From: Melioribacteraceae bacterium
Lineage (GTDB): Bacteria > Bacteroidota > Ignavibacteria > Ignavibacteriales > Melioribacteraceae
Length of the DNA stretch: 64,000 bases
Reading direction: 5' to 3'
Assembly: GCA_027030245.1 (NCBI GenBank)
Contig: JALVFE010000032.1
Location: forward strand, 62,001-126,000
The notes under the pieces are model-generated. The model saw only the letters and a program-made list of their open reading frames with translations. It did not search any database and was not told where the DNA came from. Positions 1-64,000 of this stretch are shown here, piece by piece. The position numbers and the translations under genes are program-made. Every line of letters starts with the position of its first letter. Positions within the stretch are counted from its first letter, which is position 1.

Positions 1-532
1 CTTCGTGTTTGTGCTTGCCGTGAATTATTATCGTATAGCCTTGATTGCCTAATAATTCCGCCCGGTTCCACACTTTTTCGACAAAAGGGCATGTGGTGTT
101 ATATCTTCTCGTATCTATTCCCAAGCGCTTTAATTTTTCTTCAGTTTCGATACTGGTTCCGAATGCGGGAATGATTACGATATCTTCCGGAGTAATTTCC
201 TCCCAATCGATAAACATATTTCCTTGGGTATCCATAATGAATTCTATTCCGTGGTCAATAAGGTCTTGATTGACAAGCGGGTTATGAATCATTTCACTCA
301 AAAGGAAAATTCTCTTTCCTGTGTTTTCGTTTATTGTTTTGTAGGCTATTTCAATTGCGTTTTCCACACCGTAGCAAAAACCGAAGTGACGCGGAATTAA
401 AAATTTTACCGGACCGAAATCGAGTTCAGTAGGACTGTAATCCCGCTTTTTGGGGTCTTTCTCTTTTCTCTTTTGTTTGATAAGAGAAATTATCGAACTT
501 TTATATTGATCGGGTATCTCGAATTTTTTCAT
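1..532 (-). CDS. ispH: 4-hydroxy-3-methylbut-2-enyl diphosphate reductase (IspH/LytB), N-terminal part, cut by window edge
   Basis: Reading from the ATG at 532 gives 177 codons with no stop before the window edge, so the gene is partial. Visible family motifs are GFCYGVENAI (iron-sulfur Cys about residue 53), LLSEMIHNP (substrate His about 83), IPAFGTS and TTCPFVEKVW (second cluster Cys about 148). IspH is the [4Fe-4S] enzyme that makes IPP and DMAPP in the last step of the MEP isoprenoid pathway. The third cluster Cys would lie outside the window. The N-terminus is about 35 residues longer than in E. coli IspH and lysine-rich, as in longer bacterial forms. It follows the DUF2911 gene on the same strand with a 13-base gap, so co-transcription is plausible. 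Confidence 0.93.
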   Translation of the reverse strand, partial: MKKFEIPDQYKSSIISLIKQKRKEKDPKKRDYSPTELDFGPVKFLIPRHFGFCYGVENAIEIAYKTINENTGKRIFLLSEMIHNPLVNQDLIDHGIEFIMDTQGNMFIDWEEITPEDIVIIPAFGTSIETEEKLKRLGIDTRRYNTTCPFVEKVWNRAELLGNQGYTIIIHGKHKHE

Positions 533-545
533 AATGTTCGGAAAT

Positions 546-1097
546 TTATTTGTTGCCCGGAGTAGTATCGATTGTGAAACTCACTCTCAAATTTTCCCAA
601 TCGATATTAACGTCGGCGGAATAAGGAGTTTTATAATCGATACTGAACATCAATCTTTCCCTGAATGTATGTTTTACGGGTTTAACTTTAAATCTAAGCA
701 AATCTTCTTTGGGATCGTACTTGAAAGCGCCCCATTGATCAGCAACTTTGTTGAAAATGATTGTCCACTCATCGGGATTCGGAATTGTAAATAAAGCATA
801 TTTACCTTTCGGAACGAAGTGACCGTTAACCTTTACATCCGTACTGAATTCAATTGTAGTGGCTTCGTTCGCTCCGGTTCTCCATACTTTGTTATACGGA
901 ACCAACCCGCCCCAAATCTTTCTTCCCTTTACTCCCGGCGTGCCGTAAGTTATTGTTACGTCCGTATAACCGATTGTTTGTCCGACAAAGGCTTTGGGAC
1001 TTAAACGCGGCGGTTCTTTTTTCTGCGCGCTTATGCTCAAGTGCAAAATCAATGATAAAAAGATTATGTATTTTGCGGAAAATAAATAAGTCTTCAT
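546..1097 (-). CDS. DUF2911 family exported protein
   Basis: A 183-residue protein that begins with a signal peptide (hydrophobic stretch about residues 8-23, ending SISAQ). The body matches the DUF2911 pattern: RLSPKAFVGQTIG, ITYGTPGVKGRKIWG, VPYNKVWRTGANEAT, and a C-terminal beta-rich half. This family is common in Bacteroidota and relatives and is thought to be periplasmic; its molecular function is not known. It lies between the PLP enzyme gene and ispH on the same strand. Family assignment is from motif recall; no function is claimed. Confidence 0.85.
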   Translation of the reverse strand: MKTYLFSAKYIIFLSLILHLSISAQKKEPPRLSPKAFVGQTIGYTDVTITYGTPGVKGRKIWGGLVPYNKVWRTGANEATTIEFSTDVKVNGHFVPKGKYALFTIPNPDEWTIIFNKVADQWGAFKYDPKEDLLRFKVKPVKHTFRERLMFSIDYKTPYSADVNIDWENLRVSFTIDTTPGNK

Positions 1098-1156
1098 AAC
1101 TTTCTTTAGTTTGTTTTTGCTCAGAGTTACAAAGATATGATATAATACTTGAAAAT

Positions 1157-2113
1157 TCAGTGCATTTTTAAAGTATTTTTAACCGTTAATTTTAATTTTT
1201 CGATTTTAGGTTTCATTCCTTCGATTCCTTGTAAACCTCCGGTATGAATTGCGATTATCGTCGAACCTTTTTTAAAGTATCCTTTCCTTTCCAAATCGAA
1301 AATGCCGTACATCATTTTTCCGGTATAAACGGGATCGAGTTTAATTCCGTTCAATGTTTCGAATTCTTCAATAAAATTAATCAGTTCCGCTTTAATTTTC
1401 GCATAACCTCCGAAGTGGTAATTTAGTTCGAGATGCCAATTGTTAAATTCTTTTCCGGTGAAATCTTTAATTAGTTTAGTGATATTACGTTCCAGAAACG
1501 AAGCGCCTTTCAAAACCGGGAAACCAATAGCGTATTTGTGGTTATCGAGTCCGGAAATAATTCCCGCAATTGTACCGCCCGTACCGCACGCCGAGCAAAT
1601 ATAATCGAAATCGATCTCAATATCGTCTACAATTTCCTTTGCTCCTTTCAGGGCAAGCAAGTTTGTGCCTCCTTCGGGAATTAAATAAACGTCGCCGAAT
1701 TGTTCGTAGATTTTTTCGATAAAATCGTTATCGTACCTTTTCCGGTAATCGCTTCTGTTTACGTAATGAATTTCCATTCCGATTTCTTTGGCAAAAGTAA
1801 GAGTCGGGTTAAGCGGTAAATGTTCTTCTCCGCGAATCAGTCCGATTGTCTTAAACCCGAAAAGATTTCCTGCGGAAGCCGTAGCGTAAATATGATTTGA
1901 GTATGCACCTCCGAAAGTGAGCAAAGTTTCCTTGCCTTGTCTTTTCGCCTCGATAAGATTGTATTTTAACTTTCGCCACTTGTTTCCTGAAATTGCGTGG
2001 TGAAATTTATCTTCGCGCTTTATGTAAAAACGATTGCCGGATTTTATTCCCGGAAATTTTATTTCTTCGAGAACGGCGGCTTTGGTATCAATATGTTTTT
2101 CAAAGTTTATCAT
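1157..2113 (-). CDS. PLP-dependent D-cysteine desulfhydrase / ACC deaminase-like enzyme
   Basis: A 318-residue fold-type II PLP enzyme. The motif SGNKWRKLKYNL places the Schiff-base lysine at about residue 45. GGAYSNH (substrate/PLP contact), PEGGTN and SACGTGGTIAGI (phosphate loop) follow in the order seen in 1-aminocyclopropane-1-carboxylate deaminase and D-cysteine desulfhydrase. These cytosolic enzymes deaminate small amino acids to 2-oxoacids and ammonia (with sulfide in the desulfhydrase). Length is normal. The sequence alone cannot separate ACC deaminase from D-cysteine desulfhydrase; the latter is the more usual activity outside plant-associated bacteria. Confidence 0.85.
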   Translation of the reverse strand: MINFEKHIDTKAAVLEEIKFPGIKSGNRFYIKREDKFHHAISGNKWRKLKYNLIEAKRQGKETLLTFGGAYSNHIYATASAGNLFGFKTIGLIRGEEHLPLNPTLTFAKEIGMEIHYVNRSDYRKRYDNDFIEKIYEQFGDVYLIPEGGTNLLALKGAKEIVDDIEIDFDYICSACGTGGTIAGIISGLDNHKYAIGFPVLKGASFLERNITKLIKDFTGKEFNNWHLELNYHFGGYAKIKAELINFIEEFETLNGIKLDPVYTGKMMYGIFDLERKGYFKKGSTIIAIHTGGLQGIEGMKPKIEKLKLTVKNTLKMH

Positions 2114-2205
2114 TGAAAAGGAATTTTATTTATCAAAATATAAAATTATTTCGAATGAAGAATGGAATAATTTAAAGTTGGAGTAAATTAAGTTTTAGAT
2201 AAGAT

Positions 2206-4590
2206 TTATGATTTATTTGCGGAAACAAATTTAATCGAGAAAACCGTGCCGCCGCCTTTACTGCTTTCCACCGTAATTTCGGCTTTATTCAAATCGCAAT
2301 ATTCTTTCACAAGGGAAAGTCCCAGACCGCTTCCCTCGAAACTTCTTGTGTAGCCTTGCTCTTCTTGTCTGAAAGGATGGAACAAATCGGGAAGGAATTC
2401 TTCCGATATTCCGATTCCGGTATCAATCACATTAACGATTAGAAAATCATTTTGTGTGTTGAGAACAATTTCGATTTTTCCTTCCGGCGTAAACTTAAAT
2501 GCGTTATCCAAAAGATTGATGAAAATTTGTTCAACTGAGTATTTATCGGCGTAAATGAATGTATCGTCCGTCGCTTTTGTAAGGTTGAATTCGATGTTCG
2601 ATTCTTTCGCTTTGTATTTGTTTTCAAGGTAAAGCTTTTCAAGGATTTCGGAATAAAGGTCGAACGTTTCCTTTTTGGGTTTGTAACTGCCGGTTTGCAG
2701 TTCAGACATATTCAAAATCAAATCGATTGTTCTAATCAATCTATCGCTTGCACGGTTGATAATTTTGAAACTGGTATTCAGATCATCGTCTAAATTTTCA
2801 CCCAGTTGAAGTTTAATTAAGCTTATAAAGTTCAAAATATTATTAATCGGAGTTCTGATTTCATGAGAGATTTGAGCAAGGAATTCGGATTTTAATCTTA
2901 CCGATTTTTCCGATTCGTTTAGCGCTTCTATAAGTCGCTCTTCGTAATTTAATCTTTGGATAGATGAGCTGATTGACTCGGCAGCCGTTTGAAGAGCTTC
3001 TTCCTCCGATTTTGTCCACACCCGGTTTGTGGAAGAATCGTGCATCCCGATTCCGCCCCAAAATTCGTTGTTTACAAAAATCGGAACGATTAGCAAGCTG
3101 ACAATTTTATTTTTCGACATAAATTTCTTTGCGCCTGCCGATGCGGTACCGATATGTTTCCTGAGAATTTTGTTTTTCATTAAAGTATCAACCCAATCTT
3201 CCAAACCGAGAGCGGTAAAATTGACTTTGTCGACGATGTGGCTGATATTGTCTTGCTTTAACCATTCCGCTTTTTTTATAAAGTACAGGTCACCGGTTCC
3301 GGATTCGCGATGATATTTGAAAATCCTGACTCTGTCGATATTTAATGTATTGCCGAGTACTTTACAAACATCGTTTAGCTGGGACGACCAATTAATCGGT
3401 TTCAGCAAAATTTCGGATATCGATTTTAACGCAGAAAGGATTTTGGCATGCCGTTGCACTTCAATTTCCGCAATAACTTTCTCGGTGATATCTTCTACCG
3501 TTCCTTCGTAATAGCTTAACAAACCGTTTTCGTCCCAGAAGGCTTTGGAACTTTCCCTTATATAAATGATTTTTCCGTCGGGTCTTTTCCACGCGGTTTC
3601 AAAACCGTAAATGGTTCCTTCGGTTTCCAATATTTCTCTCAGTTTTTCTTTTACGGTCGGATCCACGTATCCGTCCGCTTCGTTTAATTCTTCAAGCGAA
3701 TCAAATCCGAGTATACTTAACAATTGGGGATTTGCAATAAGCATTTTGCCGTTTTTATCCGAGCGGTACATTCCAAGGGAAGAGTTTTCGAACAGGCTGC
3801 GGAATTTCCGTTCGCTTTCATATAGTTTCCGTTCCGTTTCTTTTTGAATCGAAATATCCGTGGCAGTGATAAGATAAGCGCCGGAGAAACCGGAAAAGTC
3901 TTCGTCTGTTTTGGTGATTGTCATTTTAACCGGAAAAGTATTTCCGGTTTTGGTAATCAAGAATGTTTCGCCTTCCCAAATATTTTCTTTTTCGTTCACT
4001 TGTTCCAATCTGTTCAATTCCCGCGAAAGTTTATTGCCTATCACGGTTTTTATTTCTTTGCCTGTTAATTCTTGGGAATCGTATTGCAATTTTTCGGCGG
4101 CGGATTTATTCAAAAACAAAATCTTTTTCTTTGAATCGGTGATTATAACAAGTTCTCTTATGTTTTGTAAAGCTTGAATTAATACCGGATCCGTTTCGTT
4201 AAGTTTGGGCAGCGCATTCGGAGAATTAATTGTAAACAAAAAACCGATAATATCATTTCCGTTTTGTTTAACGGGGTTTACGGTAATTTTAATTTTTTTA
4301 TCCGGCTTTTCCAAGTTTTTAAGAATCAAATTAACGGATTGGGTTTCCCCCGTTGAATTACATTTTTCCATTATTTTTTTTATTGATTCTTTCCCGGCTG
4401 AAGTTAAGCATTCGTCAATGCCCGCTTCGGTGGAAAGCTCCTTACCCGTTATTTTTACAGCGTTACTGTTGTAAAAAATTATTTTCCCTTCCTTGTCGGT
4501 TATTATTATCGGCAGTTTGATTTTTTTGTATGCAGGGAATAATTCTTCAATAACTCTTTCGATATTTTTATTTGATTTGTTCAAAATCAT
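2206..4590 (-). CDS. Multi-PAS, GAF sensor histidine kinase
   Basis: A 794-residue kinase with no membrane segment, so probably cytoplasmic. Domain order: PAS about 15-125, PAS about 137-250, PAS with PAC about 260-372 (ending GTVEDITEK), GAF about 385-545, a short coiled linker, HisKA with LAQISHEIRTP (phospho-acceptor H576), then HATPase with NLLDNAFKFTP (about 692), DTGIGIS (about 723) and GSGLGLS (about 753). It starts 7 bases after the lone receiver gene upstream, which suggests a two-gene operon and a kinase-receiver pair. The C-terminal region around QEEQGYTR and LVKEY closely resembles the kinase at 21385-22995, so the two are likely paralogues. Confidence 0.93.
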   Translation of the reverse strand: MILNKSNKNIERVIEELFPAYKKIKLPIIITDKEGKIIFYNSNAVKITGKELSTEAGIDECLTSAGKESIKKIMEKCNSTGETQSVNLILKNLEKPDKKIKITVNPVKQNGNDIIGFLFTINSPNALPKLNETDPVLIQALQNIRELVIITDSKKKILFLNKSAAEKLQYDSQELTGKEIKTVIGNKLSRELNRLEQVNEKENIWEGETFLITKTGNTFPVKMTITKTDEDFSGFSGAYLITATDISIQKETERKLYESERKFRSLFENSSLGMYRSDKNGKMLIANPQLLSILGFDSLEELNEADGYVDPTVKEKLREILETEGTIYGFETAWKRPDGKIIYIRESSKAFWDENGLLSYYEGTVEDITEKVIAEIEVQRHAKILSALKSISEILLKPINWSSQLNDVCKVLGNTLNIDRVRIFKYHRESGTGDLYFIKKAEWLKQDNISHIVDKVNFTALGLEDWVDTLMKNKILRKHIGTASAGAKKFMSKNKIVSLLIVPIFVNNEFWGGIGMHDSSTNRVWTKSEEEALQTAAESISSSIQRLNYEERLIEALNESEKSVRLKSEFLAQISHEIRTPINNILNFISLIKLQLGENLDDDLNTSFKIINRASDRLIRTIDLILNMSELQTGSYKPKKETFDLYSEILEKLYLENKYKAKESNIEFNLTKATDDTFIYADKYSVEQIFINLLDNAFKFTPEGKIEIVLNTQNDFLIVNVIDTGIGISEEFLPDLFHPFRQEEQGYTRSFEGSGLGLSLVKEYCDLNKAEITVESSKGGGTVFSIKFVSANKS

Positions 4591-4597
4591 TTTGCAT

Positions 4598-4960
4598 TTA
4601 TAAGTTATTGAATTTACTTAATGTAATGTAAACCTGTTCGAATTCATTTGTTTTATCGAAAAAATAATTTGCTCCGGCTTCTAATGCCGCTTGCCTGTAT
4701 TGCACATAAGGATAATTTGTAAGAACAATTATCAAGGTGGATTTATCCGTTTCCCGGATTCTTTTAACGAGCTCAATTCCGCTCCCGCCCGGCATTCTGA
4801 TATCCGTTATGATTACATTGGGATTCAATTCTGCAATCAGTTTGTTAGCTTCCAGAATATTTTCCGCTTCAATAAACGCTTGAATGTTCGGCAACTTTGC
4901 CAGATGTTCAATTAATCTCTCTCTTAATAATTCCGAATCATCTACTATAAGAATTTTCAT
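4598..4960 (-). CDS. Single-domain response regulator (CheY-like receiver)
   Basis: A 120-residue protein made only of a receiver domain. Asp7/Asp8 form the acidic pocket, Asp53 in ITDIRMPGGSG is the phospho-acceptor, T81 in VLTNYP and K103 in FFDKTN complete the active site. It has no output domain, so it probably works as a phosphorelay intermediate or by protein-protein contact. It is directly upstream of the PAS/GAF kinase (7-base gap), its likely partner. An inverted repeat sits in the gap between this gene and the NarL-type regulator. Confidence 0.93.
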   Translation of the reverse strand: MKILIVDDSELLRERLIEHLAKLPNIQAFIEAENILEANKLIAELNPNVIITDIRMPGGSGIELVKRIRETDKSTLIIVLTNYPYVQYRQAALEAGANYFFDKTNEFEQVYITLSKFNNL

Positions 4961-5035
4961 ATTAACACTTATTTGTTAGCTTTGATGAAAGATACGGTTT
5001 TATTAATGAAATAGTATTAATATTAATATTATTTT

Positions 5036-5057
5036 CTTGTAGGAAAATTCTTACAAG
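5036..5057. promoter_or_regulatory. Imperfect 22-base inverted repeat between two regulator genes
   Basis: CTTGTA at 5036-5041 is mirrored by TACAAG at 5052-5057, with a mostly complementary middle. It lies just downstream of the NarL-type regulator stop and about 75 bases upstream of the lone receiver start, both on the minus strand. It could be a weak terminator of the NarL/nine-PAS operon or a dyad operator for the receiver-kinase operon. There is no clear run of T on the minus strand, which favours an operator. The role is inferred only. Confidence 0.3.
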
Positions 5058-5073
5058 CGAATTGACTGCGGAA

Positions 5074-5706
5074 TTAAGATTCGGTTAAACCGTTTTCGAT
5101 TGCGTATTTGATAAGTTCTGCGGTATTGTTGAGGTTTAACTTTTCCAGAATTCTCGTCTTGTATGTGCTTATTGTCTTATCGCTTAAGAACAATGTCTCC
5201 GATATTTCTTTGTTGGAATAGCCTTTTGCAATCATCGTTAAGATTTGAAATTCCCTGTCGGATAAAATTTCGTGTGCAGGTTGATTTTTACTTCCGGCTA
5301 TTTCTTCCGCTAGCATTTCGGCAAGGTGAGAAGTAATATATTTTTTCCCTTCGGATGCTTTTAATATCGCTTTTTTCAGTTCTTCCGGATCTGCATGTTT
5401 GGGAATAAAACCGTTTGCACCGGCTTTCAGAACTCTTTTTGCGTATTGTTCTTCGGAGTGTACGCTTAGAACAAGTACGGATATTCCGGGATATCGTTCT
5501 TTTACTTCTTTCAGAACATCCAATCCGCTTTTGCCAGGCATGGAAATATCGAGTAAAAGTATATCGTATTTTGATTTTTCCAATTTTAAGAAAACATCAA
5601 ATCCGTCCGAAGCCTCGTCTATTTCTTGTATTTCCGGTATTTCGGAAATTATTTGTTTTAATCCTTCCCGCACAATAGCGTGATCGTCGGCAATCAGTAA
5701 TTTCAT
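5074..5706 (-). CDS. NarL/FixJ-family response regulator
   Basis: A 210-residue two-domain regulator: receiver about 1-120 with acidic pocket Asp7/Asp8, phospho-acceptor Asp53 (LLDISMPG) and K104 region (GFIPKHADPEE); LuxR-type helix-turn-helix about 145-205 with LSDREFQILTMIAKGYSNKEI and KTISTYKTRILEKL. Its ATG overlaps the stop of the upstream nine-PAS kinase by four bases (ATGA), so translation is coupled, and the HisKA_3-type kinase is its cognate sensor. It is expected to bind DNA as a dimer once phosphorylated; targets are unknown. Confidence 0.95.
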   Translation of the reverse strand: MKLLIADDHAIVREGLKQIISEIPEIQEIDEASDGFDVFLKLEKSKYDILLLDISMPGKSGLDVLKEVKERYPGISVLVLSVHSEEQYAKRVLKAGANGFIPKHADPEELKKAILKASEGKKYITSHLAEMLAEEIAGSKNQPAHEILSDREFQILTMIAKGYSNKEISETLFLSDKTISTYKTRILEKLNLNNTAELIKYAIENGLTES

Positions 5707-8700
5707 TTTGCTTTTCCCTTTAACGGAAGAACAATTTCGATAGTTGTGCCTTTCCCTTGTTCGCCTGCGATTTTCAAATTTCCTTTCAAACCTCTTACTC
5801 TTTCTTTAATTCCGAGTAACCCCAAAGATTTCGGATCATCTATTTTATTTTTGTCGATTCCTTTCCCGTCGTCTTTTACGAAAAGCTTAACCGAATTCTC
5901 ATTTTTTGCAATAACAATTTTAACATTATGCGCATTTGCGTGCCGGGAAATGTTTGTTAAAATTTCCTGATAAATTCTAAAAAGTGCAACGGAAAAATTC
6001 TCTTTCAAATCAAAAAACTCGGGATTAATCTGCAAGTTGCATCCGATACCCGTCCGTTGTTGAAATTCGGATGTAGCCCATTCTATTGCGGCTACAAATC
6101 CCAAGTCGTCTAATATTCCGGGTCGCAGTTGTGAAGAGATTTTTTGAACGGTTTTAATTGTGCGGTCGACCAATTTAATCATATCGTTCAGTTTGTTTTC
6201 TATGTTACCTTTGGATTTACCTAAATTTTTAGTCAGCCATGCAAGGTCAATTTTCAAAGCCGTTAAAGTTTGTCCGAGGTCGTCGTGGATTTCCCTTGCA
6301 ATATAGGTTCTTTCTTCTTCCCTAATTTTTTCAAGGTATTCCGCCAATGCTTGAAGTTGTTTTTGACTTTCTTCCAATTTGTTGTAGGTTTCTTTTAATT
6401 CCGTAATATTCCGGTTTACTCCGAATGTGCCTACAATTTTTCCGTTTTCGTAAACTGCATTAATGGATGTTAGGGAAATTATTCTTTCACCTTTTCTGTT
6501 GTGTTGAATAATTTCGCCGACCCATTCGCCACGCTCTGAAATTTCTTTGCCTATTTGGGCAAAAGTGGTATTTACCGGTTGCGATTTTAATACGTCAAGA
6601 ATTCTCTTTCCGAGCACTTCTTCCTTTTTCCATCCGTATAATCTTTCGGCGCCTTTGTTCCAATATGTAATTGTGTGGTTTAGGTCGGTATCCATCTCAT
6701 AATCTTTACTAGCAATAATTGCATCTTGAGCGGAATCAAGCAGTTTGGCTTGATACCTTAATTGACTTTCTTGTTTTATTTTGTCATCTATATTAATAGC
6801 AATCACGGATACTCCTGTTACCCGGTTATCGGTAACAATTGGCGTCAAATAAACATCAAAATAATGGATTTGCCCATCAAATTTTTCGTTGAATTCGAAG
6901 TGAATTCTGTTTCCTTTTAATGCTTCATCATATTTAGGTTTCCACAAACGTTTCAGTTCATCCGTTAAACCGTCTAATGTGTTTTTGCCTTTACGTGGTA
7001 TTATTCCGTATATTTGCTTGTACTTTTGCTTTGCATAATTATTAAATATTATAAAGTTATAATTTTTATCAATACTCCATATTGCTTCTTGCCGTCTTTC
7101 AATTAAAGACCTCAAATTTGCTTCCGAAGCTTTAATGGTTTCGGTATATCTTTTTTGTTCGGTTATATCCAGAATTGTTACGAAAACCCGTTTCCAATCT
7201 TTTTCGAAACCCGGAGCAATAGATACGGTTACAAATATATCTTGAATGTTGCCCGTGAAATCTCTTTGTTTACTTTCCTGGGCAAATTTGGTTTTACCTT
7301 CGGCGAGTAGGGAAATCTCATCTTTAAAAGTTTCTATCGATTCCGGAATGAACATTTGCTCAAGACCCTGTAAAATTTGCCGCTTGCTTTTTACTTTTAG
7401 CATTCTAACCGTTTCATTATTGATATTTATAATTTTTACCAAACCAATCATTTTTTTTAACTCGTCTGGGTTTTCGGTGAAGTATTTGTTAAAATCTTTA
7501 ATTCCTTTTTGTTTTAGTTCGTCTATGTACTTTTTACCTTCGTGAAAATCTTCTTCCCAAATGGAAATCGGTGCATGTTCGAATAAACCGCGATAGCGTG
7601 CTTCTTCGAATTTAAGATGGTTTTCAATTTGTTTCCTTTCAGTAATATCCAGCACAGAGAAGATAGAACCTTGTGATAAATCATTTTTATCAAGCGGACA
7701 AAGGCTAATAATTACATTGACGAGCTTGCCCGATTTACATTGAATAACCGCTTCGTCCGAAGCAACGCCTTTTTGAGCGGCAATTTGATAAAGTTCGCCG
7801 ATTTTTTGATATTCGTCTTTGTTCGGATAAAATAATTCGGTGGGTTTTCCTTCCATCTCGGATTTTGTATAACCGAGAAAATTACATAAATAATCATTTA
7901 CGTAATCCAAAACTCTGTTTTTCACCAATCCGATACCGATGGGTGCAGCTTTCATTATTCCCGATATCCGTCTTTCGCTTTCTTGAAGCGCTAATTCGGT
8001 TTGTTTTAATTCGGTTATGTCTTGTAAAGTCCCAACTACACGTAGCGGGTTGTCGTCGGTATCGTAATAAACTTTTCCTCTGGCTTGAACGTATTTTATT
8101 TTTCCGTTTTTCAAATATATCCGATGAATGATATCGAATGTTTTTTTCAACCGTATTGCCGAGTTTATTTTTTTCTCGACATATTTTTTATCTTCTTCGT
8201 ATACCATATTCTTAAACGTTTCATATGATTTCTCTATTTCGTTCGGTTGAATTTCAAAAATGTTAAAAATTTCGTCCGACCATTCGATTTCGTTTGTTTG
8301 CAAATCCCATTGCCAATTTCCAAGTCTTGCAATATGCTGGGCTTCTTTTAATTGCTCTTTGCTTTTTTGTAATTCCAGGTTAAGCATTTTTTGTTCGGTG
8401 ATATCATAAATATAGCCTTGTACGGCGTCTTCGCCTTCAAATTCTATTTGCTGTCCTACCACCAAAACGTCAATTTCTTCACCTGTTTTTTTGATGAATT
8501 TTTCTTCCGCAAGATTTACTTTTGATTGTTTTTTATCGGTCAAGTTCCTCAATCGTCTTTGTGCAAATTGCAGATACTTGGGATGTACAAAATCGATTAT
8601 GGATTTGCCCAAAAGTTCGTTTGTATTTTTGAATCCCAAAGTTTCCGCTAAAGCAGGGTTCGCGTAAACAATTTTACCTTCTTTAAGAATCGTAACCCCG

Positions 8701-10601
8701 ATAGGAGAAATTTCGATAAGCTTTTTGTATTTCTCTTCGCTTTTTTTCAAAGCATCTTGCATTCTAACCAGTTCGGTAATATCTTCGGAAATCGATAAAA
8801 TGCCTTCTTCCAAATTAGGCAGATGAATTTTTGTTTCGCTCAACCGTACGTAAATTTCACTCCCGTCTTTTTTTATACTTTTCAGTGTATGCCTTAATGT
8901 TTCGCCATTCATTATCTTTTCTATATTACGATCGAAGCTTTCAAGGTTTTCGGGATGGGTGAAAATTTTTACGTTTTTTCCGATAAGTTCCCCTTTTTCA
9001 TAGCCGAAGTTTTCGTAAAGGGTTTTGTTGGCATCAATAATATTTCCGTTTCTATCTTCCAGCATTATACCGTTGGGCGCTAAATCGAATAGGGTTCGAT
9101 AACGCAATTCATTTTCTTCCAATCTCTTTTTGGCAATTACCCATTCGGTTATATCCCGCGCAACCCCAACTATTCCTAAAAAATTATTTTCGCTGTCAAC
9201 TAGTGTGGTAATTCTGTCTTCTATCCAACGGTATTCTCCTGTTTTAATATTTTTAATTCTGTAATCTCTTTGACCGGAGCCTTTTTTGCTTACTATTTCT
9301 TGCGTGGATTTTTTTACGTTTTCAACATCATCGGGATGAACATTTTCAAACCAAACTCTCGGATCTTTGTAAAACTCTTCTTGCTTTATGCCCATAATCT
9401 TTTCGGTTTTCGGACTGATAAAAACCACTTTGCCGTTAAAGAGTTTTCCGGGATTTACGCAATCTATTTGATACACAATTTCGTCTATATTGTTCAAAAT
9501 TATTCTGTACCGTTTTTCGTCTTTTTCCAATTTGGCAACTATTTTTTTTCTTTCCGTAATATCATTCAAAAATGCCGCAATGAAGGTCTCACCGTCAATT
9601 TCCAACAAAGAAACGCTTACATCCAAATCAATTAATGATCCGTTTTTACATTTGTGCTTTGTTTCGAAGCGGGCTTTTCTTTTTGTTAGTATTTCTTCAA
9701 TAAGTTCCTTGATTTTATCTTGAGGGATTTGGGCTTCCAAATCTCGAATATTCATGTTTTTTATTTCGTTCAAAGAATATCCGGTCATTTGGGAATAAGC
9801 GGGATTCACGTCAACAATAGTCCCGTTTGTATCGGTCAGCAGAAATCCGTTTAGTGTCGTTTTTAGGATTGTTTTATTTATGTTGATTTCGGTTTGTAAT
9901 TTTCTGCTTGTTTCGGTCAGTTCTTTAATTTTATTGTTTAAATTAATGTTGGCTATATTTAATAGTTTTAAGTTTTTTGCTTTTTGCCTGTCTTTTGCAA
10001 CAAGAACAAATCCCAGCACGAACAATAAAACTGTTGAGAAAATGATGGAGAGAACTTTATATTTATAAAAATTCTTTCTTGTTATGTTAAAATGATTGTA
10101 TATAAATGCTTTTGCATTGTTTATTAAAGAAGAAACATTCGTAAATTTTAAATGGATATCGTTTATTCTTTTGTCGAAAGCGTCAGGGTTTTCATTTAAT
10201 CTGAATTTTCTTGTTTGCAAAATAATTTCGTCGATTAAGTTTTTTGTTTTACTCAAGTCTGTTCTTATTTTGCCGAACCGTACCGGAAGGATTTCTTTCC
10301 CGTCTTTTTTCCAGCCGTTTAAGATTAGGTCTAATTCCTCATGAGCTTTATTAATATGAGAATTAAAATTAGTCCAGTATTCGGATTTATGATAATCGCG
10401 GAAATATTGCAAATTCAGATGGGCTTCGTTTACGTTGTTCAGAAGATCGGATACCGTGAAAACCACTTCACCTTGGTTGAAGGTAACATCGGTGGCGGTT
10501 TCAAATTCCCGTATTAAAAAAAACAACAGCAGTCCGCTAATTGCGATGTAGAAAAAATATTGACCGATTAATCTGTAAAGATTTAAGATTCTCTTGTTCA
10601 T
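5703..10601 (-). CDS. Very large membrane sensor kinase with about nine PAS domains (NarX/DegS type)
   Basis: A 1632-residue protein. An N-terminal membrane helix (about 15-33) and a second (about 183-205) flank a predicted extracytoplasmic helical sensor region. A coiled linker follows, then nine PAS/PAC units that I count by their recurring starts (KTTLNGFLLTD, LNNIDEIVYQID, FDLAPNGIMLED, IEISPIGVTILK, HIARLGNWQWD, MKAAPIGIGLVK, FEHAPISIWEED, ERRQEAIWSID, SAQDAIIASKD). Most end in a DITE/DITER PAC motif. The end is HisKA_3 with REIHDDLGQTLTALK and a HATPase with DDGKGID and LGLLGIKERV. That output type pairs with NarL regulators, and the next gene is one, overlapping by ATGA. Confidence 0.93.
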   Translation of the reverse strand: MNKRILNLYRLIGQYFFYIAISGLLLFFLIREFETATDVTFNQGEVVFTVSDLLNNVNEAHLNLQYFRDYHKSEYWTNFNSHINKAHEELDLILNGWKKDGKEILPVRFGKIRTDLSKTKNLIDEIILQTRKFRLNENPDAFDKRINDIHLKFTNVSSLINNAKAFIYNHFNITRKNFYKYKVLSIIFSTVLLFVLGFVLVAKDRQKAKNLKLLNIANINLNNKIKELTETSRKLQTEININKTILKTTLNGFLLTDTNGTIVDVNPAYSQMTGYSLNEIKNMNIRDLEAQIPQDKIKELIEEILTKRKARFETKHKCKNGSLIDLDVSVSLLEIDGETFIAAFLNDITERKKIVAKLEKDEKRYRIILNNIDEIVYQIDCVNPGKLFNGKVVFISPKTEKIMGIKQEEFYKDPRVWFENVHPDDVENVKKSTQEIVSKKGSGQRDYRIKNIKTGEYRWIEDRITTLVDSENNFLGIVGVARDITEWVIAKKRLEENELRYRTLFDLAPNGIMLEDRNGNIIDANKTLYENFGYEKGELIGKNVKIFTHPENLESFDRNIEKIMNGETLRHTLKSIKKDGSEIYVRLSETKIHLPNLEEGILSISEDITELVRMQDALKKSEEKYKKLIEISPIGVTILKEGKIVYANPALAETLGFKNTNELLGKSIIDFVHPKYLQFAQRRLRNLTDKKQSKVNLAEEKFIKKTGEEIDVLVVGQQIEFEGEDAVQGYIYDITEQKMLNLELQKSKEQLKEAQHIARLGNWQWDLQTNEIEWSDEIFNIFEIQPNEIEKSYETFKNMVYEEDKKYVEKKINSAIRLKKTFDIIHRIYLKNGKIKYVQARGKVYYDTDDNPLRVVGTLQDITELKQTELALQESERRISGIMKAAPIGIGLVKNRVLDYVNDYLCNFLGYTKSEMEGKPTELFYPNKDEYQKIGELYQIAAQKGVASDEAVIQCKSGKLVNVIISLCPLDKNDLSQGSIFSVLDITERKQIENHLKFEEARYRGLFEHAPISIWEEDFHEGKKYIDELKQKGIKDFNKYFTENPDELKKMIGLVKIININNETVRMLKVKSKRQILQGLEQMFIPESIETFKDEISLLAEGKTKFAQESKQRDFTGNIQDIFVTVSIAPGFEKDWKRVFVTILDITEQKRYTETIKASEANLRSLIERRQEAIWSIDKNYNFIIFNNYAKQKYKQIYGIIPRKGKNTLDGLTDELKRLWKPKYDEALKGNRIHFEFNEKFDGQIHYFDVYLTPIVTDNRVTGVSVIAINIDDKIKQESQLRYQAKLLDSAQDAIIASKDYEMDTDLNHTITYWNKGAERLYGWKKEEVLGKRILDVLKSQPVNTTFAQIGKEISERGEWVGEIIQHNRKGERIISLTSINAVYENGKIVGTFGVNRNITELKETYNKLEESQKQLQALAEYLEKIREEERTYIAREIHDDLGQTLTALKIDLAWLTKNLGKSKGNIENKLNDMIKLVDRTIKTVQKISSQLRPGILDDLGFVAAIEWATSEFQQRTGIGCNLQINPEFFDLKENFSVALFRIYQEILTNISRHANAHNVKIVIAKNENSVKLFVKDDGKGIDKNKIDDPKSLGLLGIKERVRGLKGNLKIAGEQGKGTTIEIVLPLKGKAK

Positions 10602-10649
10602 TTTGAACTCGAAGATGTTGTTTGTAATTTATCTAACTAAAAACCGGAG

Positions 10650-10675
10650 AAGGGAAACCTGTACCGGTTTCCCTT
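10650..10675 (-). terminator. Hairpin between the DUF971 gene and the large kinase gene
   Basis: A 10-base perfect stem, AAGGGAAACC at 10650-10659 and GGTTTCCCTT at 10666-10675, with a 6-base loop. Read on the minus strand it directly follows the stop of the DUF971 gene, with a T-rich stretch slightly further on. It is likely to end transcription of the deoA/SPFH/DUF971 group before the kinase operon. Confidence 0.55.
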
Positions 10676-11008
10676 TTATTGATTGTTTTCGTTTTGTTTC
10701 TCGAGAAGTTCTCCCCACCGGAGTAGTAGATCCCACGAATAAATCCCGTGGTCATAACCGTCTTTCCAACGGATTTGAATTGCGTAACTGCCAACTTGTT
10801 CAATCGCGGCAATTTCATATTTACCGGGTTTATCGGGACCTTGGGGCGGAGGCGGATAATGTTTCCACAGAATAGTCTCGCCTTTGTTTCCGGCATCCGG
10901 AGATTCATCCCTTAAGAATTTAAGCGGATAATTATATGTTTTACCGTTATCCCAAACTATTGTTAATGTATCTTTGTCTTTTAACTCGATCTTTGTCGGC
11001 ATAGCCAT
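10676..11008 (-). CDS. DUF971 (GBBH-like N-terminal domain) protein
   Basis: A 110-residue protein matching the DUF971 family, which resembles the N-terminal domain of gamma-butyrobetaine hydroxylase: KIELKDKDTLTIVWDNGKTYNYPLKFLRDESP, then an AIEQVGSYAIQIRWKDGYDHGIYSWDLL core. This small fold is linked in other organisms to iron-sulfur or Mrp/ApbC-type proteins; no catalytic function is assigned. It sits 27 bases after the prohibitin-like gene on the same strand. An overlapping second frame is not supported. Confidence 0.85.
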   Translation of the reverse strand: MAMPTKIELKDKDTLTIVWDNGKTYNYPLKFLRDESPDAGNKGETILWKHYPPPPQGPDKPGKYEIAAIEQVGSYAIQIRWKDGYDHGIYSWDLLLRWGELLEKQNENNQ

Positions 11009-11035
11009 AAATTAAGATCTCCCTCCATGTTGTGT

Positions 11036-11917
11036 TTAGTTGTTTCCTAAGATTATCGGTAATCCGTCTTTTCCCGATCCAATTACCACAACTTTTGTAT
11101 TTGGTGAATTTGCTAATTTTTCTGTTGCTTCTATTCCTTTCCACCTTAGTAAATTAGTGTTTATCCCTTCGGAAACGATTCTCTGAAAATCGCGTATACC
11201 CTGAGCTTCTATTCTTTTTCTTTCGGCTTCTTGCTTTTCTTTGTTGAGTACAAAAGTCATTCTCTGACTTTCTTGTTCCGCTTGAAGTTTTTCCGTAATC
11301 GATTGGGTTAACCGCGCGGGTAAAATTATTTGTCGCATCGGCGCGCGTTCTATAATAATTCCTCTCGGACCTACCAAACTGTCTAATTCCTGTGTAATCT
11401 CCGTTGCCAATCTTTCCCTCGAAGCGGTATATAACGCCTTTGCTTCGTATCTTGCCGTTACTCCTCTTACCACCGAACGGAATTGCGGAATAAGGATTAT
11501 TTGGGTGTAATTGGGTCCGACGGTTTTATAAATTTCGTTTGCTTTATCGGGATTAAGTTTGTAAAGTAAACTTATTTCCAGTTGAATGGGTAAGCCTTCT
11601 TTTGAAGGTACGTTCATTTCTTCTTTTATCTCTTCGGTTTTAATATTAAACTTTACCACTTTTGCCAAAGGGTTTACCAAATTAACACCCGATTTCAATG
11701 TGTTGTCGCTTACTTTACCGAAAAAGTCTACTACTCCAACCATACCGGCAGGAACAACGGTAAACATTTGCGCGATTGCTACTAATATGGCAATAACAGA
11801 AACTAATCCGGCGAATGTCATCTCCTGTTTTCTGTGGGTTTTTTTTAGATTTAAAAATGCTGCGAATGAAACAATTGCAATTAATATTGCTATTACGAAA
11901 ACCATGTGAACCTCCAA
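11036..11917 (-). CDS. Prohibitin / SPFH-domain membrane protein
   Basis: A 293-residue SPFH (stomatin/prohibitin/flotillin/HflC) protein. Two hydrophobic segments lie near the N-terminus (about 4-22 and 35-56), followed by the SPFH core (VPAGMVGVVDFFGKVSD, LKSGVNLVNPLAKVVKF) and a charged coiled-coil (EKLQAEQESQRMTFVLNKEKQEAERKRIEAQGIRDFQ). Such proteins form ring or cage assemblies on the membrane and often modulate FtsH-type proteases. The second codon region MEVHMVF leaves two possible starts, residue 1 or residue 5. It sits 16 bases after deoA. Confidence 0.9.
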   Translation of the reverse strand: MEVHMVFVIAILIAIVSFAAFLNLKKTHRKQEMTFAGLVSVIAILVAIAQMFTVVPAGMVGVVDFFGKVSDNTLKSGVNLVNPLAKVVKFNIKTEEIKEEMNVPSKEGLPIQLEISLLYKLNPDKANEIYKTVGPNYTQIILIPQFRSVVRGVTARYEAKALYTASRERLATEITQELDSLVGPRGIIIERAPMRQIILPARLTQSITEKLQAEQESQRMTFVLNKEKQEAERKRIEAQGIRDFQRIVSEGINTNLLRWKGIEATEKLANSPNTKVVVIGSGKDGLPIILGNN

Positions 11918-11933
11918 TTATATTTATTAAAAC

Positions 11934-13238
11934 TTAATGTATTATTTTTTTTATCAATTTGGCTTTTCTTGATTTCGTCTTGGAAATTAAAACCGCATCA
12001 TTGATCAGTTGTTTTGCGGTTTCTATTCCGTTTTTATTGTCCGAAAACAATTCCGCCACAAGTTTGCCTTTAGCGAGTTTTTCACCTAGCGCCGTGTGGA
12101 AAATAATTCCCGCTTTCGGATCTATTTTGTCTTCTTTGGTTTTTCTTCCCGCTCCAAGTTCAAGCGCCGCCATTCCGATTTTATAAGTATCTATTTTTTT
12201 TACGTAACCGCTTGATCCGGAGAATATTTTTTCAGAGTATTTGGAACGGGGATATTTACCGGGATTTTTTAGGAAAAAGATATTTCCGTTTTGGTGTTCT
12301 GCAATTTGCAAAAACTTATCGAAAGCTTTACCGGTTTTTATCATTTCTTTGGAGAGTTCAATTCCTTCTTTTAACGTAGAAACTTTTTTGCCTAACAGCA
12401 GCATTGCCCCGGAAAGATTTAGGGATAACTCTAACAAATCGTTTACGTTTTCGCCTTGAAGAACTTTAATACTTTCGTACACTTCAAACCAATTGCCTAT
12501 ATATTTCCCCAGCGGTTGATTCATATCGGTAATAAATGCAATTACTTTTTTGTTAAAACTTTTGGCGGTGGAAATTAACGAATTCGCTAACTCGGATGCA
12601 TCCGAATTCTTTTTCATGAATGCGCCGCTTCCGGTTTTTACGTCTAAAACCAAACCGTCTATTCCTTCGGCTAATTTTTTGCTCATTATACTTGCCGTTA
12701 TGAACGGTATCGATTCTACTGTAGCCGTAACATCCCGTAACGAGTAAATTAATTTATCTGCCGGCGCAATGTCTTTTGTTTGACCTATAAGCACCGCGCC
12801 GATTTTTTTCAGATTTTTTTTATAGACTTTTAATGATAAGTTTGTTCTAAATCCGGGTATCGATTCGAGTTTATCGAGAGTTCCGCCGGTATGCCCTAAA
12901 CCCCGTCCGGAAATCATCGGGACGTTAACGCCCGCAGCTGCAACAATTGGAGCAATTATTAACGAAGTTTTATCGCCCACGCCGCCGGTAGAATGTTTGT
13001 CGATTTTATAACCATGGATATCGTCGAGATTTAAAACTTTACCGCTGTAAAGCATTGAATTTGTGAGTGCGGATGTTTCGCGTTTGTTTAATCCATTTAA
13101 AAATGCCGCCATCAAAAAAGCGGAAAATTGATAATCGGGAATTTTCTTCTTAGTATAATTTTCAACGAGATACGAAATTTCTTCACTCGAAAGCGCTTTC
13201 CCATCGCGTTTTTTCTTAATTAATTCAACAGTATTCAT
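11934..13238 (-). CDS. deoA: Pyrimidine-nucleoside / thymidine phosphorylase
   Basis: A 434-residue enzyme of the nucleoside phosphorylase II family. Signature motifs are KHSTGGVGDKTSL (phosphate and nucleoside binding), SGRGLGHTGGTLDKLESIPG and DVKTGSGAFMK, followed by the C-terminal PYNP domain. It cleaves thymidine and/or uridine with phosphate to the base and (deoxy)ribose 1-phosphate, for pyrimidine salvage. Length is normal. It could equally be named pdp; substrate range cannot be told from sequence. It leads a three-gene minus-strand group and faces pepT across a 141-base shared upstream region. Confidence 0.95.
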   Translation of the reverse strand: MNTVELIKKKRDGKALSSEEISYLVENYTKKKIPDYQFSAFLMAAFLNGLNKRETSALTNSMLYSGKVLNLDDIHGYKIDKHSTGGVGDKTSLIIAPIVAAAGVNVPMISGRGLGHTGGTLDKLESIPGFRTNLSLKVYKKNLKKIGAVLIGQTKDIAPADKLIYSLRDVTATVESIPFITASIMSKKLAEGIDGLVLDVKTGSGAFMKKNSDASELANSLISTAKSFNKKVIAFITDMNQPLGKYIGNWFEVYESIKVLQGENVNDLLELSLNLSGAMLLLGKKVSTLKEGIELSKEMIKTGKAFDKFLQIAEHQNGNIFFLKNPGKYPRSKYSEKIFSGSSGYVKKIDTYKIGMAALELGAGRKTKEDKIDPKAGIIFHTALGEKLAKGKLVAELFSDNKNGIETAKQLINDAVLISKTKSRKAKLIKKIIH

Positions 13239-13312
13239 TTAAGTTCCGTGGTTAATTGAAAAATGTAAAGCTTTAATTTTATTAGTATCTTTAATGATTG
13301 AAACTGAGATTG

Positions 13313-13335
13313 ATATTGAAACTCATTTTCAATAT
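13313..13335. promoter_or_regulatory. Fur-like palindrome in the deoA-pepT divergent region
   Basis: ATATTGAAA at 13313-13321 is the exact reverse complement of TTTCAATAT at 13327-13335. The 15-base core (TGAAACT, C, ATTTTCA) resembles the 7-1-7 layout of Fur/PerR-family operators, and a partial repeat (GATTGAAACTGAG) lies just to the left. It is about 45 bases upstream of the pepT start. The resemblance is visual; neither pepT nor deoA is a classical iron-regulated gene. Confidence 0.35.
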
Positions 13336-13379
13336 TATTATCTGTAAAATAAATAATTATCCAAAACTTTGAGGTAAAA

Positions 13380-14624
13380 ATGTTTGATGAAAATTATCAA
13401 TTTACTTGTGTCGACCGCTTTCTAAAATATGTAAAATACGATACCCAATCGAATGAAGAATCGGAAACTTTCCCCAGCGATCCCAAACAATTGGAATTAT
13501 CAAAAGATTTGGTAGAAGAACTAAAAGAAATCGGTTTGGAAGATGCCCACATGGACGAATGGGGTTACGTAATGGCAACACTTCCATCCAACACGGATAA
13601 AGATGTTCCGGTAATAGGTTTTATTGCTCACGTTGATACTTCGCCTGCTGTTAGCGGAAAAGACGTTAAACCTAAAATTCATAAAAATTACCAAGGCGGC
13701 GATATTGTTTTGGAAAACGGTAAAGTAATTGAAGCTGATAGCAATCCCGAGTTAAAAGATATGATCGGATTTGATATTATAACGACCGACGGCACAACTT
13801 TGTTGGGCGCAGACGACAAAGCGGGCATTGCGGAAATTATGGATGCGATGAATTATTTGGTTACACATCCCGAAATTAAACACGGAACCATAAAAATCTG
13901 CTTTACGCCGGATGAAGAAGTCGGAAGAGGAACGGAACATTTCGATGTGAAAAAGTTTGGAGCAAAATACGCTTACACAATAGACGGCGGAACAAGAGGC
14001 GAAGTGGAAACCGAAACTTTCAGCGCTGATGCAGTTAATATAGATTTTATCGGTAAGAACGTTCATCCCGGTTATGCAAAAGGTAAAATGATTAACTCCA
14101 TTAAAATGGCAGCGCATTTTCTCGAGTTGCTTCCGAAAGACAGATTATCTCCCGAAACTACCGAAGGACGCGAAGGTTATGTGCATCCGGTATCGATTAA
14201 CGGAAACGAAGAAAAAACCACGGTTAAATTTATTATCCGTGATTTTATAGACGAAAAACTAAAAGAATATGAAGATTTACTGAAAGAACTTGCGGATAAA
14301 ACCGTAGAAGCTTTTCCGGGTTCTTCCATGGAATTCAAAGTAATCGAACAATACAGAAATATGAAAAATATATTGGATCAACATCCGCAAGTGGAAGAAT
14401 TTGCTTTGGAAGCGCTGCGACGTCTCGGTATCAAACCGATTCAATCGGCAATTAGAGGAGGCACGGACGGTTCGAGACTAAGTTATATGGGCTTGCCCAC
14501 GCCAAATTTGTTTGCCGGCGGGCATAACTTCCATGCAATTACGGAATATGTAGCGGTTCAAGATATGGAAGCCGCAACAAAAATGATTGTTACGTTAATA
14601 CAAGTGTGGGAAGAAAAATCTTAA
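13380..14624 (+). CDS. pepT: Peptidase T (tripeptide aminopeptidase, M20B)
   Basis: A 414-residue dinuclear zinc peptidase that removes the N-terminal residue of tripeptides in the cytosol. Metal and catalytic motifs are visible in order: IAHVDTSPAVSG, LLGADDKAGIAE, FTPDEEVGRGTEHFD, DGGTRGEVETETF and the C-terminal RGGTDGSRLSYMGLPTPN with GGHNFHAITEY. The start is supported by a GAGGT sequence a few bases before the ATG. Length is normal for PepT. A Fur-like palindrome lies upstream. Confidence 0.96.
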   Translation: MFDENYQFTCVDRFLKYVKYDTQSNEESETFPSDPKQLELSKDLVEELKEIGLEDAHMDEWGYVMATLPSNTDKDVPVIGFIAHVDTSPAVSGKDVKPKIHKNYQGGDIVLENGKVIEADSNPELKDMIGFDIITTDGTTLLGADDKAGIAEIMDAMNYLVTHPEIKHGTIKICFTPDEEVGRGTEHFDVKKFGAKYAYTIDGGTRGEVETETFSADAVNIDFIGKNVHPGYAKGKMINSIKMAAHFLELLPKDRLSPETTEGREGYVHPVSINGNEEKTTVKFIIRDFIDEKLKEYEDLLKELADKTVEAFPGSSMEFKVIEQYRNMKNILDQHPQVEEFALEALRRLGIKPIQSAIRGGTDGSRLSYMGLPTPNLFAGGHNFHAITEYVAVQDMEAATKMIVTLIQVWEEKS

Positions 14625-14660
14625 ACTAATTTGTTGAATTTTTAACAAAGATAAAACAAA

Positions 14661-16352
14661 ATGTTAGAGTTAGAAAAATTAACTTTCGATTTGGTAGTTA
14701 AAAAAGCTACCGAAAAGTATAACGGCGACCTTGCCCTTTCTAAAATTAACGGGGAAGGATTAACCTATTCGGAATTGGGCGAGAAAGTAAAATCCATCTC
14801 TTCGTTTTTAAGAGAGAAAGGAATCAGAAAGGGCGACCGTGTAGCTCTGATAGGAGAAAACCAACCTAATTGGGGCGTTGCTTATTTATCTATTACTTCC
14901 ATCGGCGCAGTGGTTGTACCTATAATGACGGAATTCTCTGCTTCGGAAGTTCACCATATTATACGCCACTCGGGAAGTAAAGCGATATTTGTTTCTTCAA
15001 AACTCTACGAAAAAGTAGAAGATTGTGATTACGAGGACGTGCATTCGATTATTTTAATCGACGATTTTTCCGTTGTTCCGCCGAAAACCAGCACTGCTTT
15101 TTTGAAAGAAGTGATCAAAAGCGGAAAGAAAGAATTCGAGAAAATTAAATCGGCGGCTTACAAAATAATAAACAAAGATTATGATGAAATAAAAGAAGAC
15201 GATCTTGCATCGATAGTTTATACTTCGGGCACAACGGGGCATTCGAAAGGCGTTATGTTAACCCACAAAAACATAATCTACGATGCCATTGCCACACTTA
15301 AAATGGTAACAATAACTCCCGAGGACAGGCTTCTTTCAATATTACCTTTGGCTCATACATTCGAATGCACGCTCGGTTTTATTACACCCGTTATGGCCGG
15401 AGCGAAAATTTATTATTTGGACAGACCGCCAACAGCTTCGGCGCTTATTCCCGCAATGGCAAAAGTAAAGCCGACTATAATTTTATCGGTGCCATTGGTA
15501 ATAGAAAAAATTTATAAAATGAGAGTGTTACCGGAATTGACCAAGAAACCGGTTATAAAAACGTTGTATAAATTTTCTCCCGTACGTAAGAAACTGCATA
15601 AAATTGCAGGTAAAAAACTTATTAATACATTCGGCGGTGAGCTCCGCTTGTTCCCAATCGGCGGCGCGGCGCTCGCTTACGATGTGGAAAAATTTTTACG
15701 AGAAGCCGGATTCCCTTATGCAATCGGGTATGGACTTACTGAAACTTCTCCTGTTGTAACGGGAGACGATAACGTACATACGAAATTCAGAGCAAGCGGA
15801 AGAGCTCTTGAAGGTATGGAAATTAAAATAGATAATCCCGATCCGGAAACCGGCGAAGGCGAAGTTTTGATTAAAGGTCCGAATGTAATGAAAGGCTATT
15901 ATAAAGATCCCGAAACAACAAAATCGGTTTTTACCGAAGACGGTTGGTTTAAGTCGGGCGATCTCGGATACATTGATGAAGAAGGGTATTTGTTTATTCG
16001 CGGAAGATCGAAAAACGTTATTATCGGTCCGAACGGAAAAAACATTTATCCCGAACAAATAGAAGGCGTAATTAACGATTTGCCGTATGTGGTTGAATCG
16101 TTGGTTTATGAAAAAGACGGAAAATTAATAGCCAAAGTACACTTAAATTATGAAGAGTTGGACGATGAGTTTAATTTGCACGGAATTCCGGATCCCGATG
16201 CGCGCAAGAAAATTCAAGCTATTCTTGATTCCATATTGAAAGCGACCAACGAAAAAGTATCTTCGTTTTCGAGAATCAGCGGAATAGTTGAACAACCGGA
16301 GCCGTTCGAGAAAACACCGACTAAAAAAATCAAGAGATATTTATACATTTAA
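14661..16352 (+). CDS. AMP-dependent long-chain acyl-CoA synthetase
   Basis: A 563-residue adenylate-forming enzyme. The AMP-binding motif SIVYTSGTTGHSKGVMLTHKN (about 188-208) and the later IGYGLTETSPVV, GWFKSGDLGYIDEEGYL, RSKNVIIGPNGKNIYPEQIE and C-terminal KTPTKKIKRYLYI (catalytic lysine region) are all present. It activates fatty acids to acyl-CoA at the inner membrane face. It follows pepT by 36 bases and may be co-transcribed. Chain-length specificity is not readable. A strong terminator follows. Confidence 0.93.
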   Translation: MLELEKLTFDLVVKKATEKYNGDLALSKINGEGLTYSELGEKVKSISSFLREKGIRKGDRVALIGENQPNWGVAYLSITSIGAVVVPIMTEFSASEVHHIIRHSGSKAIFVSSKLYEKVEDCDYEDVHSIILIDDFSVVPPKTSTAFLKEVIKSGKKEFEKIKSAAYKIINKDYDEIKEDDLASIVYTSGTTGHSKGVMLTHKNIIYDAIATLKMVTITPEDRLLSILPLAHTFECTLGFITPVMAGAKIYYLDRPPTASALIPAMAKVKPTIILSVPLVIEKIYKMRVLPELTKKPVIKTLYKFSPVRKKLHKIAGKKLINTFGGELRLFPIGGAALAYDVEKFLREAGFPYAIGYGLTETSPVVTGDDNVHTKFRASGRALEGMEIKIDNPDPETGEGEVLIKGPNVMKGYYKDPETTKSVFTEDGWFKSGDLGYIDEEGYLFIRGRSKNVIIGPNGKNIYPEQIEGVINDLPYVVESLVYEKDGKLIAKVHLNYEELDDEFNLHGIPDPDARKKIQAILDSILKATNEKVSSFSRISGIVEQPEPFEKTPTKKIKRYLYI

Positions 16353-16372
16353 GAAATAAAATTCACAAGCGG

Positions 16373-16410
16373 AAATCCGGTTTTATATTAATAAAGCCGG
16401 ATTTTTTTTA
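16373..16410. terminator. Intrinsic terminator between convergent genes
   Basis: Stem AAATCCGG (16373-16380) and CCGGATTT (16397-16404) with an AT-rich loop, followed by a run of eight T. It sits between the acyl-CoA ligase end and the end of the convergent ABC permease gene and could serve both, since an A-rich arm precedes it for the other strand. Confidence 0.8.
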
Positions 16411-16425
16411 TCACATCAGCGATTA

Positions 16426-17694
16426 TTAACCGCTGTATTTTAGCCATTGAATTACTTCGTTCCATTTCGGTTTTTTGCCGGTTTTCAAAATTCCCACTCT
16501 GTAAATTTTTGCCGCCAACCAGAAAACCCCAAACATCGTAATGAGATTAATTATACTTGCAAATATTATTTCGATTGCGGGAACTTCGGTAATCGACATT
16601 CGCGCGGGCATAACCATTAAAGAACCGAACGGAACAAGCGAAACGATTTTGGCAATAGGACTTGTTGGGTTGCTGGGAAGGGAAATTGCAACGAAAAACG
16701 GAATCATTATCAACATCATTACAGGCCAAATAGCCGATTGAGCATCCTGGTCGTTATCGAAAATTGCTCCGACCATTGCGAATAAACCAAGAAATGTAAT
16801 TAATCCTACAAAAAAGTTAAACAAAAAATAAAGGATGTATGGAAGCTTGATTGAAAAGATAAAATCTTCCGGAAGCGTGAACCAATTTGTGGAAATCACC
16901 AAAATTAACGGCGAAAGCCAAATAGCCATTTGTGCAAGACCCGTAATTCCGGTGCCGAGAATTTTGCCGACCATTAACTCCAAAGGGTTTACGGAAGATA
17001 AAAGCACTTCCACAATTCTGTTCGTTTTTTCGGCTACAACCGAACGCATCATCATTGTGCCGAGAAAAATAAGACTGAAATAAAGTAAAAAAGTAAGTAC
17101 GAAAGAAACAACCAGGTTTCCGTATCCTTCTTTTTCAACGCCCAATTCCCTTGAAATTCTAAAAGAATTGAAATCTATACTTTTGCTGAGGTATTCTATA
17201 TCTTTGGTGGAAATCAATTTGTTTGCAAAATACAAATCGACTAACGCCGAATTGATGATGCCTTCTATTTTTTTGAACACAACATTGTTGTTTGGGTTTT
17301 TCGAAAAGTATTCTACATTTTTGTTTTGAAGCGCGCTTTCGGGGATGTAAACGACACCGGTGAGTTTTTCGTCCAATAAATCTTGACGTACGGAATTAAG
17401 GAACAAACCGAATTCGTTTTCATTCATCGTTTTGAAATCGATTTTATAGTAGCCGTTTTTTACGAAAGGACGGTCTTTGAATTCTTCCTTCATTTTTTCC
17501 GTAATTTGTTCCGATTCCGATACGATAACCAGAGTTGTATTTTCGTCCCCTTCGTAAGTCATTACAAAAGTCTGGAAGCCGAGCATTAAAAACATAAGAA
17601 GCGGTATGAGCAGCGTCATGAAAATGAAAGTTTTGGAAAAAAGTTTTTCTCTAAGTTCACGTTTCATCACCGCAAGGGTTCTGTAATTAAACAT
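16426..17694 (-). CDS. ABC-2 type permease (NatB-like)
   Basis: A 422-residue integral membrane protein. One N-terminal helix (about 20-42), a large extracytoplasmic domain (about 45-185), then five or so helices (about 190-400) as in NatB/ABC2_membrane_3 permeases; the motif MMRSVVAEKTNRIVEVLLSSV is the usual cytosolic coupling segment. Its start overlaps the upstream ATPase gene by 8 bases, so the pair is translationally coupled. NatAB-type exporters move sodium ions or other small substrates out of the cell; the actual substrate is not known. An internal start at MKRELREK (codon 10) is possible. Confidence 0.92.
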   Translation of the reverse strand: MFNYRTLAVMKRELREKLFSKTFIFMTLLIPLLMFLMLGFQTFVMTYEGDENTTLVIVSESEQITEKMKEEFKDRPFVKNGYYKIDFKTMNENEFGLFLNSVRQDLLDEKLTGVVYIPESALQNKNVEYFSKNPNNNVVFKKIEGIINSALVDLYFANKLISTKDIEYLSKSIDFNSFRISRELGVEKEGYGNLVVSFVLTFLLYFSLIFLGTMMMRSVVAEKTNRIVEVLLSSVNPLELMVGKILGTGITGLAQMAIWLSPLILVISTNWFTLPEDFIFSIKLPYILYFLFNFFVGLITFLGLFAMVGAIFDNDQDAQSAIWPVMMLIMIPFFVAISLPSNPTSPIAKIVSLVPFGSLMVMPARMSITEVPAIEIIFASIINLITMFGVFWLAAKIYRVGILKTGKKPKWNEVIQWLKYSG

Positions 17695-18622
17695 GATGTA
17701 ACCCCCCGTTGTTTTCTTCTTGTCCGGCTAATTCAATAAATATTTCGTGAAGCGTAATATCGTTTGCATCGAATTTTTTTATCGTAACGTTATTTTCAAT
17801 CAATAGTTTCAACAGTTCTTGAATCTTGGAATCTTCGGTAACTTTTATTCCCGTGGAATTTCCAAAATCCGTTATTTTTTCAATAAAAGGCAATTGGTGA
17901 ATAAAGGAAATATCACCTTCGTAAATCAGGTTAATGTTTCTTTTACCGAAGCGCTGTTTAATTTCGTCCAACTGACCGTTTAAGATAATTTTTCCGTGGT
18001 CTATCATTGCAATATGATCGCACAATCTTTCGGCGAAATCCATTAAATGAGTTGAAAGGATTATAACTTTTCCTTGTTGTTTTTTCTCGGAAATTATGTT
18101 TACCAATAAATTTGTATTAATCGGATCCAAACCCGAAAAGGGTTCGTCTAAAATTATAAATTCTGGATCGTGTAAAATTGTAGCTATAAATTGTACTTTT
18201 TGCTGGTTCCCTTTTGAAAGGTCTTCAATTTTGCTTTGTTTTCTATCGGCAAGATCGAATTTTTCCAAATACTCTTCGGCTTTTTTCTCAATTTCCTTCC
18301 CTTTCTTTCCTTTAAGTTCGGCAAAATAAAGGAGGGTTTCCATTACTTTCATTTTTTTATAAAGTCCGCGTTCTTCCGGAAGATAACCTACGCGGTTCTT
18401 GAATTCTTGTCCGACCTTTGTTCCCCTTAAAATTACTTCACCGTTATCGGGAACGTAAATTCCCATCATCATTCTTATGGTTGTGGTTTTTCCGGCTCCG
18501 TTTCTACCGATTAAGCCGAAAATTGAACCTTCGGGTACATTAAACGAGGCATTGTCAACGGCAGTTAAGCCGTCGAATGTTTTAGTAAGATTTTTAACTT
18601 CGAGGGCGTACATATTCTCCAA
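17687..18622 (-). CDS. ABC transporter ATP-binding protein (NatA-like)
   Basis: A 311-residue nucleotide-binding subunit: Walker A GRNGAGKTTT, Q-loop region GYLPEERGLYKKM, signature LSKGNQQKVQ, Walker B FIILDEPFSGLDP and switch His in LSTHLMDFAE are all intact. The C-terminal about 90 residues form the usual accessory domain. The GYLPEERGLY variant is typical of the NatA branch. It precedes and overlaps its permease. The ATG at 18622 or the one three codons later (MYALEVKNL) could be the true start. Confidence 0.94.
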   Translation of the reverse strand: MENMYALEVKNLTKTFDGLTAVDNASFNVPEGSIFGLIGRNGAGKTTTIRMMMGIYVPDNGEVILRGTKVGQEFKNRVGYLPEERGLYKKMKVMETLLYFAELKGKKGKEIEKKAEEYLEKFDLADRKQSKIEDLSKGNQQKVQFIATILHDPEFIILDEPFSGLDPINTNLLVNIISEKKQQGKVIILSTHLMDFAERLCDHIAMIDHGKIILNGQLDEIKQRFGKRNINLIYEGDISFIHQLPFIEKITDFGNSTGIKVTEDSKIQELLKLLIENNVTIKKFDANDITLHEIFIELAGQEENNGGLHHV

Positions 18623-18812
18623 ATTTGTTATGACAAAGGTAATGAATTTAATTTAAGAATTCAGTACGGATCTTAAATCTGATGAATTAACGGAATCATG
18701 CGATAAAATGAATTTCTTAAACAACTAAGAAAGTCAAAATGATTCTATTCAAAACAAAAAAATGATATTTTTAGAGTAAACTTCTTCCGTTATTAACTAA
18801 TTCGGAGATTTT

Positions 18813-20450
18813 ATGGATTTTACAATTCTTGATTTTGCAGTTTTTGGCATTTATATACTTGGTATAATTCTTTTAGGGCTTTGGGTTTCCCGGACGAAAA
18901 AAGGACACGAGAGGGATTCGCAAGATTATTTCCTTGCCGGTAAAACACTTCCGTGGTGGGCAATAGGAGCTTCGTTAATTGCTGCGAATATTTCCGCTGA
19001 GCAATTTATCGGAATGTCCGGTTCGGGTTTTGCAATCGGACTTGCAATTGCTTCGTACGAATGGATGGCTGCGCTTACTTTGATAATCGTCGGAAAATAT
19101 TTTCTCCCTATCTTTATCGAAAAAGGTCTTTATACGATTCCGGAATTCATAGAAAAACGGTTCAGCACAAACTTAAAAACAATCCTTGCAATTTTCTGGG
19201 TTGCCCTTTTCATTTTCGTTAATCTTACTTCTGTGCTTTTTCTCGGCGGTAAAGCAATCGATACGATAATCGGCACTGGCGACGGCAGTCTTATTTTTTA
19301 CTCTATTTTGGTATTGGCTTTTATCTCTGCGGCATATTCGTTATATGGCGGACTTTCGGCGGTTGCGTGGACGGACATAGTGCAAGTTATGCTTTTAATA
19401 CTTGGCGGATTTATTACGACCGTTTTGGCTCTAGATTACGTTACACCCGAAGGAGGAGTAATTAACGGATTTGCTCACATTTTAAATTCCGCCGGCGATA
19501 AATTTCACATGATTCTTTCGAGGGATAATCCCGAATTTTTTAATTTGCCCGGTATTGCCGTTTTAATCGGGGGAATGTGGGTTGCTAATTTATATTATTG
19601 GGGTTTCAATCAATATATAATTCAACGGACTCTTGCATCAAAATCTATTAAACAAGGTCAGCGCGGAATTTTGTTTGCCGCATTTCTAAAATTACTTATT
19701 CCGCTTTTGGTTGTAATACCCGGCATAGTTGCGTATGTTTTATTTACGCAACCGGAAGGCACAACCGTAATGCCGGGAATTAAAGAAGCTTTTACGAAAG
19801 CCGGCGGCGGAATTAATTACGATAAAGCTTATCCTTGGTTAATCAAAACGTTTGTGCCGGTAGGTTTCAAAGGGTTGGTGCTTGCGGCTTTAACCGCCGC
19901 TATCGTTTCTTCGCTTGCTTCCATGCTTAATTCCACTTCCACAATTTTCACGATGGATATTTACAAACCTTACCTTAACAAAAACGCTTCGGAAAAAATA
20001 TTGGTAAGGGTCGGAAGGATTACCGCTGGTGCAGCATTGTTAATTGCTATTGTCGTTGCTCCGTTGCTCGGCAACGTTCCGCAAATGTTTCAATATATTC
20101 AAGAATACACCGGTTTGGTTAGTCCGGGAATTCTCGGGGTGTTTTTAATGGGATTGTTTTGGAAAAAGGCTACAAACAAGGGCGCAATTGTTGGGGTTGT
20201 CCTTTCGATATTTGTTGCCTTCTTATTAAAGTTACCCGCAATCGATTTGCCGTGGATGGATCAGATGATGTATACGCTGTTGATTACCATGGTAATTATT
20301 GCCGGCGTAAGTTTAACCGTTTCGCCGAACGACGACGATCCCAAAGGTATTCCGTTAACGGCGAAAATATTTAAAACGGATTCGGTGTTTAACGCCGGTT
20401 CATACGTTTTGATGTTGATACTTGCGGTTTTGTATGCCGTGTTTTGGTAA
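18813..20450 (+). CDS. Sodium/solute symporter (SSS family, SGLT-like)
   Basis: A 545-residue polytopic membrane protein with about 13-14 hydrophobic helices. SSS-family motifs are visible: DYFLAGKTLPWWAIGASLIAANISAEQFIGMSGSGFAIG near the N-terminus, YSLYGGLSAVAWTDIVQ in the middle, and GLVLAALTAAIVSSLASMLNSTSTIFTMDIY. It is expected to import a sugar or similar solute with sodium across the inner membrane. It stands alone, with a good GGAG site at 18803-18806 before the ATG. The substrate cannot be assigned; the SGLT subgroup suggests a sugar. Confidence 0.92.
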   Translation: MDFTILDFAVFGIYILGIILLGLWVSRTKKGHERDSQDYFLAGKTLPWWAIGASLIAANISAEQFIGMSGSGFAIGLAIASYEWMAALTLIIVGKYFLPIFIEKGLYTIPEFIEKRFSTNLKTILAIFWVALFIFVNLTSVLFLGGKAIDTIIGTGDGSLIFYSILVLAFISAAYSLYGGLSAVAWTDIVQVMLLILGGFITTVLALDYVTPEGGVINGFAHILNSAGDKFHMILSRDNPEFFNLPGIAVLIGGMWVANLYYWGFNQYIIQRTLASKSIKQGQRGILFAAFLKLLIPLLVVIPGIVAYVLFTQPEGTTVMPGIKEAFTKAGGGINYDKAYPWLIKTFVPVGFKGLVLAALTAAIVSSLASMLNSTSTIFTMDIYKPYLNKNASEKILVRVGRITAGAALLIAIVVAPLLGNVPQMFQYIQEYTGLVSPGILGVFLMGLFWKKATNKGAIVGVVLSIFVAFLLKLPAIDLPWMDQMMYTLLITMVIIAGVSLTVSPNDDDPKGIPLTAKIFKTDSVFNAGSYVLMLILAVLYAVFW

Positions 20451-20457
20451 AACGGAA

Positions 20458-20485
20458 AGCGGAATCTTTGGTTAACGGTTCCGCT
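20458..20485. terminator. Hairpin between convergent symporter and acetyltransferase genes
   Basis: AGCGGAA at 20458-20464 pairs with TTCCGCT at 20479-20485, in the 33-base gap between two convergent stops. There is no clear T run on either side, so termination strength is uncertain. Confidence 0.4.
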
Positions 20486-21050
20486 ACTTACCGAAATATT
20501 CGGATTTTAAAATTGAGAAGATTTTTATATCCCGGAAGTCTTTCTTTAGATAAAGATATTGGCGCAGCAATCCTTCTTCTTTCATTCCGGCTTTCAACAA
20601 AACTTTAATCGATTGTTCGTTTTCTTTAATACATTTGGCTTCGATGCGGTTGAGTCTCATCTTTTCAAATCCGAACTGAATCACTTTTTTGAGGGCTTCG
20701 GTGGTAATGCCTTTGTTCCAATATTGTTTGGCTAAAGTGTAACCCACTTCGGCTTTGTTGTGTTCGGATTCCAAACTTACAAACCCGATTGTTCCGATAA
20801 TCTTTTTCGTTTCTTTCAGTTCGATTCCCCAGGGAGCGGGTTCGTTTTTATTGTAAAGCTCAATCACTACATTTAAAAATTCGAGCGTTTCCAATTCCGA
20901 ATGATGTGCGTCCCACATTACGTATTGGGCTACTTCTTCGTCGTGGGCGTAACTGTAAATATCGTTTACGTCTTTGTAGAGAAGTTTTCTGAGAACAAGT
21001 CTTTCCGTTTCCAATTTCGGAAGGTTGTTGAATATTCTTTGGGTCTCCAT
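20484..21050 (-). CDS. GNAT-family N-acetyltransferase (RimJ/RimL type)
   Basis: A 188-residue acetyltransferase_3 protein: N-terminal LETERLVLRKL, acetyl-CoA-binding strand AEVGYTLAKQYWNKGITTEALKKVI, and KENEQSIKVLLKAGMKEEGLLRQY. It probably transfers an acetyl group from acetyl-CoA to a protein N-terminus or small molecule. Length and motif order are normal for the RimJ/RimL-like branch. The substrate cannot be told. Confidence 0.9.
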   Translation of the reverse strand: METQRIFNNLPKLETERLVLRKLLYKDVNDIYSYAHDEEVAQYVMWDAHHSELETLEFLNVVIELYNKNEPAPWGIELKETKKIIGTIGFVSLESEHNKAEVGYTLAKQYWNKGITTEALKKVIQFGFEKMRLNRIEAKCIKENEQSIKVLLKAGMKEEGLLRQYLYLKKDFRDIKIFSILKSEYFGK

Positions 21051-21143
21051 AAAGTAATCCCTTTTTCAATAACGGAAAATTAGGTAATTTTGAAATAACA
21101 TTATTTATCGCAGATCACATAAACAATATATTCGGAGAAAAAT

Positions 21144-21356
21144 ATGATAAGTAAAGAGCTTTTGGAAATTCTTTGTTGCCCCGAAACAAAAGCGGATTTG
21201 GTGCTTGACGGGGATTTTCTTGTTTCTACCGATAAACAAACGAGAAGAAGATACAGAATAGAAGACGATATTCCGATTTTGTTAATCGAGGAATCGGAAC
21301 AGCTCGATTTCGAAACCTGGGAAGAAATAATGAAAAAACACGGAAGGGAAGTCTGA
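21144..21356 (+). CDS. Trm112-family small zinc-ribbon-like protein
   Basis: A 70-residue protein starting MISKELLEILCCPETKADL and continuing RRYRIEDDIPILLIEE, the compact Trm112 (formerly UPF0434) pattern. In eukaryotes and archaea Trm112 activates methyltransferases; bacterial versions have a less defined role. Only the N-terminal Cys pair is present; the second zinc pair is absent, as in many bacterial members. A GGAG site at 21132-21135 precedes the ATG. Confidence 0.85.
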   Translation: MISKELLEILCCPETKADLVLDGDFLVSTDKQTRRRYRIEDDIPILLIEESEQLDFETWEEIMKKHGREV

Positions 21357-21384
21357 TTTTTATCGCAAATATCGAAAAGTTGAG

Positions 21385-22995
21385 TTATTTAAAAATTAAA
21401 GAAAACACAGTGCCTTTGTTTTTTTTGCTTTTTACGTTTAGTTCGATGTTGTTTATTTCCGCATATTCTTTAACCAATGTAAGACCAAGCCCAACGCCAT
21501 CGTATCTTCTGGTATAACCGCTTTCTTCTTGTGAAAAAATATCGTAAATGTGAGGTAAGTATTTATCCGAAATTCCAATTCCGGTATCCGAAATATTTAT
21601 TTGTAGATTGCCGGCATCATTTCGGAATATATGGATTTCGATCTTTCCTTGTTTTGTGTATTTTACCGAATTATCGATTATGTGGGTTATCAATTCTTTT
21701 ACGGTTTTTTTATCGCAAACAATTTCACATCTTCCCGCTTCGTTAATTACTTCCAATTCCAAATTACTTTTTTCCAGTTGCTCTTTGAATTGATTTACAA
21801 CCGGTTCGATGATTTGCTTTGTTAATTCAATGTTAACAAAGTTCAAATCGAATTTTTTGCTTTTAACTTGGGAAGCGTTTAACATTAATTCTATTGTTCT
21901 TCTCAATCTTTCGCTGCTGCGTTTAATTACATCGAAACTTTCACGGAGTTCGTCGGAAAGATTATCTTTAAGTTCGGTTTCAAGCAGCGCGGAAAAACTT
22001 AAAATTGCGCTTAAGGGCGTCCGCACTTCGTGGGAGATTTGGGAAAGGAATTCCGATTTCATATTGCTTAATTCTTCCGCTCTCTCTTTTGCCGCTTTCA
22101 ATTCTTCTTCGTAATTTTTCCGCTCGATTACCCTTGAAACTTGATCCGCAATTAATTCGAGGGTTTTTTTCTCTTTTTCCGAAAATGCCGGTTCGCGCTC
22201 GAAACTTTGAACCGATAACACTCCGTTAATTTTGTTTTTGCTTTTCAGCGGAACACCGATAAAGTATTCGGGAATATTTTCTCCGGTTATTCTTTTAAAA
22301 GATGTTATGTTTTTTATTTCGGTTTTCTTGTAAAGCAAACTTTTCTTTTTTTCGTAAACAAGCGAAGATAAATAATAGTCAGTTTGATTGTTTCTCGATT
22401 TCCCACGCAGAAATACATTGTTTAATTCGTGTTTACCGTTAAATTTCCGGATTTGATAAATCGCAATGTTATCGATGGGAATTAATTGACTGATTGCACT
22501 TTGAACCGAATCGAAAATATCTTCAGGGGATTCCGCAACGGTTGCTTCTTGAGAAATTTTAAGCAAAACCGAGCGGATTAGTTCGCTTTGCATTCTGTCG
22601 GAAATATCAACCGCAGTAATTACTCTGTTTTTGGCTCCGTTATCGTCCGTTACAATTATGTCCGTTGCAAAAACATACAGGTAAGTGCCGTTTTTTCGTT
22701 TAAGTTTAAGTTCTTTTTTAGTTATTTGGTCGGAACCGTGTTTGTAAGATTTCGGAAATGTGGAATATATTTTCTCTTCGACAGGTAAAAGGATTTCGAA
22801 TTTTTCCCCGGTTAATTCTTCAACGGAATATCCGACCATTTGTGCAAAAGCTTCGTTTACGCGAACTATAAATCCGTTTTCGGCAACCACACAAATTCCG
22901 CTGCCGTTCGATTCGAAAATCGAATAAAATAAATTTCCTTTTGACCCGGATTCTCTTTTTTTCGATTTTATTTGTTTGTTTTTTACTATTTCCAC
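21385..22995 (-). CDS. PAS-GAF sensor histidine kinase (orphan)
   Basis: A 536-residue soluble kinase: PAS about 25-135, GAF about 140-292, coiled linker, HisKA with FLSQISHEVRTPLSAIL (H322) and HATPase with IIDNSVKYT, DTGIGIS and GVGLGLT. No response regulator gene is adjacent, so it is an orphan kinase here. Its catalytic end (QEESGYTR, LVKEYAEINN) is strikingly like that of the kinase at 2206-4590, so both may feed the same receiver, for example the lone one at 4598-4960. That link is inference. Confidence 0.93.
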   Translation of the reverse strand: MEIVKNKQIKSKKRESGSKGNLFYSIFESNGSGICVVAENGFIVRVNEAFAQMVGYSVEELTGEKFEILLPVEEKIYSTFPKSYKHGSDQITKKELKLKRKNGTYLYVFATDIIVTDDNGAKNRVITAVDISDRMQSELIRSVLLKISQEATVAESPEDIFDSVQSAISQLIPIDNIAIYQIRKFNGKHELNNVFLRGKSRNNQTDYYLSSLVYEKKKSLLYKKTEIKNITSFKRITGENIPEYFIGVPLKSKNKINGVLSVQSFEREPAFSEKEKKTLELIADQVSRVIERKNYEEELKAAKERAEELSNMKSEFLSQISHEVRTPLSAILSFSALLETELKDNLSDELRESFDVIKRSSERLRRTIELMLNASQVKSKKFDLNFVNIELTKQIIEPVVNQFKEQLEKSNLELEVINEAGRCEIVCDKKTVKELITHIIDNSVKYTKQGKIEIHIFRNDAGNLQINISDTGIGISDKYLPHIYDIFSQEESGYTRRYDGVGLGLTLVKEYAEINNIELNVKSKKNKGTVFSLIFK

Positions 22996-23094
22996 AGTTA
23001 TCCCGTTGATGAGACATTTTCTCCGTTTTATTATCGGTGAAACGTGGAAATTCTTAAGAATCGGATTGTTTTAAGGTGCAAATGCAAAATTGTT

Positions 23095-23144
23095 ACTGAC
23101 ATTTCTATCGAGTTATAACACTGACATTTTTATCAAGTCGTTAC
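23095..23144. repeat. Two 25-base direct repeats (possible insertion-sequence end remnant)
   Basis: ACTGACATTTCTATCGAG (unit 1, 23095-23119) is followed directly by ACTGACATTTTTATCAAG (unit 2, 23120-23144); I count 20 of 25 identical bases. Tandem repeats of this kind occur at ends of IS21-family elements, and may also be tandem protein-binding sites. No transposase gene is nearby. The region lies about 90 bases upstream of the ferredoxin gene. Confidence 0.5.
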
Positions 23145-23168
23145 AATAATTTTGCGAAACATTATTAA

Positions 23169-23204
23169 TTCTTTAAATTGACTAACCCATTCAGTATCTT
23201 TGTT
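23169..23204 (+). promoter_or_regulatory. Possible Bacteroidota-type promoter for the ferredoxin operon
   Basis: TATCTTTG (matching TAnnTTTG) lies about 30 bases before the ferredoxin ATG, and TTTA stands 19 bases upstream of it, where the Bacteroidota consensus has TTTG. One base differs from the consensus, and the call rests on the assumed phylum. Confidence 0.3.
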
Positions 23205-23231
23205 TTCTCATATTTAAGAAAGGGATAAACC

Positions 23232-23438
23232 TTGTTGATGATAGAAATTCTTCCCGATAAATGCGATTTTTGCGGTTGCTGTGTTGGCGTTTGTCCGGAA
23301 GACGCAATAGAATTAAAAGAAGCCGAAATCTTTATTATAGAAGAATTATGCACCAATTGCGCAAAGTGCGTATGGTCCTGCCCGATTGAAGTCCTTGTTT
23401 TCAACAGAAACGGAGTGAAGAAGAATGCAGAAAAATAA
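23232..23438 (+). CDS. 2[4Fe-4S] ferredoxin
   Basis: A 68-residue ferredoxin with two cluster motifs: CDFCGCCVGVCP (about residues 11-22) and CTNCAKCVWSCP (about 40-51). It probably carries low-potential electrons to the reductase encoded by the next gene, whose start it overlaps by 14 bases. The start may be the TTG at 23232 or the ATG two codons on (MIEILPDK), which fits the GAAAGGGA ribosome-binding site less closely. Translation coupling with the reductase is likely. Confidence 0.93.
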   Translation: MLMIEILPDKCDFCGCCVGVCPEDAIELKEAEIFIIEELCTNCAKCVWSCPIEVLVFNRNGVKKNAEK

Positions 23439-24597
23439 ATACGACGTAGTTGTTGTCGGTGCGGGACCGGCGGGCTCTATGGCTGCAAGATTTGCCGCCG
23501 AAAAAGGAATTTCGGTGTTGGTTCTTGAAAAGGACCGCGATGTGGGTTATCCCGTGCGGTGCGGCGAAGCGGTTAGCAGAAAGGGAATCGAAGAATTTAT
23601 ACCTTCGGATCCGAAATTTATTGCTACAACTATCGATAAATTTTCGTTTATCGCTCCGGATGGAACCGAAGTGGTAATTCCGTTGGAAGAGGAAGGCTAT
23701 ATTTTGGAAAGGCGTATTTTCGATTACGAATTGGCTAAAACCGCAGCGAAAGCCGGCGCGGAAATTATGACACGCGCATACGTTAACGGATTGTTGTTCG
23801 ACGGTGACAAGGTTTCCGGAGTGAAATACGAACACCAAGGCGAACAAAAAGAAATATCCGCTGAAATAGTGATTGCTGCTGATGGCGTAGAATCCCGCGT
23901 GGGAAGATGGGCGGGATTGAAAACGCATATCGATTTCAGAGATATGGAGAGTGCCGTGCAAATTACGGCAGCCAATATTTCGGTAGATCCGGAAACATGT
24001 TATTTTTATTTCGGGGAAGAATTTGCACCGCAAGGATATTTCTGGATTTTCCCGAAAGACAAAAATTCGGCTAACATCGGATTGGGAATTGGCGGTGATA
24101 GGAACAGAAAAAAAAGCGCTTTAACTTATCTCAATAATTTTATGGAAAAGCATTATCCCGGCGCTTCCGTTTTAACCGTAATTGCCGGCGGCGTTCCGTG
24201 CGTTCCAACTCTTGAAAAAATTGTTGCGCCCGGAATTATGTTGGCAGGTGATGCAGCACGACAGGTTAATCCGCTTTCCGGAGGCGGAATTGCAAGCGGA
24301 ATGATTGGCGGAAGTATTGCAGGAACCGTTGCGGCGGAATCGATTTTGAACAAAAACCCGGATCATATTTTCGAATACGAAAAACGGTGGAACGACCGCT
24401 TGGGCAAAAGACACCGGATTTTTGACAGAATAAAAAACGGGATTTACAATTTTTCGGACGAGCAATTTAACAGTATTGCGCATGCCGCCGTTAAACTTCC
24501 CGTTGAAAAACGTTCGCTCGGAAACATTTTTAAAACTGCTTTGGTAAATAAACCGGCGTTATTAGTAGACGTAGCAAAAGTGTTTTTTACAAAATGA
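23425..24597 (+). CDS. Geranylgeranyl reductase-family FAD oxidoreductase
   Basis: A 390-residue flavoprotein of the GGR/digeranylgeranyl-glycerophospholipid reductase family. FAD motifs: VVVVGAGPAGSMAARFAA (about 7-24), EKDRDVGYPVRCGEAVS, AADGVESRVGRWAG and GIMLAGDAARQVNPLSGGGI. Such enzymes hydrogenate isoprenoid double bonds. In bacteria the lipid target may be menaquinone side chains or other polyprenyl compounds. The overlapping ferredoxin gene upstream is a plausible electron donor. It overlaps the following kinase gene by four bases (ATGA), which is unusual for a metabolic enzyme. Confidence 0.9.
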   Translation: MQKNKYDVVVVGAGPAGSMAARFAAEKGISVLVLEKDRDVGYPVRCGEAVSRKGIEEFIPSDPKFIATTIDKFSFIAPDGTEVVIPLEEEGYILERRIFDYELAKTAAKAGAEIMTRAYVNGLLFDGDKVSGVKYEHQGEQKEISAEIVIAADGVESRVGRWAGLKTHIDFRDMESAVQITAANISVDPETCYFYFGEEFAPQGYFWIFPKDKNSANIGLGIGGDRNRKKSALTYLNNFMEKHYPGASVLTVIAGGVPCVPTLEKIVAPGIMLAGDAARQVNPLSGGGIASGMIGGSIAGTVAAESILNKNPDHIFEYEKRWNDRLGKRHRIFDRIKNGIYNFSDEQFNSIAHAAVKLPVEKRSLGNIFKTALVNKPALLVDVAKVFFTK

Positions 24598-26105
24598 AAA
24601 AAATTATTTACGATTTATTTAATAAATACAGCGATTCCATTTTAAGCGAATGGTTCGAAAAAGCCGCGGCGGTTTTCAAGGGCAATGTAACAGGTGAAGA
24701 AATAAAACAATTCGGTAAAGATTGTATCGAGTTGTTTTCTAAATTGGTTTCTTCAAAGGGGAACGGAGATTTCGATAAATTTCTTGAAAATTCGTATGAC
24801 TTGTTCTCACGGTCGAAATTGAATCTTTTGGAGATTAGTCAGATTTTTAATTACGGCAGAAATGCGGTAATAAATCATTTAAATAAGAAAGACAAAGAAA
24901 AATTCGATCCGCTGGTTGTTATCGGTTTTTTGGATGAGTTGATTGAAATGGTTTTTGCGCGGTTCAGCATGTATTATCAAGAAAGAAAAACAAAAGAACT
25001 AAATGCCAATTTGGAAAACCTTACTTCCCAACTCGAGCAAAGCCGCCAGTATCTTCAAAATATTCTTCAAGCTTCGGATGCCGCAATTATGGTAATCGAC
25101 CGTAACGAAAAAATTGTGGCGTGGAACAAAGGCGCGGAAAAAATTTTCGGTTACACTCAATCCGAAATTATAGGAAAGCCTTCTTCTTATCTTATTCCAT
25201 CGGATGAAGAACATAAGGACGAGTTGGATTATATCAAAAAAGAAGTAAGCAAAAAAGGTTCTTTGGAAAATTACGAAACGGAGAGAAAAACCAAAAACGG
25301 GGAAACCATCCCGGTTCAACTTAACGTGACCAAACTCGAAAACGGAACCGGAAATTATTACGGCAGAACGGTAATTATTAAAGACGTAACGGAAGTAAAA
25401 AGACTTCAACAGCAAATTGACCAATCGGAGAAATTGGCGGTAATCGGACAATTGGCAGCCGGGGTGGCTCACGAAATAGGAAATCCGTTAACTTCCATTT
25501 CTTCGCTCGTGCAAATTTTGCAAAGACGTTCCAACGATTTGTTTGTGAAAGAACAGCTTTCCAATATCAAAGAAAATATAGATAGAATTTCCAAAATAGT
25601 TAGGGAATTGGTGGATCTTTCCAGACCGCCGAGCAACGTTGAGGAAGTTACGCAAATTAACGATGTGGTTAAAACCGCTTTGGGAATTGTAAAATACGAT
25701 AAACGCGTAAAAGAAGTTGTTTTTGAAACGAACCTTGATGAAAAATCGCCTTTTATCAAAATTGTTCCCGATCAATTCGTTCAAGTTTTTATTAATATTC
25801 TTATCAACGCTCTCGATGCGATAGAAGGCAGGGGAAAAATCAAAGTGATTTCATCGCACGATGAAAAAAATATTTATGTCGATATTATCGATAACGGCTG
25901 TGGAATTGACAGTAAAAACATCGGTAAAATTTTCGATCCGTTTTTTACCACTAAAGAAGTGGGAAAAGGAACCGGACTCGGTTTGGCAATCAGTTATAAC
26001 ATCGTAAAAAAAGTGGGCGGCGATATTAAAGTATCGAGCACATTAAACAAGGGAAGTAAATTTTCCGTAATATTACCAATTAATACAAACGAAAAAGAAA
26101 ATTAA
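24594..26105 (+). CDS. NtrB-like PAS sensor histidine kinase
   Basis: A 503-residue soluble kinase. Residues 1-130 form a helical region like the RsbR N-terminal (RsbRD) fold; a coiled segment leads to PAS about 150-265 ([28 protein letters not shown]), then HisKA with [16 protein letters not shown] and HATPase with [20 protein letters not shown] and GTGLGLAIS. The AHEIGNPL H-box is typical of NtrB/AtoS kinases, and the NtrC-type regulator follows 9 bases later. Signal unknown. Its start overlaps the reductase gene. Confidence 0.94.
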
Positions 26106-26114
26106 GGAATAAAA

Positions 26115-27482
26115 ATGAGCGCTAAAATTTTAGTGGTCGACGACGAAAAAGCAATCCGCGATTCAATCGGGTTTGTTCTTAAAGAAGAAGGATTCCAGAC
26201 AGAAACGGCTTCGGACGGCGAAGAAGCTCTCGAAAAAATTAAATCCGATGATTTCGATATTATCATTTCCGATATTAAAATGCCCAAATGGGACGGGATT
26301 CAATTACTCGACAAAACAAATCAATATTCGCCCGAAAGTTTTTTTATAATAATGACCGCATACGCATCGATTGACAGCGCGATTAATGCTTTAAGAAAAG
26401 GCGCGGTCGATTATTTCATAAAACCGATAGAGTTCGATGACCTGATAATACGAATTAAAAGATTGCTGAATTATAAAAAAGCCGTTCTGGAAAATAAAGC
26501 TTTGCGGCAAAGAATTTCCGCTCCCGTCGGTTTCGAAAATATAATCGGAAAAAGCGAACCGATGCAAAAAGTTTTCGAGCTTATTAAACAAGTTGCGCCT
26601 ACAACGAGCAATGTGCTTATTTTCGGTAAAAGCGGAACGGGTAAAGAATTGGTGGCAAAGGCAATTCATTATAACAGTCAAAGAAAAAACAAAATATTTT
26701 TACCGATAAACTGCGGGGCAATATCAGAAAACTTAATAGAAAGCGAATTGTTCGGTCATAAGAAAGGAGCTTTTACCGGAGCTACGGAAAATAAAGACGG
26801 ATTGTTCAAAGTTGCCGACGGCGGCACGTTATTCCTTGATGAAATAGGAGATTTGCCGCTTAATTTACAAGTAAAATTACTCCGCGCCATAGAAGACAAA
26901 CAGTTTCTGCCCGTCGGAGGAACGATTCCCGTTAAAACGGACGTAAGAATTATTGCCGCAACAAATCAAGATTTATACGAAAAGACAAAATCCGGTGAAT
27001 TCCGGGAAGATTTGTTTTACAGATTAAACGTTGTGGAAATTCGTTTGCCGTCGCTCAACGAACGGAAAGACGATATCCCGCTTCTCGTAAATCACTTTAT
27101 CGAAAAGTATTGTAATCAAATGGGAAAACCTTTGCTTAGAATGGATAACGAAGCGATGAAAATTTTGATGGCGCATAACTGGCGCGGCGGCGTAAGGGAA
27201 TTGGAAAATATTATTGAGCGCGCGGTAATTTTTGCGCACGGCGAAATTATTACCCCCAACGATTTGGCGGATTATCTTAACGGCGATAAATCGGAAACGC
27301 CTTATCCCGAACAATTAAAAGAAGCGGTTAAAAAATTCGAGCGCGAACATATTTATTCCATCGTAAAAAAATACAATTACGATAAGGATAAAGCGGCTAA
27401 AGTGCTTGGCATCGGACTTTCTTCCTTATACAGAAAAATGGAAGAACTTAATATCCCGACAAAACCGCTTGATGAAGATTAA
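26115..27482 (+). CDS. NtrC-family sigma-54-dependent response regulator
   Basis: A 455-residue three-domain activator: receiver 1-120 (Asp53 in ISDIKMPKWDG), AAA+ about 140-380 with Walker A GKSGTGKELVAKAIH, the sigma-54 contact GAFTGA, Walker B GGTLFLDEIGDLPL and arginine finger region REDLFYRLNVVEIRLP, and a Fis-type helix-turn-helix at the C-terminus (DKDKAAKVLGIGLSSLYRKMEEL). It is the partner of the preceding kinase. It would activate sigma-54 promoters; I found no clear TGGCAC-N5-TTGC site in the window. Confidence 0.96.
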   Translation: MSAKILVVDDEKAIRDSIGFVLKEEGFQTETASDGEEALEKIKSDDFDIIISDIKMPKWDGIQLLDKTNQYSPESFFIIMTAYASIDSAINALRKGAVDYFIKPIEFDDLIIRIKRLLNYKKAVLENKALRQRISAPVGFENIIGKSEPMQKVFELIKQVAPTTSNVLIFGKSGTGKELVAKAIHYNSQRKNKIFLPINCGAISENLIESELFGHKKGAFTGATENKDGLFKVADGGTLFLDEIGDLPLNLQVKLLRAIEDKQFLPVGGTIPVKTDVRIIAATNQDLYEKTKSGEFREDLFYRLNVVEIRLPSLNERKDDIPLLVNHFIEKYCNQMGKPLLRMDNEAMKILMAHNWRGGVRELENIIERAVIFAHGEIITPNDLADYLNGDKSETPYPEQLKEAVKKFEREHIYSIVKKYNYDKDKAAKVLGIGLSSLYRKMEELNIPTKPLDED

Positions 27483-27577
27483 ACTAAAACAAAATAAATT
27501 TATCTACATTTTATTTATATCGATTAGTATATTTGTTAAATAATTAATCGCGAAGATTAATCGATAAACTGAATTTA

Positions 27578-29098
27578 ATGGAAACAGAAAAAGAAAAATC
27601 CAACACCGGCGGAATTAACGGTCTTACCAAAGAAGACATGAGCGAGTTGTTAATCGATTCTCTCAATGCTTCCGAAAGGCTGTTTGTGTATCTGAGTAAA
27701 GACAATAATTTTTTGTTTTCCGATTCGGTGGAAAATTTGACCGGATACACCAACGATGAAATAAACGGACTGGACGGTAATTATTTCGGAATGATATACA
27801 ATGCCGATCTGAGAAAAGTAAAAGATTATTTGCTTAATGCCGCAAGGGATAATTCCCTGAACGAATTTACGGTAGAATACCGCATTGAAAAAAAAGACGG
27901 AAACTTAATTTGGGTAAGGGATTCCATTAAAATCATCAGAGATAAAGCGGGCAGAATTGAATATGTCATCGGGTTAGTGGAAGACGTTAACGAATATAAA
28001 GAGAAAGAAAACGAGCTGATTGAAACCGTTAACAAGGTTAAAGAATTAAGCGCTTCGAAAGATAAATTGATTTCCATCGTTTCGCACGATTTGCGCGCGC
28101 CGTTTTCCAGTTTGCTCGGTTTTTCCGAAATTTTACTTAACGAAGAAGATTTACCCGAAGCCGAACGGCGGGAATATCTCGAATATATTAACGAAGCGGC
28201 TCAAACCCAACTTCAGCTTGTCAATTATTTGCTCGACTGGTCACGCTTGCAAACCGGCAAAATGAAAATAGAACCGCGGCGTTTGGATGTTAAAAATGTT
28301 ATAAACAATTGTGTTTCGGTTTTAACCGGCGCCGCAATTCGTAAAAACATAGAAATTACCGTAAACGTAGAAGACGGCTTGTATATAAATGCCGACGATA
28401 GGTTAATAAACCAAGCCGTTACCAATTTACTGAGTAACGCCATTAAATTTTCGCATGCCGATAAAAAAATATACGTGAAGGCAAACAGATTTAAAGAAAA
28501 GATGATAGAGATAATGATTAAAGACGAAGGAACGGGAATAGAAGAGAAAAATCAACATAAAATATTTAAGATAGAAGAGAAATACTCCCAGACCGGAACT
28601 TCCGGAGAAAAAGGAACCGGTTTGGGTTTGGCATTGGTGAAAGAAATTATAGAAAAGCATAACGGCACAATTTGGTTCTACTCAAAAGAAAACGAAGGAA
28701 GCGAATTCCATTTCACAATACCCGAAGCAAATAATTTGGTGATGGTAATTACGGGTAATTTGCCGTCCGCTGTTTTCTCGGAAGTTATTCCCCGCACACT
28801 TAAAGATTTTGATACGATTTACTCGGAAAACGGTTACGAAGCGATGAATATAATCAAAGAGAAAATTCCTTCGTTGATTATTTTAAATCATCACTTGCAA
28901 CTTTTAACCGGCGCGCAACTCGTGGAAACCTTGAAAAACAAAGATTCGCTTAAAAACATTCCCGTCATCGTATATTCCGAAAATATGAACGATTCCGTAA
29001 AAGAAAAATATTTAAAATTCGGAATAAACAATTTTCTTAATTTTCCTATAGATAAAAATGAGTTGGCTGAAATGCTGACCGTATCGGTCAACTTATAA
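27578..29098 (+). CDS. PAS histidine kinase with a degenerate C-terminal receiver
   Basis: A 506-residue protein: PAS about 30-140 (ending IGLVEDVNEY), HisKA with SIVSHDLRAPFSSLLGFSEIL (H170), HATPase about 270-382 (NLLSNAIKFS, DEGTGIE, GTGLGLALV), then a receiver-like domain about 387-500. In the receiver the acidic pair is replaced (MVITGN), the phospho-acceptor position is Asn437 (IILNHHL) and the conserved lysine is lost (FLNFPID), so it cannot take phosphate in the usual way. It is 95 bases after the NtrC gene, separately promoted or in the same unit. Confidence 0.92.
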   Translation: METEKEKSNTGGINGLTKEDMSELLIDSLNASERLFVYLSKDNNFLFSDSVENLTGYTNDEINGLDGNYFGMIYNADLRKVKDYLLNAARDNSLNEFTVEYRIEKKDGNLIWVRDSIKIIRDKAGRIEYVIGLVEDVNEYKEKENELIETVNKVKELSASKDKLISIVSHDLRAPFSSLLGFSEILLNEEDLPEAERREYLEYINEAAQTQLQLVNYLLDWSRLQTGKMKIEPRRLDVKNVINNCVSVLTGAAIRKNIEITVNVEDGLYINADDRLINQAVTNLLSNAIKFSHADKKIYVKANRFKEKMIEIMIKDEGTGIEEKNQHKIFKIEEKYSQTGTSGEKGTGLGLALVKEIIEKHNGTIWFYSKENEGSEFHFTIPEANNLVMVITGNLPSAVFSEVIPRTLKDFDTIYSENGYEAMNIIKEKIPSLIILNHHLQLLTGAQLVETLKNKDSLKNIPVIVYSENMNDSVKEKYLKFGINNFLNFPIDKNELAEMLTVSVNL

Positions 29099-29135
29099 AC
29101 AAGTTGATTGCAAAGGAAAAACCACCGGAGCTTAA

Positions 29136-29648
29136 ATGGAACAAAATAACGGAAATAAATATTGGTTTGCTCTTTATACTAAACCCCGGCACGAATTTAA
29201 AGCCGAGCAGCAATTAAAAGCTTGCGGCATAGAATATTTTCTGCCGACGGTTACAAGGTTAAAACAGTGGAGCGACAGAAAGAAGAAAGTTAAAGAACCG
29301 TTATTTAAAAGTTATATTTTTATTCATGCTAACGAAAAAGAACGTTTGATTGCTCTTGAACAATATGCAATTGTAAGAACAATTTATTTCAACGGAAAAC
29401 CGGCGGTGGTTCCGGATTGGCAAATTGAAAATTTGAGAAAAATGCTCGAGAAAAACGTGGAAGTTTTCGTAAGGGATGCGATAAAAGTGGGATCGAGAGT
29501 TAAAATAGTTTCGGGACCTTTTGCGGGAATTGAAGGAGTTGTTTATAAAACCACAAATCAAGAACAAATGCTTGCTGTTACAATCGATTTGTTAAGGCGC
29601 TCGGTCGTTGTTCAAATTCCCAGAGACAGTTTAGTCGAGAAGGTGTAA
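29136..29648 (+). CDS. NusG-like transcription antitermination factor (UpxY/LoaP/RfaH type)
   Basis: A 170-residue NusG paralogue: NGN domain about 8-100 (WFALYTKPRHEFKAEQQL, EPLFKSYIFIHA) and KOW motif about 115-145 (GSRVKIVSGPFAGIEGVV). It binds RNA polymerase and makes a subset of long operons processive. UpxY-type factors usually sit at the head of polysaccharide operons. Here the next genes are an exonuclease and a TPR protein, one base after its stop. Core NusG is normally in the secE-rplK locus, which is absent, so this is a specialised paralogue. Confidence 0.85.
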   Translation: MEQNNGNKYWFALYTKPRHEFKAEQQLKACGIEYFLPTVTRLKQWSDRKKKVKEPLFKSYIFIHANEKERLIALEQYAIVRTIYFNGKPAVVPDWQIENLRKMLEKNVEVFVRDAIKVGSRVKIVSGPFAGIEGVVYKTTNQEQMLAVTIDLLRRSVVVQIPRDSLVEKV

Positions 29649-29649
29649 T

Positions 29650-30639
29650 ATGTTAAATCAAAAAGAACTTTCGCAGTTGAAAAAGGGTGACGAGGTAAAA
29701 CATTTCCTTCTCCTTAACAAAATGGAGACGAAAACCACCCGGGCTAACAAAAATTATTTGAGTCTGGAACTGAGGGATAAATCCGCAGTTTTCCCCGCAA
29801 AAATTTGGGATAACTTCGAAGATTTTCTTTCCAAAGCAAAAGAGGGAGACGTTGTAAGGGTTGAAGGCGTAATCGAAGAGTTTAACAATCAACCGCAAAT
29901 AAGAATTGTCTCAATTGATTTGGCAAACGAATCCGATAATGTTTCGCAAAAAGATTTTTTACCTGTTTCCGAACGTAATTTGAATGAGATGATTGATGAA
30001 TTCAACAGTTTTGTGAATTCAATACAAAACCGTTTCTTGCGGGAATTATTGGATAAAATTTTGGATAAGAAAACTTTCGAGAAATATATTAACGTTCCCG
30101 CCGGAAAAGCCTGGCATCATTCCTACGTTCACGGATTGTTGGAACACACAATTGAGATATTAAAGATTTGCGACTTAATGTGTAAAATTCATCCGGAACT
30201 TGACAGAGACCTTTTGCTTACCGGAGCTGTTTTGCACGACTTTGGCAAAACCGAAGAGCTTACTTACGAAAACTCATTCGATTATACCGATGAGGGAAGA
30301 CTTCTCGGACATATAACAATAGCCGCGTTGAGAATTCAAGAAGCTGCGGATAAAATTGAAAACTTCCCCGGAAAATTACTCACGTTATTGCTCCATCTGG
30401 TTTTAAGTCATCAAGGGAAACTCGAACATGCATCGCCCGTGGAACCGAAAACTTTGGAGGCTATTGTTCTATACCATGCCGACGAATTAAGCGCAAAGGC
30501 AAACGCCTACAAGCTTGCAATTAAAGCCGACGAAGACAAAGAAGGCAATTGGACGCGCTTTTTGCCTTTAGCCGGAACAATGTTGTTTGCCGATAAAAAA
30601 CAAAACGGCGAAGAGCCGAAAGAAACTTTATTCGATTAA
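29650..30639 (+). CDS. YhaM-like 3'-5' exoribonuclease (OB plus HD domain)
   Basis: A 329-residue protein with an N-terminal OB-fold (about 20-95: LLLNKMETKTTRANKNYLSLELRDKSA) and a central HD domain with AWHHSYVHGLLEHTIEI, TGAVLHDFGK and GRLLGHITIA, the YhaM/CBF1 arrangement. YhaM trims RNA or single-stranded DNA from the 3' end with Mn ions. It starts one base after the NusG-like gene, so the two are co-expressed. Confidence 0.9.
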   Translation: MLNQKELSQLKKGDEVKHFLLLNKMETKTTRANKNYLSLELRDKSAVFPAKIWDNFEDFLSKAKEGDVVRVEGVIEEFNNQPQIRIVSIDLANESDNVSQKDFLPVSERNLNEMIDEFNSFVNSIQNRFLRELLDKILDKKTFEKYINVPAGKAWHHSYVHGLLEHTIEILKICDLMCKIHPELDRDLLLTGAVLHDFGKTEELTYENSFDYTDEGRLLGHITIAALRIQEAADKIENFPGKLLTLLLHLVLSHQGKLEHASPVEPKTLEAIVLYHADELSAKANAYKLAIKADEDKEGNWTRFLPLAGTMLFADKKQNGEEPKETLFD

Positions 30640-30672
30640 ATAAATTTTATTACATAATCTGAGGAACCGGAA

Positions 30673-31449
30673 ATGAAAAAATTATTTTACGTTTTTATAT
30701 TTATTTTATTTGCTTTACCGGCATTTGCCCAACAAGCCGGATTGGATTCCCTGCTTGCGCTCGGGGATAAATACTACTCGCAATTCGATAACAAAGCCGC
30801 TTTGGAAGTTTACCAAAAAGCCGATAAACTGTATCCCGATAATTGGAAAGTTTTGTGGAGAATCAGCCGAGCGTATGTAGATATTGGCGAACACTTCGAC
30901 GAAAATATGGAAAACTTCGAAGACGAACAACTTAAAATGTATAAAATGGCTCTGGATTATGCCGATAGAGCGGTTAAACTTGCGCCGAACGAAGCAATGC
31001 CTTATGTCCGCCGGGCAATAGCGAACGGTAGAATTGCACTCTTCAAAGGCGTTTTCAGCGTTGCTTCAATTGTTGATGCGGTTAGGGACGATTGCAAAAA
31101 GGCAATCGAATTAGGCAACGGCGGTAATATTGTGCAAAGTCTTGCGCATTATATTTTAGCCCGGACTCACGCCAAGGTAAGTCAGAAATGGGCTCCGGCA
31201 AGAGCGGTTATAGGTCTCGGTTGGGCAGATTTGGATTCGGCTTTGGTTGAATACCAAAAAGCTATTGAACTCCGCCCCGGATTCATTATGTATTATTTGG
31301 ATTACGCAAAAGCTTTGATCAGAAATGACGATTACGAAAAAGCCCGGGAAATGTTGAATAAAGCGCTGGCTTGCAAAAAACAAGACGAAGACGATCATAT
31401 CCGTTTGGCGGAAGTAAAAAAACTTTTGGACGAAATAAAAGACGAGTAA
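30673..31449 (+). CDS. Exported TPR-repeat protein
   Basis: A 258-residue protein with a clear signal peptide (MKKLFYVFIFILFALPAFA, cleavage near residue 19-20) and TPR-like helical pairs about 25-60, 85-125 and 175-250. Function unknown; TPR proteins in the periplasm usually scaffold other proteins. It is in line with the YhaM-like gene and is followed after one base by the sirtuin gene. A GAGGAACCGG ribosome-binding site precedes the ATG. Confidence 0.85.
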   Translation: MKKLFYVFIFILFALPAFAQQAGLDSLLALGDKYYSQFDNKAALEVYQKADKLYPDNWKVLWRISRAYVDIGEHFDENMENFEDEQLKMYKMALDYADRAVKLAPNEAMPYVRRAIANGRIALFKGVFSVASIVDAVRDDCKKAIELGNGGNIVQSLAHYILARTHAKVSQKWAPARAVIGLGWADLDSALVEYQKAIELRPGFIMYYLDYAKALIRNDDYEKAREMLNKALACKKQDEDDHIRLAEVKKLLDEIKDE

Positions 31450-31450
31450 A

Positions 31451-32206
31451 GTGGAATTCAAAGAAGAATTTCTTGAGAGATTGAAAAACGCCCGGTCGGT
31501 TGTATTTTTTACCGGTGCCGGTATTTCAGCGGAAAGCGGAATACCGACTTTCCGGGGGAACGAAGGTCTGTGGAAAAAATTCCGCCCCGAAGAACTTGCC
31601 AACTTCGATGCGTTTATCAGAAATCCCGATTTGGTATGGGAATGGTATCAATATAGAAGAAAAATAGTTGAAGAAGCAAAGCCGAATAAAGGGCATTTGG
31701 CAATTGCGGAAATGGAAAACTATTTTGAAGATGTCAGCGTAATTACACAAAACGTTGATAATTTACATTCCAGAGCCGGAAGCACAAAAATCTTTGAACT
31801 TCACGGAAACATCGAACGAAATTATTGTATTGATTGCAAGACTTTTTACACGCACGAAGAATTAAATGAAGCCGGGGGAGTTCCCAAATGTAAATTATGC
31901 GGTGGATTAATCCGTCCGGATGTAGTTTGGTTCGGCGAACCTTTACCCCAAAATGTTTTCTCTTCTGCGGAAAGGGCGGCGCGCAAAAGCGATGTTTGTT
32001 TTGTGGTGGGAACTTCCGCAGTTGTTTATCCTGCGGCTTATATTCCCGATTCCGCCAAAAGCGGCGGCTCTTATGTGGTTGAAGTAAATATCGAGCCGAC
32101 GGATTTAAGCTACAGAGTCGATTACTCGATTACGGGAAAAGCCGGCGAAATTTTACCTGCGGTTTTAGAAGAAGTGAAGAAGTTGAAAACTAAAGAAAGT
32201 AAGTAA
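31451..32206 (+). CDS. cobB: NAD-dependent protein deacylase (sirtuin, CobB-like class III)
   Basis: A 251-residue sirtuin with a GTG start at 31451, one base after the TPR gene. Motifs: FFTGAGISAESGIPTFRG (NAD binding), TQNVDNLH, catalytic LHGN, a zinc site CIDC with CKLCGG, and RPDVVWFGEPLP. The WYQYRR segment carries the Tyr-x-x-Arg pair that in class III sirtuins favours desuccinylation or demalonylation over simple deacetylation. It removes acyl groups from lysines using NAD. Substrate preference is inference from that motif. Confidence 0.95.
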   Translation: MEFKEEFLERLKNARSVVFFTGAGISAESGIPTFRGNEGLWKKFRPEELANFDAFIRNPDLVWEWYQYRRKIVEEAKPNKGHLAIAEMENYFEDVSVITQNVDNLHSRAGSTKIFELHGNIERNYCIDCKTFYTHEELNEAGGVPKCKLCGGLIRPDVVWFGEPLPQNVFSSAERAARKSDVCFVVGTSAVVYPAAYIPDSAKSGGSYVVEVNIEPTDLSYRVDYSITGKAGEILPAVLEEVKKLKTKESK

Positions 32207-32356
32207 ACTTTGTTTTGGAAAATACTCCTTATTAATTACTATCTGAGAAGAACCGGCATCCTAAGGGAATTATTTTTTTGATTAAGGTAATTTCTAGAAA
32301 CTCTATAATGTCAAAATTTAAAAATTGTATAACATTCTTTGTATTAAAAAATATTC

Positions 32357-32545
32357 TTAATAAACAACATCATTTTCATCATTAAACAATGTAATTTCTT
32401 TATCAATAAAATCAGAGCTGTCTAAGATTATTTTTTCTTCTTTATACATTGTTTCCACACGTTCTAATGCTTCTTCAATGTCATCAGCTTCTACTTCAAT
32501 TATTTTCGATAGGGTTTCCGTTATTTCAATTTTAAATTTATTCAT
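32357..32545 (-). CDS. DpnD/PcfM-like small protein
   Basis: The protein starting MNKFKIEITETL is about 62 residues and resembles DpnD/PcfM family proteins: EVEADDIEEALERVETMYKEEKIILDSSDF. DpnD-type genes occur in DpnI/DpnII restriction loci and on plasmids; function unknown. I place the start at the ATG at 32545 because it follows the upstream gene's TAA by two bases. A frame extension to 32572 is possible. Highly AT-rich, unlike its neighbours. Confidence 0.65.
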   Translation of the reverse strand: MNKFKIEITETLSKIIEVEADDIEEALERVETMYKEEKIILDSSDFIDKEITLFNDENDVVY

Positions 32546-32547
32546 AG

Positions 32548-32772
32548 TTAAACTACCTGATTTATTAGCCAATTAGCATGTCTATATTTTGATAAAAAAT
32601 CTTTTTTGTTTATTCTATTTTTTTCGCCATCTATGCCTTCATCAATTAATCTGTTTTTGTCAATAGCAGATGTAAAGTGAGTTGCAAATGCACCGTTTAA
32701 AATTAATTGACATTCAACTATTTTAGGGTGATTTTCTATAATTATTTTTATTAATTCATCAGTTGTAATCAT
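32548..32772 (-). CDS. Small hypothetical protein in the restriction-modification remnant
   Basis: A 74-residue acidic-to-neutral protein (MITTDELIKIIIENHPKIVEC, ending RHANWLINQVV) that I do not recognise. It overlaps the stop of the nuclease gene by four bases (ATGA) and is followed by the DpnD-like gene, so the three form one minus-strand unit. The tight packing and overlap are the main support that it is real. Confidence 0.55.
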   Translation of the reverse strand: MITTDELIKIIIENHPKIVECQLILNGAFATHFTSAIDKNRLIDEGIDGEKNRINKKDFLSKYRHANWLINQVV

Positions 32773-33488
32773 AATATATCTTTTATCCTATAAAGTTTCA
32801 TCGATTTAGCGTGTAAGCGTGAAATATAATCATAGTCAATAAATTGTATTCTATCTTTAATATTTCTGAAAATATCTCGATTTATCGTATCAAGAAATTC
32901 TTTCTTACGATTATTAGAACTAACTATATAAAATTTGGAATAGAAATCTTGTAAGTCAGTAAACTTTATTATTGAATTTTGAAAATTGGTTGAATGTTCT
33001 ACTTCAAAAAAAGAAGCAGGCATATTTCTTTCATTAAACCAAATAACGTCAACAATCTTAGCCCTTTTTACTATTTCTCGATAAGAAAATTCGTAAATTT
33101 CATGAATATCAGCTATTTCTTTTAATGGTTTTTTAAGAAATATTTTATTCTTGTCTTGTGGAGGAATATATGTCTGAAAGTGTTTAATTTTTCCTATCTC
33201 TACTATTAATCCTTGAAAATACGTATGGTTAAATTGATCTTTTTCTTGAATGGAATTTGTCTCTTGAATCTTGAACTGCTTTAAAACTTCATTCTTAAAT
33301 TCATTTAGTGCCCAAAGACCTGGTTTGATTTTAAAGAAAAAACGATTGTCTTGGACAATTCTTCTTATGGAAGCATATGGTGTTTTAGTTTTCCATTTTG
33401 AAACATCAACATTATTATATAAATAACCAAGTGTAGCGAAACCACCATTCGATTTCATTGTATTTATAACTTGTTCATATTGTTTCAT
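32769..33488 (-). CDS. Putative restriction endonuclease (winged HTH plus PD-(D/E)XK-like core)
   Basis: A 239-residue protein. The N-terminal about 75 residues look like a HARE/winged-helix domain (NGGFATLGYLYNNVDVSKWKTKTPYASIRRIV, GLWAL). The C-terminal half holds VDVIWFNERNMPASFFEVEHSTN, where an Asp followed by an E-x-E fits a PD-(D/E)XK nuclease core. The ATG follows directly after a TAG that would close the methylase gene if a frame change is allowed. It looks intact in length and motifs. Other possibility: a non-catalytic regulator. Very AT-rich composition marks recent acquisition. Confidence 0.6.
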   Translation of the reverse strand: MKQYEQVINTMKSNGGFATLGYLYNNVDVSKWKTKTPYASIRRIVQDNRFFFKIKPGLWALNEFKNEVLKQFKIQETNSIQEKDQFNHTYFQGLIVEIGKIKHFQTYIPPQDKNKIFLKKPLKEIADIHEIYEFSYREIVKRAKIVDVIWFNERNMPASFFEVEHSTNFQNSIIKFTDLQDFYSKFYIVSSNNRKKEFLDTINRDIFRNIKDRIQFIDYDYISRLHAKSMKLYRIKDIL

Positions 33489-33537
33489 CTAAGCAACCAA
33501 TCTAAAATTTATATTTTTCTCCATTACTTTTTTAGTA

Positions 33538-33804
33538 TTAAATCAGCTCATCAACATTTTCTTTTATCGTTTGATATGAATTTGTTAAGTCGGTATTAAT
33601 ATCGTTTATTATAACACGCTCTATATTCGGATATTTTTCTAAGATCCAAAACAATACGGCGCCACCGCCAACAAATGGTTCAATGTATGTAAATCTGTTT
33701 TTTTTAATATGGTCTGGTATAACGTTGTCAATTTCATTTAATAATTGAGCTTTTCCACCAGCCCATTTTACAAAAGGCTTTGCTGTTTTATTTATTATCT
33801 TCAT
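33538..33804 (-). pseudogene. Truncated Dam-type DNA adenine methyltransferase
   Basis: Only 88 residues remain of a family that is normally about 270. The N-terminal methylase motifs are clear: FVKWAGGKAQLL (motif X/I) and YIEPFVGGGAVLFW, then IINDINTDL. The catalytic DPPY motif and target-recognition region are missing. After the stop, in another frame, FNTKKVMEKNINF followed by TAG abuts the nuclease start and might be the remnant C-terminus, which would fit an internal deletion. The protein cannot be an active methylase. Confidence 0.8.
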
Positions 33805-33913
33805 TATTTTTGCTATTTATTTATTTTGGCTAATACTGTATAATACGAATAAATATTTTTATACGAAATTTGTGTTAAATATAAATTCTCTTGTTAGGAT
33901 TTATAGTTTTCAC

Positions 33914-34471
33914 TCAATAAACATACCCTTTCACTTCTTCGTCGGAAGATTCTACTCCCAAACCGTTTGCTATTCTGTTAACAAAATTGAAATAGCTGAC
34001 GATTAAATTGATGTTCAAAATATCTTCGTCGCTGATTCCGTGAAGCTGGAGATTTTCGATATCGTGTTCGTCTACCGAACCGGGATAAAGCGTTAATTTT
34101 TCAGCATAGCTCAAAATCGCAAAAGTTCTTACCGGTAATTCCACGGTTTTAAAATCGTTAATTACCTGCTGTATTTTTGCCGGGTCTTTCCAATAAACAT
34201 TTAACGCTTCGGCATGATGATTTACGCAATACGGGCAATCGTTAATGGCGGAAACTATTACCGCTATAAGTTCCTTTTCTTCCCGGCTTATACCCGATTT
34301 GTTAAACATTACATCCATGTAAAGCTGTAAATGCGATTCCATTACTTCGGGCATCAAACTTTGAATTGCCATTATATTCGAGAGTTTCCCGCGGTTCTTT
34401 TTTACTTTCTCGTAAACTTCTTTTACTTTTCCTTCGGCTTTATCTTCTTCTATCACACGAATCCACGGCAT
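33914..34471 (-). CDS. AhpD-like peroxidase-related (carboxymuconolactone decarboxylase) protein
   Basis: A 185-residue all-helical protein with the AhpD core: IVSAINDCPYCVNHHAEAL supplies the CxxC and nearby His of the alkylhydroperoxidase active site. The C-terminal part (DIENLQLHGISDEDILNINLIVSYFNFVNRIANGLGVE) matches the uncharacterised peroxidase-related family. It probably acts in oxidative-stress defence, reducing peroxides through the two cysteines. It stands alone and marks the return of normal base composition after the restriction remnant. Confidence 0.88.
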   Translation of the reverse strand: MPWIRVIEEDKAEGKVKEVYEKVKKNRGKLSNIMAIQSLMPEVMESHLQLYMDVMFNKSGISREEKELIAVIVSAINDCPYCVNHHAEALNVYWKDPAKIQQVINDFKTVELPVRTFAILSYAEKLTLYPGSVDEHDIENLQLHGISDEDILNINLIVSYFNFVNRIANGLGVESSDEEVKGYVY

Positions 34472-34596
34472 GGTTTTCTCCTTTTAATTATTTATTTTCT
34501 AAAATTACAAAATAAATTAAAACATGATTGTTGTCAATACGTAAAATAAAAGTTATCGGGATTTGTTAAATTTATTCCGTTAAAAAAGGATTGATT

Positions 34597-35862
34597 ATGG
34601 AAAATAAATTCTACGGCGAATTCGATTTCGAAAGACTTAAACAAAGCAGCAGAACAAACGATTACCGCACGGTATTTCAAATCGATAGGGACAGAATTAT
34701 TCATTCTTCCGAATTCAGAAGATTGCAAGGGAAAACGCAAGTTTTTCTGCCCGGCGAAAGCGATTATTACCGGACGCGGCTCACTCATTCCATTGAAGTT
34801 GCGCAAATAGGAAGATCAATCTGTAACTATTTGGTCCGGAAAGAAAATTCACCCTTTTCAGATAATTACTTTATTGATCCCGATCTTGTGGAATCGGCTT
34901 GTTTGGCTCACGATCTCGGTCATCCGCCTTTCGGTCACGCGGGCGAAAGAACGTTAAACAGTTTAATGTCCGGATACGGCGGTTTCGAAGGTAATGCCCA
35001 AACATTAAGATTGCTTACGGAAATTTTATACCGCAGCGAAAACGACAGACGGGGAATGAATCCTTCGCGAGCTTTTATCGATTCAATCCTGAAATATAAA
35101 AACACTTACTCGGAACTCGGCAGACCTGTTAATCATTTCATTTTCGATTATCAAAAGGAATACGTCGATTTTGTATTCGGCGGCAAAACGGCGGATATTG
35201 AAAATATCGATTTGAATAAATTCCGCAGTATCGAATGCCAAATTATGGATTGGGCGGACGATACGGCTTACGCAATTAATGATATTGTGGATAGTATTTC
35301 CGGCGGGTTTATAACTTACAACGGAATAAGCAGATGGATTGAACAAAACGGAAATTCGCTGGATGACGAAGAAATGGAGATCGTTAATAACTTAAAAGAA
35401 TGGATAACAAAAGGAAATTATAAACCCAAACTCGGTTCGATAATCGGCGATTTTATTCTCGCTTGTTCCGTTACGGAAAGGGAAACGTTTATGAACGAAT
35501 TTACCAACCGTTACCGTTATGTTTTAACCGTCGATGAAAAAATTAAAAAACAAGCCGAACTTTATAAGAAAATAGCGGTCGATTTGGTTTTTACTTCGCC
35601 GCCGCTTCATCAAGTAGAATTTAAAGCCGACGAAATGATTACGCGAATGTTCAAAGTGTTTACGGATAATTACATTGTGAATAAAAAAGAAACGAAACTT
35701 CTACCCGTTTTTACTCATAATTTGATTGTTGGGGAAAACGACGATACGCAAAAAGCCAGATTAATTTGCGATTATATTGCGGGAATGACCGACTCATTTG
35801 CAATGCGGGTTTATAAACGTCTGTTCGATCCGGATTACAGCTCACTCAGCGATTTTGATTAA
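34597..35862 (+). CDS. dGTPase-like deoxynucleotide triphosphohydrolase (HD domain)
   Basis: A 421-residue HD-domain enzyme: RTRLTHSIEVAQIGRSI, CLAHDLGHPPFGHAGERTLN and MDWADDTAYAINDIVDS supply the His/Asp metal ligands. The N-terminal SSEFRRLQGKTQVF is the nucleotide-site signature of dGTPase. It hydrolyses dNTPs to the nucleoside and triphosphate. I set the start at the ATG at 34597, which has AAGGA six bases upstream, not at the TTG two codons earlier. Some members defend against phage by draining dNTPs, but this one is housekeeping in appearance. Confidence 0.93.
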   Translation: MENKFYGEFDFERLKQSSRTNDYRTVFQIDRDRIIHSSEFRRLQGKTQVFLPGESDYYRTRLTHSIEVAQIGRSICNYLVRKENSPFSDNYFIDPDLVESACLAHDLGHPPFGHAGERTLNSLMSGYGGFEGNAQTLRLLTEILYRSENDRRGMNPSRAFIDSILKYKNTYSELGRPVNHFIFDYQKEYVDFVFGGKTADIENIDLNKFRSIECQIMDWADDTAYAINDIVDSISGGFITYNGISRWIEQNGNSLDDEEMEIVNNLKEWITKGNYKPKLGSIIGDFILACSVTERETFMNEFTNRYRYVLTVDEKIKKQAELYKKIAVDLVFTSPPLHQVEFKADEMITRMFKVFTDNYIVNKKETKLLPVFTHNLIVGENDDTQKARLICDYIAGMTDSFAMRVYKRLFDPDYSSLSDFD

Positions 35863-36111
35863 ATTTTCACTCCGGATTTTTATTTTGAGTTGTAGATTTC
35901 AACACAATAAAGCTTTGCTTTTTCTTTGCGCATCTTTGCGTGAACCTTTTCAAAAATCACTTTTCTAGCTTTTAAGCAATTTGATGACACGAATTTAGCG
36001 GCTATTTACAAATTAATTTAAGCACAACGCAAATCTTATTTCTCTTTGGATTTTGTTAATTCCAAAGATTTATATAAATTGGAAACTAAAAAAACTAAAA
36101 TAGTTTCTAAT

Positions 36112-36723
36112 ATGAAAAACGAAGAAAACAGAATAATATTCGTCGCCCGTGAAATCTTTTTCAAAAACGGATTTCATAAAACTTCGATGGATGAAATTGC
36201 AAAAGAGCTGAAAATCAGCAAAAAAACAATCTACAAATACTTCAAAACGAAAGAAGAGTTAATAACAAGAATTCAAAAAGATTTTGAGAGCCAAAATAAG
36301 GAAGGTTTGAATAAAATAATTTCATCCGACGAGAATACTATACTTAAACTGAGAAAACTTGCCAATTTTATATCGGATATTTATTTGAAAATCGGAGTGA
36401 AATGGGCAAACGACTTGAAAGTTTATTATCCGGAAATTTGGGAAAATATAGAAAAAAGAAGGCAGGAAAATATAACTTCCACCTTCGGTAAAATTCTTGT
36501 TCAAGGCAAGAAAGAAAATTTTATAGTCGATAAACCCAATGAAATTATTGTGCAAACATTTACTTCCGGGCTTACCGGTGTGGTGAATCCGGAATTTTTA
36601 ATTAAAAACAACTTCTCCGCATCCGAAGCTTTCAATATCGTTTTCGATATTTTGATTTCGGGTATATTGACTAAAAAAGGCAGAAAATTGTATAAATCAA
36701 CCAAAAAACGGGAAAAGAAATGA
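36112..36723 (+). CDS. TetR-family transcriptional repressor
   Basis: About 203 residues from the ATG at 36112. The HTH is typical: FVAREIFFKNGFHKTSMDEIAKELKISKKTIYKYFKTKEELI. The frame stays open upstream to a TTG at 36046, which would add 22 residues, but no site supports that start. It heads the efflux operon and overlaps the next gene by ATGA, so it is probably an autorepressor released by an efflux substrate. Upstream (35863-36111) nothing else was recognised. Confidence 0.9.
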   Translation: MKNEENRIIFVAREIFFKNGFHKTSMDEIAKELKISKKTIYKYFKTKEELITRIQKDFESQNKEGLNKIISSDENTILKLRKLANFISDIYLKIGVKWANDLKVYYPEIWENIEKRRQENITSTFGKILVQGKKENFIVDKPNEIIVQTFTSGLTGVVNPEFLIKNNFSASEAFNIVFDILISGILTKKGRKLYKSTKKREKK

Positions 36724-37682
36724 AATTTTTTCAATTTTTAATTTCACTCGGGATAATAATTTTTATCACTTCTTGCAACGGGAATTCCGGGAATAACATT
36801 GAAGAATCCGGGACAATCGAAGCTACGGATATTCTGATAAGCTCCAAAGTCAGCGGAACGGTTGAAAAGTTCTTTTTCGATGAAGGGGATAAAGTTTCAA
36901 AAAACGATACTATTCTGGTTATTGATCCCGAACTGCTTAAAATCCAATTGAAGCAAGCCGAAGCTTTAAAATCCGCCGCCGAAGCAAAATATAGTTTGTT
37001 GGTGAAAGGTGCAAGGGAAGAAGATTTATCGCTCGCCCGCGAAAAACTCAATCAAGCAAAAGCAAATTTCGAGCTGGTTTCGAAAGAAATGCAAAGGATA
37101 GAAAATCTTTACAATTCAAAAGCCGTATCGAAAAGGGAATACGATCAAATTTCGGCAAAATTCCAAATTGCCAAATCGCAACTTAAGACGGCGGAAGATA
37201 ATTTTAAGAAAATTTCCAACATTGCGCGACCCGAAGAACTTAAAGCTGCAAAAGCTAATTTGGATAAAGCAAAAGCGCAAATAGAATTAATAAAAAAACA
37301 ATTGAGCGATTGCTTCGTTACTTCTCCCACCGGCGGTTTTATCGTTAAGAAATTTGTTGAACCGGGTGAAAACATTGCCCCGTTCTCCGCTCTCGTTAAA
37401 ATTTCGGATTTGACGAAAGTGAATCTTGTAATTTATATCTCAGAGACGGATTTGGGAAAAGTGAAATTGGGTCAAAAAGCAAAAATTACGACCGATACGT
37501 ATCCCGATAAAACTTATGAAGGTAAAGTCGTTTATATTTCTCCGGAAGCCGAATTTACGCCTAAAAGCGTTCAGACAAAAGACGAAAGAACCAAACTCGT
37601 TTTTGCGGTTAAAATCGCAATCGATAATCCGGAATTCGAACTTAAAGCCGGCATGCCGGCGGATGTGAAAATCGAGTTGTAA
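36720..37682 (+). CDS. HlyD-family membrane fusion protein (periplasmic adaptor, YbhG-like)
   Basis: A 320-residue adaptor lipoprotein: hydrophobic N-terminus ending FITSCNGNSG (lipobox-like Cys). The first lipoyl half (EATDILISSKVSGTVEKFFFDEGDKVSKNDTIL) and a long alpha-helical hairpin (about 75-190, including two AREEDLSLA/ARPEELKAA repeats) are visible, then the second lipoyl half (CFVTSPTGGFIVKKFVEPGENI) and a beta-barrel. It links the inner-membrane ABC exporter to the TolC channel. Overlaps TetR by four bases. Confidence 0.92.
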   Translation: MKFFQFLISLGIIIFITSCNGNSGNNIEESGTIEATDILISSKVSGTVEKFFFDEGDKVSKNDTILVIDPELLKIQLKQAEALKSAAEAKYSLLVKGAREEDLSLAREKLNQAKANFELVSKEMQRIENLYNSKAVSKREYDQISAKFQIAKSQLKTAEDNFKKISNIARPEELKAAKANLDKAKAQIELIKKQLSDCFVTSPTGGFIVKKFVEPGENIAPFSALVKISDLTKVNLVIYISETDLGKVKLGQKAKITTDTYPDKTYEGKVVYISPEAEFTPKSVQTKDERTKLVFAVKIAIDNPEFELKAGMPADVKIEL

Positions 37683-37709
37683 ACTTTGGAATTCTAAATA
37701 CGGAATAAG

Positions 37710-38612
37710 ATGCATATTATCGAAATAGAAAATCTTAAGAAAAATTTCGGAGAAATTACTGCTGTTGACGGAATTTCTTTAAATGTTCTGAAAGGTGAAA
37801 TGTTCGGATTAGTGGGACCGGACGGAGCGGGAAAAACAACTACCATTAAAATTTTGTGCGGACTTCTAAACCCGAACGACGGAAATGTAAAGCTGTTGGG
37901 AAAAGATTTGTCCCGGAATGTTGCGGAAATCCAGAAAAAAATCGGTTACCTTTCGCAAAAATTCAGTCTTTACGGCGATTTGACCGTGGACGAGAATATA
38001 GAATTTATTGCGGAAATTCATAACGTTTCCGGTTTTGAACAAAGAAGAGACGAACTGTTGGAATTTACAAGACTCAAACCTTTTAGAAACCGCCTTGCGG
38101 ATAAACTTTCGGGCGGAATGAAGCAAAAATTGGCTCTTGCATGCGCGCTTATTCACCGTCCGGAAATCATTTTTTTGGATGAACCGACTACCGGTGTGGA
38201 TCCGGTTTCAAGACGCGATTTTTGGAAAATTTTATCCAATTTGCAAAAAGAAGGAATAACGATTTTTATGACAACGCCGTATCTCGATGAAGCAGAACGT
38301 TGCAACCGCGTTGCCCTGATGAACAAAGGTAAAATTATCGCCTTCGATACGCCGCAAGATATAAAACAATCAATCGATTTGGAAGTTGTTGAAATTGTGT
38401 GTCAACCGATTAGAACTGCTTATAGATTGCTTAAAAATTTCCCCGAATACGACGTTCAAATTTTCGGAGACAGAATCAACGTTTTGGTGAATAATTTTGA
38501 AAATGATTTCGTGAAAATAAAATCCGTTTTGGAATCGGGAAACGTAAAAATTACCGATTACAGAAAAGTTACTCCTTCGTTGGAGAATGTGTTTATTCAT
38601 TTAATTAAATAA
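37710..38612 (+). CDS. ABC exporter ATPase 1 (switch His replaced)
   Basis: A 300-residue ATPase: Walker A GPDGAGKTTT (about 36-45), Q-loop SQKFSLYG, signature LSGGMKQKLALA (133-136 LSGG) and Walker B FLDEPTTGVDP. The switch His that normally follows is Pro190 (MTTPYLDEAE). Such loss occurs in one site of asymmetric ATPase pairs. It corresponds to the first half of E. coli YbhF, here a separate gene. It is separated from the second ATPase by the tolC-like gene. Confidence 0.93.
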   Translation: MHIIEIENLKKNFGEITAVDGISLNVLKGEMFGLVGPDGAGKTTTIKILCGLLNPNDGNVKLLGKDLSRNVAEIQKKIGYLSQKFSLYGDLTVDENIEFIAEIHNVSGFEQRRDELLEFTRLKPFRNRLADKLSGGMKQKLALACALIHRPEIIFLDEPTTGVDPVSRRDFWKILSNLQKEGITIFMTTPYLDEAERCNRVALMNKGKIIAFDTPQDIKQSIDLEVVEIVCQPIRTAYRLLKNFPEYDVQIFGDRINVLVNNFENDFVKIKSVLESGNVKITDYRKVTPSLENVFIHLIK

Positions 38613-38633
38613 AAGTTAAATGGCAGGAAAACG

Positions 38634-39962
38634 ATGAAAAAGATTTTTCTAATTGTAATTGTTGCGGCTTTTGCAACTTACGCACAGAGCGTGGAGTTTA
38701 CGCTCGAAAAAAGCTTGAAAACGGGAATGGAAAATAGTAAAGAATTAAAAATTGCCGGATCAAAAGTTAAAGAAGCAGAAGCAAAAGCAGGCGAAGTTTT
38801 CTCGAATTTGCTGCCGAAAATTAGTCTTAACTCTTCTTACACACGGCTGAGCGATGTGCCGCCGTTCGAAGTGAAACTACCGTTCGGAAATACGAAATTT
38901 AAGATTCAAGACCCGATTTTGAACAATTACGCACTCGTTTTATCCGTAAAACAGCCTGTTTTCACCGGATTTAAATTATCTTCGCTCAACTCGGCGGCAA
39001 AATTAAATTATGAAGCCGTTAAATCTGACTTCGAAAAAACAAAAAACGAAGTTGCTTTTAAGATTAGAAAAGCTTTCTGGAATTTTTACAAAGCACAGAA
39101 AATTTTGGAAATTGTAGATCAAAATCTGTTGAAAGTGAAAACCCAGCTGGAAAAGGTGGAAAATTTTTACAAAAACGGCGCGGTAACCGAAAGCGATGTT
39201 TTAAAATTGAAGGTATTATACGCGGAAATGAATTTGCAAAAAACCGAAGCAGAAAACAGAAGGAAATTAGCGCAGATATCGTTTAACAAAGCGGTTGGAA
39301 TTAATTTGGATTCGGATTCCAAGTTAAATGTGAAAACGATAGAAACTGATAACATAGATTTAAGTTTCCAAAAAATTTTGAAAGAAGCATTTGAGCAGAG
39401 AAACGAATTAAAATCGGTTGGATTTAAGATGAACGCTGCGGAAAAAAATGTTTCCGCTTCTAAATCGGGTTGGTTCCCTTCATTGTTTTTATTCGGCGAT
39501 TTCCAATATAACCGTCCGAACCAAAGACTACTTCCGTTGGAAGACAAATTCTACGATACTTGGGATGTCGGTGTTGCGCTCACTTGGAATTTATGGGATT
39601 GGGGTGAAACGTCTGCAAAAGTTACTCAAGCCGAACAACAATTATTTCAAGCTCAAAACTCCTTGAAACTTTTGAAGGAAGCGATAGAAACGGAAGTTTA
39701 TCGAAACTACCTAAACATAAAGCACGGAAAAGAAAAAATTAAAGCCGCAAGATTGGCGCTTAAAGCCGCCGAAGAAAATTTGAGAGTTGCGGAAGCCAAA
39801 TTTTCCGAACAGACAATAACCGTAGCTGAGCTGACCGATGCCGAATCTTCTTTGTTGGATGCGCAAATAAAACTGCAAATTTCTTTGGTGGATTTTCAAT
39901 TGGCTAAAACGGCTCTGTTAAAATCTATGGGTAGAAAAATTTATACGGCGGATAATAATTAA
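38634..39962 (+). CDS. TolC-family outer membrane efflux protein
   Basis: A 442-residue OEP protein with a signal peptide (MKKIFLIVIVAAFATYAQS). It has two long coiled helical repeats (LNSAAKLNYEAVKSDFEKTKNEVAFKIRKAFWNFYKAQK and LEKVENFYKNGAVTESDVLKLKVLYAEMNLQK) that are repeated in the second half (AKVTQAEQQLFQAQNSLKL, VAELTDAESSLLDAQIKLQ). It forms the trimeric channel that carries substrates across the outer membrane. It sits inside the ABC operon, between the two ATPase genes. Confidence 0.93.
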   Translation: MKKIFLIVIVAAFATYAQSVEFTLEKSLKTGMENSKELKIAGSKVKEAEAKAGEVFSNLLPKISLNSSYTRLSDVPPFEVKLPFGNTKFKIQDPILNNYALVLSVKQPVFTGFKLSSLNSAAKLNYEAVKSDFEKTKNEVAFKIRKAFWNFYKAQKILEIVDQNLLKVKTQLEKVENFYKNGAVTESDVLKLKVLYAEMNLQKTEAENRRKLAQISFNKAVGINLDSDSKLNVKTIETDNIDLSFQKILKEAFEQRNELKSVGFKMNAAEKNVSASKSGWFPSLFLFGDFQYNRPNQRLLPLEDKFYDTWDVGVALTWNLWDWGETSAKVTQAEQQLFQAQNSLKLLKEAIETEVYRNYLNIKHGKEKIKAARLALKAAEENLRVAEAKFSEQTITVAELTDAESSLLDAQIKLQISLVDFQLAKTALLKSMGRKIYTADNN

Positions 39963-39965
39963 AAG

Positions 39966-40898
39966 ATGAACAGCATAGAAGTTAAAAATCTAACCAAAAA
40001 ATTCGGGGATTTCGTATCCGTCGATAACATTTCGTTCAACGTAAAAAAGGGTGAAATATTCGGATTTTTGGGCGCGAACGGAGCCGGCAAAACAACCACA
40101 ATCCGTATGCTCATAGGTGTGCTCGAACCTACATCGGGAGATGCGATTGTCGGCGGTTACAGCGTTGTTAAACAACCGGAAATGGTTAAACGCAAAATAG
40201 GTTATATGTCGCAGAAATTTTCGCTCTATAACGATTTAACTGTTGAGGAAAACATCGAATTTTTCGGAGGAATTTACGGAATATCCGAAGATGAATTGCA
40301 AGAGAGGAAAAAATGGGCTCTCGAAATTGCTAACCTGAAAGGGAAGGAAAAATTGCTCACTTCTTCGCTGCCGGGCGGAATTAAACAGAGACTTGCATTG
40401 GGCACTGCTGTTATGCACAGACCGGAAATTGTATTTCTCGATGAACCTACGAGCGGCGTCGATCCAATTTCGAGAAGGAATTTTTGGGATTTAATTCATG
40501 AGCTTTCGGCGGAAGGAATAACTGTTTTTGTAACCACGCATTATCTGGAAGAGGCGGAATATTGCAACAATATTATTTTGATTAACGCAGGAAAAATTAT
40601 TGCGGAAGGAAGTTCGAAGGAATTGAAATCAAAATATCTCCAAAACACAATATTCGAAATAGAATGCGAAAAAAGTGTTGCGGCGATGGATTTCTTGTCG
40701 AAAGCCGATTTTGTTTCCGAAACTTCGATATTCGGAAATAATATTCATGTTTTCGTGAACGAAAAATTCACAGGCAGAAATCAAATTGCGGAATTTTTAA
40801 AACGTTACGGTATAGAAAACATTAAGCGGATTGACGAAATCGTTCCGACTCTCGAAGATGTATTTATTCATTTGCTTGAACGGGAAGAGAATGTTTAG
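39966..40898 (+). CDS. ABC exporter ATPase 2 (LPGG signature)
   Basis: A 310-residue ATPase with Walker A GANGAGKTTT (38-45), Walker B FLDEPTSGVDP and an intact switch His192 (VTTHYLEEAE), but a signature of LPGG (135-138) instead of LSGG. It is the second half of a YbhF-like system, three bases after the TolC gene, and overlaps the permease gene by 8 bases. Its defects are the mirror image of ATPase 1, see findings. Confidence 0.93.
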   Translation: MNSIEVKNLTKKFGDFVSVDNISFNVKKGEIFGFLGANGAGKTTTIRMLIGVLEPTSGDAIVGGYSVVKQPEMVKRKIGYMSQKFSLYNDLTVEENIEFFGGIYGISEDELQERKKWALEIANLKGKEKLLTSSLPGGIKQRLALGTAVMHRPEIVFLDEPTSGVDPISRRNFWDLIHELSAEGITVFVTTHYLEEAEYCNNIILINAGKIIAEGSSKELKSKYLQNTIFEIECEKSVAAMDFLSKADFVSETSIFGNNIHVFVNEKFTGRNQIAEFLKRYGIENIKRIDEIVPTLEDVFIHLLEREENV

Positions 40899-42027
40899 GA
40901 AAATAAAAGCCGTTGCGGTAAAGGAAATCAAACAATTGTTAAGAGACAAGCGGATGCTCTTCGTTATCATGTTCTTTCCCGTCTTCTTGCTCGGTATTTT
41001 CGGATATGCCGTGAATTTTGACGTTAAAAATATCCAACTAGCAATATACGATTTAGATAAATCTCCCGACAGCAGGGGATTGATTAATTACCTTACAAGC
41101 TCCGGATATTTTCAAACCGTAAAATATATCTCAAACGATAAAGAAATTAAAACGGTTTTGGATGACGGCGAAGCGCAAGTGGTTTTGGTAATTCCAACCG
41201 ATTTTTCAAGAAAATTGGGAAGCGGGAAAGAGGAAATTAAAATCCAGTATTTGATTGACGGCGTTAACGGAAATACCGCTACAATAATTTACAATTACGT
41301 TAAAAGCGCTACTTTCAATTTTTCTACAAAATATCAAAAAGAGAAGTTAGCACGGCTGGGCAAAAGAGCTTATATTCCGGTTAAACTTGAACCGCTCTTT
41401 ATGTTTAATCCAGAACTCAATTCCACAAAGTTTTTGATTCCCGGATTAATTGCGATGATTTTAATCGTAACCGCGACAATTACCGTATCCCTTTCGCTCG
41501 TTAGGGAAAAGGAAAGGGGAACAATCGAGCAACTAGAAATTTCTTCGCTTTCGGCTATTGAAATTTTGATAGGCAAAACTTTACCGTATATTCTAATTGC
41601 TCTTTTGGATGCGGTTTTTATTCTTGTTGCGGGTCGCATACTTTTCGATGTTGTGGTAAAAGGAGATTATATCATTTTGTTTTTAAGTACTATAATTTTT
41701 ATTATTTCGTCTACCAGCATGGGTATTTTTGTATCAGTTATTTCCGATACCCAGCAAGTAGCGTTCACTATTGCAACTTTTATGTCGTTGCTTCCTTCCA
41801 TCATTTTATCGGGATTTATTTTCCCGATAGAAAGTATGCCTTATGTAATTCAACTTATTACGAATATTTCCCCGGCGAAGTTTTTCATAATAATTTTACG
41901 TGCAATTATTTTACGTGGTGTAGGTTTGGAAGCTTTTTGGCATCAGTTGATATATTTGATTTTCTTCGCCGTTTTGTTTTTGGGATTGGCTACAATATCA
42001 AGTAAGAAACAGGCGCTGGCAAAATGA
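40891..42027 (+). CDS. ABC-2 permease subunit A (YbhS/YhhJ-like)
   Basis: About 378 residues from the ATG at 40891 (MFRKIKAVAVKEIKQLLRDKRMLF). It has a hydrophobic helix at about 28-45, a large extracytoplasmic domain, and five C-terminal helices with SLVREKERGTIEQLEISSLSAIEILIGKTLPY, the ABC2 permease motif. An upstream extension to 40831 runs inside the ATPase gene and is unlikely. It overlaps the ATPase gene by 8 bases and the next permease by 4. Confidence 0.92.
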   Translation: MFRKIKAVAVKEIKQLLRDKRMLFVIMFFPVFLLGIFGYAVNFDVKNIQLAIYDLDKSPDSRGLINYLTSSGYFQTVKYISNDKEIKTVLDDGEAQVVLVIPTDFSRKLGSGKEEIKIQYLIDGVNGNTATIIYNYVKSATFNFSTKYQKEKLARLGKRAYIPVKLEPLFMFNPELNSTKFLIPGLIAMILIVTATITVSLSLVREKERGTIEQLEISSLSAIEILIGKTLPYILIALLDAVFILVAGRILFDVVVKGDYIILFLSTIIFIISSTSMGIFVSVISDTQQVAFTIATFMSLLPSIILSGFIFPIESMPYVIQLITNISPAKFFIIILRAIILRGVGLEAFWHQLIYLIFFAVLFLGLATISSKKQALAK

Positions 42028-43151
42028 AAACGGTTTTACACATAATTAAAAAAGAATTCTTACAGTTCTGGCGCGATCCGAAAATGGTGGCATTGATTTT
42101 CATTTCGCCTATTGTACAGCTTATATTTTTAGGTTATGCTGCTAATTTCGATGTGAAGACAGTTCATACCGCTGTCTTCGATTTGGACAGAACCGAAACG
42201 AGCAGAAATTTCGTGCGAAACTTTACCGGTTCACACTATTTTCAAATGGATTACTACGTAACAAATTATAAAGATTTGCAAGAACTGATTGACAACGGAA
42301 AAATTTTATTGGGTTTGGTAATTGAAAAGGATTTCGGAAAGAATATCGGTAGAGGCGAGACCGCCCGTGTCCAAGCGGTATTCGACGGTTCCGACGGAAA
42401 TTCTGCTTCGATTGCAGCCGGATATGTTCAATTGATAACGGCGGATTTTGCCAATAATATTTTGGTTGATTTTATAAACCGCACCGGTCTGAAGACGGTG
42501 CCCGCAGCCGTCGCTCCCGAAGTCCGTGTTTGGTATAATCCCGCAATGACAACCAGGAATTTTATGGTTCCAGGTATTGTCGCTTTATTGTTAATGAACA
42601 TTACTTTAATTTTAACTTCGCTTGCGATTGTTAAAGAAAAAGAAGTTGGAACACTTGAGCAATTAATCGTTACGCCTATAAAATCCAAACAGCTTATTTT
42701 GGGTAAACTCATTCCGTTTGCAATTCTTGGTTTCCTTGCCGAAATTTTTGTTTTAACCGCAATGGCAATTATTTTCGGAATAGAAGTGCGCGGCAGTATA
42801 GTTTATCTTTTCGCTTCCACATTTCTTTACATACTTTCCACTTTGGGATTGGGAATGTTTGTTTCCACAATTTCCAAAACACAGCAACAAGCAATGATGC
42901 TTGCAATTTTCGTCGTTATGATGCCGATGATTTACCTTTCTGGTTTTGCTTTCCCGATTGAAAACATGCCAAAGATAATTCAGTATTTCACTTATCTAAT
43001 TCCCTTACGATATTTTATGGTGATTATTCGTGGTGTGATTTTGAAAGGCACCGGATTAACGGACTTGTGGGCGGAAACCTTGGCTTTGGCAGTGATAGGA
43101 ACTTTAATCGTGGTTTTCAGCTCGCTTAAGTTTAGAAAGAAATTAGATTAA
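42024..43151 (+). CDS. ABC-2 permease subunit B (YbhR-like)
   Basis: A 375-residue paralogue of the upstream permease with the same layout (KEFLQFWRDPKMVALIFISPIVQLIFLGYAANFDVK, then SLAIVKEKEVGTLEQLIVTPIKSKQLILGKLIP). The pair would form a heterodimeric membrane pore powered by the two ATPases. Overlaps its neighbour by ATGA. It is the last gene of the efflux operon; the repeat-rich stretch begins just after it. Confidence 0.92.
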   Translation: MKTVLHIIKKEFLQFWRDPKMVALIFISPIVQLIFLGYAANFDVKTVHTAVFDLDRTETSRNFVRNFTGSHYFQMDYYVTNYKDLQELIDNGKILLGLVIEKDFGKNIGRGETARVQAVFDGSDGNSASIAAGYVQLITADFANNILVDFINRTGLKTVPAAVAPEVRVWYNPAMTTRNFMVPGIVALLLMNITLILTSLAIVKEKEVGTLEQLIVTPIKSKQLILGKLIPFAILGFLAEIFVLTAMAIIFGIEVRGSIVYLFASTFLYILSTLGLGMFVSTISKTQQQAMMLAIFVVMMPMIYLSGFAFPIENMPKIIQYFTYLIPLRYFMVIIRGVILKGTGLTDLWAETLALAVIGTLIVVFSSLKFRKKLD

Positions 43152-43893
43152 AAAGTTAATACCAAAATCAATTTCAGACATTTAAAATAGTTATTTCAAT
43201 TGTGGAAAGATCACTTAGGCTGTCTCAAAGCTTAAAAATCGTCATCCCCCGACTATACGGGGAATTATCTGCAAACTGTCATTCCGAACTTGTTTCGGAA
43301 TCTAAAATGAACTCGTAATTTAATTGGGATATTAAAACAATCCACCGTGGGTGGACAAGATGACAGCCCGTATGGACCTTGGCAGCCGTGGGAACGCCCC
43401 AACCGCAAATTCGTAGGGGACGCAAAGTTTGCGTCCCCTACAATTAAACCAACCAGGCTTTGTAATATTCCCTGCCGTCGAGGCCCACGCATCGACGTGT
43501 TAAATGCTAAATTATTAATTTGCTGTTAATGGCTAAGTGATATTACAATAAAATTTTCCGCTGGTGGAAAAAACCACTTCTTTCCACAAAAAAAGTTTAA
43601 TATTTAATCAAGTTCAATCCGGAAGAGTTAAATATATTTGTATCTTAGTAATGCCGGGGAATGGAGTTCGGAAACAGTGGATAGTATCATTTAACCTTAA
43701 CCGGGACAAGCCGTGCCATGTCCCTACAGCTCTTGCGAAAGGAATGAATTTGCAGAAATATGAAAAAGCAACAAAATAAAGCGGTATATTCAGCTCTTCA
43801 ACACACGCCAACTACACGGATTTATCCGTGGATCACTTAAGCATAAAAAGATATATCCGAACCGTTTCAACGGTTTTTACGACGGAAAAATAA
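43152..43893. repeat. Non-coding stretch rich in short palindromes (REP-like), left part
   Basis: No protein gene is supported. It contains several hairpin families: CCCCG/CGGGG at 43247-43262, ATTCCGAA/TTCGGAAT at 43281-43301, a 29-base near-perfect palindrome at 43413-43441 (GTAGGGGACGCAAA mirrored), a degenerate copy of the GTGGAAA...TTTCCAC hairpin near 43565-43590, a weak copy of the GGGACAAGG hairpin near 43703-43724, and a CACGGAT/ATCCGTG hairpin near 43820. The last two motifs recur beside the transposase copies below. Confidence 0.7.
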
Positions 43894-43941
43894 ATGTCGC
43901 ATTCATTAGCAAAAAAATGTTTTATCAGTGGAAACCGATGA
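43894..43941 (+). mobile_element. Miniature derivative of the IS200-type element (core deleted)
   Basis: The sequence starts as the transposase gene (ATG TCG CAT TCA TTA GCA) but jumps after seven codons to the end of that gene (TTT ATC AGT GGA AAC CGA TGA). It keeps one open frame of 15 codons plus the stop. The left hairpin CCGTTTCAACGG lies just upstream and the right hairpins lie just downstream, the same as in the full copies. It therefore keeps both ends and could be moved in trans. Confidence 0.75.
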
Positions 43942-44236
43942 ATCGGTTTCTTTCTTTACGGTTTGCGTTTCTTAGCCCGCGACTGAAGTCGCGGGCTTCA
44001 ATCTGTTGGTAGAAATATATGAAACACGAATATATCAGCTCATGGATCAATCTATAGGCACGTTAAGCGGAAGCAAAGGTAACATAACTATGTCTAAAAT
44101 TTATCATTCCCTGGTGGAAAGGACCACTCCTTTCCACAAAAAAAGTTTAATATTTAATTGTGTCCTGAAAATACCAAGATAAAAAACTACGGCATTAGTA
44201 AATAGCATCAAATAATCTTTCGGGACAAGGCGTGCT
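43918..44236. repeat. Long dispersed repeat, copy A
   Basis: About 320 bases nearly identical to 48517-48836. It starts at the last codons of the transposase, includes the GAAACCGAT/ATCGGTTTC and AGCCCGCGACT/AGTCGCGGGCT hairpins, the GTGGAAAGGA/TCCTTTCCAC hairpin, and ends in a GGGACAAGGCGTGC hairpin half. Here it follows the miniature element; at 48.5 kb it follows a full copy. Confidence 0.85.
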
Positions 44237-44526
44237 TTATCCATACACCTCTTGCAGAGAAAACGATTCTGCGGTAATAAGAATAGCATTAAAATGGTGG
44301 GGTATATTCAGCTTTTCAACACAACCGCATAAACGATGTTAATTAAATTGTAAAAATTTATTTAATTTAGTAACTTATAATTATAATATTATTTTAGTTC
44401 AGCGAATAAAGTCTATTATCATTTTCTGCAGAAAGCCAACCCCACGGATTCATGCGTGGGTTAGTGAATAAGCATAAAAAAAGATAAACCGGAACCGTTT
44501 CAACGGTTTTTATGACGGAAAAATAA
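44237..44526. repeat. Left flank of the first IS200-type copy
   Basis: About 290 bases with no gene. It holds an AT-rich stretch (44330-44400) and, near the gene, CCCACG...CGTGGG at about 44444-44461 and CCGTTTCAACGG at about 44495-44510, just before the transposase ATG. These match the left flanks at 43.82 kb and 48.02 kb. Confidence 0.6.
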
Positions 44527-44970
44527 ATGTCGCATTCGTTAGCTAAAATATGGATTCATCTTATATTCGGTACAAAAAACCGATTCCCGATGATCAATGC
44601 TTCTTTTGAAAAACAATTATACTCACATATTAAAAATCTGCTAGAAAAAGATTTTAAATCTAAGGTTGAAATAATCAACGGAACAGCTGATCACATTCAT
44701 ATTCTTTTGCTTCAAAACCAAAATCACTCGATTGCTGAATTAACTAAGAACATAAAGGGGAATTCATCCCATTGGATAAATCAAAATAATTTTATAAAAG
44801 GAAAATTTGCTTGGCAGACAGGTTACGGAGCTTTTTCGGTTAGCGAATCAATGGTTGGCAAGGTTCGGAATTATATCAAAAATCAGAAAGAACATCACAG
44901 AAAAATCAGTTTTGCGGAGGAATACAAAAGATTTGAGGAGAAATATGGTATTAGCGGTGGAAACCGATGA
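44527..44970 (+). mobile_element. tnpA: IS200-type / REP-associated tyrosine (Y1) transposase, copy 1
   Basis: A 147-residue single-strand HUH transposase. The HUH motif lies in DHIHILLLQ (His-x-His), and the catalytic Tyr is likely in KVRNYIKNQKEHH. LIFGTKNRFPMI and KNIKGNSSHWIN match the Y1_Tnp family. No accessory TnpB gene is nearby. Flanked by short hairpins that such enzymes recognise. Almost identical to copy 2 at 48099-48542. Confidence 0.92.
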
Positions 44971-45292
44971 ATCGGTTTCTTTCTTTGTGGTTTGTATTTC
45001 TTAGCCCGCGACTAAAGTCGCGAGCTTCAATCTTGAAAGGTTTAACGCTTAATCAAGCTAAAAGGGGAAAAGTTAAATATTTAATTGTACCCCAGTAATA
45101 TCGGAGTATGAACCCCAGCGATAATGCATTGTATATAAAGTAATAGCTTTAATATTTCATATCACAATGTAATGGTTGTATGTGTTTAATATTCCATTAA
45201 CAACTTTAAAAGATTTTCCATATATTACAAAAACAGGATTGACCAATAAATTACATAATAAATTTTTGTAATAACAAACTTCAGGAGGAGTT
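44971..45292. repeat. Right flank of copy 1 and upstream region of the lipoprotein gene
   Basis: 44971-45030 holds the right-end hairpins (ATCGGTTTC arm, and CGCGACTAAAGTCGCG). A decayed GTTAAATATTTAATTG segment like the other flanks follows near 45070-45090, then AT-rich sequence with a strong AGGAGGAG site at 45283-45290. No gene seen. Confidence 0.6.
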
Positions 45293-45631
45293 TTGAAAAA
45301 AGTCGCATATTTAATTTTAATACCAGTTTTTCTGGTTCTTACCGGATGCGCGAAGAAAAACATAGAGACACAACATTCAAAAAAAATAATCTCAAAATCT
45401 GCTAAAATGGTAGAAGGCAAAATAGCGGTTACGGGTAACGAACCTTTCACAAAATTAAGTGTGGTTGTAAACGATTCTACCGTATATATTCTTAAATGCG
45501 ATTCTGCAACTGGACAAATGTTACGAAACAATCAAGGAAAACTATTCAAAATAATTTTCGATAATAAAGTAAAAACAAGTTCGGGGGAAGAGTTAACCGT
45601 AATAAAAGTCGAAAAATCGGATAACAAATAA
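45293..45631 (+). CDS. Small lipoprotein of unknown function
   Basis: A 112-residue lipoprotein: TTG start at 45293 just after a strong AGGAGGAG ribosome site; signal with lipobox LTGC (Cys about 19), then a charged beta-rich body (GKIAVTGNEPFTKLSVVV, GKLFKIIFDNK). The body looks like a small OB- or barrel-like domain of about 70 residues, seen in periplasmic lipoproteins. It precedes the protease by 20 bases and may be its partner or immunity protein; that is inference. Confidence 0.75.
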   Translation: MKKVAYLILIPVFLVLTGCAKKNIETQHSKKIISKSAKMVEGKIAVTGNEPFTKLSVVVNDSTVYILKCDSATGQMLRNNQGKLFKIIFDNKVKTSSGEELTVIKVEKSDNK

Positions 45632-45651
45632 TTAACGTTAAGAGGTATTAA

Positions 45652-47952
45652 ATGAAGTTAAAATATCAAATCTTTATTTTTATAATTTTGTGCTTCGGTA
45701 TTTTGTTTGCTCAAAATAAAACCACAAAAAAAGTGACAGAAAATAAATCATCAAAAAGTTTTAAGATAGATGCTCGGCCTTTTTTAATGGAATCGGAAAA
45801 AAAAGTAACGGAATTTTTAAAAAATCACCCCGATTACTACATGAAGCTGAAATTAGAAAAGAGGCAGGCATGGAATTTTAGCGTCGGGACAAAAAAAGCC
45901 TGGTTTGCATCGAATTTGGAAACAAACAGTTTTTATTCAGTTCCTTCCACTTGCAGGGCCGTTGGAACAAATTGTTATATTTTTGTGGAAGATGCCATAT
46001 GGAACACGAGAGTGACTCAAAGCAATGTTGATGCGGTTAAAAACGCATTCGATAATTCCACCCCAGTCGACCCAAATAAAGGAATTTACCAAATAGACAC
46101 CGAAACGTTCGGCAATCCGCCCGACGTGGACAACGATCCGAAAATTATAATTCTAATTTTAGACATAAAAGACGGATACAACGGTAGCGGTGGTTTCGTC
46201 GCGGGATATTTTCATTCCGTTAACGAAGTATCGGGTACAAACAGCAATATGGCTGAAATTTATTATCTTGATGCTGACCCCACGGATTTATCGACTCAAG
46301 ACGGATTAAACAATGCTTTAAGCACTATGGCACACGAATTTCAACACATGATTCACTTCAATTATCACAACGGAACTGCTGGCAAACCGGTACAAATTAC
46401 CTTTTTAAATGAAGGGTGTTCAACGGTAGCGGAAGTAATTTGCGGTTATCCGGTTTACCCGCAAAGTTATTTCAATAACGATTATAACGAGTACTTGTTT
46501 ATATGGCGGAACGGCGATGTGGTATTGAATGATTATTCGAGGGCAGCCAGATATACAACGTATATGTATGAACAATTCGGAGCGGATTATTTGAAAAAAT
46601 TCGTGCAAAGCTCGTTAGTTGGTGTGCCGGGAATAAACGATGCGCTTAGCAAATTGAATACACCTACAAATTTGAGATTTAAAGAATCGCTTGAAAACTG
46701 GTTTCTCGCTAATATACTGAACGATAAAACAATTAATGTCGCTTGGGGGTATTCGACCTCAAATATCAATACTGTAAACGCTAAAGCATTCTTCAACCCG
46801 AATTACAATTCGGGAAATATAACTGTGGAGAAAGCTGCGGCCGATTATTTAACTTTCCAATACGGTAAAAACCTTTCTATTAAGTTTAATGACTCGAGTG
46901 GCGGCAAACTTAAATATAAAGTTATTAAATATTTAACAAATAATAACGTCCAAATCGATTCTTTGACACCTAATACCCAATATGATTTTAACGAATTCGG
47001 CACAACAGTAAATAAAATCTCTTTTGCTATTTTAAATCCCGATATCTCTTCAGCATATTCATACTCATTTACATCAAAAGGGGAAGCGGAAACTATAGAA
47101 TTGGCATACGATGAAAGTGAACCGACAGGTGTTTTACAATTATCGGATAACGACACGGTATGCGTTGTATTCGATGGTGTTAACGGTGCTAATTTGGATT
47201 CCATACGCGTTGCACTTCGCCAAGCCGGTTCGGTCCACGGCGGAATCTACGAATATACCGGTGCAGTAAGACCTTCGCCATTAGGTAAAGTCCTTGTTTC
47301 TGATCTTACCGTTACTTCAAACATTGATCAAAAACCACCTTATCCTTATCCAGTTCCATGGCCCAACTGGATTACCGCGGATTTATCTTCTTTTAATATT
47401 AACGCATCCAATCCGTTTGTGGTTGCTTTTGTTGTGGAAGGAACGTATCCGCAACAAAACCGGATTATGGTAACTGAACAACCAAATACTAACAACCATA
47501 GTTTTACATATTTAAGCAATCCTTCTTCGGGAACCCCGGGTTGGTATATTTTAACAAATTCAAATTCAGGCGATTCCGTATTCACATATTTGATTAGGGC
47601 TTACCTTAGCTTCCCTATTACCGCAATAGATGAAAACGATGAACCATTGGCTACGGAATTCCAATTATACCAAAACTACCCGAACCCGTTTAATCCTACA
47701 ACAACTATTAAATATGAAATACCTGTAGGCGTAAAAAGTAAGACGGGGGATGTAAAACATGGGATGAAAACCGTAAAACTTACTGTTTATGATGTTCTGG
47801 GAAGAGAAGTTGCAACATTGGTAAACAAGCGTCAATCACCGGGAAGATATTCCGTAACGTTTAATGCCTTCAATCTGCCAAGCGGATTGTATTTCTACAA
47901 ACTGACTGCCGGAGAATTTTCCCAAACAAAGAAAATGATATTGATGAAATAG
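45652..47952 (+). CDS. Secreted M6-like zinc metalloprotease with T9SS C-terminal sorting domain
   Basis: A 766-residue exported protein (signal peptide 1-20, ending ILFA). The catalytic HEFQH (His228, His232, with Glu229) and Glu254 in FLNEGCSTVAE fit the immune-inhibitor/M6-related clan. A beta-rich middle follows. The last 80 or so residues are a type A T9SS sorting domain (FQLYQNYPNPFNPTT, VYDVLGREVATLVN, LPSGLYFYKL, KKMILMK). It is exported by the Sec system to the periplasm and then through the type IX machine to the surface. An unusual VKSKTGDVKHGMK insert lies in the sorting domain. Confidence 0.9.
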   Translation: MKLKYQIFIFIILCFGILFAQNKTTKKVTENKSSKSFKIDARPFLMESEKKVTEFLKNHPDYYMKLKLEKRQAWNFSVGTKKAWFASNLETNSFYSVPSTCRAVGTNCYIFVEDAIWNTRVTQSNVDAVKNAFDNSTPVDPNKGIYQIDTETFGNPPDVDNDPKIIILILDIKDGYNGSGGFVAGYFHSVNEVSGTNSNMAEIYYLDADPTDLSTQDGLNNALSTMAHEFQHMIHFNYHNGTAGKPVQITFLNEGCSTVAEVICGYPVYPQSYFNNDYNEYLFIWRNGDVVLNDYSRAARYTTYMYEQFGADYLKKFVQSSLVGVPGINDALSKLNTPTNLRFKESLENWFLANILNDKTINVAWGYSTSNINTVNAKAFFNPNYNSGNITVEKAAADYLTFQYGKNLSIKFNDSSGGKLKYKVIKYLTNNNVQIDSLTPNTQYDFNEFGTTVNKISFAILNPDISSAYSYSFTSKGEAETIELAYDESEPTGVLQLSDNDTVCVVFDGVNGANLDSIRVALRQAGSVHGGIYEYTGAVRPSPLGKVLVSDLTVTSNIDQKPPYPYPVPWPNWITADLSSFNINASNPFVVAFVVEGTYPQQNRIMVTEQPNTNNHSFTYLSNPSSGTPGWYILTNSNSGDSVFTYLIRAYLSFPITAIDENDEPLATEFQLYQNYPNPFNPTTTIKYEIPVGVKSKTGDVKHGMKTVKLTVYDVLGREVATLVNKRQSPGRYSVTFNAFNLPSGLYFYKLTAGEFSQTKKMILMK

Positions 47953-48098
47953 TATCAAATGACCACACTAGGGGACAAGGCATGCCTTGTCCCTACACTT
48001 CTCACGAAGAAAAGCCAACCACACGGATTTATCCGTGGATCACTTAAGCATAAAAAGATATACCCGAACCGTTTCAACGGTTTTTATAGAGAAAATAA
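47953..48098. repeat. Left flank of the second IS200-type copy with GGGACAAGG palindrome
   Basis: 47972-47993 is a perfect 22-base palindrome, GGGACAAGGCA and its complement. Then CACGGAT/ATCCGTG near 48021-48036 and CCGTTTCAACGG near 48067-48081 precede the transposase ATG. These are the same left-end features as at the other two copies. Confidence 0.8.
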
Positions 48099-48542
48099 AT
48101 GCCGCATTCGTTAGCTAAAATATGGATTCATCTTATATTCGGTACGAAAAACCGGTTCCCGATGATCAATGCTTCTTTTGAAAAACAATTATACTCACAT
48201 ATTAAAAATCTGCTAGAAAAAGATTTTAAATCTAAGGTTGAAATAATCAACGGAACAGCCGATCACATTCATATTCTTTTGCTTCAAAACCAAAATCACT
48301 CGATTGCTGAATTAACCAAGAATATAAAAGGGAATTCTTCCTATTGGATAAATCAAAACAACTTTATAAAAGGAAAATTTGCTTGGCAGACAGGTTACGG
48401 AGCTTTTTCGGTTAGTGAATCAATGGTTGGCAAGGTTCGGAATTATATCAAAAATCAGAAGGAACATCACAGAAAAATCAGTTTTGCGGAGGAATACAGA
48501 AGGTTTGAGGAGAAATATGGTTTTATCGGTGGAAACCGATGA
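48099..48542 (+). mobile_element. tnpA: IS200-type / REP-associated tyrosine (Y1) transposase, copy 2
   Basis: A 147-residue protein that differs from copy 1 at only a few residues (second residue P for S, SSYW for SSHW, EYRRF for EYKRF, YGFIGG for YGISGG). Same HUH and Tyr motifs. The two copies bracket the lipoprotein and protease genes about 3.6 kb apart in the same direction. Recent duplication is the simplest reading. Confidence 0.92.
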
Positions 48543-48836
48543 ATCGGTTTCTTTTTTTCGGTTTGTGTTCCTGGCCCGCGACTGAAGTCGCGGGCTTCAA
48601 TCTGTTGGTAGAAATATATGAACCACGAATATATCAGCTCATGGATCAATCTATAGGCACGTTAAGCGGAAGCAAAGGTAACATAACTATGTCTAAAATT
48701 TATCATTCCCTGGTGGAAAGGACCACTCCTTTCCACAAAAAAAGTTTAATATTTAATTGTGTCCTGAAAATACCAAGATAAAAAAACTACGGCATTAGTA
48801 AATAGCATCAAATAATCTTTCGGGACAAGGCGTGCC
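48517..48836. repeat. Long dispersed repeat, copy B
   Basis: Matches 43918-44236 almost base for base, including the same hairpins in the same order, ending in GGGACAAGGCGTGCCTTGTC. It is the right flank of transposase copy 2, so copy A belongs with the miniature element. The remaining 48837-48906 is AT-rich and leads to the iorA start. Confidence 0.85.
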
Positions 48837-48906
48837 TTGTCACTATACATAATGATAAAAATTTTTTATTTTTAGGACATAGATATCCACAAATATAAAA
48901 CGTATT

Positions 48907-50517
48907 ATGAAAAAATTATTACTGCTCGGCGATGAAACAATTGCGCAAGGCGCAATAGACGGGGGTATATCCGGAATCTACGCTTACCCGGGAACCCCTT
49001 CCACAGAAATAATGGAATATGTGCAACGCTCTAAAACTGCAAAAGAAGAAAACATCCACCGTACTTGGTCCACTAACGAAAAAACCGCAATGGAAGCCGC
49101 GCTTGGAATGTCGTATGCCGGAAAGCGGGCGGTAGTTTGCATGAAACACGTAGGGTTAAACGTTGCTGCCGATCCGTTTATGAATTCGGCTATTACCGGA
49201 GTTAACGGCGGATTGGTAATTGTAGTTGCAGACGATCCTTCGATGCATTCATCACAAAACGAACAAGACTCCCGATATTACGGAAAATTTGCACAAATTC
49301 CTTTTTTCGAGCCTTCGAACCAGCAAGAAGCCTACGATATTACAAGGGAAGCATTCAGGCTATCCGAAAAATTTAACGTTCCGGTTTTAATCAGAATTAC
49401 AACCAGACTGGCTCATTCGCGTTATGCGGTTCAGCTTTCGGAGCGCGAGGCACAAAACGAAACTTCGTTCCCTCAAAATCCGAAACAGTTTATACTTTTA
49501 CCTTCAATTGCAAGAAACAGATATAAATCACTGTTAAATCATCAAAATGACTTTCTGCAAGCAGCCGAAAATTCCAAGTATAACAAATATATCGAAGGGG
49601 AAGATAAATCGCTTGGAATAGTAGCTTCCGGAATTGCGTTCAACTACCTTCTGGAAAATTATCCCGGCGGAAAATGCCCGCACCCAGTCGTTAAAATCAG
49701 CCAATATCCATTGCCGAAAAATTTACTTAAAAAATTGTACGACGAAACGGAAGAACTGCTTGTTTTGGAAGAGGGTTATCCATTTATCGAAGAACAAATA
49801 AACGGATTATTCAATTATGGTAAACCGGTACACGGAAGACTGGACGGACATCTACCGCGCGACGGGGAACTGAATCCTAATTTGGTTGCAAAAGCATTGA
49901 AAATCAATTACCGCCAGGGATTCGATTCGCCAGATTTTATTGCAAACCGTCCGCCCGAACTCTGCCCGGGATGCGGACACATTGACGTTTACAACGCTTT
50001 AAATGAAGCAATAAAAGATTACGGAAACGAACGGGTTTTATCGGATATCGGTTGTTATACGCTTGGTGCTTTGCCACCGTTTAACTCCATAAGTTCTTGC
50101 GTGGATATGGGCGCTTCTATCACAATGGCAAAAGGCGTTGCGGATGCAGGCATCTTTCCAGCTGTTGCTGTAATCGGAGATTCAACCTTTATGCATTCCG
50201 GTATAACCGGACTCATCGATGCGGTTAACGACAATTCGCCAATTACAATAATCATTTTGGATAATTCCGCGGTGGCAATGACCGGCGGGCAACCGACATC
50301 GGGCGAAGGACGGATAGCGGAAATTTGCAAAGCAGCGGGAGTAAATCCCGAACACATCCGGAAATTTGTGCCATTAAGAAAAAACCACAACCAAATGGTA
50401 GAGGTTTTGCGCGAAGAGTTAAATTATAAAGATGTTTCGGTTGTTATAGCGGAACGTGAGTGCGTCAGAGTTCTTCAAAGAAATAAAAAACTTAAAAAAC
50501 AAATAGTGAAAAATTAA
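48907..50517 (+). CDS. iorA: Indolepyruvate:ferredoxin oxidoreductase alpha subunit (no ferredoxin domain)
   Basis: A 536-residue TPP enzyme subunit: an N-terminal PFOR-II-like domain (GISGIYAYPGTPSTEIMEYV), a middle region, and a TPP-binding end with CPGCGH and GDSTFMHSGITGLIDAV...TGGQPTSGEG. It oxidises aryl pyruvates from Phe, Tyr and Trp to aryl-acetyl-CoA with ferredoxin. Archaeal IorA has an added two-cluster ferredoxin domain at the C-terminus; here the protein ends near ERECVRVLQRNKKLKKQ, so that domain is missing and an external ferredoxin must be used. Confidence 0.93.
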   Translation: MKKLLLLGDETIAQGAIDGGISGIYAYPGTPSTEIMEYVQRSKTAKEENIHRTWSTNEKTAMEAALGMSYAGKRAVVCMKHVGLNVAADPFMNSAITGVNGGLVIVVADDPSMHSSQNEQDSRYYGKFAQIPFFEPSNQQEAYDITREAFRLSEKFNVPVLIRITTRLAHSRYAVQLSEREAQNETSFPQNPKQFILLPSIARNRYKSLLNHQNDFLQAAENSKYNKYIEGEDKSLGIVASGIAFNYLLENYPGGKCPHPVVKISQYPLPKNLLKKLYDETEELLVLEEGYPFIEEQINGLFNYGKPVHGRLDGHLPRDGELNPNLVAKALKINYRQGFDSPDFIANRPPELCPGCGHIDVYNALNEAIKDYGNERVLSDIGCYTLGALPPFNSISSCVDMGASITMAKGVADAGIFPAVAVIGDSTFMHSGITGLIDAVNDNSPITIIILDNSAVAMTGGQPTSGEGRIAEICKAAGVNPEHIRKFVPLRKNHNQMVEVLREELNYKDVSVVIAERECVRVLQRNKKLKKQIVKN

Positions 50518-50518
50518 A

Positions 50519-51100
50519 ATGAAAAAGGATATTGTTATTGCCGGAGTTGGCGGACAAGGTATTCTTACGGTTGCCGCAGCCATAGGATTAGCGGCTATGG
50601 AAGAAGGATATTCGATTAAGCAATCGGAAGTACACGGAATGAGTCAAAGGGGTGGCGCGGTTATTTCCCACTTGCGCATTTCGGATAAAGAAATTTATTC
50701 CGATTTAATCCCGGAAGGCACGGCCGATTTAATTTTGGGCGTCGAACCGATGGAAGCTGTGCGATATCTTTCGTTTCTTAAATCAGACGGCTGGCTGATT
50801 ACAAATTCCAAACCGTTTATTAATATCCCCGATTATCCCGAACATGAAAAATTGTTATCCTTCATAAATTTCTTACCACATTCAATAATTGTAGATGCCG
50901 AGGATATTGCGAAAAAAATTAAAGCTCCGAAATCATCAAACATTGTTATGGTGGGCGCCGCATCACCCTTTCTTGATATTAAAAAAGAAAATCTGGAAAA
51001 AGCTATCGAGTTATTGTTTAAATCAAAAGGTGAAAATATCGTAAAATCTAACATTGAGGCTTTAAATGCCGGTTTGGAAGCGGTTTCTCATAAAGTATAA
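50519..51100 (+). CDS. iorB: Indolepyruvate:ferredoxin oxidoreductase beta subunit
   Basis: A 193-residue gamma-type subunit: IAGVGGQGILTVAAAIGLAAMEEGYSIKQSEVHGMSQRGGAV is the family hallmark. It pairs with IorA, starting one base after its stop, to form the oxidoreductase. Length is normal. Confidence 0.94.
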   Translation: MKKDIVIAGVGGQGILTVAAAIGLAAMEEGYSIKQSEVHGMSQRGGAVISHLRISDKEIYSDLIPEGTADLILGVEPMEAVRYLSFLKSDGWLITNSKPFINIPDYPEHEKLLSFINFLPHSIIVDAEDIAKKIKAPKSSNIVMVGAASPFLDIKKENLEKAIELLFKSKGENIVKSNIEALNAGLEAVSHKV

Positions 51101-51339
51101 CCAAACATTTTTCGTTCTACTACAAAAAAATTGTTTTTGAAGTAAATATTTTTGTATTTTATACTTGTAAATAGAATTTACGAAATAAAGCCGAAAATTT
51201 TTGACGTGTTCATCTTTTTTAATTCCCTCGATTTATAAAACCGAAAGCAAACCTCTAAAATTGAATTGAATGAAAATATTTTCGCTTATTTCGGGTAGAT
51301 TCTAAATTTTTATTAAATACAAAGTAGGATAAGCATAAA

Positions 51340-53163
51340 ATGCAAGAGAAAAAAAATCCGCATACCTTTCACATTCCGGTAATGGGATTGAGTTACACAA
51401 TAGACAGTCCCGTTAAAGTAGCACATTACGGAATTTCATCGGTGATTTCCATTGTTGATGACTTTCTCGTGGAAAAGATGAGAGAGCATTACAGTAAAAA
51501 GTTAAATATCGAGTACAAACCGATTACAACAAAAGACCCTGATTACCGTGCCGAAAGAATTCGTGAATATCTCAATCTGATAGATCGAATTGTTAGACAA
51601 AAATTTGCCGAAATGAAAAACTCCATTCTCGCCAAGGGAAGCGAATTGGAAAAATATGTGGAAATGCTACCGTCTTATTCCGATCTCAAACGGAAGTTTA
51701 ACGAGATGGTAGAAAAAAACTTTAGTAGGACAAAAATCCAAGAATGGTTAAAGGAAAATATTGTACCCGGAAGTATTGACGTTAACATAATGACAAAACT
51801 CGACAAACCAAATTATAAAGGGAAAGAAAAACTTCCCATTGAATATAACGATGCACATGCGGCGCTCCGGGGTTTTGCGAAAAGCACACTTGAATCGTCA
51901 ATTATTTTGTCGGCTGGAATTAATCCCCGGCTTTACAGCTATATATCTAATTTCGACGAATTTTATCCCGACGAAAACGGCAATATAAAAAAGAAAGTTG
52001 TTGTTAAAGTGAGCGATTTCCGTTCGGCTTTAATTCAGGGAAAATTCTTTGCGCAAAAAGGTATTTGGGTTTCCGAATACCGGATTGAATCGGGACTTAA
52101 TTGTGGCGGACATGCTTTTGCAACCGACGGATTTTTAATGGGACCGATTTTGGAAGAATTCAAAAACCGCAAAGAAGAATTAATTGAACAAAATACCCAA
52201 TTGGTTAAAAAAGCATTGAAAAAATTAAGAAATTATGAACTCACAAAACCGCTGGAAGTAAAACTGACTGCGCAAGGCGGAGTAGGAACTGCGGAAGAAC
52301 ATGAATTTTTATTGAATTATTACAATCTCGATTCCGTTGGGTGGGGTTCGCCGTTCTTACTTGTTCCCGAAGCCACAGTAGTAGATGACGAAACAAGAAA
52401 ACTTTTAAGCGAAGCACGGGAAAAAGATTTATATCTCAGTAAAATTTCACCGCTTGGAGTTCCGTTTAACAGTTTACGCACAAATACAAAAGATGCGGCT
52501 AAAATCGAATTAATTAAGAAAGGCAGACCGGGAAGCTCGTGCCCGAAAAAATTCCTTGTTTCGAATACGGAATTTACCGAAAAACCGATTTGCACTGCTT
52601 CGCGTCAATATCAAAAAATAAAAATAGAAGAACTGAAATCCCTTAATCTTCCGGAAGAAGAGTATAAAAAAGAATTTGATAAAATCACGGACAAATCTTG
52701 TTTGTGTTTGGGTTTAGCATCATCGGCATTGATTGCAAATAATTTGGAACCGGAATCGAAAGAAGAAGGCGTATCAGTATGTCCCGGTCCCAATCTTGCT
52801 TATTTTTCCAACACATACACATTGAAGGAAATGGTCGATCATATTTACGGCAGAATAAATATTATGCTGCGAAAAGACCGCCCGAATATGTTTGTAAAAG
52901 AACTTAAATTATATGTCGATTATCTGAAAGACAAACTTTCGGAAGCAGCAAAACCTTTTAACGAAAAAGATTTAAATTATCTTTTAAAATTCAGCACAAA
53001 TCTTCAAGAGGGAATTGATTATTACAAATCGCTTTTTGCCGAGCTTAAAACAACATTTGCGGATATTAAAGAGCAGGTTTACGCCGAATTGGATAAAATA
53101 GAAATGGAAATTAAAAGAATAAACTACGAGTTGATTCCAATTAAGAAAGCCGTTAATTCCTAA
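51340..53163 (+). CDS. Uncharacterised 607-residue protein, possibly FMN/TIM-barrel (nitronate-monooxygenase-like)
   Basis: I do not recognise a named family. The region about 251-360 (SGLNCGGHAF, LTAQGGVGTAEEHEFLL, VGWGSPFLLVPEATVVDDETRKLL) resembles the flavin- and phosphate-binding half of nitronate monooxygenase and related TIM barrels; the start (IPVMGLSYTIDSPVKVAHYGISSVISIVDD) fits the barrel's first strand. It has exactly six cysteines, at residues 255, 401, 418, 454, 456 and 481, five of them in a C-terminal segment that may bind a metal or cluster. A terminator follows it. It follows iorB after 239 bases. Function unknown. Confidence 0.85.
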   Translation: MQEKKNPHTFHIPVMGLSYTIDSPVKVAHYGISSVISIVDDFLVEKMREHYSKKLNIEYKPITTKDPDYRAERIREYLNLIDRIVRQKFAEMKNSILAKGSELEKYVEMLPSYSDLKRKFNEMVEKNFSRTKIQEWLKENIVPGSIDVNIMTKLDKPNYKGKEKLPIEYNDAHAALRGFAKSTLESSIILSAGINPRLYSYISNFDEFYPDENGNIKKKVVVKVSDFRSALIQGKFFAQKGIWVSEYRIESGLNCGGHAFATDGFLMGPILEEFKNRKEELIEQNTQLVKKALKKLRNYELTKPLEVKLTAQGGVGTAEEHEFLLNYYNLDSVGWGSPFLLVPEATVVDDETRKLLSEAREKDLYLSKISPLGVPFNSLRTNTKDAAKIELIKKGRPGSSCPKKFLVSNTEFTEKPICTASRQYQKIKIEELKSLNLPEEEYKKEFDKITDKSCLCLGLASSALIANNLEPESKEEGVSVCPGPNLAYFSNTYTLKEMVDHIYGRINIMLRKDRPNMFVKELKLYVDYLKDKLSEAAKPFNEKDLNYLLKFSTNLQEGIDYYKSLFAELKTTFADIKEQVYAELDKIEMEIKRINYELIPIKKAVNS

Positions 53164-53170
53164 AAAGTTA

Positions 53171-53202
53171 GGGCGAATCTTTTTAACGGATTCGCCCTTT
53201 TA
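53171..53202 (+). terminator. Intrinsic terminator after the 607-residue protein gene
   Basis: GGGCGAATC (53171-53179) pairs with GATTCGCCC (53189-53197), followed by TTTT. It lies between two convergent genes. Confidence 0.85.
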
Positions 53203-53230
53203 TCAAACACACGTTATATTACTTTTCAAA

Positions 53231-54574
53231 TTACAATAATTCTTTTCTTTCTCTGAACTCGATACCCAATTCCGCCAACTCATCCAATACTTTGGTATAA
53301 ATCATCGGGTGCGTTGGAATTTGACATCCGGAAAGAGGCAGTTCGTCATTCAACAATAATTTAGTGGCAATTCCCGCCGGCGCTCCCACGGTTTTGGCAA
53401 TTGCCGTGTAGCGGTCAGGTTCCCCGTAATCGGTAAGAGTGAGAATTGTTTTTTCCGTTTTATTTTCTTCGGGATACTCGGCAATCACTTCATGAATCAG
53501 AATCACCATATCCCTAGCGCCTTTTGGCAAAGGCATTTTCCTAACAACCAAATCAATTAGAACTTCTGCGGAGGTTCTGTAATTCTTCCCGATTTTTTCT
53601 TCGCTGAAAAGTCCGAGCCATTTCAGATTTTCCATAATTTTACCGGTTGGACTGATATTCAAAAAGTTTGCAATTCTGGCTTCCAATTTCGGACCGGCGG
53701 CGTTAAGCGGTAAAAACATCTCGGTAAATTCCGCATAAGTTTTATTTTCGGTTTCGGGTAAAATAAGGGTTTCGTTGGGAATTCCCAACCGGATAAGCTC
53801 GTGCCACGTTTCGCTCCATCCGGGATAGCGAAGTGTTCCGCGTATCATTGTTTCCACTTTTTGCAACTTAAATTGCTTCTGATAAATAAGTGAATCACGG
53901 TTGGGATAAGCTTCCAGAATACCCACTCCGTCTACATCAACTTCCCATGTTCTTCTGAAGACTTCGTGGTAAGGCAAAATTTTAATTCTTCCGTCTTCCA
54001 AATATTGAGCTCCGGCTTCCCCTGCCATTACTACGTTTCTGGGATTCCACGTAATGCAGTATCTTAACGGATTGGAATTAACTTCAGGTGCGGGGAGTCC
54101 GCTACCATAAGAAATAAAACTTTTTATGTGTCCGTTTTTGCTTCTTATTTCGTGTATCAAACGCATTGCCGCCATGTGATCGATACCGGGATCGAGTCCC
54201 ATTTCATTAAGAATCAATATTCCCTTTCTTACGGCGTCTTTGTGTAAATCGGTTACACGCGGATCTTCGTACGAAGCGGATATTACATGCTTTCCGTAAC
54301 GCAAACATTCCAAAGCAATAAGATATTGAAAAACCGGCGCCAAAAAATTAACCACAACATCTGCGTGTTTAATTAATGTCTGGCGCATTACCGCATCATT
54401 CACATCAAATTCAACGGCGTTTCCGCGCGGGAACCCGTTAACGCTTTTTCTTGCCAATTCATAATTCTTATCGCAAACGGTAACAAACCAATTATATTTT
54501 TCGGCTTGTTCCAAAAGGTAGGAAATTAAATACGGAGCGCTATACCCGGCGCCCAACACCAATACGTTTTTCAT
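53231..54574 (-). CDS. Saccharopine dehydrogenase (SDH half of lysine catabolism)
   Basis: A 447-residue NAD(P)-binding enzyme: VLVLGAGYSAPYLISYLL is the Rossmann loop; then NEMGLDPGIDHMAAM and SYGSGLPAPEVNSNPLRYCITWNPRNVVM, the saccharopine dehydrogenase signature. It probably converts saccharopine to 2-aminoadipate semialdehyde and glutamate, the second step of lysine breakdown. It lies 113 bases downstream of the LKR-like gene on the same strand. The direction of the reaction is inferred from the pair. Confidence 0.88.
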   Translation of the reverse strand: MKNVLVLGAGYSAPYLISYLLEQAEKYNWFVTVCDKNYELARKSVNGFPRGNAVEFDVNDAVMRQTLIKHADVVVNFLAPVFQYLIALECLRYGKHVISASYEDPRVTDLHKDAVRKGILILNEMGLDPGIDHMAAMRLIHEIRSKNGHIKSFISYGSGLPAPEVNSNPLRYCITWNPRNVVMAGEAGAQYLEDGRIKILPYHEVFRRTWEVDVDGVGILEAYPNRDSLIYQKQFKLQKVETMIRGTLRYPGWSETWHELIRLGIPNETLILPETENKTYAEFTEMFLPLNAAGPKLEARIANFLNISPTGKIMENLKWLGLFSEEKIGKNYRTSAEVLIDLVVRKMPLPKGARDMVILIHEVIAEYPEENKTEKTILTLTDYGEPDRYTAIAKTVGAPAGIATKLLLNDELPLSGCQIPTHPMIYTKVLDELAELGIEFRERKELL

Positions 54575-54687
54575 GATTAAAATTCCTTACAAATTAAAAA
54601 GCTCAATAACCGGAAAAATTTATTATGAAAACATCAGCATTTTTTTTGAACTATGAAAGATTTTTTTCCTATTAAATTAATCGAACT

Positions 54688-56010
54688 CTAATCCAGATAT
54701 TTTAACAAATATTTAAAATTGCCGGTTAACGAACCTTTGTGAGCAATTACCGCTCCGCGGAATTCTTTGGGAATATCCAAATTTTCCAACGGCTGGGAAT
54801 AATCGGCAAACGCAAGTTTTTCCACAAACGGCAGAAGCGCATTTCCGAAAAATTCGGATGATTCCGCAGGAAGCTCCGCGGGTAATTTATCCACGGCAAG
54901 AATTACGGGACCGTTACCTTCCCATCCGTCAATTGTTTTTCCGGTAAGCGGTTCATACACGAAAGCGGGATTATCGGAAGTAGTAATCTTCGTCGTTAAT
55001 TCAATCGACCCTTCCACATCGCAAGCGATATCACCTATTACTTTGAGTTTGGGATTGTGATTTTCGGAATAAAATTTTTTCATAAAATCTTTGGTAACCA
55101 ACTTATCAAATTCCGGAGCCCAGAAAATTCCGTTTACCAATATTGTGAGATAAGGAATATATTTGTGGAAAATGCTTTCAAACTCTTCGGGATGTGCGGA
55201 CACATATTTGGAATCCCAATCCGTTTTTCCGTTTTTATTTTTATAAATATCAAATTTTGAAAATTCAACTTTATAAACTTTATTTGCCGAATGGTTTCCG
55301 TTTTGAACAAATTCTTCCAATTCAGCAGCTTTTATCGTTTGCACCGGTAACAAATCGTAAATATTTTGCGCGCCTTTTGATACATTACCGTAACCTGTAA
55401 ACCCGGCGATGAGGGGAACTATTTCCGCAGGCAATCCATTTTCTTCTATTTCTTTTCCTACCTTGCGAATTTCTTCTTTTGCTTCAGCAAGGTTTTTATA
55501 AAACTTTGCTTGTTTAATTCTTGCAAAAGGAGTTTCTATCCCTTCGGATAAATGCCTTCTGCCCAACAGCCAAAGTGTATTTATCATTCCCGCATAACCG
55601 GCGTAATTCCCGAAAAAGATAATCCTTTTCCCTTCTTCGTTTTTCACCAATTCGTAATCGAGCAAAGTAATTTTCCGGTTTAATATTTCTTTTAACATCG
55701 GCATGTTGTACGATTGCCCTTTAATGGTATGCGAGAAAAAACAAAAAGCTTTTCCGGGAATTAAATCTTCGATCGGCACTTCTTTAACGCCGAAAATAAT
55801 ATCACATTCCGATAAATCGTCGGTTATTTCGGCGCCTGCTTGAAGATATTCCGAATCCGTAAAAACACGTTGGGACGAACTTTCTACGAAAACATTCAAA
55901 TCGGGATTTTCTAAAAGTTTTTTAACTTGTCGTGGAGTTAAAGGAGCTCTTTTTTCGGTTGGGTATTTAGATTCTCTTCTAATTCCGATATTTTTTTTCA
56001 TAACCACCAT
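54688..56010 (-). CDS. Lysine-ketoglutarate reductase-like (LKR half of the saccharopine pathway)
   Basis: A 440-residue protein of the AlaDH/PNT-related fold: IGIRRESKYPTEKRAPLTPRQVKKLL is the N-terminal signature; RIIFFGNYAGYAGMINTLWLLGRR and LIAGFTGYGNVSKGAQNIYDLLP (nucleotide loop) are as in the LKR half of eukaryotic aminoadipic semialdehyde synthase. With the next gene it forms the two-step lysine-to-aminoadipate-semialdehyde route. In animals and plants the halves are fused. The start could be three codons further on (MKKNIGIRRE). Confidence 0.87.
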   Translation of the reverse strand: MVVMKKNIGIRRESKYPTEKRAPLTPRQVKKLLENPDLNVFVESSSQRVFTDSEYLQAGAEITDDLSECDIIFGVKEVPIEDLIPGKAFCFFSHTIKGQSYNMPMLKEILNRKITLLDYELVKNEEGKRIIFFGNYAGYAGMINTLWLLGRRHLSEGIETPFARIKQAKFYKNLAEAKEEIRKVGKEIEENGLPAEIVPLIAGFTGYGNVSKGAQNIYDLLPVQTIKAAELEEFVQNGNHSANKVYKVEFSKFDIYKNKNGKTDWDSKYVSAHPEEFESIFHKYIPYLTILVNGIFWAPEFDKLVTKDFMKKFYSENHNPKLKVIGDIACDVEGSIELTTKITTSDNPAFVYEPLTGKTIDGWEGNGPVILAVDKLPAELPAESSEFFGNALLPFVEKLAFADYSQPLENLDIPKEFRGAVIAHKGSLTGNFKYLLKYLD

Positions 56011-56090
56011 CTATCCGTATAATTTGAAGAATAACACATTTCAAGAGAACTAAAAAATAATCAGCAAAGATAATAAAAAGAACCGAATTT

Positions 56091-57524
56091 TTACTTTACG
56101 AACTGTTTGTATTTTTCGTAGCGGTCTAAAATTTCTTTAACATAATTTACTGTTTCTATTCCACTGCAATATCCGTTTCTTACCACTTCGTCGTTATAAA
56201 ATTTCGGCTCGGATTTTTTTAACAGGAAAAACTCTACGTTGTTTTCCCATACGTCGGGATTGGCGCCGTATTTCCTGGCTAATTTTCTTGCGTCGAGAAT
56301 ATGTCCGTAACCAATATTGTAAGATGCCAGAACAAATTTAATCCGTTCGTTTTTATCTTTAATATATTTTGACAAAAGATTGTCCAGCCACTTGAGATAT
56401 TTCACGCCTGCTTTCAAACTTTGATGAGGATCTTTAGGATTTTCCGCGCCGAAGTGCTTTGCCGTGTTGGGAAGCAATTGCATTAAACCAACTGCGCCCG
56501 CCCAAGATTTGGCGTTTGGATTGAATTGCGATTCCTGGTAAATTAACGAAGCTAAAAGTCTCCAATCCCAATCAATTTCCTTAGCATACTTTTTTATTTC
56601 ATTATCAAAAGGTGAAATTTTACCGCCGTAAAAAGTTGCAAATTCACTTCTTAATCTTTTACGTATCCGTCGCCTGTCGGTAAAATATTTTTTATAAATC
56701 ATATAAAATTCGAGCGTATTGCTTACTTCATTTAACCAATTATTTACGGTATCCAACAAAGCCTTTGAATTTTTACGAACAGCCCACGCAATTTTCTGAG
56801 GGAACGATACGGGCATGTGAACATCCAAATCGGTGTAGTACGATTGGTTAAGCAAAGCAACGTTTTCATCGGCAATCGTATAATCGATTTTACCTTCGGC
56901 AACCATTCGAATTAAATCTTCCACGCTTAGTTCGGGATCGGCTTCCACAATATTTATTTCTCCCCCTATTTCATCCGAAAGATTTTTCAATCTGCTTACA
57001 AATGCCGATCCGCTTCTTACGTGAATTGTCTTTCCTTCAAGCTGCAACGGCGAAGTAATCATTTTTTTTTCGATATTATGCAGTTTCATTCTTCGCCAAC
57101 CCTTGGGTTTTCTTTGTACAAGAACTTGTTTTGTAATGTAAAGCGGCTTTGTAAACGCAACTTTTTTAGCTCTGTCTTTTGTTACCGTTAGATTAAAAGT
57201 AATAATATCGCCTTCACCGTTATTCAGCATTTCGAACATTTTGTTAATGTCTTTTACTATTTTTATCTCGAGTTTCAAACCCCAATATTCGGCTAACTTA
57301 TTTACAAGTTCATAATCATAACCCATCGGCTCACCTTTGTAAATAAAATAGCTGTATGCATTATAACCGGTAATTGCAACTAATTTACGACGATTGATAA
57401 TTTCGGGAAGGTCTATTTGTGAAATTTGTTTTTGTTTGGAAGGTTTATTACAACCCGGAACGGAAAACAATAAAGTAAAAAACAGAAAAATTCGTATTGT
57501 ACGGATAAGTGTTCCGTTTCGCAT
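56091..57524 (-). CDS. mltF: MltF-like membrane-bound lytic murein transglycosylase
   Basis: About 477 residues from the ATG at 57524 (MRNGTLIRTIRIFLFF), a lipoprotein signal with SVPGC. An N-terminal SBP_bac_3 domain (about 50-270) precedes a lysozyme-like SLT domain with SLIYQESQFNPNAKSWAGAVGLMQLLPNTAKHFG (catalytic Glu). It cleaves peptidoglycan between MurNAc and GlcNAc at the outer membrane. A 26-codon frame extension upstream is unlikely because the lipoprotein signal would be internal. Confidence 0.9.
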   Translation of the reverse strand: MRNGTLIRTIRIFLFFTLLFSVPGCNKPSKQKQISQIDLPEIINRRKLVAITGYNAYSYFIYKGEPMGYDYELVNKLAEYWGLKLEIKIVKDINKMFEMLNNGEGDIITFNLTVTKDRAKKVAFTKPLYITKQVLVQRKPKGWRRMKLHNIEKKMITSPLQLEGKTIHVRSGSAFVSRLKNLSDEIGGEINIVEADPELSVEDLIRMVAEGKIDYTIADENVALLNQSYYTDLDVHMPVSFPQKIAWAVRKNSKALLDTVNNWLNEVSNTLEFYMIYKKYFTDRRRIRKRLRSEFATFYGGKISPFDNEIKKYAKEIDWDWRLLASLIYQESQFNPNAKSWAGAVGLMQLLPNTAKHFGAENPKDPHQSLKAGVKYLKWLDNLLSKYIKDKNERIKFVLASYNIGYGHILDARKLARKYGANPDVWENNVEFFLLKKSEPKFYNDEVVRNGYCSGIETVNYVKEILDRYEKYKQFVK

Positions 57525-57876
57525 AGTTAAAGTTTTCCGAGTAAAATAAGTAATAAACGTAACTCCCAGGTTTATTTTAACATAAAGAAAATAAATTTTC
57601 AAGTTGATTTATTTTTATTTTGGTAAGGTTAATTATTAGTCCGAAATGTAGACAAACCATAAAAATCTCCGGTTCAAAATCAAAATATTGCTCAAGTTGT
57701 AAAAGTTCTATAAGTTTCGATTTCGAACGAATATTAACAACTGTCATTTAACGGATAAAAAATATGGTTTGAATGTATAATATTTCATAAAATCTTTACC
57801 AACTTTTTTACAAATGAATCTTTTTACCATATTTTTCATCAAATTTATTTGGTAAAAAACAGAAAGAGGTGAAAAA

Positions 57877-58539
57877 ATGTATATCGACGACAAAATAAAA
57901 GAAGAAATAAAAAAACAACTTTCCGTAATGAACAAAAAAGTGAAAATAGTAAATTTCACACAAGAACTTGAATGTCAATTCTGCAGGGAAACAAGACAAT
58001 TGCTAACGGAGCTGGCAGACATTTCCGATAAGCTTGAAATAGAAGTCTATAATTTCCTAAATGATAAAGAAATGACCGAGAAATACGGCGTTGATAAAAT
58101 TCCCGCAACGGTATTGTTAGACGAAAACGGAACCGATTACGGGATAAAATATTACGGAATTCCCAGCGGATACGAATTTTCGTCTTTGCTTGAAGATATT
58201 ATTATGCTGAGCACCGGGAACACAAATCTGCCGGCAAATGTAGAAGAAGAAGTTAAAAAGATAGACCGTCCGGTTCACATGCAAGTTTTTGTTACACCGA
58301 CTTGCCCATACTGTCCGCGTGCGGTGTTAACTGCACATAAATTTGCGTATCTTAACAATCAAATTAAATCGGATATGGTAGAAGCAACGGAATTTCCGCA
58401 TTTATCAAATAAATATAACGTACGCGGAGTACCGAGAACCGTAATTAACGAAACCGAATTTATAGAGGGTGCGGTTCCCGAAAATATGTTTTTGGATAAA
58501 ATTAAAGAGTCTTTGCAGAAAGCCGGTGTTAATCAATGA
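57877..58539 (+). CDS. Protein disulfide oxidoreductase with two thioredoxin folds (glutaredoxin-like, Pdo type)
   Basis: A 220-residue protein with two redox sites: CQFC (about 28-31) and CPYC (about 142-145, in VFVTPTCPYCPRAV), each in its own thioredoxin fold, as in PDO of thermophiles and AhpF's N-terminal domain. It works as a cytosolic disulfide reductase/oxidase. The start is supported by an AGAGGTG site six bases upstream. It heads the redox cluster and overlaps the next gene by ATGA. Confidence 0.9.
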   Translation: MYIDDKIKEEIKKQLSVMNKKVKIVNFTQELECQFCRETRQLLTELADISDKLEIEVYNFLNDKEMTEKYGVDKIPATVLLDENGTDYGIKYYGIPSGYEFSSLLEDIIMLSTGNTNLPANVEEEVKKIDRPVHMQVFVTPTCPYCPRAVLTAHKFAYLNNQIKSDMVEATEFPHLSNKYNVRGVPRTVINETEFIEGAVPENMFLDKIKESLQKAGVNQ

Positions 58540-58760
58540 AAATAAACAAATCGATATTACTTAAACGTGTTCTGCCCGTTGTTTTGGGCGGAGCAATTGG
58601 TTACGCATATTATTATTTTATCGGTTGTAAATCCGGTAGTTGTCCGATTACCAGCAATCCGTATATTTCCGTAATTTACGGTGCGTCAATCGGAATAATT
58701 TACGCATTACCTTCTTCAAAGAAAAAAAACGGGAAAGAAGATGAACACGAAAATAACTAA
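58536..58760 (+). CDS. DUF6132-like small membrane protein
   Basis: A 74-residue protein with two hydrophobic stretches (about 10-28 and 44-60) around IGCKSGSCPITSNPYISVIYGASIG, the DUF6132 pattern. The Cys pair (CKSGSC) could be redox or metal active. Function unknown. It overlaps the genes on both sides, by 4 and 20 bases. Confidence 0.8.
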   Translation: MKINKSILLKRVLPVVLGGAIGYAYYYFIGCKSGSCPITSNPYISVIYGASIGIIYALPSSKKKNGKEDEHENN

Positions 58761-58956
58761 GGATATTGAAATTGAGGACTTGGTGAACATTTTGCCCGAT
58801 GCCGTGGTTTATTTGATGGAACAAGGAATACGTTGTTTAAGATGCGGCGAACCTATTTGGGGAACGTTGGAATCTGCGGCAAAAGAAAAAGGCTTTTCCG
58901 ATGAAGACATCAAGAAATTCGTTGAAGAGCTTAACAAAATGGCAAGCAAAAATTAA
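58741..58956 (+). CDS. DUF1858-domain small protein
   Basis: A 71-residue protein: DIEIEDLVNILPDAVVYLMEQGIRCLRCGEPIWGTLESAAKEKGF matches DUF1858. This domain, with its Cys-x-x-Cys, is often found joined to hybrid-cluster or redox proteins and next to iron-sulfur biogenesis genes. Here it stands alone within the redox cluster. Function unknown. Confidence 0.85.
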   Translation: MNTKITKDIEIEDLVNILPDAVVYLMEQGIRCLRCGEPIWGTLESAAKEKGFSDEDIKKFVEELNKMASKN

Positions 58957-58991
58957 TTAAATACTAAACAAATAATGAAGTTGGAGACGAT

Positions 58992-59612
58992 ATGAATCAA
59001 CCTAATGAAAAAAATAAACCGGCAGGTTTTCTTTCCGACCCTAAAAAGAGAAGCTATCTCTATACAGGCGGTTTTTTATTGATTATACTAATTTTGTTCA
59101 TCATAAATAATATTAACGGTGAACCCGAAGAAGGACCGTTACCGCCAAATTATACCGAAGCATCGGGTAAAACTTTAACGCTATCCGATTTGAAAGGCAA
59201 AGTTGTAATTCTCGATTTTTGGGCTACGTGGTGCCCGCCGTGCCGTAAAGGAATTCCCGATTTGATCGACATTAAGAAAAAATATTCCAAAGATTTGGAA
59301 GTAGTCGGAATTTCCGTTGACGAAATGTCAAGAAACACAAAAAGCAGAGTGGTTCCTTTTATTAAAGAATACGGGATAAATTACCCTGTTGTTTACGCGG
59401 ATATGGGTGTAATTCAAAACTTCGGCGGTATAAGATCAATTCCCACTACGTTTTTAATTGATAAAGATGGAAACGTAGTAGCTAAATACGAAGGCTTGCT
59501 TCCCAAAGATGTTCTGGAAAAGGAAGTGGAAAAAGCAATTTCCGGTAAAGGTGAATTCCCTTACAAAGTTAAAGCGCCCGACTTTACATTACCGTTGGCG
59601 GAGGCTAAATGA
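58992..59612 (+). CDS. TlpA/ResA-like thiol-disulfide oxidoreductase
   Basis: A 206-residue membrane-anchored thioredoxin-like protein: one N-terminal helix (about 21-42), then DLKGKVVILDFWATWCPPCRKGIPDL with active-site CPPC, and IRSIPTTFLIDKDG (cis-Pro). It faces the periplasm and reduces disulfides, typically of apocytochrome c or other exported thiol proteins. It overlaps the following heme-type lipoprotein gene by ATGA, which supports a role in its maturation (inference). Confidence 0.93.
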   Translation: MNQPNEKNKPAGFLSDPKKRSYLYTGGFLLIILILFIINNINGEPEEGPLPPNYTEASGKTLTLSDLKGKVVILDFWATWCPPCRKGIPDLIDIKKKYSKDLEVVGISVDEMSRNTKSRVVPFIKEYGINYPVVYADMGVIQNFGGIRSIPTTFLIDKDGNVVAKYEGLLPKDVLEKEVEKAISGKGEFPYKVKAPDFTLPLAEAK

Positions 59613-60199
59613 GAAGCAGGGCAATTGCAATAATTACTTTCTTGGTTGTTACCGTATTGTACTTTTCCGGTTGCTCGGAAAGTCACGAAATAAACGATAC
59701 GGTTAAAAATGAAATCCGTTCGGCGGCAAAAGGATTTATGACAGAGCTAAAAGGTGTGCTGGTCGCAAATATGAAAAGCGGTGGTCCGGTAAAAGCTATT
59801 TCGGTTTGTGCCGACACCGCACAAGAGCTAACTAAAAATTACGCCGAAAAAGTTAAGTTGAATTTAAGAAGAGTTAGTTTAAAAGCAAGAAACCCGAAAG
59901 ACAAACCGGATGAATTCGAAAAAGAAATATTAATGAAATTCGATGAAATGAAATTAAACGGGGAATTAACTCCCCAAACGGAAATATTTAAAATAGAAAA
60001 AGTAAACGGTAACAAGGCAATCCGCTTTATGAAACCTATCGTTACAAAATCCGTTTGCTTAAATTGCCACGGCGATGACAATCACGTTAAACCTGAAGTA
60101 AGAAAATTAATAACAGAAAAATATCCAAACGATGCCGCACGGAATTATAAAGAAGGCGATGTGCGGGGCGCAATTTCGATAGTTAAGTTTATTGATTAA
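59609..60199 (+). CDS. DUF3365 (Tll0287-like) heme-binding lipoprotein
   Basis: A 196-residue lipoprotein: lipobox with YFSGCSES (Cys about 22), body in the DUF3365 fold, and CLNCHGD, a CxxCH c-type heme site, near residue 150. DUF3365 proteins are small heme sensors or electron carriers. The preceding TlpA-like protein may keep its cysteines reduced for heme attachment. A strong terminator follows. Confidence 0.88.
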   Translation: MRSRAIAIITFLVVTVLYFSGCSESHEINDTVKNEIRSAAKGFMTELKGVLVANMKSGGPVKAISVCADTAQELTKNYAEKVKLNLRRVSLKARNPKDKPDEFEKEILMKFDEMKLNGELTPQTEIFKIEKVNGNKAIRFMKPIVTKSVCLNCHGDDNHVKPEVRKLITEKYPNDAARNYKEGDVRGAISIVKFID

Positions 60200-60220
60200 A
60201 GAAAACAGGCATTAAAAAAG

Positions 60221-60256
60221 AAGGCTGAGCCGGATTAGCGGTTCAGCCTTTTTTGT
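60221..60256 (+). terminator. Terminator after the redox cluster
   Basis: AAGGCTGA (60221-60228) pairs with TCAGCCTT (60243-60250), followed by a T run. It lies between this operon and the convergent GltS-like gene. Confidence 0.85.
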
Positions 60257-60291
60257 TTAATTTATATAACAATACTTTTCCAGTAAATATT

Positions 60292-61005
60292 TCAATTAAC
60301 GCCGCCGTAAGCAATACCTGTCAGTTCAGCCATATCTTTTTTAAACGCAGTCAAATCGTTTATATTAAATTCACTCAAACTACTGTGTCCGCAAGCCCTT
60401 GCCAAAATTTTCATTAACTCTACCGTCGATTCGAAATAATTTTTCAATTGATTAGCCGACTTGTTAATTTCCAGGCGGGCGCGCAAATTATCTTTTTGAG
60501 TGGCAATTCCCACCGGACAATTATTCGTATGGCAAGCACGCATTGCCAAACAACCGACCGCTTGAATAGCGGCATTCGATACCGCAATCCCGTCCGCACC
60601 TAAAGCCCAAGCTTTGACAAAATCGGATTCGGTTCTTAAGCCGCCGGTAATTATAAGCGTTACGTCTTGTGCGCCGACTTTATCCAAATGTTTTCTTGCA
60701 CGGGCAAGAGCAGGAATTGTAGGAACGGAAATATTGTTTTTGAATATTTCCGGAGCCGCACCGGTACCGCCGCCGCGTCCGTCGAGAATTATATAATCCA
60801 CACCAACATCCAGTGCAAAATCGATATCTTCTTCTATGTGTTGTGCCGACATTTTAAATCCGATTGGAATTCCGCCGGATACTTCGCGTACTTCATCGGC
60901 TAATCTTCTAAAATCTTCCACGGTACTCAAATCGGGGAATGCTGAGGGGCTTATTGCCGGTTCGCCTTCTTTCAATCCACGTACTTTTGCAATTTTACCT
61001 TTCAC
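60292..61005 (-). pseudogene. C-terminal part of Rieske-glutamate synthase-like protein (downstream of in-frame TGA)
   Basis: 237 codons that continue the FMN-binding barrel of the upstream gene in the same frame. It carries DYIILDGRGGGTGAAP, ITGGLRTESDFVKAWALGADGIAVS and the cluster motif GCLAMRACHTNNCPVGIATQ (3Fe-4S site of GltS). It could start on its own only from a GTG at 61005 with no clear ribosome site. Alone it lacks the first half of the barrel, so it is probably not functional unless readthrough occurs. Confidence 0.8.
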
Positions 61006-61011
61006 TTTGTT

Positions 61012-61914
61012 TCATGGCAAATGTCCGCCGGTTCCGGTTTTTGCTCCTTGTCCGGCTTTGAAATGAAAAGCTTGTACATCTTTCACTTTTTCAATATCCC
61101 AGCCGAATTTTCCGGATGCCAATTCATAAAAATATCTTGAGTTGTTTTCTTTTTCTTCCGGCAACATTCCGCCTTCGCCCGAACAGATTCCGGTTCCTGC
61201 AAGTTCCGCTCCTTTCGATAAAGCGGTTTTTGCTTCTTCACTCAACGCTCCGAAACTCATATCGCTTACGAAAATAGGAATTTTAAGTTTTAACGGTTTC
61301 CGCGCTTTCGGTCCTATCACCAATCCGGTTTCGACGGGAGCATCATCTTGCAAAGGTTTCCTGGCAAGTTGTGCTGTTACTATTTGAATATCTTCCCACT
61401 TGGGCAATTTTGTTAAGGGCACGCCCATAGAAGAAGTTTTCCCGTGATGCCCCCATTTTGATAAACCGTTTTTTGCCAAATGTCTGATGTATCCGTTAAA
61501 TGGCTCTTCTTCCGTTCCGTGAATATCGGCATAAAGTCCCAAATATTCATCCCGTTTATACGGCTGCGGATGTTTCTCTTGCCATTCAATTATTTCGTTT
61601 CCGTCAACGTAAACAGCATCGGCTTCTTTATCAACCCACGAAGTAAACTTCTGCAGTTTTTCCGCGTTGTTATATTCGCTTACCCCGGAATCGATACGGT
61701 AATCCCCAAAGTGCAAACCGCAAATCAGATTATCGCCGTCAACATAACCGTCTGCAAGCAACGCGCCGCGATGCAGACATCTGCCGTAGAAAACGGATAC
61801 TTCTTCACCGTTTTTGATGATGACCAAATCAACATTAGCGTAAAGTGCATAAGCGGGCTTTTTGTTTTCCAATTCACTCCACTTTGCAATTTTAACTTTT
61901 AAATTTTTGTTCAT
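61012..61914 (-). pseudogene. N-terminal part: Rieske domain plus start of glutamate synthase FMN domain, ended by TGA
   Basis: 300 residues: a Rieske [2Fe-2S] domain (CLHRG with C46/H48; CGLHFG with C65/H68), then the glutamate synthase-related domain from about residue 150 (KTSSMGVPLTKLPKWEDI, PIFVSDMSFGALSEEAKTAL, GTGICSGEGGMLPEE). It stops at a TGA at 61012-61014 inside GGHLP-stop-NKVKG, where relatives have Gly. Joined, the two parts give 540 residues, the usual length. Confidence 0.85.
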
Positions 61915-62094
61915 TTTAACTTTCCTCTTATTTACTGAAATAATTTGTAAAATAATAAATTCCGGTAAAAACAGAATGTCGCCCAGGATACAATAATTGA
62001 GTTTTTTAAAATTTTCATGTCACTTTTAATGTTGAAGTGCCACTATATACTTGAGGACAAAGGAAACACCACAAAAAATAATTAGGAGGAACAA

Positions 62095-64000
62095 ATGACA
62101 AATGAAAATGCCAAAACATTTTTAAGCTTTTTAATGATGTTTATTATTTTCTTTATGACAAGTACTATATTTGCCGATGAAGATATCGAAGTTAAGGGAT
62201 ATGTCACCGAAATCGGGGATAATTATTTCGTACTTCAGAACTACAAATTCTATGTTGACTCATCAACAGAGTTTGAAGGAAATGATGACTCCAACTTCAA
62301 CTTTTCGTCACTTCGTGTAAATGACTATGTTAAAGTCAAAGGCAAGCTATTGTCCGCTGGAAATTATCTTGCAGTTTCGGTTGAACTGGAAGACAATCAT
62401 GATAATGATGACAAAGATGAATTAGAACTTAAAGGATATGTAACTGAAATCGGGGATAATTATTTCGTACTTCAGAACTACAAATTCTACGTTGACTCAT
62501 CAACAGAGTTTGAAGGAAATGATGACTCCAATTTCAACTTTTCGTCACTTCGCGTAAATGACTTTGTCAAAGTCAAAGGCAAACTATTATCCGATGGAAA
62601 TTATCTTGCAGTTTCGGTAAAACTGAAAGACATCCATGATGACGAATTTGAAATTGAAGGAATTGTTGATGGTGTCGGTAACAATCAAATAACGGTATCC
62701 GGCTTTCTATTTTATATCACACCCAATACCAAGTTCAAAGCTGAAGATAATTCGCATATTGATTTTTCGGACATCTCAACAGGAATGCATGTGAAAATTA
62801 AGGGATTTAATAATTCCGATAATTCTTACACAGCTACAAAAGTTAAAGTAAAAGATTTGTATGATGAGAACGAAATGGAAATTTCCGGAGTAATCTCGGA
62901 AATCGGTACAAATACTTTTAAAGTTTCAGGAATGCAGTTTTATGTTAATAACTCTACAATCATTAAACATCACTCGGACTTACTACTTCCTTTTAGCTCG
63001 CTTACAGTTGGTATGTTAGTAGAAGTGAAAGCAATTACACAAAATAACGGCTCATTACTTGCTACAAAGGTAAAAATAGAAGACAACCATGATTTAGATG
63101 AAGAAATTGAAATCACCGCACAAATCGAAAATATTAACAATCTTTTTATTACGGTAGGTGGCATAACATTTAAGATCGACTCTTATACGGAAATACTTGA
63201 CGACAACAGTTTTCCAGTTCCGTTTTCTTCGCTTCAACAAGGAATGTTAGTTAAAGTTAAAGGTTATAGACAGACCGACGGAAGTGTGTTGGCGGTAAAA
63301 ATCAAAATAGAAGATTTCTTTAGAGACGATTTAGAACTGAAAGGAAGAATTGAAGCATTGGGAAATGATTTGATTACAGTTGCCGGTAAAACTTTCTCCG
63401 TAAACCAACAGACTTTGGTATTTGATCATAATCAAAATCCAATTCCGTTTTCTTCCCTTTCTGTAGGATTAATTGTAGAAATAAAAGGAAAAACAAATTC
63501 ATCCGGAAATCTAACCGCAGTAAAAATTAAAATTGAAGACGAGGAAGATCTGGAATTATACGGATCAATCACGGCATTATTCGATAACCGTTTTGAAGTT
63601 GGGAACAATATAATCTTAGTAAACGAAAATACCGTTGTTTTGAATTATCAAGCTCAAGTCATCAACTATTCCGATTTAAACGTTGGAATGATGGTGGAAG
63701 TTAAAATGACTAAAAATGCCGACGGTTCATTTATGGCACTTCGCATCAAGATAGAGAACAGTCCCGGCATGTCAAAAATTCACGGGTTAGTTGATGATAA
63801 TTCAAACGGTTTTATAACGGTTGCATTAACCCGCTTTGGATTAAATTCGAATGAGACAGTACTCAGCGCCAATTATAAACGTATTAATATTTCCGATGTA
63901 AAAAAGGGAGATGAAGTTATTTTATGGGCGGAGAAAAATCAGAACGGGAACAAACAAGTTATACAAATCCAAAAAATTAATGACTCGATTACCGGAGTTG
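62095..64000 (+). CDS. Exported protein of tandem DUF5666 repeats, cut by window edge
   Basis: Open from the ATG at 62095 (after AGGAGGA) to the window edge, about 635 residues so far, with no stop. A signal peptide (hydrophobic 11-27, ending IFA) is followed by eight repeats of about 75 residues, the last partial, each with the pattern ELKGxVxxIGxNxFxVxxxxFxVxxxTxF...FSSLxxGxxVxVKGxxxxxGxxxAxxVKxED. The first two repeats are nearly identical in DNA, so they duplicated recently. DUF5666 is a small beta-barrel of unknown function found in exported proteins. A role as an envelope or surface protein is inferred. Confidence 0.85.
   Translation, partial: MTNENAKTFLSFLMMFIIFFMTSTIFADEDIEVKGYVTEIGDNYFVLQNYKFYVDSSTEFEGNDDSNFNFSSLRVNDYVKVKGKLLSAGNYLAVSVELEDNHDNDDKDELELKGYVTEIGDNYFVLQNYKFYVDSSTEFEGNDDSNFNFSSLRVNDFVKVKGKLLSDGNYLAVSVKLKDIHDDEFEIEGIVDGVGNNQITVSGFLFYITPNTKFKAEDNSHIDFSDISTGMHVKIKGFNNSDNSYTATKVKVKDLYDENEMEISGVISEIGTNTFKVSGMQFYVNNSTIIKHHSDLLLPFSSLTVGMLVEVKAITQNNGSLLATKVKIEDNHDLDEEIEITAQIENINNLFITVGGITFKIDSYTEILDDNSFPVPFSSLQQGMLVKVKGYRQTDGSVLAVKIKIEDFFRDDLELKGRIEALGNDLITVAGKTFSVNQQTLVFDHNQNPIPFSSLSVGLIVEIKGKTNSSGNLTAVKIKIEDEEDLELYGSITALFDNRFEVGNNIILVNENTVVLNYQAQVINYSDLNVGMMVEVKMTKNADGSFMALRIKIENSPGMSKIHGLVDDNSNGFITVALTRFGLNSNETVLSANYKRINISDVKKGDEVILWAEKNQNGNKQVIQIQKINDSITGV

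Follow-up and report, generated by a model that had tools for sequence, protein, structure and literature searches.

What is a 15-codon open reading frame that begins and ends like a transposase gene, and how did it come to lie in a cluster of hairpins near two intact copies of that gene? The frame occupies positions 43894-43941 of the window, by which we mean the whole 64,000-nucleotide stretch analysed here (from contig JALVFE010000032.1 of a Melioribacteraceae bacterium), and reads from ATG to TGA (MSHSLAKKCFISGNR).

The frame lies between the hairpins of a transposase element

The initial annotation described the frame as the first codons of a transposase gene joined to its last codons between left and right hairpins. 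This stands. When the locus was aligned with the two full copies of the element (tnpA at 44527-44970 and 48099-48542), the interior of tnpA was absent, and folding placed two hairpins on either side. In both full copies the same four hairpins, B, C, D and E, bracket in the same order an intact gene for a 147-amino-acid transposase, the sole long open reading frame within the B-to-E unit. The features are listed below, with the shortened copies called minis and identities given as pairwise means over 12 copies.

43703-43724, no strand assigned: palindrome A, of GGGACAAG..CTTGTCCC type, often found left of a mini; a separate repeat outside the four-hairpin unit (read by eye)
43814-43831, plus strand: hairpin B, outer left (folding; 93% identity)
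43860-43875, plus strand: hairpin C, inner left, immediately 5' of the former tnpA start (folding; 94% identity)
43894-43914, plus strand: relic of the first 7 tnpA codons (alignment with the full copies; 80% identity up to the junction)
43915-43941, plus strand: relic of the last 8 tnpA codons and the stop, with the junction at a degenerate AAATATGG (alignment; 61% identity before hairpin D)
43931-43950, plus strand: hairpin D, inner right, containing the tnpA stop codon (folding; 94% identity)
43976-43995, plus strand: hairpin E, outer right (folding; 92% identity)
44441-45024, plus strand: full copy 1, with B, C, tnpA, D and E (PF01797, 2.3e-24)
48021-48594, plus strand: full copy 2, with B, C, tnpA, D and E (PF01797, 3.1e-24)

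The 189-nt unit from 43812 to 44000 folds at -36.6 kcal/mol (DNA parameters); 200 shuffles averaged -20.0 (z -5.5), and none was as low. In the 12-copy comparison, for which L012 and the divergent L011 were placed by hand, identity is 80% in the D-E spacer, 67% between C and the ATG and 54% in the B-C spacer. The start relic is thus no more worn than one of the spacers. Hairpin B starts with AACCCC or a near variant throughout this alignment. Two-sided base-pair changes occur at 3 of 30 pairs, a slight covariation over the 12 copies.

Palindromes resembling A are also aligned to the left of other mini copies. Palindromes of GGGACAAGGC..GCCTTGTCCC type, at 43703-43724, 47972-47993 and 48822-48843 in the window, recur beside the minis and apparently form a separate repeat family. 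The window also holds, at 62172-62645, a tandem pair of 237-bp units that are 89% alike.

The transposase fits TnpA subclass 1.2

TnpA carries the motifs DHIH, WQ and YIKNQKEHH, so that both the HUH motif and the tyrosine are intact, and its nearest named relatives are from Melioribacteraceae MAGs. The element had been labelled RAYT/IS200. The IS200 half of that label holds, with an NCBIfam IS200 score of 62.7 against a cut-off of 55. The RAYT half is ruled out by the Y...Q..HH motif and by the score for the NCBIfam REP-transposase model (REP_Tyr_transpos), 18.8 against a cut-off of 80.

In the classification of Quentin et al. (2018; PMC6006769, Table 1), subclass 1.2 is defined by DH[IV]H, WQ, Y---Q--HH and a length of ~148 amino acids. 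Judged by its motifs, its 147 residues and its low copy number (two close copies and one 46% identical relative in a protein search of its own genome), the window transposase fits this subclass of class 1 Y1/HUH enzymes. That paper describes subclass 1.2 as low in copy number, scored 'no' for REP, as a rule devoid of terminal hairpins and showing no IS properties, whereas the element here has terminal hairpins and non-autonomous derivatives. Within the literature searched (titles and abstract openings, with subscription papers and supplements outside), neither ends nor minis are described for subclass 1.2. The 46% identical relative, a second Y1 transposase at G000:C10:2479-2901 (L024), is flanked by other palindromes (CACTCCTACGGAGTG).

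The junction falls on a short repeat

The 8-mer AAATATGG occurs at CDS offsets 19 and 414 in both full tnpA genes, in different frames. Loss of one AAATATGG with the intervening stretch removes 395 bp, which is not a multiple of 3. The product predicted for such a deletion in full copy 1 is an out-of-frame peptide, MSHSLAKIWY followed by a stop, and this is identical to the peptide of minis L005 and L010. At the level of sequence, this shows that tnpA lost its interior between the two AAATATGG copies and that its start was thereby fused out of frame to its end. A shared 8-mer arose between shuffled gene ends in 101 and 78 of 2000 shuffles and is only mildly unusual, so the repeat alone is weak evidence; the argument is that the junction falls on AAATATGG.

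The earlier description of the deletion as precise and in-frame therefore has to be revised. Of the 12 copies that retain codons, three lack the ATG and eight run into a stop after 8-10 codons. The full 15 are read in the window copy alone, through a private extra one-base loss that opens the frame; the 'in-frame' join is a coincidence. Selection for an in-frame product, or a microprotein, was accordingly rejected, the 15-codon frame not being a family feature. Another part of the proposal, a MITE-like non-autonomous element made by internal deletion, is borne out, with both hairpin ends present and minis outnumbering full copies 15 to 2. Descent of the minis as non-autonomous derivatives through a repeat-mediated deletion is well supported.

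Minis are numerous in one genome

We searched the organism's own genome (3.8 Mb, 40 contigs) with a 126-nt query spanning the junction and found 12 places, each covering at least query positions 20-125. A covariance model of the D-E right end gave 18 matches at E <= 0.01, namely the two full genes, the 12 codon-bearing minis, two codon-less minis, one degenerate mini and one weak match. The minis of contigs C15 and C40 lack codon relics, and that of C33 additionally lacks hairpin D. The weak match (E 0.006) falls on the opposite strand, in the left arm of mini L004, and to this extent the ends of the mini are weakly related in inverted orientation. The model was built from 15 own-genome sequences, which match by construction; C40, C33 and the L004 left arm were absent from its training sequences. 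No right end was found outside tnpA or a mini at E <= 0.01 among the 150 of 3806 first-look candidates that were scored, a sampling in which very weak ends could be missed. This genome-wide search for other sites with both hairpin ends thus returned ~15 minis for two full copies: the window mini is not a sole copy, and its ends align with those of the full elements.

Full-length minis are confined to this genome among the 58 searched. The 57 relatives gave only partial matches, in 11 genomes, none longer than 69 of the 211 nt (best E 3.8e-7). Longer matches in seven genomes reached via named loci are flanks of their own tnpA genes, and a single 22-nt match in L156 falls in a three-hairpin cluster.

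Hairpins recur at related loci

To what extent related genes have similar ends was assessed at 61 of 82 tnpA loci, after dropping 14 without a clean open reading frame, four with short ones, one duplicate protein and two with short flanks. Summed hairpins (stems >= 7) were taken as significant when no more than 5 of 100 shuffles matched or exceeded them. On this basis hairpins are significant upstream at 32 of the 61 loci, downstream at 39 and on neither side at 17, these last including several MANTYTQ-type genes and L072 (50% identity). The Y---Q--HH motif is present at 58 of the 61, the exceptions being L072, L126 and L146. Among the 12 loci at >= 54% identity, both window copies counted, 10 pass upstream and all 12 downstream. 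The recurring plan in this group has a small hairpin at or across the stop codon, followed ~30 bases past the codon by a longer one. Three-hairpin units were also observed, at L039, L051, L040, L043, L046, L052, L054, L060, L062 and L156, in genomes of the same taxonomic order or in ones reached via named relatives; several have outer CAAGTTGACC / GGTCAACTTG arms and could close a cloverleaf.

A parallel case is found in Flavobacterium. The palindrome adjoining tnpA there (CCTCCAGCTAAAGCTGGAGG) is present in 8 of 10 genomes (up to 2 mismatches) and forms, within two of the genomes, six pairs 100-103 bases apart. Read by eye, each of these six pairs is a B-C-D-E unit in which the right half is similar to the sequence downstream of tnpA in those genomes; ~13 bases separate C from D, and no codon relic is visible there. 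A search of 39 other genomes found the unit again in at least 6, a lower bound since 10 candidates were scored per genome. One intergenic site, presumably comEC-lpxB (gene names recognised by eye), has a mini in one Flavobacterium species and none in another.

Movement, decay and recombination

IS608-type TnpA recognises subterminal hairpins as single-stranded DNA and moves the element. Movement of the minis in trans by the TnpA of the full copies is plausible: the ends are shared, the enzyme has intact motifs and Flavobacterium offers a parallel, and the 57 relatives hold only partial mini matches. IS200-type insertion creates no target-site duplication and takes place 3' of a short target; pairwise flank comparison of the own-genome copies defined neither a target-site rule nor a direct target duplication. 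Two flank searches found no exact empty site for the own-genome copies. One flank gene occurs in a congener without the mini, with its neighbour gene on another contig.

We consider it probable that the frame marks a copy of a non-autonomous element with four hairpins, which derives from a subclass 1.2 tnpA element and is moved by TnpA, with recombination also contributing. The sequences show the first two steps: the tnpA interior was lost between two AAATATGG repeats, leaving start and end joined out of frame, and the joined copies, a few of them trimmed further, lie between genes at ~15 places, with the hairpins kept at 92-94%. In a third step, TnpA from the two intact copies would recognise the hairpin pairs as single-stranded DNA and move the element. 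Duplication and recombination also copied minis together with their flanks.

Two other accounts explain part of the same evidence. Under the first, full elements moved, and each later lost its interior at AAATATGG in place, so that minis never move. This would account for the repeat at the join, and it accords with a tree in which the minis are not monophyletic and the window mini clusters with full copy 2 (98/97), with which it has ~280 bp of right flank in common (218 nt at 99%, 68 nt at 93%). The tree gives no support for a single origin of the 12 minis, nor does it argue against one, recombination being evident among them; it calls for either repeated deletion at one place or recombination, and either can produce the pattern. 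Decay in place would, however, require ~12 like deletions with only 2 full copies surviving, and it is at odds with the three copies that are trimmed differently and with the six Flavobacterium minis without codon relics, whose unit recurs many times. We regard it as unlikely.

Under the second, the minis are BIME-like mosaics copied without a transposase when similar intergenic tails undergo homologous recombination, duplication or conversion. Most copies do share a left or a right flank, one of a few types, with another copy, and several lie 3' of T9SS-type gene ends. A left flank of up to ~240 bases is common to L001, L002, L008 and L011, a T9SS-type gene tail of up to ~340 bases to L003, L005, L009, L010, L012 and full copy 2, and a right flank of ~200 bases to L002 and L003; L007 and L010 are alike over ~850 bases in all. 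So many copies with common flanks imply that recombination also took part. Passive spread as the whole explanation is nevertheless improbable, because many pairs (L001-L004, L002-L004, L006-L010 and L008-L009, for instance) are alike only in the unit or in the unit and some 10-25 bases, the nearest open reading frames differ, and right ends at E <= 0.01 occur, among the candidates scored, only with tnpA or a mini.

A cluster of hairpins kept as a transcript end or for mRNA stability, rather than a mobile element, would fit the position of the minis: none of the 12 codon-bearing copies overlaps an open reading frame of >= 100 amino acids, L004 and L012 lie 32 and 52 bases 3' of a gene end, and a T-rich stretch directly follows hairpin D in the window copy. 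Since these hairpins also bracket tnpA in the same order, and relic codons are needless for a terminator, we think this very improbable. That the 15-codon frame encodes a functional small protein, as its start and stop and the 80% conserved start relic might suggest, deserves practically no credence when 11 of the 12 copies lack the frame through early stops or a missing ATG.

A restriction gene as a probable earlier seat of tnpA

Remnants of a type ISP restriction gene trail two of the copies in the window.

44042-44110, plus strand: leader and first codons (ATG 44090) of the ISP specificity half-gene, the rest lost (alignment; local scores against L097-L099)
48641-48709, plus strand: like ISP leader and first codons, 3' of full copy 2 (BLAST against L097 and L098)

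The first scores 55, 58 and 46 against L097, L098 and L099, where the highest of 1000 shuffles reached 29, 29 and 32. For the second, BLAST over 48641-48707 gave 3.4e-07 with L097 and 2.8e-08 with L098. At L097 and L098 (90 and 91% protein identity) a type ISP gene is split into two open halves, with the tnpA element between them. At L099 (86%) tnpA is at the ISP split, with the first half itself broken in two frames; at L100 (73%) there is a piece of the first half only, and the second half has stops. The halves were confirmed singly for L098, L099 and L100. In 14 other genomes the ISP match is in one open frame of 1020-1105 amino acids, and several of these read straight through the split point. 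Neither ISP half was found in the window's genome. With leader and first codons trailing both the window mini and full copy 2, the split type ISP gene was probably an earlier seat of tnpA.

The ISP gene is split at one inter-domain point, with tnpA there at four loci (L097-L100) and both halves open at two. The same split point is occupied by a DUF559 gene in L158 and by a Bro-N gene in L168. L159 has a Bro-N gene 5' of the second half, and the stretch retrieved there contains no first half.

Other defence genes adjoin related tnpA genes. A scan of the 84 nearest open reading frames of 48 loci, leaving out L145-L147, counted Cas1 (6 members), Cas9-type domains (5) and type ISP in aggregate; the loci came from a pattern-based scan, so these fractions are not frequencies. 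Confirmed singly were tnpA between Cas9 (by its domains) and Cas1 at L113, and between Cas1 and Cas2 at L101:3001-3444 in a Bacteroidetes MAG. Five Flavobacterium loci (L109, L110, L112, L113 and L114) have tnpA near 2960-3440, apparently between cas9 and cas1, with L109, L110, L112 and L114 placed by the position and length of their open reading frames. Ten other neighbours compared singly with PADLOC gave no match at 1e-10. The loci in defence operons are related to one another and represent about three placements, not ten independent ones. In the same titles and abstract openings as above (again with subscription papers and supplements outside), no subclass 1.2 tnpA is described in a cas operon; IS982 and IS256 genes, of another class, are reported in a type II-C locus (PMC10309648).

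Comparison with known elements

The ends of IS608 are hairpins recognised in single-stranded form, one per end, and the element carries a tnpB gene. The window element has a related Y1 transposase (a weak sequence match to the TnpA of ISHp608, IS200/IS605 family, 1.8e-05), but two hairpins per end, with tnpA as its only long open reading frame.

The minis resemble the palindrome-associated transposable elements (PATEs) of Haloquadratum, which are related to IS605-type elements, have near-terminal palindromes as in a TnpA-type element, are too short to code and in some cases arose by deletion between direct repeats, according to the account in PMC3119063. As in PATEs and IS200-type MITEs, the minis share their terminal hairpins with a coding element of their own genome, lack a transposase gene and bear a repeat-mediated internal deletion. 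The repeats of PATEs are given there as 19-22 bp and are or resemble palindromes, whereas here an 8-mer inside the gene was used, codons are kept on both sides of the junction and each end has two hairpins.

An origin of REPINs from the palindromes on either side of an IS200-like element has been proposed (PMC3116915). Like REPINs and BIMEs as presented in PMC3116915 and PMC2817692, the minis are intergenic inverted palindromes matching those that flank a low-copy Y1 transposase gene. Two inverted REPs around a short spacer are clear in Flavobacterium, where one mini, at G069:C71, aligns with its own reverse strand (81% over 133 nt, E 5.8e-25), and weak in the window's own genome (the L004 arm). 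The transposase here differs in being of class 1 (Y...Q..HH) and not of the class 2 RAYT Y...NP type. The unit has no GTAG head, and it comprises four hairpins in ~15 copies, with relic codons that make its descent visible.

Precedents for such derivatives thus exist in the PATEs (PMC3119063) and in the REPIN hypothesis (PMC3116915), as these are set out in the two papers, and the origin of the present minis is unusually legible. The minis retain the first and last codons of the lost gene, and codon-less versions occur alongside them in this genome, which allows the route to be followed. That REP-type units come from the ends of IS200-like elements is the hypothesis published in PMC3116915. 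More widely, and with somewhat less than even confidence, we suggest that subclass 1.2 transposases may drive a separate REPIN-like four-hairpin system in Ignavibacteria, Bacteroidota and perhaps Cloacimonadota. Their genes would ride as passengers in defence operons (type ISP, cas9-cas1, cas1-cas2), and the minis with fossil codons would be intermediates between the full element and a REPIN-like unit. The finding points to subclass 1.2 genes inside some CRISPR-Cas and restriction operons, and it gives this subclass, which was without described ends, a candidate substrate whose binding and cutting are directly testable.
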